In this document: piece after piece, positions 1 through 64,000 of the stretch | Layout of the letters: the number at the start of each line of letters is the position of its first letter | Numbering within the stretch: position 1 is the stretch's first letter | Assembly (NCBI GenBank): GCA_030272585.1 | Contig: BSYQ01000001.1 | Location: 9,377,001 to 9,441,000 of the forward strand | Source: Bryopsis sp. KO-2023 | Taxonomy: Eukaryota > Chlorophyta > Ulvophyceae > Bryopsidales > Bryopsidaceae | Direction: 5' to 3' | DNA length: 64,000 nucleotides | Translations under genes and position numbers: made by a program | The notes under the pieces: model-generated | Told to the model about the DNA's origin: nothing | What the model saw: the letters and a program-made list of their open reading frames with translations, nothing else | Database searches by the model: none

Positions 1-165
1 CTGACACTGAATATACTGAACCTGGTTCGAACTCTTTTCACTACGTTTCAGCCTCTCATTGAGCATCACGTAACTACCCCATTCCAGTCAGTCCGCGACT
101 ACCTGGAACTCTCAGACTGTAACCTCTGTTTTCCGCCTAGATCTTCGCCTACTAAGTCAGCCGTT

Positions 166-1896
166 TCAATCGATGCCTGAGCTCTCGTGTTCCCAAGTTC
201 GTGAGTTGTATTCCTCCACTTGCCGATCCCTGAGCGTGGCAAACCGGTCTATCCGAACCGGGCCAAAGTGAACCTCCAACCGACGAAAAATAGCCGGATT
301 GAGTCTCCAGCCATGAGACTGGAGGCGGCTCAATGCGTCTGCCTGGAAATTGTCCTGGGAGGCCACCCAACGTGGGCACAACCGCGCCCCCGTCCGCGTC
401 AGAAATTCGACGATCTGCTGTAATACAGGAACCAGAGTCGGCTCGTACACCCGTAGCTTCTTGAGCGCCCAATAAGTTACCCTGGAGTCCGTAACCACGG
501 ATAGCAGACATTTGTCGAGGCATGGTTCCCAATGCTCCAAGGCGCGCGACACTGCCGTCAGCTCCTTCCAATTGATTGACTGTTGCTGATAGTCGGCCTG
601 AAAAGAGCCGTGACACACTGCCCCCTGTGCTCGTCGCTCCCGCTCGTCGGTCTCCACCAAGCCTTTCAACAACGAGGCCCCCCAGCCGGTGAGGGAGGCG
701 TCGGTTTCCAGCGTCCAATGGATCTTCCCGGCTTTCCACCGAGTTCCATTCCAGGACGCGAGAACGTTTCGCCACCACTGCAACTCCCTCCTCGCGGCTG
801 CAGATATGGGAACCCATGAATTCCAAGTCTTCTTTTGACCGATCTGAGCGTATAAATGGCTCAAATAGAACCTGGCGGCGCTTAACGCTGGGCTGGTGCT
901 CTGGCAAAGGCCACAGAACGATGCCACCAGTCGAACTGGGAGCTTCCAACGCTGTCGGCGCCCCCGATCGAGCAACAACCGTGCCAACCCCTGGATCCGA
1001 CACAACCTTGTAACCGGTACTCGTAAAAGACATTGATTGGTATCTATTTCTAATCCCAAATGAATCCTCCTCCTGGAGGGCGAAAAATCGCTCTTGATGG
1101 GGTGGACTAACAGGCCTAAAGCCTGGAAAAATTTTTGAATCCACCTGCCCCATCGAGACAAAACCTTTTTCCCCTTGTATAACGCTAGAAAGTCGTCTAA
1201 ATACACTAAAAGCGTGACGGGAATATCGGCTTTCCAAATTTTCTTCAAAATGCCCCCTGGCGGACAAGCCACTTGTCGCGGAAAACGTAAAAAGGACGAC
1301 ACATCCTTCATCACCTTTGTCCATACAAAGGGTGAAATACACAAACCAAACGGCAATGCACAACACTCGAATAGACGACCATTTACCATAATCGTCAAAT
1401 ATTTCCTCAGCTTGGGGTGGATGGGCACATGGAAGTACGCATGTTTCAAGTCCCATTGAATCATGTGGGCGGCTTCTGGAAAATGGCCGACCGCCGACTG
1501 CAGAGTCTCGAACCGGACTTTGGGAACCTGAATCCACTGATTGATTGGTCGTAAATCCATGATGAGCCTGTAGTCGGGAGAATCGCGTTTCTTGATCAAG
1601 AAGGCCTTGGACACCCAGCGATTCGAACGGGCCGGCCGTAACACCCCGAGATCCAAATACTCTTGTAAAATCTTGTCCCATGCTTGACCAGTTGCCCCCT
1701 CCATCACTGAATTCCCCTCGTGGAAGGGGGGCGGCGGTCCTGAGATCCAATTCCAATCCACCCCCTGATGCAACCATTTCATTGTGCGCCGGGAAGCTCC
1801 CATACGTCTCCAAATCGTCAACCGCTTCCTCGGCTGATTGAAGAGAAAAGTCGTCTGATCGCGAACTGGCCATTCTGCTGGCGGCCGATACCGCAT
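166..1896 (-). CDS. Reverse transcriptase-RNase H of a DIRS-like retroelement
   Basis: A 576-residue open frame. The N-terminal third holds RT fingers and palm motifs: the segment around LIKKRDSPDYRLIMDLRPIN, then IQWDLKHAYFHVPI (first catalytic Asp), LPFGLCISP, and VYLDDFLAL with the YLDD box. HLGLEID follows. The C-terminal third is an RNase H domain with the acidic residues expected: the Asp of TDASLTGWGA, the Glu of INWKELTA, the Asp of VVTDSR and the Asp of DNFQADALSRL. The enzyme would copy the element's RNA into DNA and degrade the template. Its ATG directly follows, in the same frame, the UGA that ends the gag-like ORF. No frameshift is visible. The order and the lack of protease and integrase favour the DIRS group over Gypsy or Copia. 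Confidence 0.85.
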   Translation of the reverse strand: MRYRPPAEWPVRDQTTFLFNQPRKRLTIWRRMGASRRTMKWLHQGVDWNWISGPPPPFHEGNSVMEGATGQAWDKILQEYLDLGVLRPARSNRWVSKAFLIKKRDSPDYRLIMDLRPINQWIQVPKVRFETLQSAVGHFPEAAHMIQWDLKHAYFHVPIHPKLRKYLTIMVNGRLFECCALPFGLCISPFVWTKVMKDVSSFLRFPRQVACPPGGILKKIWKADIPVTLLVYLDDFLALYKGKKVLSRWGRWIQKFFQALGLLVHPIKSDFSPSRRRIHLGLEIDTNQCLLRVPVTRLCRIQGLARLLLDRGRRQRWKLPVRLVASFCGLCQSTSPALSAARFYLSHLYAQIGQKKTWNSWVPISAAARRELQWWRNVLASWNGTRWKAGKIHWTLETDASLTGWGASLLKGLVETDERERRAQGAVCHGSFQADYQQQSINWKELTAVSRALEHWEPCLDKCLLSVVTDSRVTYWALKKLRVYEPTLVPVLQQIVEFLTRTGARLCPRWVASQDNFQADALSRLQSHGWRLNPAIFRRLEVHFGPVRIDRFATLRDRQVEEYNSRTWEHESSGID

Positions 1897-2595
1897 TCAC
1901 TTCTTTGGATGATTCTGATTCTGCGGCGGCTGCTGCTGTTGCTGAGCCCCAGAATTCTCGCCCTGTCCTTGCTGCGCTCCTTTACGAGAACGACCTTTTT
2001 TCTGATCACCCCGAGAGGGCGTAGTAGCGTGCTTAACCTGCGCCCGCTGCAACTGCTCCCGAAACGAGCCAAAATATTCGTGGGCCACTGGGGCGGAATA
2101 TCCCCGGAACTGAGCTCCTTGTAATCGAATCTGATTCTGCAGCCCTGCTGCTGCACCGGGAACGTCAGGGTCTTGGGAACCTCGCGTCTGTAACACCTGC
2201 CACTGGGCAACTGCTAAATCCAAAGTACGTACTTGCGCGGACACAATCGGATGGAGATGTTCACGCAGTGCCTCCGGAACTCCAGGGTGCGCCAAGAACC
2301 CAACCAAATTAGCAGTAGTCACAAACAGCGAATACAATACCGGAGCTGTATTCGCAATCTCCTGCCAGAAGCCTGAGCGTTTCCCCAGAGTCGATTGTAA
2401 CTCCAGACCGTCCGCCGTTCGCCCAAAATCAAACCAAAGTCCCAAAGTCGCTCCTGTCGAGGGAGCCTCGACCGGGTTATTCGCCGCGGGCAAAAGGGTT
2501 GTATCCGACAATTGTCGATACAAAGCCAAATCCTGTGGGATAGAAACTCCGTAGTTTCGAGCTGCTGTGGTATACAATGGTAAAAGACGATCCAT
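1897..2595 (-). CDS. Gag-like protein of the DIRS-like retroelement
   Basis: A 232-residue ORF upstream of RT-RNase H. It has no recognisable enzymatic motif. The middle is helix-prone (SLFVTTANLVGFLAHPG, then LREHLHPIVSAQVRTLDLAVA). The last 50 residues are basic and rich in Gln (a KKGRSRKGAQQGQG stretch, then five consecutive Gln), as expected of a nucleic-acid-binding gag tail, and there is no CCHC zinc knuckle. It ends in TGA at 1899-1897, immediately followed by the ATG of the polymerase ORF in the same frame. A second minus-strand frame (2846 to about 2596) is open just upstream and could be a leader or an earlier start in a shifted frame. Gag identity comes from position and composition. 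Confidence 0.6.
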   Translation of the reverse strand: MDRLLPLYTTAARNYGVSIPQDLALYRQLSDTTLLPAANNPVEAPSTGATLGLWFDFGRTADGLELQSTLGKRSGFWQEIANTAPVLYSLFVTTANLVGFLAHPGVPEALREHLHPIVSAQVRTLDLAVAQWQVLQTRGSQDPDVPGAAAGLQNQIRLQGAQFRGYSAPVAHEYFGSFREQLQRAQVKHATTPSRGDQKKGRSRKGAQQGQGENSGAQQQQQPPQNQNHPKK

Positions 2596-2989
2596 ACAGA
2601 TGGATCAAAATGAAAACAACACAACCCTCTGGGTTGGGACGCCGCGAGCGGCAGAAAACCTATCAGTTCGAAGAACCAATACTTTCTTTGGAGATCCAAA
2701 GAAAGAAAAACCTCGATTGTAATATGAAAACCGCCCTCTTTTAAGCGAACTACTCCCTCAATCATTCTAAGATCCAGTCCGACTGGATCCCCAACTGGCG
2801 TCACCTGTCCCTTCCAGGGATAGCTTTTCGTCCCACCCTGAGTCATTGCGTTCTTTAACCTATCGTACTAACCGTACTAGCCATTCAAAAAGGGACACCA
2901 TCAACGTGTTCCAAAGACCCGCAAAACCTTTCAGCACAAGATTCGTGAATCCCCGTTGAATCTTGACCTCGAAAATGAAGCGCTGCGAG

Positions 2990-3130
2990 TTCTTTGGGCT
3001 GATTTGAATCAAGCATGTGGATCATGGATTTGGATCAAGTATCAACAAGTTTAAATCAAGAAATTGGATCAATAATTTTTGGATCATCAAATTGATCAAG
3101 AGTTTGGATCAAGGAATTTAAGGTATTATT
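2990..3130. repeat. Degenerate TTGGATCAA-type minisatellite
   Basis: Imperfect copies of a 10-16 nt motif (variants of TTGGATCAAG and TTAAATCAAG) recur about ten times in a row. The stretch separates the retroelement from the 95-bp tandem repeat. There is no coding potential. Confidence 0.6.
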
Positions 3131-3142
3131 GAGAAGCCTTGT

Positions 3143-3395
3143 TTTTGATTATGGATCCTCGATGGAAGGGGATGCAACAGCCACACTACATGGGCTTAAG
3201 AAGAAAAACTGGCGGGAGATTCGGGGCATATCTTTTTTTTTGATTATGGATCCTCGATGGAAGGGGATGCAACAGCCACACTACATGGGCTGAAAAAAAA
3301 ACACTGGCGGGAGATTCGGGGCATATCTTTTTTTTTGATTATGGATCCTCGATGGAAGGGGATGCAACAGCCACACTACATGGGCTGCAACTTCT
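3143..3395. repeat. 95-bp tandem repeat, about 2.6 copies
   Basis: Units begin with ATGGATCCTCGATGGAAGGG at 3151, 3246 and 3341, an exact 95-nt period. The first two units are full length and nearly identical, differing in a few bases around the A-rich segment. The third is intact for about 55 nt and then diverges. Each unit ends in a T-rich run. The block may be a terminal or subterminal array of the neighbouring retroelement, but nothing ties them directly. Confidence 0.85.
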
Positions 3396-4256
3396 GGAAG
3401 CATTTTCGGGGAATGAGTTTTATGATGGAGCCTGAATGAATGGGTTCAACTGCCGCTTTGGATGGGCTGCAGATTTGAAGGATTTTGTTTGAGCTTGTTT
3501 GTTTAGACTATTGGGCCGCCAGAGTTTTTGAGCCTGGAAAATGAACTGCAGTTTGATTGGGGTTTTCTTTGAACTTTCATGTGGTATTTTGATCTTTGTT
3601 TCCGCGGATGTTCAATTTTGTTTGGGGCAACGAAAACGCGAAAGTATGCGCGATATGTGAATCCCCAGGAAATAGAGAATTGCGAAAAAACGAAGTGAAA
3701 ATGTATGTACATAAAGTTTTTAATTCTTCTTCCATTCATGCTTGTTAAATTTCTTTTGGGTTTTGCCAATGATGGGTGCAAGCCAGGTCAGTCGATGCCG
3801 TAGAATGGAACTGGATTTCAGAATGGAACTGGATTTCGCAACTGTTGTATTTTATCACTTTTTTGCACTACACTTCAATGCGCAGTGATATCAAGCACTC
3901 TGGTATACTTTTCTGCAGTCCAGCTTCTGATTCAATCAGCCCCAGCATTTCTTGCATTTCATTTCATTTCTGTTTCCCATATGACCTGACTTCTGATCCA
4001 GCATATCTGCTAACCTCAGGAGAGAGTGTCCCAAATGATCAAACCCTTGATATGCCATCAAAACACCAACATGTGTGATTCCACCCCCTGAAGACTGATT
4101 ACGTACCCAACAGAGTCTCTAAATTTTCGATTTCGATGTTCGCATTGGCACTTTTTGCCACACGTCGATGAAGGGAAGGGAAGATATCACCAGTTGCATC
4201 CATTAAAACACGAGGCCTTTATTTTTTTTCCCATCGTTGGGGGCGAAGCAACGAAA
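3396..4256. other. Intergenic, no gene seen
   Basis: I see only short ORFs without motif or codon consistency. An 18-nt direct duplication (GAATGGAACTGGATTTC) lies at about 3803-3838. The 3' part is the 5' flank of the phosphatase gene. An upstream in-frame ATG at 4155 would add 34 residues to that protein, but they look unlike coding sequence. Confidence 0.5.
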
Positions 4257-5528
4257 ATGGGAGTCGCCATGGACGCGCTGAGCAGTTTTTCCACCGACCT
4301 TGGACTCGGTGTGCTTGCCACCAGTTTGATGCCCTTTTGCTTGATGCCCCCACTCCACCACCACATACGTTCGGTAGCCAAACCCCTGGTGTCAAGGAGG
4401 GTTGCAGAAACGGCTGGATTTGTCAGTCAGGTCCAAGAATTGAACAGCCCCAAACTCTCCTCATTGATTTCTTTGTGCAATTCCACGGTCAGCACGGAGT
4501 TCTATGTGGTGTTGCTTTCATTGCTGGCATGGACAGGAAATATGGTGTTGGCTGGGAGGGTGGGTTACTTGATATCTTTATCGCTGTACTTCGGAAATGC
4601 GATGAAAGACATGGTGGGGGCTCCCAGGCCATTCGCCATTCCTGCGAGTGCAACTAAGCCTCGAGTGAAATTTCAAGGGGCAGAAGGGGAAATTGGACAT
4701 GTGGTGGAGCATGGCCTCCCATCATCTCATGTCATGAATTCCCTGACATTGGTGCTATACATGCTCCATACAGGACTTGAAGCAGGGACATTGAACAGCG
4801 AGAAGAAACTGGGGATGTATTTGGTTGGGCTGCTGTGGGTGGCCTGGATTGGTTGGGGGAGGCTGTATTGTGGAATGCATTCTTTGTTGGACCTCATTTC
4901 GGGATGGTTCAACGCAATCTTGGTATACAGGGTTTTCGTTCATGGGGAGCCGATTCTCGTCAGCCTGTTTCACTCAGGGATGGATGGACTGGTGCGACAG
5001 CTCATAGTCGCAATGCTGTTGCTGAGTGTATATCCAAAGCCTGAGCGATACACGCCTTCCTATGAATATGCTGTTACGATTTTTGGGGGGGTCTGGGGAA
5101 TGATGTGTGGCCGGTACTGCCTGGAAAGATGGATGGTCGGTGGTGCAGAAATCAATTCAGGCTTTGCGGGCTACCGTTGGGATTCTTGGGGTGTGGATGA
5201 TTTTTTCACGATCGGGTGCAGAGCAGTGGTGGGGTTTGCAATGATGGGTGTTGTGAAGGTTGCGACGAAGCCAGCATTGAAATATTTGTTTTCCTGGGTG
5301 TTCCGTCTTTTTCCTGTGGGGGTGCGGGGGTTGTGGCAGCCCCCCATTGGCGTTCGGTATGAAACGAACTGTTCATCAAATGGAAGCAAGGAAACTAAGC
5401 TGTTGAAGGCGACGGATGGTACTTATTGGGATGTGGACATCTCGACAAGGTTCGTTTCTTATGCTCTCGTTGGTGGCTGTTGTGGTTTTGGGTGCTGGCT
5501 GGCTTTCGATGCGTTGGGTCTGAAATGA
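4257..5528 (+). CDS. Sphingosine-1-phosphate phosphatase-like PAP2 membrane enzyme
   Basis: A single exon of 423 residues from the ATG at 4257 (another in-frame ATG is at 4269). The three PAP2 (type 2 lipid phosphate phosphatase) signature blocks are present in order: KDMVGAPRP at residues 117-125, PSSHVMNS at 155-162 with the catalytic His158, and GRLYCGMHSLLD at 201-212 with the nucleophilic His208 and supporting Asp212. Several hydrophobic segments surround and follow the blocks, as in ER-resident S1P phosphatases of the SGPP/LCB3 type, whose usual length is similar. The expected reaction is dephosphorylation of sphingoid-base phosphates at the ER membrane, feeding ceramide synthesis. A broader lipid phosphatase role is possible. 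It is intron-less, unlike most neighbours. The downstream gene is convergent. Confidence 0.85.
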   Translation: MGVAMDALSSFSTDLGLGVLATSLMPFCLMPPLHHHIRSVAKPLVSRRVAETAGFVSQVQELNSPKLSSLISLCNSTVSTEFYVVLLSLLAWTGNMVLAGRVGYLISLSLYFGNAMKDMVGAPRPFAIPASATKPRVKFQGAEGEIGHVVEHGLPSSHVMNSLTLVLYMLHTGLEAGTLNSEKKLGMYLVGLLWVAWIGWGRLYCGMHSLLDLISGWFNAILVYRVFVHGEPILVSLFHSGMDGLVRQLIVAMLLLSVYPKPERYTPSYEYAVTIFGGVWGMMCGRYCLERWMVGGAEINSGFAGYRWDSWGVDDFFTIGCRAVVGFAMMGVVKVATKPALKYLFSWVFRLFPVGVRGLWQPPIGVRYETNCSSNGSKETKLLKATDGTYWDVDISTRFVSYALVGGCCGFGCWLAFDALGLK

Positions 5529-6327
5529 AACTGGTGGTGGAATTTTTCCAGTGCTCCCGTTGATGGAAGTCCCCCGGTTTTATTCCTATCGATAAATCAG
5601 TGGGGCACATTTTTTTTTGGTAAATCCATGAGGAAAAGGGGGTTTCTTCTGCTCAGCACTTTGTTTGATGCTGTTCAAGGGATAGAAATTTCAACCCCAA
5701 AATTCCCAGGAGGAGTTTACGGAGGCAGACGGAGTCTTGTCTTTTTCGTCTGAGAAAGGTCTCCGAAAAATCACTTGTCGAGCAGGCAGGTGTAAGCTCC
5801 AGTGGTGTACATTTGAGAGGACTACATTGTATATGATTTTTTTTTTTACTGTGCATCTGTACTGTGCTATTCAAGGGTGGTGGCTTGTTTCATTTCCTTG
5901 CGTTTTTTCAAGATTGGGATTGGTCATTTTTCGACTTTTGGAATATGATGTCTTGTAGGCAGGTGAAATTCGAAACAGAAACCCATAATTGATTATTAAA
6001 AATTGCTCTTCCCTCGCTCCTTTAAGCCCCAAAATTGTATTGCAAGAATCACGTGGATCTGGAGGATGGCATTCCAATATCCTTGAAATCAAAACTCCCA
6101 AAAGTGCTACTTGCTATGATCTATTGGGTATGCCGCAAAAGCTATAGTACCTGACAGAATGCACACAAGCTGTCAACAACAAGACCCATACATACGGAAG
6201 CCCCGCAAAAGCTGTAAGTCGTGTGCAATAAAAACAGCTTTTGGAGAAACTGAATGACACCAGTGGGAGGTCGATAGATGCTGGTGGGGGGACTTACCAT
6301 TGAGACTGTGATTTCAGCGGTTTTTGA
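5529..6327. other. Convergent intergenic region
   Basis: About 800 nt between two genes that point towards each other. I find no ORF with recognisable features. It should contain both 3' UTRs. AATAAA-like signals are present (for example near 6227). Confidence 0.5.
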
Positions 6328-7699
6328 TCAGCTTTTGGTTTTTGATCGGCTTTTGGTGTGCTCTTTGCTGTGGTCTTTGCGCTCGACTGCAACAACACCT
6401 ACCAAGCAATTCGTGGATGAGGTTCGAGATTTTATAGTTTTTGTTGAAGTGGATTGCAGGCACATGTTCATAATGTAATTTTTTGCTCTTTTGTTTGTGG
6501 ATGTCACAGTTTTGCTCATACTTTCCAAACCGAGGCAATGTTTATGATCTGGTCTGAAGAGTAGCCTTACATTGGTTTGCTTCGATTCCGCCAAAGCGGC
6601 CACGATGCATGCGTTCGAGTACATCAGGTGAGACCGCAAGACGTCAGTATTTGTGCGCTCGTCGCGGCATTGCTTCCTGAACGAGAGTGTATCCTTGAAC
6701 AGGCTGGAATTCTCCGTCAGCACGTCATCGCAAGAGCGTCTGGTGCGGTCGATAGCACGCTCCAACTGACGGTTTGATTTCACCAGCTCCGCCTGCAAGG
6801 AGCACCAAAACGCTAAAGACAACGCTCGATTGACAACGCCACTGCTGCATGACGGGAATCCCCACTCACCTGAGCTCGTTCGGCTGTGAACCTCTCGTCC
6901 TTCGACTCCGCTATCTGCTTGAAGACTTTCCCGCCTTCATATTGCAGCGACTCCAGTTGGTGAAGGAGGTCCAAATTCAACCTCTTGATGGCAGCTGTGT
7001 TACGGTTTACTAGATCGATTTCTCCGACCAGCCCCTGGTTGTCCGATGTCAACTGACGGACGCGTGAGGACGCGGCTTCCAGAGCTTCGCGCGCTTCCTG
7101 TGGACGTCAATAGTCGTCATTCGAGCATCCCGTGACTGTTGCAACCCCCCCGCAGGCAAACCCGACACATTCGTTGCAAAAGGTCGTCACAGAGGTCCAC
7201 AGTGAACATTCCAACACGGACTCTAAACCTGCACTTCTTGAGCCCGGACAGCGCGCCGTGACTGCCGCCTCTGCTTGCGGCGAGGGTTGGGCCTATTTGG
7301 ACTGGATATCTACACGCAGAAAGTAATATTATCTCACGAGCTAAACAACATGGTGACATGGACGATGGACGAACATCGCCGAGTCGTTCTTTTCTTGCTC
7401 TTTTTCAAAGGCGTCATATAAACGTCGCAACCAGATGCCCCATGCCCCTTAGAGCGCACAACCTGGCCAGCATCTGAGGGCCCGGGGCTGTATTGGGAAG
7501 AACAACAATCGTCCCTTGGTGTGGTCAGTGTCGAATAGGACTCATCGCTCGTTTCAACGCGCATTGTTGGGGGCTGGTTGGTTTGTGAGCGCTTTCTGGA
7601 GGTGGGGTTTTTCTGGAAGTGCCCCGCCAATCCAGAAGTCCGATTAGATTCTTTTGATCTGGTGTAGTCATCCCTGCAGCATTCCTCGTTCTTTTTCAC
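6328..7699 (-). CDS. Coiled-coil protein of unknown function, four or more exons
   Basis: My model has exon 1 from the ATG at 7699 with an uncertain end, exon 2 at 7309-7229, exon 3 at 7097-6870 and exon 4 at 6792-6328. Exons 2-4 join in phase 0 with good acceptors (TGTAG, CACAG, TTGCAG). Exon 1 is Ser/Thr/Lys-rich and disordered. Exon 2 is basic (RRKQRRQSRRAVRAQE). Exon 3 and the first half of exon 4 form a long amphipathic helix (EAREALEAASSRVRQL to ERAIDRTRRSCDDVL), with no domain I can name. The C-terminal tail is basic and Ser/Thr-rich. Heptad-like spacing and lack of enzymatic motifs suggest a structural or scaffolding protein. It is divergent from the small secreted protein gene, with about 120 nt between start codons. 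Confidence 0.55.
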
Positions 7700-7821
7700 C
7701 GTCGCTTCGCATCCGGCTTATATTCGATCAACAGCTTCTGTGCGAGAGGGGACAGGTCAAGCCTTTGACCGAACAGTCGTGCAGCGTTTTCGTTTTCCAA
7801 AACCTATGTTCAGCAACGTCC
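7700..7821. promoter_or_regulatory. Short shared region between divergent genes
   Basis: Only about 122 nt separate the proposed start codons of the coiled-coil gene (minus) and the small secreted protein gene (plus), so the two must share or overlap promoters. I see no clear TATA box. Placement depends on both start choices. Confidence 0.4.
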
Positions 7822-8614
7822 ATGAAACATAGCCGCTACTGCAAGGTGTATTACTCGCTGCTGGCGCTGTCTTATTTGGAGGTGAGAAAAAAAACTGCTT
7901 TCGAGTGTCGGGGTGGGGGGTGTCCGTTGGCGTACGGTCGTTGGGTTTCAATCCGATGATGTGTGTGCGTGTGTATGGACAGGTCGTTCTCTGGTCGTCT
8001 TGCCTTTTAGTGAGCTTGGTTTGCGCTAAGCCAGCTGGGACCACAGACACCCAACACTACATTCTCCGAGAGACGGTGAGTCGAAACCGATCCGAGACAG
8101 CGCTTTGGGTTTTCGTCGGGCAAGAAATCATTTCCGACGTTATTGTTTCGTACACGCTGGCTGTTTCGAGTGTTTCGATGGAATCATGCCACTTTGGGCG
8201 TTCCGCTCACACGGCGGTGTTCGTGTGGTGCTGCAGGTTAATTTGAAGTTCGTTGGAGGTCAAGACTCCGATCAGTTGGGGGAATTGTTGGATTCACAAG
8301 GCGAGTTCGACGAAGGAGCGGGGCATTGTGAGGTCTTTTTAAGGGAAGCAGAAAAGCAGCGCCAGCAGCTAGAAGCACCAGAACTTTCCGTAGAGCAGTT
8401 TAGCGGACTGAGGTTAACTAATTTACAGGTAAGCGCGGAATCCATGAACGTTATTGCTGGCATATCCAACGACAGTAATCCTTTTTAGTGGAAGTGCTGT
8501 TCGAACGTAGCTAGGCGACTCGTGCCAATGCCGTGTCCTGACCAAGTGCTGTATCTTTCGCAGATCGACCAGGGTTTGCCTGCTCCATACACCGGCGTAA
8601 AAGTGATCTTGTGA
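7822..8614 (+). CDS. Small secreted or signal-anchored protein, unrecognised, four exons
   Basis: Exons at 7822-7881, 7983-8075, 8237-8428 and 8489-8614, all phase 0 with GT-AG borders (GAG|GTGAG, ACG|GTGAG, CAG|GTAAG), give a 156-residue protein. The N-terminus is basic, then strongly hydrophobic (YYSLLALSYLEVVLWSSCLL, then VSLVCA), typical of a signal peptide or single anchor. The predicted mature part is acidic in exon 3 (QDSDQLGELLDSQGEFDEGA). The last exon carries three of the Cys residues (WKCCSNVARRLVPMPCPDQ). I do not recognise a family. Consistent phases and splice signals make it a credible gene despite its small size and interrupted frames. Confidence 0.6.
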
Positions 8615-8739
8615 AAGGAAAGAGCAACAAGAAACCACTTTCTGTGAAAGAAAAAAAAGAACTGTATATCGTTAGCTGAAGTTTTTTCATTGGACGTTTT
8701 TCAAAGTATAGAACTTGAGGAATAATCTCTTTCATAAAC

Positions 8740-9816
8740 ATGATCGTGATGGTCTGGGTACCTCCGCGGTCCCGTCGAGGAGCGAGACGGTCGTACGCTG
8801 GCCGATTCGCCTCGACTTCGACAGCTATGAAAAAGTCGGTTACCAACGGTGTTGTGAAGAAAGTTTCGGGGGGTGGCGGGGGTGCGGTGGTCGTGCCAGA
8901 CGCGGCTCCACCATCTCGTCCCCCCAGTAAGCCCGCCAGTGACGTCTTGGCTGGGGCAACTGCTAGAGCAGCTTCTCAAGCTACCATCCATCCTCTGGAC
9001 ACTCTGAAAGTCAGAATGCAAGCTGGAGCTTCAAAAGCAGCCAAATCTGCTACCCCTGGGGGTTTTGGGAACGATCCATGTGCAGCAATGAAGAATCTGG
9101 GGAAGAATATGGGGAGCCTGTACAAGGGGGTTCTGGGAGCAGCCGGAGGGGCGGGCATTGCCATTGGAGCATACTTTGCTGTTTACAGCGTCGCTACGAA
9201 TATTATTGCAAGGAGGACGAATTTGAAGCCTGCAGCGGTTGCCTTTGTGGGGGGTGGGGTGGCTGCTGCCGGTAGCAGTGTGGTGAAGGTTCCGCTGGCT
9301 GTGTGCATCCGATCGGTTCAAGCAGGGGTGTACAAGAACGTTTTCCACGCTGCGAAATCTATCGTTGCAGCAGCTGGACCGAGGGGGCTTTTCACCGGGT
9401 TCCTCCCGACGGTGCTGGAAGACATCCCCGACATGGCTTTCAAATTTGCAAGCTACGAAACCTTGAGGTCGCTTCATAAGGCGATGATTAAAGACAGGAA
9501 TGCCACCCCCCAAGAAGATTTCATGATTGGAGCGTTCGCTGGGGCATTTGCTGCTGCAGCCACCACCCCTCTGGATGTCATTAAAACCAACATGATGTGT
9601 TCTGCTGCAAGCAAACCCAACATGATGATGTCAGCTGGGGCTGTTCTGAGAAATGATGGACTGAAAGGGTTCTTCAGGGGAGTCGGACCAAGGGCTGCAA
9701 GCAACGGAATCAACTCTGCCATGTTTTTCTGTTTCTTTGAGGCTCTGCGCACCGTCATCAACAAGAAAATGAAAGATTCAAAGAATGAGGAAGTTTTGAT
9801 TAATTCTGAGGGATGA
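8740..9816 (+). CDS. Mitochondrial carrier family protein (SAM-carrier-like)
   Basis: A single-exon 358-residue protein. Three carrier repeats follow a 65-residue Gly/Pro/basic leader. The signature motifs are PLDTLK at residues 85-90, PLAVCI at 185-190 and PLDVIK at 277-282. The second lacks the usual acidic and basic residues. Post-signature elements are recognisable (GLFTGFLPTVLEDIPDMAFK, then GFFRGVGPRAASNG). The arrangement after the second motif (QAGVYKNV) resembles S-adenosylmethionine carriers, but substrate assignment from this alone is tentative. It would exchange metabolites across the inner mitochondrial (or plastid) membrane. The basic, Ser/Arg-rich leader may be a targeting peptide. 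Met30 is an alternative start. Confidence 0.85.
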   Translation: MIVMVWVPPRSRRGARRSYAGRFASTSTAMKKSVTNGVVKKVSGGGGGAVVVPDAAPPSRPPSKPASDVLAGATARAASQATIHPLDTLKVRMQAGASKAAKSATPGGFGNDPCAAMKNLGKNMGSLYKGVLGAAGGAGIAIGAYFAVYSVATNIIARRTNLKPAAVAFVGGGVAAAGSSVVKVPLAVCIRSVQAGVYKNVFHAAKSIVAAAGPRGLFTGFLPTVLEDIPDMAFKFASYETLRSLHKAMIKDRNATPQEDFMIGAFAGAFAAAATTPLDVIKTNMMCSAASKPNMMMSAGAVLRNDGLKGFFRGVGPRAASNGINSAMFFCFFEALRTVINKKMKDSKNEEVLINSEG

Positions 9817-10274
9817 ACCTGTTAGTCATTCATTCATTCCGTGGTGTGAATTGGGAAGCTTTTTTGTTTCGTGGGTCTTTGTTTGTTTTTTTGTTGCTAT
9901 TGAGTTGGGTATGGATGGGCATTTGCGTCAGTTGCTAGGAAAATCTGGTAAGGGTGGTTGTTTGGGAAAAGAGATGAATCATGGTTCTCGACAAGTTTTT
10001 CTCTAGAAGTGTGCTGCCAAGGGGATCATGGTCAGGGAAATGAAAAAAAAAAAAAGAAGAATCAAAGAATCGATTTCGATCATTCCTAAGAAAGAAGAGA
10101 GAAAACGTCTGATGGTTGTATGTTTAAAAATTCAGTATTATCCCTTTTGTATTTTTGGGGTGGGGGTGACCCTCTGTAACAAATTCCCTTTTCAAAATTT
10201 GGTGTTGAAACATGCAAATCCTTGATGCAGCAGCTTGCCGTCAGTATTGAGTGGTTCTTTGACCAATCTATATA
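9817..10274. other. Intergenic, no gene seen
   Basis: It contains the carrier 3' UTR and the 5' flank of the next gene. Only short, non-conserved frames occur. The sequence TCTATATAATG ends at the proposed start codon at 10275. Confidence 0.5.
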
Positions 10275-13200
10275 ATGTCCGTCGAGAGGTGTGCGTGCGT
10301 TTTGTGCAATGATCGTCAATGCCTCTACTGGAATACAAATAACGCGCACTCAATGCCGTCTCTTTACTCTCCAGCCAGCAAACTGGCGAGGGAGATATCG
10401 AGGAAAACGACAACGGGTCGCTCGTTCCCAGCAACAGCAGCGCTTCCGACCGCGACTTGTGGAAATTCTTTGCCCAACGCGCTCCGGAACCTGATGTGAA
10501 AGAACGACGAGCGAAGGGGGCGTTCGTGGTGTGTATGTTGGGGGTTGTTCACGATGTCTTCCCTGCCTTCGATGATGTCGAGCAATGACTTTGAGGTTTG
10601 ATTCTGGGTCGGATCGCAGTTTCAGAAAAGGGGTTTTGAGGAGGGGAGGCATTTCTACGAAGAAGAGGAAAAAGAGCGACTGAAAAGAATGGAGTCTGAT
10701 CGTGGTAACTCCTGCTCAATGTCAGGAAATGTGGATGGTTCTGAGACTAACATGTAAATGTTAAATGTTTTGAACGATTCTACGCCAACATACCTCATGA
10801 TGTGTCAACACAGGATCAGAGAAATTGAGTGGGAGTGAGGATTTTGAGGAAGAGAAAAATGACACCTCTGAGAGGTCAAATCGAAAGATGGGGTCAAATT
10901 CTGGCAGAAGCCAATCGAACGAATCGCCAAAGGGGGCTGGTGATGAAAGGGAAAAGGGTGGATCGGCTGGGGGGGGTAGGTATAAGAAGGACAAACATGA
11001 ACCCACTGCCGGCAAGGATGAAGATGTTCGAGAGAGGCCAAAAACAGCTGAAGCTGTACACAGAGGGTCTTCTCTAACAAGAACAATGTCAGTCTCAGAT
11101 GTCGATACCAAAGGCAAGCAACGTCAACAGGATGACTGGCCAATGGAAGCAGAACCCAAGAGTCGAAGAGAAAAAGAAAGAAAATCACGACAGCCATCAA
11201 ATTCAGACAACGAACATGCAGTGTCCAAAGATGATGACCATGACCAGAGGAGGAAAGAATCGCCGGATCCTTCCATGCGAAACAGAAGAGAGCAACCCAA
11301 TTCGAGGGGGAAAAAGCAATCATCCGATCTTGAGAATGTTCAGTCTGGGTCTGATGCCAGCCAAAGCCGTGGCAAATTGTATGATGATGATGATGGTAGT
11401 GGGAATACAGTTTCGAAGCGGATCAACCATCATTTGAGGAGGGAATCGTCAGACATGCACAAAGGAAGATATCATGAGCACAGTGATGCATCAACACAAC
11501 ATCAAGGACGTAGTAAACCCGGTGGAAAATCAACCAAAAACTCCATGCCGCCAATGCCAGGTGAGGGAAACAATTTTCCTGATTCCCTCATCCAGGTGGA
11601 CGCGCGAAAAAAAAAAGTTCTTTCTTTCTCACTTTGCTTCGACGTTGTCTTTTCTCCAGACTCTGGCAGCGACACATCTGGCCAGGAATCCAGAAGAAAC
11701 CGGCGCAAATCAACCACAAAGCGTCGTTCAAGGGGACGTGGGGAGTCCGAATTTTCACCCAGATCCCAAAGCATGTCCGATTCTCACGATCGGCGGCGAA
11801 GTCGCCAACATCGAAGTGAATCGAGAAGGTCAAGGAGGAAGATAGTGGAGTACTATTCACCAGAAGGTATTCGTTTGTGCGTTGGTCTGTGTGGACATCG
11901 ACACACAGTACAGATGAATGGTGTGGGCGCTGAATTCCCTTGTTTCTCTGAATATCCCAGAAGAGGAGGAAGCGAGGACAAGGCGACGAGCCAGCTCGCG
12001 ACGCAGGTCTAGTGCAGGTCACGATAGCGATGAATCAAGCCGCAGCCGTCGCCGTCGATCTAGCCGGAGGAAGCGGCGGGATACACGCAACTCCTCTGGT
12101 TCAGAATCGTCAGACAGGTCAGAACAACCAAGGCGGCGCGATCACAGGAGCGAATCGCGTCGAAGACAAGAAAACACCAGATTTAGGGGATCCGAGTCCC
12201 CGACCTCCAGGCGGGAGGGAAAGGACCGTGCGCACAAAAAGGGGGATAAACACAGGTCCAGGGCAGACAAAGACGGCAATGACGACAAATCAAAATATGC
12301 TGGAGACGTCAAGTCGATGGATCAGATGGATTCGCGGCCGAAAGAGCGCAAGCAACGCACCAGGTAACAAATGAATCACATATCTTCAGTGGGGGTGGAA
12401 ATGCAGTCCATCATGTTTGTCTGGATGTGCGTCGATTCTACTCTCTTTTCCATGCAGGTGGCAAACATCCCCGGATCGAGAGTATGTTGATGACCTCAGC
12501 GAGTGGGGAAAATCAGAAATCCCTGATTTCTACGATTCTGAGAGGGCTACCAGTACAAACACGATGAGCAGCGGACTGAGTCCAAGGGACAGTAAACCAG
12601 CTGCATTGGAATGGGATCCTGAAAATGCCCGAAGAACATTGGCATACAATGCAGGATTGTATGGAGCTGCTCAGACTATGCGTCGACAAGGGCAAGTCGC
12701 GGGAGGGCCCCTGGCTCTCACAGAAGATCTGCCCTCTAGACTTGCATATCAGCATTTGAATGCCCTTGCCGGGATGGCCGGAAAGGTCCAAGATGCCATA
12801 TTGCACAACAAGAAGATTTTTGAGCAGAGGCTGCTGCTGGCTGACATGGCCCTGAAGCAAAGAGGATTGGATGCGTGGCGAACATACAGAAACAACCGGA
12901 AAACCAAGGAACAGGTTTTACAAAGGGCTGTGGCTCGAATCAGGAGAGGGCTGCTTGCAAGAGCCTATTTCACTTGGAAAGACAAGTTCCACTTGGTCGA
13001 CAAGGATTTGCAGATGCGGCGGAAGGTGAGAATTTCTACGTAACAACAAAATGTTCAGGTTTTGAGAACTGTGTGTTTCCCTTCTTTGCTTCTTGTTCTT
13101 TCTTCGACTAATGGGGGTGTCGATTTGAAGTGTGCAAAAGGGCGAAAGCCCTAGCTGACGCTGTCTGATTTTATCATCAGGTGAATGCTACGATAAACAG

Positions 13201-16200
13201 GGGAATCGTGAAGCGGTGCTTCCAAGAATGGCAGGAAATCTGCAAAGAGCATGCATGGAAATGCCAGATCCGCATGAGGGAAAGAGAAGTGAAAGCTTTG
13301 GAAGGAAAGATTCGAGGATACGAACGACGGCCGATCGTGGTGCTCAAGTATCGTAAAATGAAGGAATGTTTCAGAGCTTGGCTAATGCAATCCGATAGAT
13401 TGAGACGGAAAAAATTGATCCAAGAAAAAGCTGGGCGGCACTTCAAAAATGCACAGTACTTGAAAGCATGGAATTCATGGTAGGGTTGTTCCCCACAGAA
13501 ACCATCTCCACATCAATTCCATTCAAAAACGTTTTAGCACAATTGCATGCATCCACATTCTTATTCTTTCTCTGCAAGGTGTGTTGTTGCGGAAGAAGAA
13601 AAAAGGAGAAGCAATCTGATCAAAAAAGCCGCCGGGCGAATTCAAAATGTCAAAGCTGCCTCGGCGATGACCGCTTGGAAGTTTATGGTGGAAATGAACA
13701 AGGAGAAGAAGGGCAAAATCGAGAAGGCCTTGGATTGGTGGAAAAATGCTTTGATGGCTCGAGCGTGGAGACCTCTGGTGGAACATGCCAAATGGAAGAA
13801 GGAAAAGAGGCAGATCTGCAACCGATGGAAGCAACCCTTCATGGTATGCGAAAGCTGCTTGGTTCAACCAGCCCTTGTTGGTGAAAGAAAATGGACACTG
13901 AATATACTCTACATTATAATGCATTATAATCTACATTATAATGATGTTCATGGAGGTCTGATAAACGAACAAACAAACTTATATGGTCTGATAAGTGACC
14001 ATATATCTAGAAAAGAATGCTCATCGCTGCCTGAGTTCTGTTTCCACAGTTGATTAATCGAAAGCATCTCCCTTGGAAAGCATGACGTTTGTTACGCACC
14101 AAGGGTGCCTCCCCCCACCCCCCTTTTCTCAAACTTGGATCGAGCGATCAGAACAAGGAAATTATTCTTTTCCAATTTCATTTCTGGTCGTGTTCGTGAG
14201 TTTTTGTCATGTTGGTTGGGAGAGCAGTCCACATTTGCCCACGCTTTTCTCAATCGCGACGCCCAACCGCCCGCGTCGATCCTTTTCGCAATATTCGGAG
14301 GGGTGTGTGGTGGTCGCGTGGTGTAAAAAGTGCGGCAAGTATGAGCAAACGTGCGAGGGACGAAAACGAGTCTTCAGCGAACACGAAAAAGCTCCGTTCG
14401 GCCCCTTCGCACACTGACGGGGAAAAGGAGGAGCGGCCAGTCGTTTTCGAGTTCACCAACATCAGGACAGGCAAGTTCCTGAAGCGATACAAACGCTTCC
14501 TTGCGGACGTCGCCCTGGATGAGGAGTTCGACGGCAAGCAGGAGGCCACCGCCCATTGTCCCAACACAGGCCCGATGACTGGGTTGCTTGACCTACCCGA
14601 CGCCAAAACTGTTCTGAGCATATCAGCCAACCCAAAGCGAAAGTGCAAGTTTACGCTGGAGCTGATCGAAGTGAAAAACTCTGAGGCGAACGTCCTGGTC
14701 GGCGTGCACAGCGCCAATGCGAACAACATCGTCAAAAAGATTCTGGAGAAGAAACTGGTGCCTGCTTTCGAGCTCTACGAGGACATCAGGAGCGAAGTCG
14801 TTTTTGGCAAGGATCGCAAATCGCGCATCGATTTCGTTCTCTCTGGTAGTCCTTCCGATCGGAAGATGTATGTTGAAGTCAAGAGCGTAACGCTCGCCCA
14901 AGAGTACGAAGGGCCCGACGACCACAAAAGGATTGGTTTGTTTCCCGATACCGTGAGCACCCGAGCGCAGAAGCACGTGAAAGAACTCACCGAAGTCGTG
15001 GAGAAAGGGACCGGCGACGCCGCGTTCGTGTTTCTGATTCAAAGGAAGGATTGCACCCTTTTCGCCCCCTCTTTCGAAAACGATCCAGAGTATTCCAAGC
15101 TGCTTGTTCGTGCGGCGGACCTGGGCGTTAAAACGGTCGCCCTTTGCGTGGATTTCGTTCCGGATGGTGATAAGTGGAATGTGGTTTTCTTAGGAGCGGT
15201 GGATGTTGATCTGGGCTATAAAAATGAGGGTGTTGCTTGATAGGAGGGTTCGCAGTGTAAACATTGTTTGGAGGTTAGGATGCAAGGTCCAGTTCCCTCA
15301 ACAAATACACCCCTAATGAAGAATACCAGTCCAAATTCATGTCACCCTTAACTTGATACTTAAAGTAATTGCTGGATTAGCCCTGAAGGGAACAGATCTG
15401 TGGACTATTAACAGCAACTCTATTCACATACTCCTTTGGGGTTTAGCCTCCACAAATCTGATGTTGCTCTTAAGCAGGATGCCCTGGTGTTGTGGTGTTC
15501 TCCACAGGCAAAGGCATTCTACGGCTGGATAGACCGGATCGAATGGCGTAAGAGAATGGTGGTGATCACCACCAGGACAACCAAGCGCCTGTTGTTCCGC
15601 TCCCAGACGTCGGCGTTTCAAGCTTGGACGGAGGCAGTTCAGGAAGCCCGTCTCGAAAGAGAATTTCAATCCAAGGAGGAGGTGGTCGCGCACAATCAGG
15701 AGTTGCACCGAGAAAACGATCGCCTTCGAAGGGACAACGAGCGATTCGTGAGGCTTATCGACAGTGGAGAATGGGGTCGAGGACGAGTTTCCGAGTTATC
15801 ACAGGTAGGTAACATTCTCCAAACACACGTCTCTGGTGCATTGTTTCGCATTTTTTGATGCCCTGTGGTTGTCTGAAGCAGGCTGGGGAAATTCTGCGGT
15901 CGGAGCGTGATGCTCTGATGGAGCTGGTCAAGAGTTTGAGGAGGGAGTACGAAGCGGTGGAACGAGCCAAACATGCTCAGGAAGGCGAGCTCCGATCATT
16001 GAAGGAAAAACTGGTGCTTGGAGGAGCATCCACGGCTGCAGGTCGAAACAAGATGCTGGTGAGAGGAGCCTCCAGTTTCAATGCGCTCGTCCGCGCGATG
16101 AAACAAGACTTGATCGAGAAGGGGACCGGGAAAGCGGATCCCAAGCTTATGTACGAAGTGGAGAGAATGTCGTTGGACAAAGTTCATGTTTTCCCCGATG

Positions 16201-16364
16201 GAGAGCTGAAGGTCCAAGCAGTGACCAGCGGAAACAACCCAGCCTCACTGGACAACGTTCCCAACCGACCCAGGAATTGGGATGCTCGATCCAGACGCAA
16301 TGGGCGCAGGGAAATGAGTATCTCTGAGTTGGGCGAGGAGCCAGACGAAACAGGGGAACACTAG
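10275..16364 (+). CDS. RS-domain plus Sfi1-type Trp-repeat coiled-coil protein (eleven exons)
   Basis: Exons at 10275-10288, 10375-10528, 10620-10704, 10814-11560, 11660-11866, 11961-12363, 12458-13025, 13181-13479, 13579-13843, 15478-15804 and 15882-16364 sum to 1,184 codons with matching phases throughout. The first 250 residues are acidic and charged. Residues of about 300-540 form an RS domain (RSRGRGESEFSPRSQS, RRSRRRRSSRRKRR-type runs). A globular patch follows (PDREYVDDLSEWGKSEIPDF). Then come nine or more Sfi1-like repeats, short helices around a Trp: AWRTYRNN, YFTWKDKF, CFQEWQEI, CFRAWLMQ, AMTAWKFM, FYGWIDRI, AFQAWTEA. The C-terminus is a coiled coil. Sfi1 repeats bind centrins at centrosomes and basal bodies, so a basal-body or cytoskeletal role is inferred. 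The RS domain is unusual for that family. One 1.6-kb intron contains the SfsA-like gene. Confidence 0.65.
14341..15240 (+). CDS. sfsA-like: SfsA-family protein (PD-(D/E)XK-like fold), nested in an intron
   Basis: A single open exon encoding 299 residues from the ATG at 14341 (an upstream in-frame ATG exists at 14209). After a basic 45-residue extension the protein matches bacterial SfsA along its length: RYKRFLADV, HCPNTGPMTG, KCKFTLELIEV, SRIDFVL, YVEVKSVTLA, GLFPDTVSTRAQKHVKEL and an AAFVFLIQR strand. SRIDF plus YVEVKSV supply the Asp and ExK residues of the nuclease-like core. In bacteria SfsA (about 230 aa) was named for stimulating sugar fermentation genes and is reported to bind DNA; its biochemical role is unsettled. 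The gene lies between the ninth and tenth exons (13843 and 15478) of the surrounding Trp-repeat gene, on the same strand. Its intron-less, bacterial-like form suggests transfer from bacteria or an organelle. Confidence 0.88.
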   Translation: MSKRARDENESSANTKKLRSAPSHTDGEKEERPVVFEFTNIRTGKFLKRYKRFLADVALDEEFDGKQEATAHCPNTGPMTGLLDLPDAKTVLSISANPKRKCKFTLELIEVKNSEANVLVGVHSANANNIVKKILEKKLVPAFELYEDIRSEVVFGKDRKSRIDFVLSGSPSDRKMYVEVKSVTLAQEYEGPDDHKRIGLFPDTVSTRAQKHVKELTEVVEKGTGDAAFVFLIQRKDCTLFAPSFENDPEYSKLLVRAADLGVKTVALCVDFVPDGDKWNVVFLGAVDVDLGYKNEGVA

Positions 16365-16704
16365 GACAATGCTTGTGGAAAGCTACAGAAAAAATTGGTG
16401 GAAGTTGTTGATTTGGAGACCTTGTAAATTTATCGAGTGTGCATATATTGCGGAATGAAATTCCTCGTCCCCGTGACACGCCCGCCCGTTGTTTGAAGAT
16501 GGGGTTTCTGTCTGAATTCATGATCACTGGTCAAGAGGAGAGCTCCCACGGGTGGACAGGCTGTGATCGAGAAACGTCCAAGGCTCGGTGCAAACCAACG
16601 CTCTGTGGAGTGACTAATCGTACAACACTGGGGCTGTGTTGGACAAATTTGCCTTATTCCTTCACCAAGGGGGTCATCGTGCCCTTTTTTTTTGTAAGTG
16701 AACG
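16365..16704. other. Intergenic, no gene seen
   Basis: 340 nt between the Trp-repeat gene and the two-RRM gene on the same strand. I find no ORF or repeat of note. It must hold a 3' end signal and a promoter. Confidence 0.5.
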
Positions 16705-19700
16705 ATGGCGCACATAACCCTGCGCGTCACGAACATCCCATCGTTCATCGGCCAGGACAAGTTTTGCGAAGAATTTTTGGCGCTCGACGGTTGCGAGGCG
16801 GTGCGGCTAAGCACGTCGTCTGGCGAGTAAGATTTCGTTCGGTGCCCGTCGTATTTTTGTCACACGGTCCGGGCCGGGTTTGTTCACGGAGGTCGGAGTG
16901 CTATCGAGTTGGCGCGCAAAGCTCAGGGAGGGTTTGAAGTGGGTAGCGTATCGAGGCCACATTTTTTTTCCGTGCGCAGGCCGGTTGGTTATTTGCGCCT
17001 GGTGGACGAACAGAGTGCGAGTTTGGCTTTTCAAACCTACCAAGGATGGACGGGTTGGAGTCCACAGGGCTTGAACCTTGAATTGGCCCCTCCTGAGGAC
17101 AAGGGCATCAAGAGAGCAAGGGATAATTATGGTGAGCTTGGTATGCACAATAAAAAACATAAAAAAAGATCCATTGCACCTCACTCACTCCATCCTGTCA
17201 CCAGTAGTTCTGAAGTGCTGCAAATGATGAGCCCTTTCCCCCACAGATTCCGGGGGAGGGTGATTCTCTGACCGACTTTTTGTGTAAGATTCTGGCTTCC
17301 CCAACCCCTTGCTCCCTCCCAACCCCCCCCCCCCCCCCTCTCCCTCCTTCCCCTCGGTGGCAATTGCATTTTTTTTTTGTTCTGGTGAGATCACTGAGCT
17401 AGGGGCGATGCCTAGCACTCTGTTTTACTCTCTGAAATAGGCCAACGGGTCGAAAGCTGGAAAATTAGCACTGTTTGCCCACTGGGATTCACAGCCACAG
17501 TGAATTCTTGTGGCCACATCTGCTGCTGTGAAAGGGTGGGTGGGGTGGGTGCAATGGAGGGAGAGCACTAGAAAAAAAAAGCCACCACATCTTTTTCTGT
17601 TTGAATTCACATGACGTATCCACCTGCTCCCCGCCCTTGCCATTGATCCGGCGCGAACGACACACCGTGAGCAAACTATTCCCACCCCCATCGCGACTTT
17701 CAAACAGCCCCCCGTCCCCCGCCGTTCCAGACCGCCAGAAAAAAAAAAACCGCGGATAGCCGTGTCCCCGTCGCAAGACGAGCTCAGGTTGTCACGAACA
17801 GGAAGATCAGAGAGGGGAGAGCCTCCCCGACGACCTTCGACGTCGGTCGTCCACTTTGCCATCGCCAACGCGCTCGATGAAAGCCGTCGAGCTTGACTTG
17901 AATGAGCTGAAGCCAGCTCTAAGATTTGCACGTGTTGCAGACCCGCAAAGCCAAGGAAACGGTGCGAAACAGACGCGTCTGGGCGGAGCGCCGGGACTGG
18001 TGAGTGACGCAAGACGTCGCCCTTTGTGTTATGTAGTTGGGATAACCCGACGAGCTTTACTTGGAAAATATCTGGCGCCAGCGCTACGTGAGTACCATGC
18101 CCTCCACACATACAGACACACACATACACACGGTTCCTGTGAGCAAACCACATTCGGCCTTGTTCGCGCATCCACTCCCCTCTGTTACCGACGTCACAGT
18201 CTCAGCCAGAGAAGCCATAGGATCGAGATTGTGCCTGCGTACCGAGATGGCGGTTGTGACCCATCACCGATCGAACACATCCTCCGGACAGAGAGTGCTA
18301 TTTCTGTTCAGGACATTCGAATGCCCCCCCCCCCCCCCCCCTTCCCCAAAACACCTTTTTCTGTGTCTGAGTGGATGGAGCCTGGAGCTAGGAGAGGGAG
18401 CGAGCCTCTGAGCTAGACCCCAAAAATTAATTTGACAGTTTTTTTTCTCTTCTTCAATTCTGTGCACCACCACTGATAGTTCTTTCTGCACAGATATGTT
18501 TATGATTTTTTAAGCCATTAATTGCAGTTCTCTCCACACTGTTTGAAACTTTTTTGACTTCTATGCAATGCGATTCTGCAGGTCCAAGCACAGAAGCCCA
18601 TTCAACAAGGTTTGCTCCAGACTATGGTGAACCTCGGGCAAACCGTCAATCCAGGTAAATAAAAAAAAAGAACAAAAAAAACGATTTCATTAAAAGAAAG
18701 TAAAATAACTCCGATAAAAGGACGGATGGATTTGAAAGGGGTTTCCTCGAAACCCGGAAAAAAAAAAAGAAAAAAAAGGCAAGGAAAGGAAGATGAGTTT
18801 ATGAAATTTTTTTTGCTTAGGATGTAGAGATTTCGCCACTAAGTCGTGTTCATTTCTTTTGATGTGTATCTGGATAAAATTGCAATTAGAAGCCCGCTGC
18901 AAATAGTAGCTCCGCGATTAGGCGTGAAGTGACATTTTTGTTTCAAGCCCACTCCAATTACAAGCCCTTCTTCTCATCAACCTATGGTATGTTTATTAAT
19001 AAAGCTTTTTTTAATTAGATCGGCTCGTTTTTTTTCTTTCTTCTTTTTTTTTCGTTTCGAAACCCGAAGCCCATCTGGTATGGTGTTAGCGATGTGTAGA
19101 GGATGGCATTTCTCCGTGGTGTGATTTCTTCTCCATTATACCCCTCCCCCCCCCCTTTTTTTTTTTTTTTTGCGTAATGTGGCTGAAAAAGCAGAGGGAT
19201 GCGTAGGTTTAGTGCTCAGCTGTAGGATTTCTGTTTGTAGGAATTCCTGGACTTCAGCTTGTTGGAAATGGCAGCGTCCAAAGAGCACATCAGCATACGT
19301 TGGGAGGAAGTCTGGCAGCACCTGGATGCCTACCCCTGCAAGGTAACTAATTAACTAATTTTGAACCTGGATGCAAAGTTTTTCCAAATTTTGGGTTGAT
19401 GCTCCCCACATTGCATCCAACTTAGCAAAATTGCTTAGTGGAAAGTGCAACACTTGCGCAGGATTATTTGTTTGGTCAGTAGTCGAACGAAAATTATATC
19501 TTTCTGTTGGATAGATGTGGGGAGTGCCCGACGCAATGGTATGTGGTTTTGATATACAGTGTCGAGGGATGCATCTGTGCTGAAAGCAGAAGAAGCAAAT
19601 CTCCTCCATCCTGGAATGTTAGGGATTGGCGTTGGGGGAAATCTCGTGCTTCCTGACAGACCTACAGGTATGGTGCACCCCCGGCCTTAGTTCGATAGCC

Positions 19701-21391
19701 ATCATTCTCCAGTTGCTTTCGCTCCAACAAGCAATCAGAAGGTTTCTGCAACTGACCGAATCAAGGCGGGGGTGACTGGCTATGTTCTCAAACAGGCCCG
19801 ATGCTTGTGATGTCTTCAGGAGTCAATCCTCAACTTTTAGCAACATCCCTGAACGGGCTAGAAAATAGAGCTTCCAATAATGTGCTGCAAGGAGTCCATC
19901 TCCAGCATCTGCAAGGTGGTGCTGGTGTCGGTGTGTCCGCAGGATTTCAGAATGGTGCTGGATTGAATGGGCAAGCTCCTGGTCTGCAAGGCCTTCAGGG
20001 AATTGGAGTTGGTGGTGGTGTGGGAGCTTCTGGGGTGCAACCCCAGGCTCCTGCCATCAATTTGCTGAATGTACCTGGTGTGGGTGTACGCAATCAAGTC
20101 AATCAGGCAAGCCAGGTGAGTTCATGAATTGTTAACCTTCCCGGTGTTAAAACCAATGGAACAGACTTCTTTTGTATCGAGAAGGAGCGTTTCCTGTGTG
20201 GATAAAGTAGAGGACAAACCCTGTGTGTCCAGGTGTGTGATTTTATCTGTTCGATCTATTACTAAGCACGGTTGAATCTGTCGGACAGGGTGCTGCAGGG
20301 CTTTCGAGCAATGTGTTGCTCCTTCAGCAGCAACAGCAACAACTCCAGCAATTGCAGCAGCAACAGCAGCACTTGCTGCTGACTCAGCCAACAAGTGGTC
20401 AATCAGGAGTGGGAGTGGGTGTTGTACAACCCAGTGCAGCTGGTGCGCCCACCTGAACCCAAGCAGAAAGATGACAATATACAATATGCGATATTCTGTT
20501 TCTTTTCAAGAAAGAAAAACTAGGCAACTACACCGATCAATGAAAGTCTTCAACTACACGTGATAAGGCCTCCTCCCCCCGTACCCCCCCCAAGATATAT
20601 GGTTTGAATTTTTAATGTTCCTTTCAAATATACAGCACCAAGGGCGAAAGCTTGGATTTTGTCTGCTGCATGACATAGATGTTTATTTACATACTTAAAC
20701 TTGATTTTTGGGCTGGGCGTGACGTGTTGATGTTTGCAGGTGCTGGATTGTTGTCTGCCCAGCCGGATGTTGTGAGGGGGTTGTCTTCTGGTGGGAATAT
20801 TGGGATGCTTCCAAGCACCGTTCCTCTTGAAATCCCACCGGATGCTGCATCGACCCTCTACATTGATGGACTTCCAGAGGAGATGACCAAAAGGGAACTG
20901 GCTCACATCTTCAGAGGTTTTGAGGGATATCAGGTCCGCACTGAAGTATCATTCAATTGGGGGAAAAGAAAACACTGATTGTTGCTGCATGTACGAGCAA
21001 TCAATGATGGTGTGGATTGAGTTTTTCTTGGAGGTTTCTGATGGGGGTTTTTTTGGCTGAATTTTGGTGTTATGCTTCTTTGTAGAGGACACGTATTGTG
21101 GTGAAGGATGGGGTGAAGAGAGAAGGCAAGGTTACAATGGGTTTTGTGGATTTCACGACACCGGAATGCGCGACGGTGGCGTTGAATCAGCAGCAAGGTT
21201 ACCCCGTTGACCTGGAGGAAAAAACCACAGCGGCGTTAAAAATCTCGTATGCACGTCCTTTGAAATACCCACACCTTGCGATGAGAGGCGGCGGACTCGG
21301 CGGAGGAGGAGGTGGAAAGCTGGAAAGACATGGGAGATCTTCAGGAGATAGTAGGAGCGGTCGAAGAAGCGGAAAAGATCATACTCGCTGA
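16705..21391 (+). CDS. Two-RRM RNA-binding protein with Gly/Gln-rich linker (ten exons)
   Basis: Exons at 16705-16826, 16980-17131, 17941-17999, 18582-18654, 19241-19342, 19590-19667, 19796-20115, 20289-20442 (end least certain), 20740-20933 and 21086-21391 sum to 519 residues with consistent phases. RRM1 at the N-terminus (TLRVTNIPSFIG, then VGYLRLVDEQSASLAF) is divergent. A linker of about 250 residues is rich in Gly, Gln, Val and Asn, including a Gln tract broken by Leu. RRM2 near the C-terminus is canonical: LYIDGL (RNP2) and MGFVDF (RNP1). The tail is Gly- and Arg-rich. RRM2 with its lead-in (PPDAASTLYIDGLP) resembles plant nuclear-speckle RNA-binding proteins and RBPMS relatives. It likely binds RNA in splicing or mRNP control and, given its low-complexity linker, may form condensates. 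Confidence 0.75.
17321..17337. repeat. Poly-C tract in intron 2 of the two-RRM gene
   Basis: Seventeen consecutive C within a C-rich, T-interrupted stretch. The minus (template) strand would be a G tract. Confidence 0.9.
18324..18341. repeat. Poly-C tract in intron 3 of the two-RRM gene
   Basis: Eighteen consecutive C, the second such tract in the same gene. Confidence 0.9.
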
Positions 21392-21653
21392 CTTTCAGAG
21401 AGGATGGGGGGTGGGGGAGTTTTGCGGTCGGTTTAGGTCTATGAGAAAAAAGAAAACAGAAAAAATCGTTGTTGATATGGTCGATGAAATTCACGAAAAA
21501 GGAAAAAAAAGAAAAATAGCTGGTTGATTGTGTATTGTTTGTTCCGTTGCTGTGTCTGGAGAAAATGAAATGATGAAATGAAAAGAAAAAAAAAAAGACC
21601 AGAATTCTGTGTAAGAATTGCTGGAAGCATGGGGAAGGTGATTTTTCTAGGGG

Positions 21654-22130
21654 TACATCCCAAATTTTCCGACCCCTACTTAAGCTAAAAAAAAGTTGGT
21701 TTTGACTTAAAGTCGGCCAAAAGTTGGTCAAAAGCTACATGGCTTATGTCAGTACAAAGCCGATATCAACTTATGTTGTAAAAAAGTCGAGTGACATATC
21801 AATAACATATGTCGATAACAGCTGTTTTTCGGCTTATGTTGATCAACTGTTCACCCAACTAAAAGTTGACCAACATTTGTTTGAGTCGACGTCAACTGAC
21901 TTAAGTAGATAGAATTGTCAGTACCAACGATTCATCGACTTAAGCCATTCAACTTGATGTGTGACTTAGAGTTAACCCACTTTGCGTTGATGGGAAGCCA
22001 GGTAACTTAAGTCAGAAAATGGTTGTCAGCGACTATTTTGTCTACTTAAGTTACCCAACGTTTTGGGCGGCTGAGAGTTATCCGACTTTGCGCCGATGGG
22101 AAGCCAAGTAACTTAAGTACGATGTAGCAC
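21654..22130. repeat. ACTTAAG-rich repeat element with a TIR-like end
   Basis: It begins with CATCCCAAATTTTCCGACCC followed by CTACTTAAG. It then contains many degenerate copies of ACTTAAGT and GTCGACTTAAG. One unit of about 45 nt (CTTTGCGTTGATGGGAAGCC and its relative CTTTGCGCCGATGGGAAGCC) is duplicated about 105 nt apart. The outer motif is present in inverted orientation at about 43,080-43,110. It looks like the end of a foldback or MITE-type element. No ORF is present. Confidence 0.6.
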
Positions 22131-22241
22131 CCAGAACAGTACGATCCACTATATGTCAGGGGGCCATTAACGCGTGCTGGGACGACGGGGCGTTAATGGT
22201 TAACGGTCTACGTCACGTCGCTTTCACGCCGTCGCCCCACC

Positions 22242-23760
22242 TGTGACGGAGCTAGAAAGAACATGGCAGATGTACTGCCACGAAATGTCACAATTATTCC
22301 GATGTTAATTCGGATGAACGGAACTCACCAGCTCACACTGATAAACAGTCGTATTACGCGCTGCTCTATGTGAGACCTGGTGGTTCGCACGTTGGGTTCA
22401 ACTCCTGACGAGGTCGACGACGTAGGAAAAGTTGTATATCGATGCGCTGGAGGATATCGAATAGCTGGCACGCCAACCCATGGCAGCGCAGAGTATTAGC
22501 AGTCTTACTGTCGGCACTGTCACTCTGTGATATCCGAGGTATGACTTCTACGAAACGTGCAGCTGGGAAAACAAGGAGCCAGCGAAAACACGATGGAATA
22601 CAACGCATAGAATATAGCTCACTACGAAACAAGATCTTTAAGACGATCTATACAGCTTTCAGTCGAGTCGCTAAGCGACCCTCGCTGTGACGTCGAACTC
22701 GCAGCCAACACATGTGTGTTGGCACTAGAACTGGCTGCGAGTATAAAAATAGAGCGAAGTTTTCTACGGATAACTAAGTTTCTGAAACCTCGGCAGTATA
22801 CCCCCTCGGAAGTTTATTAAAAGTTTACTGAAGCTCTGAATCGGACGTGGAAAAGATTAGCTATCGGATCCGCACGGGAAATCTAATTCGGACGAGGTAT
22901 AACTTCGATCGATTAATAAACATACCCAAGGATATGTACTACTGTTTTTCTGTGGGATACACCATCCCTTCTCTTTTTCTGTAAACATTTTCTTGCAAAG
23001 TATATATGTGTGTGGGTGTGGGTGTGAATAAGGAAATCACTGAAGATTTCCTCTATCCTTCTGAAAGTTCTGATGTTAGATTAAGTGTTTCTGAAAGTTC
23101 TGAAGTTAGATTAAGTGTTTCTGAAAGTTCTGAAGTTAGATTAAGTATCTCTGAAAGTGCAGTAGAATTTCTGGAAGTACTAGAGTAAAATAGGGTGTTT
23201 TCTGAAGTATTATAAGTCTGGAAGTAAAAGGGATAAGGGTGCTGTCCCTCCCTTAGGAGTTTTTCCACTCAGAGGAGCTGCCCTCTCCTCTGAGTGTCTC
23301 CTTGTGTTTAGTTTCTCCACTCAGAGGAGCTGCCCTCTCCTCTGAGTGTTTTCTTGTGTTTAGTTTCTCCCTTCTCCAGGTCGGTTTTCAGAGTCTCCCT
23401 AGGCCATGGTCTCTTAGCGACCACCCTCTGGGGAACTCCACCTTTTGTCTTAGTCGCAGGAGCAAGTCCCTCTTAGCGGGTGTCTCCTTTGACTTCGACT
23501 CGTCTTACTTTCAAGTGCCTGGTCTTAGGCCTTTCGTTATTAGAGGGGTTCGAGACTGTGACTCTAGGATTGCAGTGTTCGTTAGTGCGACTGGTCTTAG
23601 CCGACTTCTTGGGTGACGATAGTTTCAGAGCGCGAGTGTTTCTATACCGAGTTTTTGATGCGACCGTCTTAAGTCGGCACAGTCCGACTTGTTTACCTTG
23701 GTCGTGAACTGGGGTAATTTCGTCGTAACACTTTTTAGTAGTTGCGCCGAATGCGTTTTC
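22242..23760. repeat. Left copy of the 1.52-kb terminal direct repeat
   Basis: Starts TGTGACGGAGCTAGAAAG. It contains short internal repeats, including a triplicated TCTGAAAGTTCTGA(A/T)GTTAGA motif near 23060-23150 and a duplicated CTCAGAGGAGCTGCCCTCTC segment near 23270-23345. Small ORFs inside it are mirrored exactly in the right copy and carry no known motif. It ends at GCGTTTTC. Confidence 0.9.
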
Positions 23761-23778
23761 TGGTTTCGGAGCGTTGCG
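23761..23778 (+). promoter_or_regulatory. Primer-binding-site-like sequence
   Basis: TGGTTTCGGAGCG abuts the left repeat. Its complement ends in CCA, as expected for pairing with a tRNA 3' end. I could not identify the tRNA. The assignment depends on the LTR interpretation. Confidence 0.35.
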
Positions 23779-26700
23779 AGCTTCGGACATGTTAGGATTA
23801 TGGGCCCACCAAAAATGATTATATTAACCATATTGTGTTTGTGTTGTTTTCAATCACGAACGAGCACACCAAAACGAGATCACTAGTGGACGAGGAACAA
23901 AAGACGTAACTGTCAAGCTAAAGGAGCGAATGGAACAGTGGATGGATTTAGTCTGGAGACGAAGCAGATTATCCACGACTCGAACTGCACCTGTCGAAGG
24001 CACAGCTCAGAACAGGAATGAAATGTCGACAACGACAAGCACATGGTCGCGCAGCACCCTTGACCACGCCAGAGCACAAGGACTATCGAATCGCAATTTA
24101 TGTGCGGGATAGTGCTGGTCAGGTGGCTTGTCAAATGAATTGCAGTAGACCTGTCCTTTTCGACGCTGTAGACATTCCCTGGGAGGGAATCAAAACTCTT
24201 TGATGGAGGTTGGGAATGATTGGCGAATTCGAACAAGGCACGACTCGAAAACTGTGGCGGTTTTTCTGGAGAGATATTTCAAAGGCAGAGCAGCAGTGGA
24301 CAGAACTAAAAGCAAACATGAACTGCGATGATTCGATCGAACTGTGGCAGCACTTCTGGAGAGTTAAGGAGATCGGAATTTTGCAAAGGACATGATTCCA
24401 GGGATTATTAAGTTGATCGATAAGAAAGTTGAAGAGATCTTCCTTCTCCCTCGAGAAAAGGAACTGGCATTATTGGCACTGATAGAAATGGAGAACACTG
24501 GTTGATGGAGGGATTCGTCAGTATGGAGATCTGAGGAATAGAATCTTTCGGAAGCAGAAATAAGCTTGGACAGGAGTAACTCCAAATGTGGTAGCTCTGG
24601 AGCATAAAGAAGGGAGATGCTCACGGTGACTGGGCAGATATAGGAGAATGGATATACACCCTGCCAAACGTAAACCATCCTTGCCAAGGTTGATGAGGGG
24701 AGAATGCTTTAATGTACAATGAATCCAAGAGCTGGAAATTCTGGTCGTCTGGTCGTCTACTGGGAAAAAGGAATGATCCAATTGTGGAGAGGAAAGTGCT
24801 GAAGGCTTTGGTTAGAAGGATTTGGAACTACTGATCCGACAATTCTACTGACAATCGAAGAAGGTTGTGAGGATTCACAAAAAGGAGGTGTCCAACAGCA
24901 GAAGGAGTCGCTATCACAGCAACTGCAAAAAGATAGGGATTGCTGGGATGGGATGGAGCAAACCTAAAAACTCTTTGGCATTTATGGAGAGTCAGTCGGG
25001 ACAGCTCTGGCGAACGAGTTCGGATGATGCAGTGGAGTAAATCTTCTAACACCCATGAGGAGTCAGGGAGATCGGAATTTACAGAAGTTGAATCATTCTA
25101 TTATGGATAAATGGTAGAGGCGAACCCTTGTTATTCGAAGAAGCTACTGCAGAAAATATATATACACAAAGTGGGAGACGCCAGGAGGAAGGAAAAAGGG
25201 AACATAGGAGTAGGGAGTCAGGCGAACATTATTTTTGCTGAAGGGGCATTACTGGTGCAGCTAAGAATGGCAACCAGTGAAGTTGAGAAGGACGCATGAA
25301 TTGGAATAGTTTGGCGTTCCTGAGGCCTGGCGCCTGGTGAAAGTATGCAGGGCTAGGGTGCGCTTCTGTCGGTTGTAAAAAGGTGGCAGAAAAATTGACT
25401 GAAAGCTGAGGGTGTGACTGGGGTGGAGGAGAAACTCGATGGCCGGAAAATTGAGCTGCTCAACCGAGCGAATGAAGTGGACTGGAAACTTAAAAAGGGA
25501 ACTGGAAGGCTATTCTTCGACTACAACTGATTGAGAGCCGACATGGGAGAATGCATCGAGCGATTTACAATATGGTGAAGATGGCCGTAGGAGCAGTTGG
25601 CATTCGGCAATGACAGAGCCGGTGCCAGAATGAGCGGAAGTTTCAGGTCAGGAAAAGATATGAAAGAATCAGTTGAAGAATGATGTGCCAGAATGGGCAG
25701 AAGTTTCAGGTCAGGAAAAGTTATGAAAGAATCAGTTGAAGAATGAAGAACAAGAATATTTGTGCAGAAATTGTGGATGCGTTCAAAGGATTGTTTGGCT
25801 CTATAAGCGGAATTTCTGCAGTTATGAAACAGCAGAATTGAATCAGCTTAAATCCAGGCAATTCATAGACTATTGAAGGAGATGTGGAGGCACTAGATCC
25901 TAGTGGATAGGAAGTGTTTTGAGACATTGGAAAAAGATATGGAAGAAGTAGATGTTAGCCTGGTATGCAGGAGGGAAAGTTGAAGTCATGTCGGGGTTGA
26001 GAAGTGGTTCTGTAAGCAGGATTCTGCCTTTTTCTTAAGTGATATAAGTTATCTCAGGAATAGTTAAGACTCCTGGAACAAATGAGTTCCACCTCTTAAC
26101 GGAACACCAGTCTGAGTTTCTTTCAATCTACACTGAAAAACAGAAAACCACTCTGCTCACAGCCGGTCAATCTCTAAGGTTGTTAAGTGAAGGTCTGAGG
26201 ATTAGAGGTAGTCCCAGACAAAAGTTTAGATTCTGCAGAGATAAGGTATCCTGATAGGAGACTCTCAGAATGGAGGACTACAGACTTGGTTAAGACTGTA
26301 CACACTTTGATTTGCAAAAATCAATCCCTGTGAGGACCTCATCCACTAAGTATAAAACGGCGTGGTGTTAGATCCAGCCTAGAAGTTAAGGTCACTTAAG
26401 GTCACTTAGAGTAGTGATAGGTGCTCTTTCCTAGAACAGGACTGAAAGTCCAGCCCCTAGGATTAAATCATAGTAGGCCAGAAACCTAAGAGAAGACTTC
26501 CAAAGCTTACAACACACTCAGCCAGCTCACCAGCCAGCTGTGACAGTTGTTTCAACCTGGAGGACTTGTATTTTGAGTGGAAACCCATATACCTTGAGGA
26601 ACAAAAGGGAAAGGGCCAACATTGTTCTATCTACCCAGGATAGGCAACTTAAAAACAAGAAGATGCAGAGGCCAAGAGGCTCTGAGAACAGAAGTAGAAG

Positions 26701-28837
26701 TCAGTGTTGAGAAGAGGAAGTATGACGTTTGGGAGGACCCTTGCACCCTTAGTCTTTTGTAGGAAGACTTTGTTTCGTTCTCTAAAGTTTACTAGTTAAC
26801 CGGTTAGGCTTGTTAGGAAGTTTTTGAAGTGTTGAAAGAGGATTAAAAAAGGAGAATCTTATGAGAGCAAATAATACAGTTTCTTTCTGGTAGTAAAACA
26901 TTTAGAAAGTAAAGGGAATCAAACCGACAATAGGCCATTAAGGAAAACAGTTTTTCAGAGATTAAGGCACCATTGAAAAATTACCTCAGTTCAGTTTTGT
27001 TTTTGTTTTGTTTTGTCAAGAAAGAAGGAACAAATTTTTGAAGTTTAGAAAGAAAGTAGGAAAGAGGGCAGATTTGTTTTCGATATTGGCTATAGAAATT
27101 AGTACTTACAAGAGGATAAAAAGAGAGAAGGAAAATCAGGCAGTGGGAGAAAAATAATAGAGAGTGATCAGAGGAAGAAAGAACAAGAAAGTAAAAAAAA
27201 AAAAAAAAAAAATCAGTGGAAAAGAATAGGAGAATTGTAGGGTGAACTTTTAGAAAAGAACTTTAGAGTGGAATAGTGTAGATCAACAGCGGAGAAAGAC
27301 AGTGGTGAATCAACGCTAGACTGGAACAGGAAGGAGAACATTAGAGAAAGGCAGAATTGACTGGACAGTAAACTGAAAATCGGAAAGGAAATCAGGGAAG
27401 AGTATTAGAAAGGAACGGCGGGAGAGGATGGGCAGAAAAGATTGAATCAAGAATATGATAACAGAGTGGATCTGGGGGAAAAGTATTCCACTTTTGATTA
27501 GGTACTTAAAAAAAAAAAAAAAAAACTGGAAGTTATATTTTGCGAAAGAAAAAGAGTGCTAAGGAGATTGGAAAGGGATAAATTCCCTCAGCACAAAAGA
27601 GGGTGTGCGAGATAGGGAGAAAACAGAAAAGTGACTGCCGAGTGTTGGCAAATTCCTTAGGATCGTGGACAGCGGAAATATGGGAACTTAAGGCTGGAAT
27701 CAGAGGCAGAACATGGGAACGTAAGGATGGGATCTATTCAACGTGCACAGGACGTCGAGGAGCACTATGGGAATAGGATACAGGAGACTACAATCAGTAT
27801 GCACGAGTCTTACAGTAAGTTGGGCACTCGAAAATAAACGAATAAGGAGGGACAGTGGAAAATGATGATGATGATTTCGAAAATCTTTAAATGGTGATTT
27901 GGAAAATTCTAGTTCGCCTGATTGAGATTAGTTATTTGGAGAAGAGAAACAGGCAGACAAAATATAAAGTGAATTTGGAGAAGGAGATTGACAGGATTAG
28001 ATTTCACTTTTTAAACTTCTAGCATACTGAATTAAGAAGGGCACAACCATTACTTACATTAGGAGAAGATACAGTTTTTATTTTTAAGACTGAAGGGTAG
28101 ATGCAGTTTTCATAAAAGGAATTCTTAATAATAGAACTGAATAAAAGCTGGGGAATATACCTTGGAGAGAACTAGAATAGCAAGAGAATGGGCAGGCAAA
28201 AAGTTCAGTGATCAGAAGAAAATATAGAAGGGAATTGGAATTTCCAAAGCTGGTTAGAGATACTGGTGGATAGAGGACTGAAAGGAGTCTTTTATAAAAA
28301 AAAAAAAAGGGGTTTGGACATAAAGATTTAGTAAAAGGAACAAGACTAGCAGATCAAACTGCAGTGGAGAAGGTTCTTATTTTATTGAGAGGAATTTGAA
28401 AAGGTTTGATATAGCTTAGGAAGGACATATACCAAATACGAAAGGGATAGATATTGTCGCCAACAGCGAGCAGTTAAAATACTCTCAAAAAGAGATATTG
28501 ACATAAGGACAAAGGACATAGGAAGAGTCGGGTTTCGTGTTTATTTCCAGCGTCAGGTTTGGCCAAAAATGAACTGCAGGAATAGTAGGGCACTTGGTCG
28601 TGAGTGCATAAAGGGGAATTTTACTGCTGGTGTGAGGGTGCTGTTTTGAGCGCACATTAGCAATTAGAAACAAAGGGGTTTTGGCAGTGGACGTTGGAAT
28701 TAGGAAATTGGATTAGCAAAGGGTGCAAGGGGTGAATATGAAGTATGAATGAAGGGAAGTGAAACTGCATGGGATGCAGTGGGTTTCTAGCCCGCGTGAG
28801 GTGTACGCATAGAGTGGTTTCTATGCGGGTGTAAGGG
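23779..28837. other. Non-coding, purine-rich interior of the 8.1-kb element
   Basis: About 5 kb whose plus strand is rich in A and G, with runs of 17-20 A near 27190 and 27510. I see no frame longer than about 110 codons and no retroviral-type motif on either strand. A 61-nt direct duplication (AGAATG(A/G)GC(G/A)GAAGTTTCAGG) starts at about 25629 and 25690. A short purine run (AAGGGGGA) lies 10 nt before the right repeat and could serve as a polypurine tract. Confidence 0.6.
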
Positions 28838-28850
28838 GGATCGTCACAGC

Positions 28851-30380
28851 TGTGACGGAGCTAGAAAGAACATGGCAGATGTACTGCCACGAAATGTCAC
28901 AATTATTCCGATGTTAATTCGGATGAACGGAACTCACCAGCTCACACTGATAAACAGTCGTATTACGCGCTGCTCTATGTGAGACCTGGTGGTTCGCACG
29001 TTGGGTTCAACTCCTGACGAGGTCGACGACGTAGGAAAAGTTGTATATCGATGCGCTGGAGGATATCGAATAGCTGGCACGCCAACCCATGGCAGCGCAG
29101 AGTATTAGCAGTCTTACTGTCGGCACTGTCACTCTGTGATATCCGAGGTATGACTTCTACGAAACGTGCAGCTGGGAAAACAAGGAGCCAGCGAAAACAC
29201 GATGGAATACAACGCATAGAATATAGCTCACTACGAAACAAGATCTTTAAGACGATCTATACAGCTTTCAGTCGAGTCGCTAAGCGACCCTCGCTGTGAC
29301 GTCGAACTCGCAGCCAACACATGTGTGTTGGCACTAGAACTGGCTGCGAGTATAAAAATAGAGCGAAGTTTTCTACGGATAACTAAGTTTCTGAAACCTC
29401 GGCAGTATACCCCCTCGGAAGTTTATTAAAAGTTTACTGAAGCTCTGAATCGGACGTGGAAAAGATTAGCTATCGGATCCGCACGGGAAATCTAATTCGG
29501 ACGAGGTATAACTTCGATCGATTAATAAACATACCCAAGGATATGTACTACTGTTTTTCTGTGGGATACACCATCCCTTCTCTTTTTCTGTAAACATTTT
29601 CTTGCAAAGTATATATGTGTGTGGGTGTGGGTGTGAATAAGGAAATCACTGAAGATTTCCTCTATCCTTCTGAAAGTTCTGATGTTAGATTAAGTGTTTC
29701 TGAAAGTTCTGAAGTTAGATTAAGTGTTTCTGAAAGTTCTGAAGTTAGATTAAGTATCTCTGAAAGTGCAGTAGAATTTCTGGAAGTACTAGAGTAAAAT
29801 AGGGTGTTTTCTGAAGTATTATAAGTCTGGAAGTAAAAGGGATAAGGGTGCTGTCCCTCCCTTAGGAGTTTTTCCACTCAGAGGAGCTGCCCTCTCCTCT
29901 GAGTGTCTCCTTGTGTTTAGTTTCTCCACTCAGAGGAGCTGCCCTCTCCTCTGAGTGTTTTCTTGTGTTTAGTTTCTCCCTTCTCCAGGTCGGTTTTCAG
30001 AGTCTCCCTAGGCCATGGTCTCTTAGCGACCACCCTCTGGGGAACTCCACCTTTTGTCTTAGTCGCAGGAGCAAGTCCCTCTTAGCGGGTGTCTCCTTTG
30101 ACTTCGACTCGTCTTACTTTCAAGTGCCTGGTCTTAGGCCTTTCGTTATTAGAGGGGTTCGAGACTGTGACTCTAGGATTGCAGTGTTCGTTAGTGCGAC
30201 TGGTCTTAGCCGACTTCTTGGGTGACGATAGTTTCAGAGCGCGAGTGTTTCTATACCGAGTTTTTGATGCGACCGTCTTAAGTCGGCACAGTCCGACTTG
30301 TTTACCTTGGTCGTGAACTGGGGTAATTTCGTCGTAACACTTTTTAGTAGTTGCGCCGAATGCGTTTTCGGATCGTCACA
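28851..30380. repeat. Right copy of the 1.52-kb terminal direct repeat
   Basis: It matches the left copy from TGTGACGG to GCGTTTTC with no difference that I can see, then has 11 further nt, GGATCGTCACA, that give it TG...CA termini. It is followed by CCACC, the presumed target duplication. The same 11 nt also occur at 28838-28848, two bases before this copy begins. Confidence 0.9.
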
Positions 30381-30385
30381 CCACC

Positions 30386-30643
30386 AGGCGTTAACGAGCC
30401 CGCTGTCCCGTCGTCACACCTGGGGTCGCCGTCGCCGCCGCGCTGGCACCGCGCGGTACAGTGTGGTACAGCGTCGTGCGCCTGCGCGCGACGCACGTCT
30501 GGCGGAGCGACCCCCTCCCCGTGGTGGAGGAACGAGCGAGGCGCCCCCGCTCGCTGGCTGCCCGCGACCACCGTTGAGCGAGACCGGCCGCCCGGCGAAG
30601 GACGCGAAGGGAAAGGACCTCGAAGCGAGCAGGGCGGCGAGCG
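30386..30643 (+). promoter_or_regulatory. GC-rich promoter region split from its upstream part by the element
   Basis: The GC content is far above that of the surroundings, and the patch ends at a good start codon and first exon. The flank left of the element (about 22140-22236) is also GC-rich and contains TCTACGTCACGTC. If CCACC is the target duplication, the two were contiguous before insertion. CRE-like CGTCAC motifs occur on both sides. Confidence 0.45.
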
Positions 30644-33530
30644 ATGGCGACGGCGACGGCGGCGAGGACGCGGGCGCGCGTCGACCCGGCGGACGGGAGC
30701 CCGGCGTGAGTGCTTGCGCGGGTTCGAAAGTTGAGGAGACCTCCCCTGTTGCCCTTGTTCTTGTTGTCCCCCCCCCTTTGTATGTCCAGAGGCCCCTTGT
30801 TTTCATGTTTCAGGGAACTGCAGGCTGCCCTTTTTTCTTCCCTTCTGCCATGTGTACCCTTCATCTTTGTGGGTGGATGTATGTGCCCACCCAGAAAAAA
30901 ATAAAAATAAAATCACTCTCTGACACACAAATGCACAGCCCTTTCCTTCGACGTTTCCGCTTTCCAACTTCATCTCGGGATTGTGCAAGAAAGGAAATTT
31001 GAACCACTTCTTTCGGAAGGTTTTTTTTGGCCTACCAAGGCTCATCTATTATCACAGAATTTTTGAACAAGGAGGGCATAGAGATGGAATGGACTGAATG
31101 GGACTGTTTTTTTTTTTGTCTATCAAAATCGTGTAGGAGGTTGCTTCGGACGGAGAAGGAGCTCGAGAGGTGGGTGGATGAGAGGAGGGGGCAGTCGTCG
31201 AGGAAAGCATTCACAAGCAACATTTATTCAAGGATCATGGAGATATTAGGGCGGCTTCCGAGCAATCGGCGGGCCCAGCTCTACGACGTAAGGGAGAATG
31301 TGAGGATCCACATCGGGCACCTTGCTATCCAAGTGGCGGTGATCACGACAGAGGTAAGAAAAAAAAAATGAAATGAGGAAAAAAAAGGGGGGGGTTGAGG
31401 CAGAGGGTTTTTTTTTGTGTGACTCTTTCGATGGATAAAGAAACAATTATAAAAAACCCTCGCCCAAGAGCCCCAGCCTATCGATAGTAGGAATCTGAAT
31501 TGAACATCAGCCAAACTCTGACCATGAATTGGTCGAGGCATCGTGGGGCAGCTTGTGAGAGCCATGTTCAAGGGGGGAAAGTGTGTGAAGATTTAAAGAG
31601 CATTCGATCCATGTCCGGCCGATATTCTCCAACCGGGAGCAAGGGGGGTTGAGAGTATTACACCGCCAAAGACTGAAATGGATGTGTAGGAGTGGGATCG
31701 GCCTAGCAACAGTTGCCGGTTGATATGACGAGGCTGGAGAAAACACCACCTGGGTCAGAAAATATACGAGATGAAATCGAATCGGATGTTAACATGATGG
31801 AAGCGGATGGGGAATTGATGGATGGAAAAATCCCTGGTGCCAGACCTGTTGAGCAACCCGCCTGGAAGCCCGAGGAAGGGGGTAGAACGTTGGCTGCTAT
31901 GGCCATTTTTGTACAAGGTAAATTTCTTTGGATTGCTTTCTGGAAGAGTGGGCCGTCTTTGAAAAAAATCTGGCTGAGCTCCTTGGTGGAGACATGAAAA
32001 TATTAATAATATAGTATAATAATATATAATTGGTGGCAGCCCTGCAGTCAGGAGACAAGAATATGACTTGTCTTGGAAGGTCTAGAGTGGTAAGGTTAAC
32101 TTTACAGCATGGAAATAGCTTGGTTGTGTTGGTGCATGTGCCAGGTGGGAGCATTGTTTTTGACCAGCGGCTTGAATGGCATCTGTTTTCTCAGGTCTTT
32201 CTGAAAAAAACGGCAGTGGGTCAATCAGCGACGAGGCTGCAATGTTGACACCTCGTTGTGTGATAACGTATTCGTGCCTGACATGTTTTGTAGGACTTCA
32301 ATTTCAATCTTCCCCAGGAAACTGCCAAGAAAGTTCTGGTGTGGGGCATCTACGACATCACCCGGATTGCCCAAGGGGACAAGTTCGCCACAGGCCAGAT
32401 TGCACCAGATTGCATTAACAAACGCCGCTGCAGACCCTCTACAAGAACTTGTCGTGAAGATGGTGGATTCTGCAAACAGAGAGCTGGGCTCGATGACTGT
32501 CGAGTTCCACCTTGGAGGGGTCCAAACCATTATTCACAAAAAATTGTGCAAGCAATGCGCACCAAGGTGGTCTAGCGGAAGAATAGTTGTGGGTGTGCTT
32601 GTGGGGTAGGATCCCCTGTGTGAGCAATTATTGCAAGTAATCCGCTTTTTAGTTTTACCCGATTTTTCAAATATCTTTCAAGCCAATGAAATGCTGATAC
32701 TATGAGTCCTTGATGGAAGCTTGTCAAAACAAATCAGGAGCCTATCAAACTTCACTCTTGCATAACAAAGTACACCGAAGCGCTGGAATGTCGACGAAAC
32801 CATCCCAGTGTGTTTTCTTTTATCAGGAGAGAGGGGTGTGAAACTGAGGGGTGGAGCAGGGTCTATGTTGGGATTCGATCAATCATCTCTGGTGGTGGCT
32901 GTGAACGTGGGCCGAGGCATTGTGCTGGAGTCTGGCTATCGAAAATTTACTCTTGAAGAAGTCGTTAGAAGCCTGTGTGCGTTTTCCAACTCGACGAGGA
33001 CAAGTCTAATGGTGTGATTGGCTGCAAATCCGAAGGAACAAATCAACCTTTCTAATTCGAATTTTGCACCCATGCATCATCGTTTTGCTGTTGACTGTTT
33101 TTCTTTTATGCCCTTTCTCAGGCGGTTTTTCCTTTGCAAGGAGGCCGAATTTCTGTCTATTTATTTTATGTGAACGAAAGCTCAGTTGACGATGAAATGG
33201 AAAGGATGGATTCGATGAGGTCTTTGGGTGCATCCGGTTGTCTGATAGACATTGACAAAGCAAATATGCTGGTTTTTAACACAGGTGTACGAAAGCAAGC
33301 GACGGCCACCGATGTGGTCGTTTTCCCACAAGTGTCTGCTCATCACGGATTGAAAACAATTCAGCCTGAAAAGCACAGGCCATCGCAACTCTGATAATCT
33401 TCCTGATATTCTTTCGCCCCCTGGTTGGGAATGCGTGGGGCCATGGGAAGTCAAAGTCACCGGACGTGTCGATTCAGAAGTGTGGTGTTATGCCACCAAT
33501 TTCAAGCTGATGAAATACCCCCCCCCCCCT
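30644..33530 (+). CDS. Multi-exon gene with a dysferlin-domain-like segment, possibly decayed
   Basis: Supported exons: 30644-30705 (ATGGCGACG start, donor GC|GTGAGT), 31137-31353, 31707-31917, about 32040-32195, about 32295-32560, 32827-33011, 33122-33284 and 33379 onwards. Most join in phase. The second exon is clearly coding (FTSNIYSRIMEILGRLPSNR, AQLYDVRENVRIHIGHLAI). The last includes PPGWECVGPWEVKV and WCYATNF, then in a shifted frame STRRRKWFRRKEE, which together resemble a dysferlin (DysF) domain. Two defects appear: a frame change near 32380, and another at the 12-C run (33518-33529) inside the DysF-like part. It is either a decaying gene or affected by sequence error. I do not recognise the protein as a whole. 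Confidence 0.4.
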
Positions 33531-33639
33531 CGAAAAAGCAAGGACTGATGGATTCCACCAGAAGAAGGAAATGGTTTCGTCGAAAGGAAGAAATCTGTGG
33601 ATAGGCCTGAGTTTGTTGAGCTAAGGTAAACACAGAGAT

Positions 33640-34451
33640 GAACCCTGCCCGATTAACGATCCAGAAGGCACATGCTGACATGGGAAGAAGGTTGACAAGG
33701 CTGGAAAAAATTTCTTTTGGGAAGCGTTGGGTCAATCTGAGAGGAGAGCATTGTTCCGTGAGAACACCAGTGGATGCCAGACCTTTTGACTTCAACAGGT
33801 GTTTTCGAACTGTGAGAAAAAGAGGTTCAGTGTGTGCATGTCTCTTTTTTTTTTTTTTTTTGAGCGCAGTCTCAATGCAGTGGGCCTGTCAAAACCCTTC
33901 GTGTTGATATTTGTAATTTTACGTGGATGGTGGTGAATGCCAACGATAGCGCAGTCTTTCTTACTTCACCTGAAAAGAATATATTTTGAATAGGAGACAG
34001 AGATGGGAGCGGTGCGGAAGACCATGTTGGTTTCGGCATGAGCAAATCGATCTTCGGTCTATGACCTACGCATGTCCGGCATGCCAGCCCTCTGCAATTT
34101 CCTGCACTGATGCAAGGGCTGTCCACCCTGCCGGCTGCTCAGAATCTCATGCCTCCTCCTTCAGCAAATCAAGGTGCACATTTGTTTTGGGCAAAGCATT
34201 CAGCCCAGTCTGATTGAACCTTCCCCCAACCCGTGCGTGATGATTGTGCCTTGTGGCAGCCCACTCATCCCATCAGTCAACCCCCAACTGAAAACATTCA
34301 GAACTTTGGGGGAGGAGGTAGTGGAGTAGATTTCATGGGTAGGATGCAGGTTGTTGGACACAGATCTCAGCTGGGTGAAACTGGTGGGGAAATGTCTGGT
34401 GGAATGCGAGGATTGGGATATAAGTCCAGGGCTGGTTTGTCTGACAATTAG
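33640..34451 (+). CDS. Coding-like exons, possible 3' part of the preceding gene
   Basis: Three stretches look coding on the plus strand: 33640-33799 (MNPARLTIQKAHADM, then TPVDARPFDF, donor CAACAG|GTG), about 34080-34171 (PLQFPALMQGLSTLP, then PPPSANQ|GTGCAC) and 34260-34451 (PTHPISQPPTENIQNFGGGG to a stop after YKSRAGLSDN). The last is Gly- and Ser-rich and ends a gene. Connections between them are not secure, and I assign no function. They may continue the dysferlin-like gene or be the tail of another. Confidence 0.3.
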
Positions 34452-34748
34452 AGTCAAGACTTCGACACCATGTAGGCTGTTGCCCCCCCTTTCACCCTCC
34501 TCTAGCCAGCTGCCCAAGTGTGCTCTCTCGTTGTTGATCCAGTCTTTCTTTTCCCCTCCCCAACCTCTTTCTCATTTTTTTTTTCCTGTTTGCACTCTTT
34601 CCTTAGTACCATTTCATCTCACCCTTTGGTTCAAAGTCACATTTGAGCTTTCCTTCGATCGTCACATTGATCGGCAGCGACTTAAATATCAAATAGTCAA
34701 AACGCACATACCGACATAAATATAAATATATGTAAATATGTTTTTCTT

Positions 34749-35470
34749 CGTAGGAGGACTGGCCACCAGTACAAAGATTAAATTCACTGATTCACAATAC
34801 TCTAGTGTTTTTGCAGGATGGTCAGGAGACCTGGGAATGGCAGCAAAGCAAGAGGCTGAAAACAGTGTAGCCAAGCCGGGGAACACCCGGTGTTGTGAAA
34901 GACCGGAGGAAAACTTGCTTCGTGAGCAGCTTGATACTCTCCATGAAGAAAAATGATGTGAAAGACCACGTTCCTAGTGTAGGAGAGGTACTTTGAGAAA
35001 GCCTCCGGAAAAATTCAAGATCAATCGATGTGCGATTGTCTATTTCAACTCTTTTTTCCTTTTATTTCTCCTCTGTAAAAAACTGAAAAAGAATAATCTC
35101 CACAGGTCACGAGCATCTACAGAGGGACTAATGCTGAAGGAAAAATCAATTCTTGGGCATTCGGACAATTCGAGTCGGTGGAGGCGATGCGGCAAGCTGG
35201 CAGAGAACTCAACGGTTCGGATGTGACCTGAGAGTGGAGCTGGCATCTATGAAGGACAGAAACGATTTTAGGAGCCCAAAAAACCCCGTCGATAGGTGTT
35301 GGCTTTGCTTAGGGTCGGATGCCTCTGACAAGGGGCGGGTCGGAAGCGTGGGTTCAGAATGCTACATTGCGATGGACAAGGGACCGATTTTCCGTGATCA
35401 ATTTTGATAATTCCAACGAGCCACCGCTGCAACACTTTGCACATGCCTCAAGGGTAGACTGCATGATGAG
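34749..35470 (+). pseudogene. CWF19L1/CwfJ-like gene relic with frameshifts
   Basis: An exon ending KDHVPSVGE|GTACTT joins in phase 0 to VTSIYRGTNAEGKINSWAFG (from 35106), ending GRELNGSDVT. In a shifted frame immediately after comes RCWLCLGSDAS, then VGSECYIAMDKGPIF, a close match to the start of the CwfJ C-terminal domain 1 with its CxxC and Y(I/L)A(M/L)xKGP. The expected continuation, an HxLIxPxxH block, appears one nucleotide out of frame as ILIIPTSH. Two frame breaks within 250 nt suggest a pseudogene, or local sequencing error. Intact CWF19-like proteins act in late splicing, including intron-lariat debranching. I do not see the C-terminal domain 2 downstream. Confidence 0.5.
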
Positions 35471-35974
35471 CTCTTTTTTGTTAGCCATCCAGCTTTCCTT
35501 AAAAAAAGTATATATGTATGTACAAAAATGAACTTAGCATTCCTTGCATCAGGACAATCCCAGAAGTGGACTCCAAATCTGTTGATTTTCTTGTTTTTTT
35601 TTTTCGGGTTGCCTCATTTACACATGTATAAAAGGCTCATAGGTGTTCCGTCAGGAATGAGCAGCAGACTTCGTTTGCTTTTCGTATGTCTGTGTGCGCC
35701 TTTTTTTTCTTTTGCGGAGGGCTCCTATTGACTTAAATTGAATTTGAACAAATGGGGAACCGTCAATTGTTCTTCCACTGCGTCTTGGGGCTCCTCCACA
35801 TCAAGATCAATTTTGCCCACATTATTACCTGTGTGTATTTTTCTGGTATCAAAACCTTCATTCCTGATCTCCTGGCATCTGGACTCATGAATGACCGTAG
35901 ACTTCTGTAGGATTCACACCAGGTGGTTTTTTGACATGCCTTGATAGACTTTGAAAGACCTTTATGAATATGTG

Positions 35975-36122
35975 CCAGGTTCATGCATTGGACCTGATGT
36001 GCGTGAAAACCAAACATGGAGAAGTTATGGAGAGGGAGGAAGTGCATGATTTGGTGGGGGATGAAGAAGATTTTATGGCGCTCATGCCTGATGGAACCAT
36101 ATTAGTTCGACCAGTAGCACGG
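35975..36122 (+). other. Isolated coding-like exon
   Basis: The stretch reads CVKTKHGEVMEREEVHDLVG and then FMALMPDGTILVRPVAR, ending at a good donor (ACG|GTAAGG). No family is recognised and no neighbouring exon joins clearly. It could be an exon of a gene whose remainder is degraded or lies in frames I cannot connect. Confidence 0.3.
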
Positions 36123-38090
36123 TAAGGAGTTGTTAAATCATCGTGTACCTCCCCACCCCTTCCTGGAGGCCGGGATGGTTTTGATATTTATCACTTCTGT
36201 GGAGAGTGGAAGAGAGAGCTATGAGGAAGAGAACGGCGATGCAATCTCTGGCATTGGCCCATGAGACAGTGGGCCTGTGTTTCTTTCCAGCAATTTCAGG
36301 GATGGGGGTTTCTAGCATGAAGGATTGTTGTCATCCAGGATGGATAGTTTGCCTGTCACATTCATGAGAGACATGCTGTCATTGTCGGAATACCCGAGAG
36401 AACGAATTGAAAATTTATGGGAGAAGAGAGATTATTTGAGTCTGAGTATTCGGGGGCATTGGGGGGGCTGATGGAACTGTAAATGACCTGTAACCTGTGC
36501 AACTGTAAATGATGGCTGGGTGATTTCAGGGGCGTCCACGAATGGTGCACTGCTGAACAGCAGCACGTAGACAAGGCTGAGGAAAAGGGGTGCAGATTAT
36601 GATTTATGAGAAGTTTATGATCATTCGCAAGTCTCACCGCTGGTTGCGCACTAAAATGTATTGATGTTGTTCCAAGGGGGTATATTCAAAGCAGATGACT
36701 TCCCGTTCGAGCAGGAGACTTCCAGCTATTGCTAATTTGGCAATGGCAATTATTGTCTTAATTTTCTGACGAAGAAGAGACCAGGTGAGCTGAGCCCAAA
36801 ACTTCGTGAGCACTGCTACCACATCCCCCTCATTCCACTTTGCTCAAGATTTGAGGATGTACTACCTCCACACTATACCTTCACATGTCCAAATAATTAT
36901 TTGTGGATATCTATTTTTGATTAAGGTCAATCGGCTGCACCGGATGGTCAGGACGCACCACAAACAATGGATTCGCATACCGACATTTAGGCATTGGCGA
37001 GAATCAGTGTCGGCAAATTACAGATAATTTTTTTTGCTTTTTTTTGGAGGGGGGGGGGGGGGCACATGTGCACAACGTATATGTGGATTTCTGGATTGTG
37101 CAATAAGGGTGGAAGATCAGTGGTCAGGAGGCGATGTGAGACATTTGTCAAGGCGTGGTGGATTGCTTTTGTTTATCTTCGAGATATGCAGCAACTTTGT
37201 TTATCTTCGAGATATGCAGCACTTCAGTCTTGATTCAACAGTGATCAACAAACCCGATTCTGTGAGGCCTCGCATCTGGTGGTCATTGTCATGTACTTGA
37301 TCCAGCCAATGCCAGTGTTAAGAGTCGTGTCAAAGAATACAATCCCTCTTTGCTTAGGACATTGTCATCCACTACGAAGGTTATTTCTATTTTCAGCATG
37401 CTGGGCAAAAACAAACATAACTCCTCTCTCACAATTAAAAAACTTGGTGAACCAAAGAAGTCTGTTTTTTGTCCACGGTTGTTTTTGCGTTGCATCAGAT
37501 TCCGATGCAACTTCTTTCCATCCAATCCTGTCCCCTTCCTCAGCACCTCTGTGCAATGACTTCAATATTTATGATTCCTATCAAAGTCAACAATCCAAAA
37601 CGACGCAGCGATAAATTGTTTTCTTCTCTTTCACAATTTTCCTTGCTGCCTGTGTTTTTGGAGCGGTGCAGAACGCACCGCATGCCAACAGTTGCCTCCT
37701 GGTTGTGGCATCATGGTGCAAACACCTGCAGCCGCTGCCTTTCTTGTTGTTCCAGCGTCCCTTCTGCCTTTTGAAAGCAAAGTTGCCGCTGTCGGACACA
37801 GGAACTCTGTTTCAAACTCAAACAAGTGTAGTGTGTGTCGATTGATGGGAGACGTATTCTATTGCTTTTCTCGGTTTCAGTTGGAAATGTATTTTGGAAT
37901 TGCCTCCATGGTTTGTAAGATTTATATGTGTACGAAGAGCAACACAACTGCACAGAGGTGGGGTTCAGAATTGTCGAGTATTCGTGTTGGGAAATCACAA
38001 ATACACAACAATTCGATACGAATGCACGTGCCAGCACAGTCAAATCGATTGTGATTGAAGAACTCAATTTGGTATTTGTGGGACGATGTT
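36123..38090. other. Low-coding stretch with short repeats
   Basis: No convincing gene. A 22-nt segment (TTTATCTTCGAGATATGCAG core) is duplicated at about 37169 and 37198, and a 14-G run lies at 37049-37062. A plus-strand frame near 37690-37825 (VQTPAAAAFLVVPASLLPF) may be an exon, but I cannot support it. Confidence 0.4.
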
Positions 38091-38246
38091 TTGTGTGCAG
38101 TCAATATCAATGTTGCGCATCTTCTTGTTCCCATTGGCAAGTGCCCAACCTTGGATTTCATCCTAGGTATCCTTCGTGCTGGTATGGTAGTGGTAAATGT
38201 AAACCCCCCATACACACCCTATCGAATGGACAAAGAGAGAAAGTGA
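38091..38246 (+). pseudogene. Acyl-CoA synthetase (AMP-binding enzyme) fragment
   Basis: The plus-strand frame reads AHLLVPIGKCPTLDFILG and then ILRAGMVVVNVNPPYTPYRM, a good match to the conserved GILRAGxxVVNxNPLYTPxE segment of FadD/ACSL-type enzymes. The adenylation P-loop and the rest of the roughly 550-residue protein are not found nearby, and the frame closes after RMDKERK. It is therefore a single-exon relic or an isolated exon. Confidence 0.45.
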
Positions 38247-38287
38247 GCTTGTCTGCTTGGCCTTTACCTCGAACTGATGGGGCCAGG

Positions 38288-38379
38288 CAAAAAAGAGGCA
38301 CCTGCTGTGTGCTCTATGCCCTCTGTCTACCTGCAAAAAAGAGGCACCTGCTGTGTGCTCTATGCCCTCTGTCTACCTG
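38288..38379. repeat. 45-bp tandem duplication
   Basis: CAAAAAAGAGGCACCTGCTG followed by TGTGCTCTATGCCCTCTGTCTACCTG occurs twice head to tail with an exact period. The second copy is followed by unrelated sequence. Confidence 0.85.
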
Positions 38380-38790
38380 ACTGTGGGATAGACAGAGACT
38401 TGCCGTGTGTTTGTAACCGACAACCCCGGCTGCTTGTAGAAGTGGTATCGCGGGGATATATCATAGTTTAGCTCACAGAGGAAAAAAACCAGCACACGCA
38501 GGCACGCTGGTTTTCTTCATTTTTTGGCATCGAGTAAAGCACTCACACAGAATATATATGTTTACGTATTAGAGATCACCAGACTCCTCAGCCACCTCCT
38601 CCACCACCAGCCGCCGCCTCCTTTGCCACTTCTCAAACCACCGCCTCCAGCCGCCTCCCCAATCAAGCACCGACATGCGAAAGAAGTGTCCAAATACCCC
38701 CGAGGTCGATCGTGGGTTAATTACTGTCACGGAAGGGAGTGCCGCAGCACAATCTTTGCCATCGTGCTATTCTTTTTTTTTTCCTCACAG

Positions 38791-39295
38791 CAGCTCAGGC
38801 GAACTGGGTCGAAAGTCAGCCTCAAGAAGAACGACGAAAGAAACACAAGTGGCTCGAAACGCAAGTTATGTTGGCTGTGTGTCTGCACTTGCCAATTGAC
38901 CCAGCACCCGCCCCTCTCAGAGATCGATTAATGGAGGAAAGGTAGAAACAGTGGGGTTTTCTAGGCAGGATAGATGCGCAACACGATGGTGATGATGGAA
39001 CTGGGTGGATTAAGGATTTCATCGTAACGCCAGAAAGGTGTGCCATGTGTTCAGGTGAGAGAAGCCCCACCAAAAGATTCGACACCACAAAACCTTTCAG
39101 CCCACCACACCAAGTCGCGCTTGGACGACCCATTTCTTACAGTGAAGCGATCATTACACGACAAGCTGCACGGCACTGCAGTGGGATTCAAGCTGCTGGA
39201 AATACAGCGCCAGCGTCAACACCAATCAGTGATGATTAGAGGAATTCAGGGGATGGCAAAAACAGACCCAATTATACGTAGGATGGGGAACGCAT
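38791..39295 (+). other. Two coding-like exons, unassigned
   Basis: The first (about 38791-38943) follows a CACAG acceptor and reads QPQEERRKKHKWLETQVMLA, then LPIDPAPAPLRDRL. The same frame continues past a TAG into DGTGWIKDFIVTPER. The second (about 39055-39295) reads LDDPFLTVKRSLHDKLHGTA, then VGFKLLEIQRQRQHQ. Upstream, at 38580-38660, is a Pro-rich frame. These look coding, but with an in-frame stop between them. A decayed gene is likely. No family is recognised. Confidence 0.3.
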
Positions 39296-39299
39296 GACG

Positions 39300-41297
39300 A
39301 GGGATAAAGTGGCTGGTGATGGTGGATCATCTCAGGGGAATGGTGGACCAAATCGCACGGAATTACAAGGGAAATCGTTCTCGCAAGCCAGAGAGAAAAC
39401 ACCCAGACTACGTAGGTATACCTAGAACTCTCAGTCTCGTACAACCAGACTATTAACTGAACCTGTGCCCGCCATGACCCTACAACGAGTGGTGGGCAGA
39501 GTTTTTGACTTCCTCGTTGTTCCTGTTGGATGCCCACCGATGTTTTCCTCCAAACGAGCCTGACATGAGACTGTGTCTACCACTGGTGCAGGCAGAGCCT
39601 GTCCATCCTACCAGAACCATGCATAATTGTTTGTGCACAATAAGCAGGTCGACCATTGCGCTATCTTTTACCCCAACCAACTGTAAGGTAAGAATGAAGC
39701 AAATCATCCCACACCTAACTCTTCTTCAAAATTTTGTCAGCAAAAATCTAGCTGGATCCACCAACATGCACACATGGCATGAGAATGGCCGCCAAGGGTC
39801 AAATTAATTCTTGGGACCTTCAGGCCAAGATATCAGTTAGCATTCCTTAGGTTGCCTGTTTACCATTTAAGTGAGTGATACAGGTCATCGCTCTGATCGT
39901 TTCCACAGTCCGTGAAAAAGATGAACTGCCCTTTGTTTAAGATACACTGTGATGAAAATGAGAATCGCAGCTGCATGAGAGCTAAAAAGTGGGAGGACTG
40001 TTTTTTTTTCTAATCTGCAAAAAAAAAGAAGCTCACCATGGGCCACAATGATCCAACGAGAATTTTCCTCTTGCAAATGGGTTTATGATATTTCCTCCTA
40101 ATTTCTCAGAGTCTGTGGAAAAAACAAAGCACACAAAATTAAGATGCTCCCAGTGCTGGAGGTGGAAATCAGAATCAAGTGAGTTCCTCTGTTTTGACGA
40201 TTCACCTCAGGACGTTTGGACAATCTCACAACGAACGTACCGACCCAGCGAAACTCCCCCACTGCTGTCGACGTATCTAAAAGAGTAGACGTCGTCCAAG
40301 GAATTTATTCCCTCGTTATCGACCTTTGGCGAGTCGGCCGTCGGTATTTCTTTGTGGTTCACTTCTCCCAGCCCCACCAAAGCTTAACACTCGGAGAGAA
40401 CGGCAGCCCTCCGTCGTCCTGGGACCGCGTCCCCGACTTACCCCCTTTTCGCTTGAAATAAACCACATTGACCACAAGGCACGAGAGTTGCAAGGCGTTC
40501 AAGATTGATATGATACGACGACTGGGGCTGCAAGCGATGCACTTGCGTGCAAGAGGGGCTGCAACTGGTGCACTTGCACGCACTGAATGTTTTTGCGATG
40601 CACCCGAATTATCCACCAGCAAAGAGCTATGAATTCAAAAGGCTGAACCAGGAGTCGAAAAAAACCCAAGCAACCCAAGCACACTTTGGCATCCTGGTTG
40701 CTTCCAAGCACGACCTGGTGAGGTCGGCTGCCGGAAACCGAAGCGCCATTTTTTTCCTGTTATGCGTCGCACGGCAGGGGGGATCATCCTGACGCAGTTT
40801 CGGCCACGACTTCGCCGTTACAGGATGGACCCCGACCCACTCTGTCGCGCGTCGGGAGAAACTGCGGAGCGGAAAAGCCGCGCCTCTCTTCGGGTGGCGT
40901 CGCCCGTCGGGTTGCCAGATTCTTGTGAAAAGACTCGAATCGAGAGTGAGTCCGACGCTCACGCGTTGATGATGCGATCAACGGCGGGTGTTAACATCGT
41001 TCCAGACCAGCGTTAACCACCCCATTTTACCCCAAAAATAGCGCGCCTCGTACCAGCCATCATTCCGTCACGCAGATACCCAGTCACGGAGCAACCATCT
41101 GTGGTACCATCATCGTTTGGTGTTGCAATCGACGAGACAGGGAACCATAAAAAGAGTGTCGACGCCGGAGTCGGGTTTCGTCGACGGAGCCAGACGTCGC
41201 CACAGACAGGGGCGGCAGTGTAGCCGAGAGACCAGGGCGGAGCGTCCAGCGCAGCTGCGGGGACAAACGCTCATGTCCCGTCCACGTCGTATCGTTA
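39300..41297. other. No gene supported
   Basis: Only short frames without motif. From about 40780 the base composition becomes GC-rich with many CG dinucleotides, which may mark the promoter and 5' UTR of the candidate gene starting at 41298. Confidence 0.4.
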
Positions 41298-42038
41298 ATG
41301 GTCCTCAGCGTGTGGTGTGGTGTGTGTGTGTGTGTGTTGCAGGTAGGAGACCGTTCTCCCGATGTCCGGTCGTGTCCTGGTGCAAGCCCGAGTGCCTTCA
41401 TGGTGAGCAGCGACGATTCCAGGGTGAGTAGACCCCCAGGAGGGCCTCCTTTGTTCATGTACCTCACTCCTTCCCCTAACCCTTTACAAGAGGTTGTAAA
41501 TGTATCCTCCTGGGAGAGCCCATTCCGTTGTGGTTGCCTTGTGGAGATGCTGCCGCTTGGTGTTGAAATTCTGTGTGATAGATTGCAGGAGAGCTGCTCA
41601 ATCCTGTGATTGTAACTCGTGACTTGGTGGGAGGTTCCTCCCTCCAGCTTCCCAGATATCGCTTTGTGTAACTGGTCTGATGTTGCTGATGTCGAGGTAC
41701 AGGGTATGTACTCTGTCGCTTTTGTTATCCTAACTTCATCCTGTTGTTTCGTGATATATTTTGTCCTACTGCCAATTTTTCTTGTCCTTGTACACTGCAT
41801 GTTCTTGAGGATTGGTCATTTATCACAGAGATAATCCCTGTGACATTTTGTTAAGAAGGTTAACACTTTTTGCAGATTGAAGTTAAGGCAATGTTGGGTA
41901 TCCCACAAGAAGATTCGACGGTACACATTATTCGGAGCTATCATACCCTGAGTAGCCCACCAAGAAAAATTGCTTTGGGCCCATTCGACATCGAGGTGGA
42001 GGCTGCTGGAGATAATGCCATCATGGATAGGTGGTGAC
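41298..42038 (+). CDS. Small three-exon candidate gene, unrecognised
   Basis: ATG at 41298, donor AGC|GTGTGG; exon 2 at 41343-41423 (VGDRSPDVRSCPGASPSAFM, donor AGG|GTGAG), preceded by a (TG)n-rich acceptor; exon 3 from 41877 (IEVKAMLGIPQEDSTVHIIR, then PPRKIALGPFDIEVEAAGD) to the TGA at 42038. All joins are phase 0 and give about 85 residues. Exon 3 looks genuinely coding. The start is uncertain because the first exon would hold only four codons. I assign no function. Confidence 0.35.
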
Positions 42039-42330
42039 GGGTAAGATCCTACTGCATTATCATTTAGTGTCTGCTATGCCCGGTAACTCAGCAAGCTGGA
42101 TTTGAGAAACGCCCAGAGAATGCTGATTAGTTGCTGGGTGTGTCATGGTCCTTTCTGAAATTTGTAATTTTGCTTATAGTTTCTGTTATTTCCTCTTTCC
42201 ATTTTATTTTTCTGTGTTTTATAAGATTCACTACAATCATTGTAGTATTTTTAGGCTATTGAATAGCCTTTGGAAATTTTCAAACCGGGTAGAGTTAAAC
42301 TGAACCTTTGGTCTGGGAAAATTGTACTCA

Positions 42331-42673
42331 GGTGTCTGCTGTGCTCACGGTCACTCTCACATCAAAGAGTGAGCACAATGAGATTATCAAACAAAATATG
42401 GTCCTTGGGCGTTGGTTTGAAGATAGTGGGGAAAGAAATGACACCATCACAATGAGGTCTTTGAAGTGGGAAATGAAGCAACGTAAAAGCGGAAGGGGAT
42501 TTGAGCATTCTTGTTTTTTAATAGATGTACGGGCAATACGAAAACAAGTGTTAATTGTGAAGGATTACAAAAAAACTGAGTTTTCTGATGGTTCAGCTTG
42601 GATTAGGGGGATCAAGAAATCTGAAAGAAGATTTTACTTGAACGATCTTGTAGAAGTGTGTGATTGGGCTTGA
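42331..42673 (+). other. Coding-like segment, unassigned
   Basis: After a CTCAG acceptor the frame reads VSAVLTVTLTSKSEHNEIIK, then MVLGRWFEDSGER, and stays open to a TGA at 42673 (ending YLNDLVEVCDWA). It could be the last exon of the preceding candidate gene, but the join is not in phase with the exon I call there. Confidence 0.3.
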
Positions 42674-42789
42674 ATATATTTTGGGGATTGCAACTCACAG
42701 AAAGATGCTTGTATTGATTGTATTATATGGATTCTTGTGTAAGATTCTCTCTCCAAAATGTCTGTGTTACTGTTGCAGCCCCTGTAACA

Positions 42790-43110
42790 TTTTCATTGTG
42801 ACAATGCAGTCCACCCAGCTTCCACCCCAACAAAAGTCACCCGGCTTAAGTCACCCAGCTCCCACCTCAACATGAGTCGCCCGACGTTCGAGCGACATGA
42901 GCTACCCAACTGTTTTTCGGCTCAAGTCACCCAGCTCCCATCTCAACATGAGTCGCCCAACTTTCGAGCGACATGAGCTGCCTAGCTTTTTATCGACTTA
43001 AGTCACTTGACTCGAAAGTATAACTTTAAGTTGGGCAAAGTCGGTACCGACTTTTACCCAACTCAAAACCCGACTTAAGTCGGGGCGGAAAATTTGGGAT
43101 GTAGGGAAAG
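42790..43110. repeat. ACTTAAG/CACCCAGCT-rich repeat element with inverted TIR-like end
   Basis: Units of about 70 nt (AAGTCACCCAGCTCCCA, then TCAACATGAGTCGCCC, then TTCGAGCGACATGAGCT) repeat two to three times. The block ends CGACTTAAGTCGGGGCGG followed by AAAATTTGGGATGTAGG, which is the reverse complement, with about three mismatches, of the motif at 21651-21685. No ORF is present. Confidence 0.65.
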
Positions 43111-44053
43111 GAAAGTATTGCATTTATTTTTCTCTGGTGGATATATATTTTTTTGTTTGGAGCCTGCAAAAGAAATGTTTGTGTGTGTGTGTGTTTTCCC
43201 AGACTGGTTTGGACGAGGTGGTTGGATTGGTGCTCAGGTACAGAGAGAGAATAGTAGGACTTAGGTTCTTGCGGAGGTGAAAAAAAGGGTTTGCTTGGAA
43301 ATGGAGTGTGTGTAGAGTGTAGGTGGGAATTGAATGGATTGTCATGGAATGTCACTGGTGTAGTAAGCCTGCCTTCTCGGTCCGTCTTTTGAGAGTGGAT
43401 ATGGTGCGCCGCCTGAGTGTTCATGTTCATGTTCAGCACGGAAAACTGAGAATTGCGACCGCGGCTGGCTCGACACGAATGTTATGAGAAAAATGTATTG
43501 AGATGTTGATTGTTGTCCGGACTCCTCGCGGCCCCCTAGTCAATTTTATCTAAATCTTGAATATGCTTTGGGAAAGGAATGACAAACAAATCGCAATTTT
43601 TTATCCATTGATCAAACTTTGGTTTCCAATTGTTGCAGTCTCCCCTCCTCCTGGTTGGGAGGGCAAAACATGGAAGGATTTTGCCGTGACATCGTTTTCT
43701 CGATGCAATATCTTAAGTTGTGCATTTGACTCTGGAGAATTTGGCGAAAACAGTCTCACAAACGGAATTAAGTCAACCAGCCAAACCAAATGTACTGGCA
43801 TCCACCTGAACAGTTTGCAACTCTACTGGCTTTTTTAGCCAATATGATTCTGATTTTGTGCTTGGCCGAAGTCCACTCCTCAGTGACGTCGTGTGATGTG
43901 CGGTAGATATCACAAGCGAATATCCCCCCCTCCCCGCGCCCACCACTTGGCCCAAGGGGCAGATCAAGAGAAAGTTCGAACTTCGAGAATTCTCCCTCTT
44001 TCGGGGGCGATCGCTCCAATCCCAAGAAGTTCTGCAGCAAACACAATCGCTAC
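43111..44053. other. No gene supported
   Basis: Contains a short plus-strand frame after a TTGCAG acceptor (PPPGWEGKTWKDFAVTSFSR, near 43640) that superficially resembles the DysF-like PPGWE segment at 33410. It is not connected to other exons. A (GT)n run lies near 43180. Confidence 0.35.
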
Positions 44054-44398
44054 GTGCGTGTTGGTTGCAAGACTTCGAAGTGTTTGACCGATTTGACCGG
44101 TGTGACCGGTTCGTGTGTGTTTGACCAGTCAATAACTCGAGCGTTCGCGCGTATCCGACCGCTTCAAGGTGTTGATCTTCCTATGGGCTGTCGCGTTGGC
44201 ACGGCTTCAATGAAAACTAAACATGAAAAGACTTTGGCTCTCGATTCGTACTCGCGTCGTTTTGTGGGGGTGCACGGCAAGAAACCCCCGTACCCCCCGC
44301 GCAAGCGACGTATCGCTAAGGCGCACGAAGCTTTGTCTCGGTGGTATCGGTCGGGTCGAAGTCTTCCAGACGAAACTGCGCTCCGCGATTCTCTCTAG
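44054..44398 (+). CDS. Hypothetical basic protein, weakly supported
   Basis: A 114-codon ORF with a basic C-terminal half (KKPPYPPRKRRIAKAHEALS, then RWYRSGRSLP). It has a start codon, but I see no family. It overlaps GC-rich sequence 150 nt before the cyclase gene and could be 5' leader sequence open by chance. Confidence 0.25.
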   Translation: MRVGCKTSKCLTDLTGVTGSCVFDQSITRAFARIRPLQGVDLPMGCRVGTASMKTKHEKTLALDSYSRRFVGVHGKKPPYPPRKRRIAKAHEALSRWYRSGRSLPDETALRDSL

Positions 44399-44545
44399 CG
44401 CGTTTCCTCAATTGATAGTGCCCTAGAGGGTCGGTGAACGAGTTTCGAGCTCGCGTAAGGTCTCAACCCTGCCCCCCCGTGGGGATGGGCTACTGAGAAT
44501 CGTGTGAAGGAATACGGAGACCTGGACCTGGATTGGGGGAGATAG

Positions 44546-46821
44546 ATGCATTGGCTGCTTGACTTCGCCATCACTTGCGTGGTGTGCGCAGTTGCTTGGT
44601 TGGCGTACGTCTCAAAGAGGTGCGCTCGTTTTCGCTGTTCTCAGGACGGCGGGTTTCACCCGTTTTCGATTTGTTTTTGTGCTTGTGTTTTTGCCTATGT
44701 TTTCGCTTGTTTTTTCTTCCCTTATCGTTTCCTAGCTTTTGTTTGGTTGCGGGAATTTTACAAAATGTCTTGTCGAGGCCACGAGGTTTTTTGGCAGTGG
44801 CTTGCGTACGACGAAAATTTCCTGCGCGCTGCTGCAACCTCATTTTGAAGTCGAGTGATGCTCCCAGCAGGATTTCTTCACCGAGCCCTTGCGATAAAAA
44901 ATGGAGAAAACCTGCAAATACGTCTTTGTTCTCGACTCTGTCCGCCGAAGAGCGAAATAAACTTGATGATACGATCAACAAAGCCGCCAAAAATCTTCTT
45001 GACGCGAGGCAACAGGAAGGACAGTGGGAGTATGGAAGTTGTTTGGGGGTGCCTAGCACATGTCAGTATTTTCTCTTCGCCAGGATTTTCCTTGGTAAAG
45101 AGTTTCGACTACAAGCCACGAAGTTGGACGCCCGCCGGCTTCGGAATGTTATCCTGGAAAAACAATTGGCGGATGGATCTTGGCAGCCAGTTCCAGACGT
45201 GAACAGTGGAGGCGACCTGACGGCCACCATGTTTTGCTACTGGACATTGAAAACGATGGGTGAGGACATCCACACAGAAAAAATGGTAAAGGCGAGAAGC
45301 TTTATTTTGGCTGAGGGAGGCTTGGGGAGCGTTCAGACGATGGCGAAAATATTCCTGGCTTTGACTGGGAACATAAGCTGGGGGAGCGTCCTGCCGTACG
45401 TCCCCTTGTTCATTTTTGGTGACAGGGGTCTGGGGTGGCTGTGGAATTTGAGGACGTGGGTCCCTGCTTGGATACCCCCCCACATGGTCTCAATAGCGTA
45501 TTTGAGACACCAAAAAGTATGCAAGCGTCTGCCAGAGCTGGACTTGAGCGAGCTTCAGCTGGAATGCGAGCCAGCCAAGGCGTGTTCGCAAAGTACTTTT
45601 CCCAAAACTTTGGGACCTGCCCCAGGATCAGTGAAATGTTGCATTCAAAATGCTAAACAATTGACTCAGGGACGAGGCTCCATCGGGTCCTTCACCTTGT
45701 CGTCGCTGCTTGGGGTGCTGATGTACGAAGATTATCTCAGGCGATACGAGGGGAAGGAGTGCGACGAGCTCCCGAAGCGAATTCGCGCTTGTCTGGAGTT
45801 CTGTGAGGGGACGTATTTCGATCCTCCGAACGCCAAGGTCGCCTATTTGGGGATGTCAATGTATGGCGACTTTTGGGACACTTGCCTGTGCGGCATTGCG
45901 CTCTTGAAAGCGAACATTCCGCCGGAGCAACTCCTCCAGTCGGCGGAATATCTGGTTCCCCACGTGTCTAAGGATGGGGGGCTCGGCTTCAGCTCGGAGT
46001 TCGACTACTATCCGGATTGTGACTGCACGGCGGAAATGGTGATCTTCTTCCGGGCGCTCACCCAGGGAGCACTGAAAGACGTCAAGGGCGGGCGGCTTGG
46101 GAAGCTTGCGGATCGCGGGGTCGGTTTCCTCAGAGCGCGTCAGAATCGAAGTGGCGGCTGGGCGGCGTTCGACAAGGATCTGGAGAACACGCTCGTCATG
46201 CATGCAGTCAAGGCGTTCTCGACGTTGGCGGACAGTGCAGAACTGGACGATCCCGCCTGTGTGGACATCACCTGTCATGTCCTCGAAGTTTTCGCGCACA
46301 GCGGAATAACCAAGGATGATCCGCAGGTCGTGCGGGCCATACATTTTTTGAGAAAGTCTCAGGAAGACTGTGGGGCTTTTCAATGTCGTTGGGGAACGAA
46401 TGGAATTTATGGAGCATCCAGTGTGCTGGTTGGTTTGTCTGCAATTGGCTTCGATCTGGAATGCGATTGGGTGCAGAGGGCAGCCGACTGGCTGGTCTCT
46501 GTACAGAACAGCGATGGAGGCTGGGGGGAATCGACAGTTTTATCTTTCCGTGATCCGAAAGGCTCCCTGGGGAAGGGGGCCTCCACACCCACTCAGACCG
46601 CCTGGGCGGTGCTCGGACTTTTGGAGATGGGGCAAGAGTGTTACTGGAGGGCTGCGGATGAGGGGGTAAGGTATTTGATGCGAACGTTCGAAGAAGAAGA
46701 AAGATTTGTGGACAAATCGTCTGTCGCACCTGGCCACAGAAACATTGTACCGATGGTGTATGAATCGTATGCACCGGCGTTTTCTCTGCAAGCAATCGCC
46801 TCTTACAAGGCAAAGTTGTGA
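44546..46821 (+). CDS. Squalene-hopene-type triterpene cyclase with an OSC-like DCTAE active site
   Basis: Two exons, 44546-44619 and 44736-46821 (intron GTGCGC...CCTAG, phase-matched), encode 719 residues. Exon 1 gives a hydrophobic N-terminus (FAITCVVCAVAWLAYV) that may anchor the enzyme. From about residue 125 the protein follows the prenyltransferase-like double alpha-barrel of class II triterpene cyclases, with QW motifs (QLADGSW, QNRSGGW, QNSDGGW), GRGSIGSFTLSS and STPTQTAWAVLGL. The catalytic motif is D452-C-D-C-T-A-E458. Squalene-hopene cyclases have DxDDTA and oxidosqualene cyclases have DCTAE, so the second Asp of the DD pair is Cys here. The product could be a hopanoid, tetrahymanol or another triterpenoid; substrate is uncertain. 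It cyclises squalene or its epoxide at membranes. Bacterial ancestry is plausible. Confidence 0.88.
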
Positions 46822-49044
46822 TCGATCGCTGGAACTGGCTCTGATTTAGGATTCTGAGTATTTATTTATTTCCTGTCGAAACTGGCTCCGATAAGGATTC
46901 TGAGGCGTTTTATCAAGGAAATTCACGTGGAAGTCGGTTGCTAGCCGCCACTAATGCTTTATGTTGTGGATGTATTTGTTCGGCCAGCCCAGTGATCAAT
47001 AATGAGGAGCAATGAACCATAGAGCATCGCTAGATTGCAGTTGGTGGCTGTCCATAATATGGGTTATTGTTATTGGGGTAGGTTACGTATGGGAACTGAG
47101 TGCTTTTTTTTATATATTATATATTTTAGAGTCTTTTGAATATTGTTGCATGAAGAATTTGAGTTGCTTTGATTCATCGGTTTTCCTTTTTTTTTCCCGT
47201 TCGTGGTGGAAAACCCTCTGCTTCCTTGGGTGGGCTATCTAGGCAAGCTCTTTGGGTATTTGGCAAGTACCTCACAAGTGGCAGGCAGCTGGCTTTTACT
47301 TTCGGACATGTGGTTGCAAGAAACTCTTCCATCTTGCTGTATTTCCTTGTGGTTGGCACCCTTTTTGTGGCCATTTGGTGGGGTCATTGGAATTACTAGC
47401 GGTGGGTTGCTGACCCACAAACAAAAATTGCACAAAGTGAAGAAGCAATAATGGCCCTTCTTTTCTCATTCATCTATCTCCCCCGCCACATTCATTTCGC
47501 TTCTTTTTTGGGTCAATGATTGCGGCGGGGGAAAGGGTGGTGGTGGTGAGGGAGGAGCCCTTCAAGCAGAATTCATAGAACAATGGGTAGAACAATGTGA
47601 GTTTTTTCTTCTTTTCTACTTTTCCGTTAGTGTGCATAATAGTGATTGTATTGCCACTAGTGACTGTTATCATTTAGAGAGAGAGTACTGATCGATCAGT
47701 CAGGGGAAATTTCCTTGCAGAATTTCAGAATCCTTTTTTCTTTCAGGATGGAAAAAAAAGGCCAGCTGGGTGGAACAAAAGAAAACTGGACAGCATCAAT
47801 TAGGGGGTGGAAGGAACGCTGATTGATGTACTCTTAGCAATGTCTCATGATCCCATTTACAAGGAACAAACGAAAACAGTGTCAAGTATTTTCTTGAAAA
47901 AAAAGTGTCAAGTCTTTTCTTTTCCAGGTCTAAAGTCTCCCGCCACAGTGCATGACATACAATCCAGCCTGTCCCTTACCCCTTAACCCCCCTCCCCCCT
48001 TCCAACCCCCCCCCCCCCTCTCTCTTGTTTCTTGACCAAAATGTACAACACGGTGATTCCACACTGGATGGATCCACCTCCCCTGAACCCTGCTCTCTCT
48101 GCAATATACACACACTCTCTGAAACTTTGACCCCTGCAACAAACCATACAAATACAAACTGAACAAGCCCTCCTTCCTCCTGCACTCTGTTTCTAAAACA
48201 TTCCTATCAAGGGTACCGCATTTCCCAAACCATCGACCCAGCCTCTCGCTCCCTGACCCCAAAAAGGAAGTGTGTCCTGGACAGACATCCAATAACGAAG
48301 GCCGCACCATTTGGCCCTTCGATTGTCTGTGATGATGAGAAATATTTTCTGAGAAGCAGACGCGTTTTTCGCCCCTCGATCATCCCCCTGTTGCGATTTT
48401 TTTGGTTTTCATGGCCCGACGTCTATGAAAGAGTGGTTCTCTTTCCGAAGATTCCCTTCCATCTCCACATCATTGCCCTCCGTTTCATTCAAAGATTCCG
48501 AACAGGTCAGGGGTTCGAATCTCAGTGGGGGCCGAACCTGACGCATCCGAGCACAAGGCAATCATAACATGGTGGATCCATTGGATGAATTTAATTACCT
48601 TCTTGAGTGGGATTTTCACAACAACAAGAAAAAGCGATTATGAGAAGTTGGGGGAGAAATTTGAAAAACACTGTGGTAGAATCTCTCGCTTTCTGAGTCA
48701 TGGGCTCACCAGGTCAGCAACACGGCTAAAGGAACCTTGAACAGATTCCTTGAAGCTTCCAGATCGACTGTCATTCATGTTCTCTGGAGGCCATTCTTGC
48801 CTGAACCCAACGTACCCGCCAATCAGAAAAAAAAAAAAAACAGAAGAAGAAAAACACACAATGCTTCCCACAGAACAAAAACAGGGCCCATGCATGGAAG
48901 CTCTGAATGATAATTCTTAACGGAGAATGAACTCTGTGAAAACGCTTTTTTACCGCTTTTATGCAGGGGATGAAAGATCCAATAATGTAATAATGTAATG
49001 ATATATTAGAAAGAAAAAAAAAACAGCGAAAGGCAATATGGACG
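46822..49044. other. Convergent intergenic region, no gene seen
   Basis: 2.2 kb between the cyclase (plus) and the two-TM gene (minus). Frames of up to 126 codons occur but are low-complexity (a 13-C run at 48006-48018 creates a Gly-rich frame on the minus strand). A T-loop-like GGTTCGAATC at about 48511 does not fold into a tRNA. Both 3' UTRs must lie here. Confidence 0.5.
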
Positions 49045-50124
49045 CTACCTTGGCCTAATCAAATTGACGTATCCTCTCGCTGCCTCCGTCGGGCATTTCG
49101 GTTTCATGAAGTACGCCCAGACGAAGACCATCAGACTGACAATGGCTAGCACCATGGTCACTGCACCTTCATTCCTGGATCGAACGCGTTCCCCCGTTTT
49201 ATCTTGGAAAAGAAACGCTCATTTTCATTCCCGCAGAAAAAAGAGTTTCCCCCTCAGCCCTCTCTCAGGCATTTCCCCCGAACCCAAAACCCAACATGAG
49301 GTGTCAGGATGGAAAAAAAAACAGTTTTGACTGTGGTGTGCCCTGGGGTGCCGACTTCAACTTACGGTTTGGGTTTCAACAACAGGAAAATGGAAATGCA
49401 GGCCAGCAAAATGGAGATCAGTAGTGAATAGGCCCTCAATGCAGCCCATCGATAGCACCTTCCCAACACTCCAGGGACCTAGAAAAAAAACGAAAAAAAG
49501 GATTTCGATCCAGCAAAGTACATGGCATGTTTACGTTCAAAACATGTTAATCCCCCCCAACCCTTCCCCACAAATTTAAAAAAAAAAAAAACTTTCCTTG
49601 AACGAAAAGCTGCCGAAAAGATAGAAATCAGAATGATTCTCATTGCCAACTTCCATATGGATCCATGCTAACCCAACCAATGCAGTGATCATGCTTCAAT
49701 GGTGGAGGTGGTGTGTGTTCAGTGTGGAGATTTGTTAGTATGATTTTACCTGTGTAACTATAACTCCGGTTTCCCCCATTCCAGGGATTCTCAGGATGGC
49801 TTGATCAGCACCCAGTGGCAAAAACTGCATGTGGTACATGCGAGCGGTGACGAAAAATTCTCCACCATTGTACCTAAAATAATCGCAGGCACCCTGAACA
49901 AAAAAAACGCCAAATTCTTGAATCCATATCCTTCTAGAAAAGCAAGCGAGCGGGTCACACTTTCTCAACTTTTTCTTAGTGTGAGACGCACAGCGAAGGA
50001 AAAAAAAACCGAGAAGAAAACTGCGAGCGCGTCGAAACGAGCGAGGAGAACAAAGGCGGGATTGCGAAGCTTTCCCAAAAACGCTTACCATGTGCCTATA
50101 GCCGAAAACGAAGAAGCAAACCAT
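49045..50124 (-). CDS. Small two-transmembrane protein (four exons)
   Basis: Exons at 50124-50089, 49893-49750, 49478-49366 and 49174-49045, all phase-matched, encode 140 residues. A short start (MVCFFVFGYRHM) leads into YFRYNGGEFFVTARMYHMQF, then FLPLGADQAI and IPGMGETGVIVTQ, and then two membrane helices (YSLLISILLACISIFLLL; MVLAIVSLMVFVWAYFM). The C-terminus is short and basic. The N-terminal half resembles the layout of small zinc-ribbon membrane proteins, but the Cys pairs are absent. No named family. Divergent from the CID gene. Confidence 0.65.
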
Positions 50125-50598
50125 GATATCTATTCTTGCAGTTTCTTGTGTATGCCTTTCTTTTTCGTCCGGTTGCGATTCTTAGCGATACTCGCTATTG
50201 AGCGGACGTCAAACGGACAGCGAGAACGGAATCTCACGCCCTCGAGAGGCTGAGCAGCGGGAATGAAGAATCCGCTCCCCACCCCTGTATAACCTCTGCA
50301 ACTTCGATACGAGGTCGGAGTAGTTTCAGGTCTTGTAGTTTTCTTTATTTTCTCGCGCTATGATTTGACGACTCGGCAAAGAAGGGCGGATCACAACGCT
50401 GAACGTGGGGGCGTTTTCACATTTGATTGCCGCGTACACGCCAAACACGCCGCGTGTGTGAGGCGAAAAAACTGAAGGGGCGGTTACTCAGCGATTTGGG
50501 GGTCGGGGCGTGCACGTGGTATTGATATTAGTGGGCGGTACGGCGAAAGAAAGCTCGTCTTTCCGGAATCTGGGCGCGAAACACGGGGGGGCGCAAGG
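50125..50598. promoter_or_regulatory. Divergent promoter region
   Basis: 474 nt between the start codons of the two-TM gene (minus) and the CID gene (plus). It becomes GC-rich towards the CID gene. No clear TATA box. Confidence 0.45.
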
Positions 50599-52833
50599 AT
50601 GCGTGTCAACACGGAAGTCCTCGCGGAAAAGCTCAGGTCGCTGAACACGACCCAGCAAATGATCGAGTCCGTGTCGCAGTGGTGCATCTTCTATCGGCGG
50701 GACGCGAGCACCATCGTGCACTACTGGGACGTCGAGTTCCGTCGCTCGGCGCCCGACAAGAAGCTGTCGTTGCTGTACTTGACGAACGACATCCTCCAGA
50801 ACTCGCGAAAGAAAGGGCGTGAGTTTGCCGACGAGTTCGTTCGCGTCGTGCCGAAGGCGCTGAAGCAGTTGTACAACGAGGGGGACGAAAAAATAAACAG
50901 ATCTTTGGTCAGGCTCGTGGGGGTGTGGGAGGAGCGCCGGGTGTTCGCCAAAAAGTCGTTTCGCTCTTGCCTGACGAAAACGGTGGACATTGACGTCCCG
51001 GTTTTGGTGGACGAAAAACCAGCGACGCCTTCTGTCACCGTGGCGAAATACGACAAATATGCGCCCGTGGAAAGACTTGCTGGTGGGGGGACAAAAAAAA
51101 AAGAAAATAAAAACGAAAATAAAAACTGCCACGTGTACGGAAAATATGTGAAAAAGAAAGGATCACTGAAAGTTTCACTGTCACTGTTTCATTGCCACTT
51201 GGAAACGGAAAAGGAGGTGGATTCTGGAAAAAAAAATCTGGAAAACAGTTTGTGGAATCCCATGTGACAATGAGGGCCGTTTGTGTTGTTTTTTTTTTGC
51301 TTGAAGAGGCAATCGAGGAGACTGAAGCATGCGTGGCGAAAACCAGAGAAATGGAACAGAAGGCATCCATGCCAGAGGTCAGCATCCAAGAATCCCCCCC
51401 CAAAAAAAAAATAAAAATAAAAATTTGTCTTGAGTACTATAAAAAAAAACTAATCGGGGATTCATGAATATTATTATCGAATCGGTGTCTGAATTATTGT
51501 TGTTTTTATATTTTTTTGACAGGGATTGGTGGAATCCGGAGGCATCCGTGAACTGCAAGATTGTGAAGCAGCAATGGGGGCATATTATGATACACTCAAT
51601 GCTGAGGTGGAGAAGAGACGGAAAATCGTCGCATTGCTGCAAGATCTGAAAACTAAAGCGGTGAGTCTTGCTGAAATGGGGAGGGAAAAAATAATGAATT
51701 TGTTTGCAAGAATAATTAACAAATAAATAATTTTGTTTGAATTTTGTTCAAGTCATGTGTGACCGTTTTGAGCTGCAAAATTTTGATGCCCTCTTTCGAG
51801 CCATTCAGGGCAAAGAAGAAAGTCGATCAGGAGAAATACTGCAATGTTTTTTTTGTTTTTTTTCTGCGTCGTAAACACAGAAATGAATTTTTGATTGGTT
51901 CTCTGCAGGAAGATGACTTGGAGAATTGCCAGGAGCAATTGATGCTTGCAGAGATTCGTAAAAAGAGGATCTCCAGTCGAATTGGGGATTTGGAAGCCAG
52001 TAACTCACCGCCTGCCCCTGAAGTGGACTCGTGGGAGGATGAGCCAATGCCAGACCCCATGACTGGCCTGGTATGATCTCAGACAGACTCAGCAAGTAGA
52101 AAAAAAAAACCAATGAACGAATACTCCAACTGCAAGCATTTCCTTGTCCTGACAGGGTGATTATGCATTTTTCTTTGTGTGTTTCTGTGTTTGTTTTTTC
52201 TTTTTGGAAAATTGGGGCTGAGGGAACTCCATCATGTGTTTTCTGGTTCACCTACTGAGGGATCTTTTTTTTCAATAATTTTTGGTTTTTCTAGGAGGGT
52301 GCTGGAATTCCTATAACTCCACCACCAGTCAATACTCCAGAATCGGCCGTCCCTCAGCTTGGAGCACAGGAGCTAGCTGGTATTGTGGTAAAATCGCATC
52401 CGTGGTCAATCTTATTCGAAATTTCCGTGGGGTATCCATTCCAAAGAAAAATATATTTTACCTGTTGTTTTTCTTAACAAAAACATTTAGTCTGAAGTTC
52501 TTTCACTGGGTGGCCACTTCTCTTCTAACCAAAATCAGATATGCAATGAAATCCACCCTAGGATTTACTGTAATTGGATTCTGGGATACCAGTTTGAAAG
52601 AAATCTTGTTTGTGTTTGGGAAAAAATTCCACAGCGCTGATGGCAACGCCAGGTGTACCGACCTCGACTGCCCCACAAGACGATGATGCTCCTGCTGAGC
52701 CAGGTGCTTTGCCTGTGACGTCGGGGGGTGGCAGCGGAGGTGGAACTCTGGATATGGTTGCAAAAGGCTTGGCAGAATCCGATCAGCCTGCTGCTCTCCT
52801 TGCCCAAGCGTTGCAAGAATTGCCGGAAGTGAG

Positions 52834-52864
<31 letters not shown>

Positions 52865-53089
52865 GGTTTAGATTTTGGAATGAAATAAATGTGGATTTTA
52901 TCTTATTTTTTTTCTGTGTATGTACCTGAGCTGATACACAATTGAGTCATGTTTGTATGAAGCGGCGAACAGGAATTTGAAATATTTTGATTTCGATTGC
53001 AGGAGGATAGGGAGCAGTTCGGGTTCAATATTGCCGATCTCCTGAATCAGCCCTACAACGATGACCAGGACGAACCGCCCCAGTGGTGA
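50599..53089 (+). CDS. CID-domain protein, RPRD1/Rtt103-like regulator of RNA polymerase II CTD
   Basis: Seven exons, 50599-51082, 51307-51377, 51523-51660, 51909-52070, 52295-52379, 52635-52828 and 53003-53089, encode 406 residues. The first 135 residues are a CTD-interacting domain: an eight-helix arrangement with LRSLNTTQQMIESVSQWCIF, KLSLLYLTNDILQNSRKKG and LVRLVGVWEERRVF. Exons 2-4 encode a coiled coil (EAIEETEACVAKTREMEQ, then LQDCEAAMGAYYDTLNAEVE), as in RPRD1. The tail is Pro/Gly-rich and ends acidic. The protein is expected to bind phosphorylated Pol II CTD repeats in the nucleus and to act in transcription termination or CTD dephosphorylation. Length and domain order match RPRD1. 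Intron 6 begins with a 27-G run just after the donor. Confidence 0.88.
52840..52866 (+). repeat. 27-nt poly-G tract beside a 5' splice site
   Basis: The donor GAA|GTGAGTTTTTC is followed directly by 27 consecutive G. It lies in intron 6 of the CID gene and could form G-quadruplex structure in the transcript. Confidence 0.9.
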
Positions 53090-53350
53090 TGGCGGAAAAT
53101 GGCATCATTCATAGAACTATTAGGGAACCCCGATAGGAATCATCAAAACTTTTTCTCAAAAGTTAGAACACTGTATGTAGACTGGGGAACTTTCACTGGG
53201 TGTTGGGTGCGGGGTGAATGTAAATATTACCAAGTGACGTACATGCGAGTCTTTCTTTGCTTGAATCTTGGTAGGCACCATAAAATATTAAAAATGTCGA
53301 ATCTGCTCTAGTTCTATGATTTTTTATTTTTTTTTTTCAAATTCTCCCAT

Positions 53351-59100
<5,750 letters not shown>

Positions 59101-60100
59101 TCCAACAGAAAAGAATTTCTTTTCTCCCGGAGGGGATTATGCCACAAGCACAACCCAGGAACATAGCCTAACCTAGATGATGATGGTGTTTGCCCAGCTC
59201 TAGGTAAGGATAAAAATTACCCCACTTTATACTCTATCCAAGGCTCTCTCTCTCTGGTCTGTGACAATATTGAGTTCGATTATATCAAATACAATCAAAG
59301 CCAATCAATACACCCAGTTGCTTGGATTCGAAACGAGTCGAGCAGTCGACTCATCTCTTTGTCTTATTTCACCCAGTTGATCATGAACTCATTCCACGTG
59401 GTGCTAAACAGAAGAGAAATCGCCACAGGATACATTGACAAAGCAACAAGTGAAAGGTCCTTGAAATCAAAAACATCCTGCCCACATGGCGCACCAGCTT
59501 CACCTCACAACCAAACCCAGCACCAGTCGAACAAAAAACGAAAACCCCAATCCAAGCTTGAGATTTCTTTTCTTCTTTTTTTCACATCCCCCTTTCTTTT
59601 TCTGTCGTAATCCCTTTTTTAAGTTGGAACATAGTGTTGGTTCGGCTGCATCCAATCATTAAAGAATCACCAGGGTTTTTGTTTTGTTTCGACATTCTTT
59701 ATCATAGATTCAACACAGTTTCTCTCAACTACACGCATCCGTTTTGTTTTGTTTTTCTCTTTTTCCCCTCTCTTTATCTCACTCTTTTTGAACACCCCTT
59801 TCCCTGTTCTTTTCCGAGCATAATCATTGTTTTCGACCCCCCAGTTTTTTTGTTTTTGTTTTAGTTTTTCTGTAGTTGTAAAGTCAGCCCACTCAAGGCA
59901 TCCATCCTAAAAAGAAACAAAAAGAAAGAAAGAAAAAAAGAGCAAAGCAAATGGCAAGTGTTTCCAGCACAAATAATGCCACAACTCACTCTCCCCCATG
60001 CAGAATTTCAAACCCTTGTCTTTTTCCAAAAGCCATGCCAACAGTGCTTGTAGCTTCCCTTGTCAAATTGTTTTCCCTTATTTTTTTTTTCTTTCCGCTT
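59101..60100. other. Likely 5' end of the helicase gene and 3' UTR of the REEP gene
   Basis: About 1 kb with no convincing ORF. The plus strand is T-rich (59,560-59,880). The missing first exon(s) of the helicase are expected on the minus strand here. I could not choose one. Confidence 0.4.
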
Positions 60101-61752
60101 TTACTTTTCTTTCTCTCCTTCAGTGTTGTTCGCCTGGGCAGCCGCCACTTCGGCGGCCTTTTCCCTCGCCTGCAGGGAAAAGCACAAGTTTCAACGCCAG
60201 TAATTTCAGTAAGGTAAAAAAAAAACATAGACAGGAAGACACCTGGAGGCAATCAAGATTAATAAACATTTTCTATGGAAACAATTCAAATATATTTTTT
60301 AAAAAAACACAGCAGTGGGATCTCCCTGATGAGTGCGCAGGCAGGGTGGAGTTTTGAAAAAGCCGAAACTCACGATCTTCATAGCTTGCTCCGCAACATC
60401 AGGTCCGTATTGCTGGGCAAGGTTTAATGCCATTCCCATTGCAGGACTCTCGATCACCTGTTGAATTGAAAAACAGCATTAGAAAAATAGCCTTCAATCA
60501 CATCCAAACCACCAACCCATATACATCAACCCCTCATATCCACAACAGAAACCCACATACGCGACACCCCGCCAAAACTGAGTGATGATGATGGAGGCCA
60601 ATGACAGCATGTGTGTGAATCTTTTTCAAAAAAAAGACATTGATTGATTGGATGGTTGATGGGCTTCTTCGTGGATCCACACAATCGACAGTACCCATCA
60701 AAAATATCCTGACAGACTATTGATCTCATTCCAGGTTAGCATGCAAATGCGGACCACTACCATGGATTCAAATCTGGTAATCGACATGGTCCATTCCCTC
60801 TTTAGCTACTTACTGATTGAGCAGTGTTGAAAACTGGGTCCAGCTTGGCAGCATACTTCAACAGAAGTGGCTTGACAATCTTATCGTACAAAACCTTGGC
60901 ACCCTGGGCGTCAAGAAATGCACCTCGATCATTCGATTCCAAAAAAAAATCCAATTTTCAAAAAGAACTCTGTGATTGCAGGAGGGTCTGGAGATCTTTT
61001 AATTTCCTGCTTTTCGATCCTTACCTTGAACTGGGGAGCCAACATCCAGATAATAAACAGCAACTTTGCTTCATAGAATAAAGGAATCCTGGTGAAAGGC
61101 AATGCAACCACAGTTCATAACGAAAATAAAATTGAGCAAAAAGTGGCGAGGCTTCGACGGGCACCGAGGCAAAAGATTGAAAGCCAACCCGCGGCAGTTG
61201 CTCACCATCCCAAGATGTCACCCACAAGAGCGTCCGTCGTCGACATCATCGAGTACACCACCCAGTATGTCAGCCACTGCGGACATATGCGAATAGCGAA
61301 GGTAAGCGCAAAAGAAAAACAACGGGGGAAACGTTGAAGGGTCAGTCGCGCCATGTCGATATCAGTAGGACAGGCTGTGAAGACCAGCAAAGATTCTCGT
61401 CGCGACAAACCTGGATGTCGTCTGAAGGGTCCTTGGTCTCGAGAGCCTTGAAACTCGCGTAACTGCGCCAACGACATATGTCACAATCGTCAGCCCAGAT
61501 CTCGTTGTTTCGGTCTCCCTCAACCGGTGGGGAACCGTAAAGATTCAAAGTTCAGGGAAACGAGCACGGAGCATTCGACCAGACCACTCACCATGGGTAT
61601 AAGAACCCAACAAGATGGCTGCTCGCGGAAGGAAAGACAGAAACGAAACCGATCAGACCATCCCGATGAGTGTTCGGCAATCATTCCTGTCGACAGCCTA
61701 CGAAAATATTTTCTACATACCACAGGTACACGGTAAGCCCCAACGACAGCAT
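60101..61752 (-). CDS. REEP/HVA22 (TB2/DP1) family ER-shaping protein, eight exons
   Basis: Exons at 61752-61721, 61618-61592, 61461-61410, 61276-61206, 61088-61025, 60903-60814, 60457-60374 and 60169-60101 encode 162 residues. The family core is clear: HLVGFLYP, then YASFKALETKDPSDDIQ, WLTYWVVYSMMSTTDALVG, IPLFYEAKLLFIIWMLAPQF, GAKVLYDKIVKPLL. These form paired hydrophobic hairpins that curve ER tubules. The C-terminal 50 residues are helical and Ala-rich. Exons 1 and 2 are only 32 and 27 nt; exon 2 follows a strong polypyrimidine tract. Start choice: ATG at 61752 gives a plausible N-terminal hydrophobic start and fits the phase. It is divergent from the CSC1 gene. Confidence 0.85.
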
Positions 61753-62275
61753 CTTCGACTTCCGACCTCACAAGAAGCGCACAGAGCGAGGCAACGCAAC
61801 ACGAGGAATGAAAAATCGACACGCGGGGAGGTTGCCACAACTTCTCTGTGCCGATTGACCGCTGACACGTTATCCAATGATGACTACGCGACGGTTATTC
61901 GACTGCGGCGTTCATCCCAAAGTCGTCCAAAGAATTTCGGTCGCGCGTTTGGATCGGCAGCACTACACAGGATCAGGCGTTCGCGCCGCCACCGTGATCG
62001 CTTTTCGCTTGTGGTGAAAGTCTCCTCCCCTTGTTTCGAAAGGAAACACTTGAGAATTTGGTGCGAACGATGAGGCGTTTATTGCGAAAAATGTCCTGCA
62101 CATTCTGTATCATCGACGTCACAGTGTTTTCTTCCCTGATCGCATTGGACTCCACTTCTGTTGTGTTGCAAAGTCACCTGTATGTCTCTCGCAAGAAAAA
62201 GCCACCTTCTACCATCCAATTGATCCGCTACTCGCTGTATATGTAGGACAAAATCGCCTGAATCCACTCGCAGCC
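61753..62275. promoter_or_regulatory. Divergent promoter region between REEP and CSC1 genes
   Basis: About 520 nt between the two start codons. Small frames on both strands carry no motif. CG dinucleotides are enriched compared with neighbouring introns. Confidence 0.45.
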
Positions 62276-64000
62276 ATGGGAGCCTTGTGTTCCTGTTGCT
62301 GCCGACTGGTTCCTTCAGTGGAAATTGTCGAGCAATATGGTACCTGGATTCCTCCTTCCGACGATGTCGCAAAAGCGAACACTAAAGTGTTCCGTTCGCA
62401 CCACGATACCTTCAGCGTATCAGGCACAAGGACGGCGGACATGAGCGAGTTCGGAGAGGGACACACCTTGTACTTCTACTTTCTCAAGTGGTTCAGCTTC
62501 ATTTTTGCCCTCCTCTTCCTAATCACGGGATTGCCATCGTTGGTGGTAAACGTGCTTGGCAACTACTACGAGGTAAGGCCGGCAGGGTTATGAGAAAGAG
62601 GGCTCGGGCAGATATTGCACCAAAAGATCGAAATGCGAAAGACAAGCAACTGAAGTTTCTTCTTTGTTTCTCTTGCTTTCTTTTTGTAGGAAATCGGTCC
62701 TGAACTTATAGCTATGGGCAATCTAGGGTCTTTCCACGATATCCAAGCTGCTGCGATGATAGCTAACGCTACCGTGGGTGCTTCTGGTTAGTGCACTGAA
62801 TGACAGCATCTGTTTCCTCCTCGTTCGGAACAAAAAAGCATCCAAAATCGACTACACGAATTGAGAGCCCCTTCTTGTTCGTCTAGATATCGAGTTTGAA
62901 GAAGCGACGGTTGCCTTCTTCCGCAACAATGATACGAATGCTGAGCCACTGCACCTTCTTGGCTCCTCGTCGATTAAAAAGGAAGATGCGCAGCTTGCTG
63001 TATCGATTTTGGATTTGATCGGGTGGGCTGAAGTTGCTGCATGCTATGATAACACCACACACAAGAATATGACAAGTTGCCTGAGGATTGGAGATGAACA
63101 ATGGCTTTGCGTTTCCTATGATAGGGCTGTCGTCTACTTCGCAGCGACCTTGCTTGTGATTCGAAGTCAAGAGCGCGTCGCCAAGCAAGTGAACGTTAGC
63201 ACCGTCACCATCGCCGACTACTCGATCCGTGTTACGAATCTCCCTCGCAATGCAAAATCCGAGGAGGTCAGGGAGTTTTTTGAGCGCTACGGAGAAGTTC
63301 TCATGACGGAGCTCGTGAAAACAGACTGTGAGCTGATTTCCTGCGCGAAAGAAAAAAAAGATGCAGTGCAACAGTTTAACCAAGCGAAAGCTATCGTTCA
63401 AAAGAAGGCAATGGCGGTAAGAAACTTCAACCTCAGCTGAAATGCTCGTTTCGTCTTAAATCATTTTCCGTACTGGAAACAACACTTTTGTTTCCTTAGA
63501 ATCCCAAGGGCCATGTCTGGCGCCGATACGTTCAGCAGCTGCCTGAATGGGAAAACAAGGTGGGAAATTGTCTATCGCGCATGGAGGAGTTCTTGTCAAC
63601 GAGGCAGCAAGCCGAAGTCGTGTGTGCTTTCGTGACACTAAAAGAAGAGGACCAGAAGCTCACAATTCTGGACAACTATCCCAACAGCTTTGGAAGACGC
63701 TTGTTCATGCGGAAAACCAAAAGGTTCAGAGGCCAGCACAGACTGAAGGTCGTGTTCACCAGGCAGTGATATTTGCCGCCGCCATCAATCTCCAACAAAG
63801 AACATATAGCTAAGAGCGTTTTCTCTGCCGCAGATACGTCAAGCAACGGAGCCAACTGACATTTTCTGGGAAAATCTACAATTCAGTGCATTTTACCGTT
63901 TCAAGCGAAAAGCCATAACCACGTTGATCAAGTACACGGCTTTGTTGATCGGTTTCGTTCTGGTGAACGTGGCGACGTCGATGAAGCGTGGCGGCAATAC
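62276..64000 (+). CDS. CSC1/TMEM63/OSCA-like mechanosensitive channel, 5' part
   Basis: Exons at 62276-62572, 62690-62786, 62887-63416, 63500-63748 and 63834 to beyond the window edge, with matched phases. The N-terminus is Cys-rich (MGALCSCCC). A first membrane helix follows (FFLKW-type lead, then FIFALLFLITGLPSLVVNVL), an extracytoplasmic segment with two Asn-X-Thr sites, a second helix (VVYFAATLLVI), and the cytosolic PHM7-type RRM-like domain (DYSIRVTNLPRNAKSEEVRE, FFERYGEV). The family hallmark ATEPTDIFWENLQ precedes the next membrane helix (LIKYTALLIGFVLVNVA). The pore-forming helices lie outside the window. The family forms hyperosmolality- or stretch-gated cation channels at the plasma membrane. 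Confidence 0.85.

Follow-up and report, generated by a model that had tools for sequence, protein, structure and literature searches.

A diverged STC-clade triterpene cyclase with cysteine for the last aspartate of DXDD in the green alga Bryopsis sp. KO-2023

Class II triterpene cyclases are separated by a classic divide: a DXDD motif goes with protonation of a squalene double bond, and an Asp-Cys pair goes with opening of an epoxide. A cyclase gene of Bryopsis sp. KO-2023 joins, in nature, the first Asp and the His451 of the squalene type with the Cys of oxidosqualene cyclases (OSCs). The gene lies in a stretch of 64,000 nucleotides (C1:9377001-9441000), which we call the window. To which family does its product belong, and which substrate might it use?

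The DCDCTAE motif and its gene

The cyclase is encoded on the forward strand in an intact open reading frame (ORF) of 748 amino acids (44575-46821), in which both Pfam domains of squalene cyclases are recognised (E 8.3e-66 and 1e-31). The codons at 46012-46035, CCG GAT TGT GAC TGC ACG GCG GAA, give P-D-C-D-C-T-A-E in the window translation, and the DCDCTAE motif that a first-pass annotation had pointed out is therefore real. It occupies 46015-46035 (+) as D374-C375-D376-C377-T-A-E, numbers that are the same as in the squalene-hopene cyclase (SHC) AaSHC. The TGC codon at 46024-46026 (+) places Cys where DXDD has its last Asp, at the position of AaSHC D377 and human OSC C456. Asp374 is present in the alignment, which bears out the annotation's statement that the SHC motif keeps its first Asp.

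Asp is nearly universal at position 377. Among 147 aligned cyclases it was found in 143, the four with Cys being the window cyclase and three OSCs; a recount on ungapped input gave Asp in 135/139 and Cys in 4/139. Counted by family, leaving aside P0017, itself an OSC with Cys, and P0019, whose alignment is poor, the column holds Asp in 136/136 SHC-like rows and in 7/7 rows of the squalene-tetrahymanol cyclase (STC) clade, whereas 3/3 OSC rows and the window cyclase have Cys. It is also the window cyclase's sole departure among 36 columns invariant in 14 hand-picked relatives, letters being required in at least 13. Changing C377 to Asp in silico raised the score on the tetrahymanol synthase model TIGR04277 by 4.1 bits and lowered that on the OSC model TIGR03463 by 6.5 bits. 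The second half of the motif had been read as the DCTAE of OSCs. This holds for the Cys, which stands at the OSC Cys456 position, but not for what follows it: the trailing Glu is common in the STC clade (5/7 rows, against 8/136 SHC-like rows). Hence, TAE is no OSC mark, and Cys alone is OSC-like. We conclude that what sets this cyclase apart is the Cys that replaces the final Asp of DXDD.

Might the Cys codon instead be an error for Asp? A change from GAY to TGY requires two base changes, so one miscalled base cannot account for Cys at 46024, and error is disfavoured. Nor did a clade with DCDCTAE turn up in the sequences searched. In 398 Pseudomonadota genomes the pattern PDxDCTA had 25 matches, of which 0/25 fell in a cyclase; the control pattern PDxDDTA, searched in 120 genomes, matched 24 times, 11 times in a cyclase (cyclase status was assigned by BLAST with six query proteins). 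Among the papers listed by a literature search on tetrahymanol and green-alga cyclases, none contained DXDC, by which absence from print is not implied. As an engineered SHC mutant the Asp-to-Cys substitution is already known, according to PMC6127371: AaSHC D377C and BmeTC D373C carry the identical change, but these are man-made variants of bacterial enzymes (with Phe601 in AaSHC), whereas that of the window is natural and lies in an STC-clade protein.

The main coding exon, recognised by its ORF and its Pfam and NCBIfam matches, spans 44736-46821 (+), its 5' end being predicted. Its frame is open after a stop at 44560, shows homology to TIGR04277 from about 44971, has no ATG upstream of 45229 and ends with the stop codon at 46819-46821. 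From the DNA sequence alone we predict a first exon of 74 bases (44546-44619, +), with an MHWLLDFAITCVVCAVAWLAYVSK start and a hydrophobic, signal-like character, and a GT-AG intron of 116 bases (44620-44735, +; GTGCGC...TTTCCTAG). Joined, the two exons give an in-frame protein of 719 residues that begins MHWLLDFAITCVVCAVAWLAYVSK. The predicted N-terminus has a hydrophobicity score of 2.29. An N-terminal hydrophobic stretch is found in 6/6 full-length STC-clade proteins (score at least 1.96), and a score of at least 1.9 in 0/119 SHC-like proteins; the hydrophobic start thus makes the two-exon model fit the STC clade. Signal-like hydrophobic N-termini are seen in P0001, P0020, P0021, P0037, P0038 and P0077, hinting at a location in the secretory pathway.

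Placement among cyclase families

We gathered relatives from the best 120 of 4218 matches of a region-limited protein search, from earlier matches and from eight loci. Two protein-database searches made before the region limit had given 19 matches each, mostly SHC-like; the STC relatives came from the region-limited one. The loci came from a scan of genome contigs that found 13, of which eight gave a motif-bearing frame; a scan of viral contigs found no relatives. The best identity to any relative in the set is 36.4%.

In a tree of 33 rows, the window cyclase, six relatives and P0001 formed one clade with support of 100/100, the order inside the clade not being resolved. We call it the STC clade, a label that rests on P0037 and P0077, which exceed the TIGR04277 cut-off, the rows including no characterised STC sequence. 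One relative, P0021 from Anaeramoeba flamelloides, is named 'sporulenol synthase'. When the motif and F601-loop columns were removed, the STC clade was again recovered with 100/100, and uniting the window cyclase with four OSCs, a grouping chosen once the first tree was known, was rejected (p-AU 1.55e-5). The window cyclase lies outside the OSC clade. A chimera of OSC and STC is ruled out by the STC placement in the tree without the motif columns. The alignment and tree that the first-pass annotation had proposed thus put the protein in the STC clade. Its description as SHC-like needs narrowing: the protein is nested in this clade and is not a generic SHC.

The best NCBIfam model for the window cyclase is TIGR04277, at 367.8/368.6 bits, below the cut-off of 500. 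Several clade mates also fall below it (P0020, P0021 and P0038 at 436-474 bits and P0001 at 370.5), and the 439-residue P0058 scores 318 bits. On other models the window cyclase scores 253.3 bits against a cut-off of 431.1 for TIGR01507 (SHC), and for the OSC models 125.9 against 851 (TIGR03463) and 225.3 against 322.7 (TIGR01787). In the 82 columns that are invariant across seven STC-clade rows, the window cyclase differs at 13, one of them an artificial first residue, and is therefore a diverged member. We classify it as a class II triterpene cyclase of the eukaryotic STC clade. Since it lacks a complete DXDD, which 7/7 clade relatives have, and scores below the curated cut-off, we refrain from calling it a tetrahymanol synthase.

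Do other active-site residues follow the STC or the OSC pattern? His614 (46735-46737, +) aligns with AaSHC F601 and is the STC-type residue: the column holds His in 6/7 STC-clade rows and Phe in 135/136 SHC-like and 3/3 OSC rows, although a recount on ungapped input found two OSCs with Asn, not Phe. The proteins with His there are the window cyclase, P0020, P0021, P0037, P0038, P0058 and P0077. Changing His614 to Phe in silico cost 3.8 bits on TIGR04277. A supplement legend of Takishita et al. 2012 (PMC3317845) describes His instead of Phe in STC and ties it to the C-ring cation; equating their position 608 with AaSHC F601 is our own reading. Like its STC relatives, the window cyclase also has Met at L607 and Gly at S309. 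In the segment D457-I-T-C-H461 (46264-46278, +), D447 and H451 of AaSHC and the STCs are kept, and Ile458 takes the position of OSC Cys533. The H451 column holds His in 7/7 STC-clade but 7/136 SHC-like rows, with Arg in 129/136 SHC-like and Ala in 3/3 OSC rows. Trp192 (45469-45471, +) aligns with AaSHC W169, where OSCs carry His (human H232). Two OSC active-site residues other than the motif Cys, Cys533 and His232, are thus absent, while Asp374, Asp447, His451 and Trp169 of AaSHC and the STCs are all kept. Identity is 29.3% to AaSHC (PDB 1sqc), which differs from the window cyclase in having Asp for Cys at 377 and Phe for His at 601, and 18.8% to human lanosterol synthase (1w6k), from which the window cyclase differs in keeping Asp374. 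One published statement differs from our alignment: PMC6127371 gives OSCs asparagine at the D376 position, where we find Asp in 3/3 OSC rows.

The host genome and its sterol-pathway genes

The genome comprises 91.1 Mb in 28 contigs, and the cyclase gene sits 9.4 Mb along contig C1. As a query against the whole genome, the window cyclase found one match. The chlorophyll-binding family has 107 matches in the genome, and light-harvesting matches occur on C1 too. One light-harvesting ORF with a plain transit-type start corresponds to PDB 6igz chain 7 ('Lhca-h') across all 264 residues (613.9 bits); we take 6IGZ to be the photosystem I of Bryopsis corticulans. The match fits Bryopsis, a siphonous green alga, of which a KO-2023 assembly (GCA_030272585.1) is mentioned in PMC12509668. 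On the evidence of this ORF we rejected a chlorarachniophyte or cryptophyte host; a search for phycoerythrin-alpha gave no match, but its control gave none either, and the search carries no weight. Window ORFs for a PAP2 phosphatase (4155-5528), a mitochondrial carrier (8740-9816) and a CID domain (50599-51267), all on the forward strand, are consistent with a nuclear setting. Elsewhere in the window, two long overlapping ORFs at 152-1900 (-) mark a retroelement, 166-1896 matching reverse transcriptase and RNase H, and an ORF at 14209-15240 (+) matches both domains of the bacterial-type SfsA family, here in an algal nuclear genome.

The alga also has a separate OSC of its own, spread over many exons that match a plant cycloartenol-synthase-like protein exon by exon. 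Squalene epoxidase exons score 119.5, 115.5 and 65.4 bits on the Pfam SE model, a model that also matches in two bacteria; the sole PDB match of the first of these exons is squalene monooxygenase. With genes for both enzymes, the alga should make 2,3-oxidosqualene and sterols. In this it is unlike the two ciliate genomes treated by Takishita et al. (PMC3317845). The alga's OSC has a variant of its own: at L008 2965-2979 (G000:C9:4692464-4692478) it reads SDCSSEG where the OSCs compared have SDCTAE, so that Ser-Ser replaces Thr-Ala beside the catalytic Asp-Cys.

Substrate and product

What might such an enzyme make? Our preferred reading, held tentatively and somewhat short of even confidence, is an STC-derived predicted enzyme that now cyclises 2,3-oxidosqualene to a 3-hydroxylated triterpenoid of tetrahymanol/gammacerane type. 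The enzyme would have given up squalene for 2,3-oxidosqualene, for which the alga has the biosynthetic genes. Asp376 would protonate the epoxide, with Cys377 as its hydrogen-bond partner; the chain would close in an STC-type pocket, where His at the F601 position would favour a six-membered-ring, gammacerane-type end, and the 3-hydroxylated triterpenoid would be the expected product. Exchange of Asp for Cys probably eases epoxide opening over the full squalene cascade, thereby favouring oxidosqualene as substrate. According to PMC10086137, the epoxide is protonated in OSCs by the Asp of DCTAE, whose acidity is raised by Cys456 and Cys533, and the same exchange of Asp for Cys in bacterial SHC is described in PMC6127371 as hindering squalene polycyclisation; both count for the oxidosqualene reading, as does the oxidosqualene to be expected in a host with an OSC and a squalene epoxidase. 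Descent from an STC is favoured by the 100/100 clade, the rejected union with OSCs, His at F601 and the rank of TIGR04277 as best model, and with just one departure among the 36 invariant columns, general decay seems less likely. However, the absence of the Cys533 and His232 equivalents and the retention of Asp374, Asp447, His451 and Trp169 are what one would expect of a squalene enzyme, and AaSHC D377C and BmeTC D373C still protonate squalene, according to PMC6127371. The 13 departures from STC-invariant columns and the missed TIGR04277 cut-off likewise count against the reading as a whole.

The alternatives keep squalene as the substrate, or dispense with catalysis or with the gene itself. 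In an unlikely but substantial one, Cys377 fails to stabilise an early cation, and squalene is cyclised only partially, to a triterpene with one or two rings, of the 3-deoxyachilleol or polypodatriene type. Such an enzyme would be the natural counterpart of engineered SHC D377C. It retains Asp374, Asp376, His451 and Asp447, and PMC6127371 describes just such outcomes: AaSHC D377C shifts to monocyclic 3-deoxyachilleol with strongly decreased activity, and BmeTC D373C gives considerable mono- and bicyclic products with hardly any tetra- or pentacyclic ones. But an enzyme so much weaker than wild type is unlikely to be a stable natural state, and retention of the His tied to the C-ring cation (PMC3317845) suggests that later steps matter. 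Rather unlikely, in our estimate, is a working tetrahymanol synthase in which other changes in the pocket, Cys375 and Cys460 among them, make up for the lost Asp, so that tetrahymanol is made from squalene beside sterols. The clade, the STC-type residues at F601, L607 and S309 and the predicted signal-like N-terminus all suit such an enzyme; the Asp kept in every STC-clade and SHC-like row counted does not, nor does the finding, as given in PMC6127371, that full cyclisation is hindered in both enzymes engineered to carry Cys.

That same fixity of the lost Asp, together with the 13 departures, would suit a cyclase that is inactive or in decay, or a protein whose role is not catalytic, and at 36.4% best identity the relatives are too distant for a selection test. 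Yet the 748-residue frame is intact, 35 of the 36 invariant columns are kept, and passage from Asp to the exact OSC residue by two base changes seems atypical of decay; we consider this improbable. Nothing we found speaks for an error of assembly or sequencing, or for contamination by a microbe. Against these speak the two base changes needed, the position of the gene deep in a contig with light-harvesting matches, and the neighbouring mitochondrial-carrier and CID-domain ORFs, which together make this explanation very improbable indeed.

If the preferred oxidosqualene reading is correct, the gene could represent a natural second route of oxidosqualene cyclisation, in which an STC-clade enzyme gained the OSC-type Asp-Cys by one substitution and yields a 3-hydroxylated gammacerane-type product. 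We regard this as possible but somewhat doubtful. Were it true, the acid pair would be shown able to set the use of epoxide or alkene. This natural mix of squalene-type and OSC-type residues could directly test what decides substrate choice.

The presence of an STC-clade gene in a photosynthetic green alga, one equipped with an OSC and a squalene epoxidase of its own, also matters for the question of which organisms could be sources of gammacerane biomarkers. STC is described in PMC3317845 and PMC5133447 as tied mainly to low-oxygen life. In the literature searched, tetrahymanol was not linked to Bryopsis, the name occurring only within a reference, and nothing was found on a tetrahymanol cyclase in chlorarachniophytes; for another green alga, Leontynka, the relevant part of the Leontynka paper reports neither STC nor SHC. 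Within the STC clade, the metagenome protein P0001 carries DTDDTAE but has Ile, not His, at the F601 position, and its product may differ.
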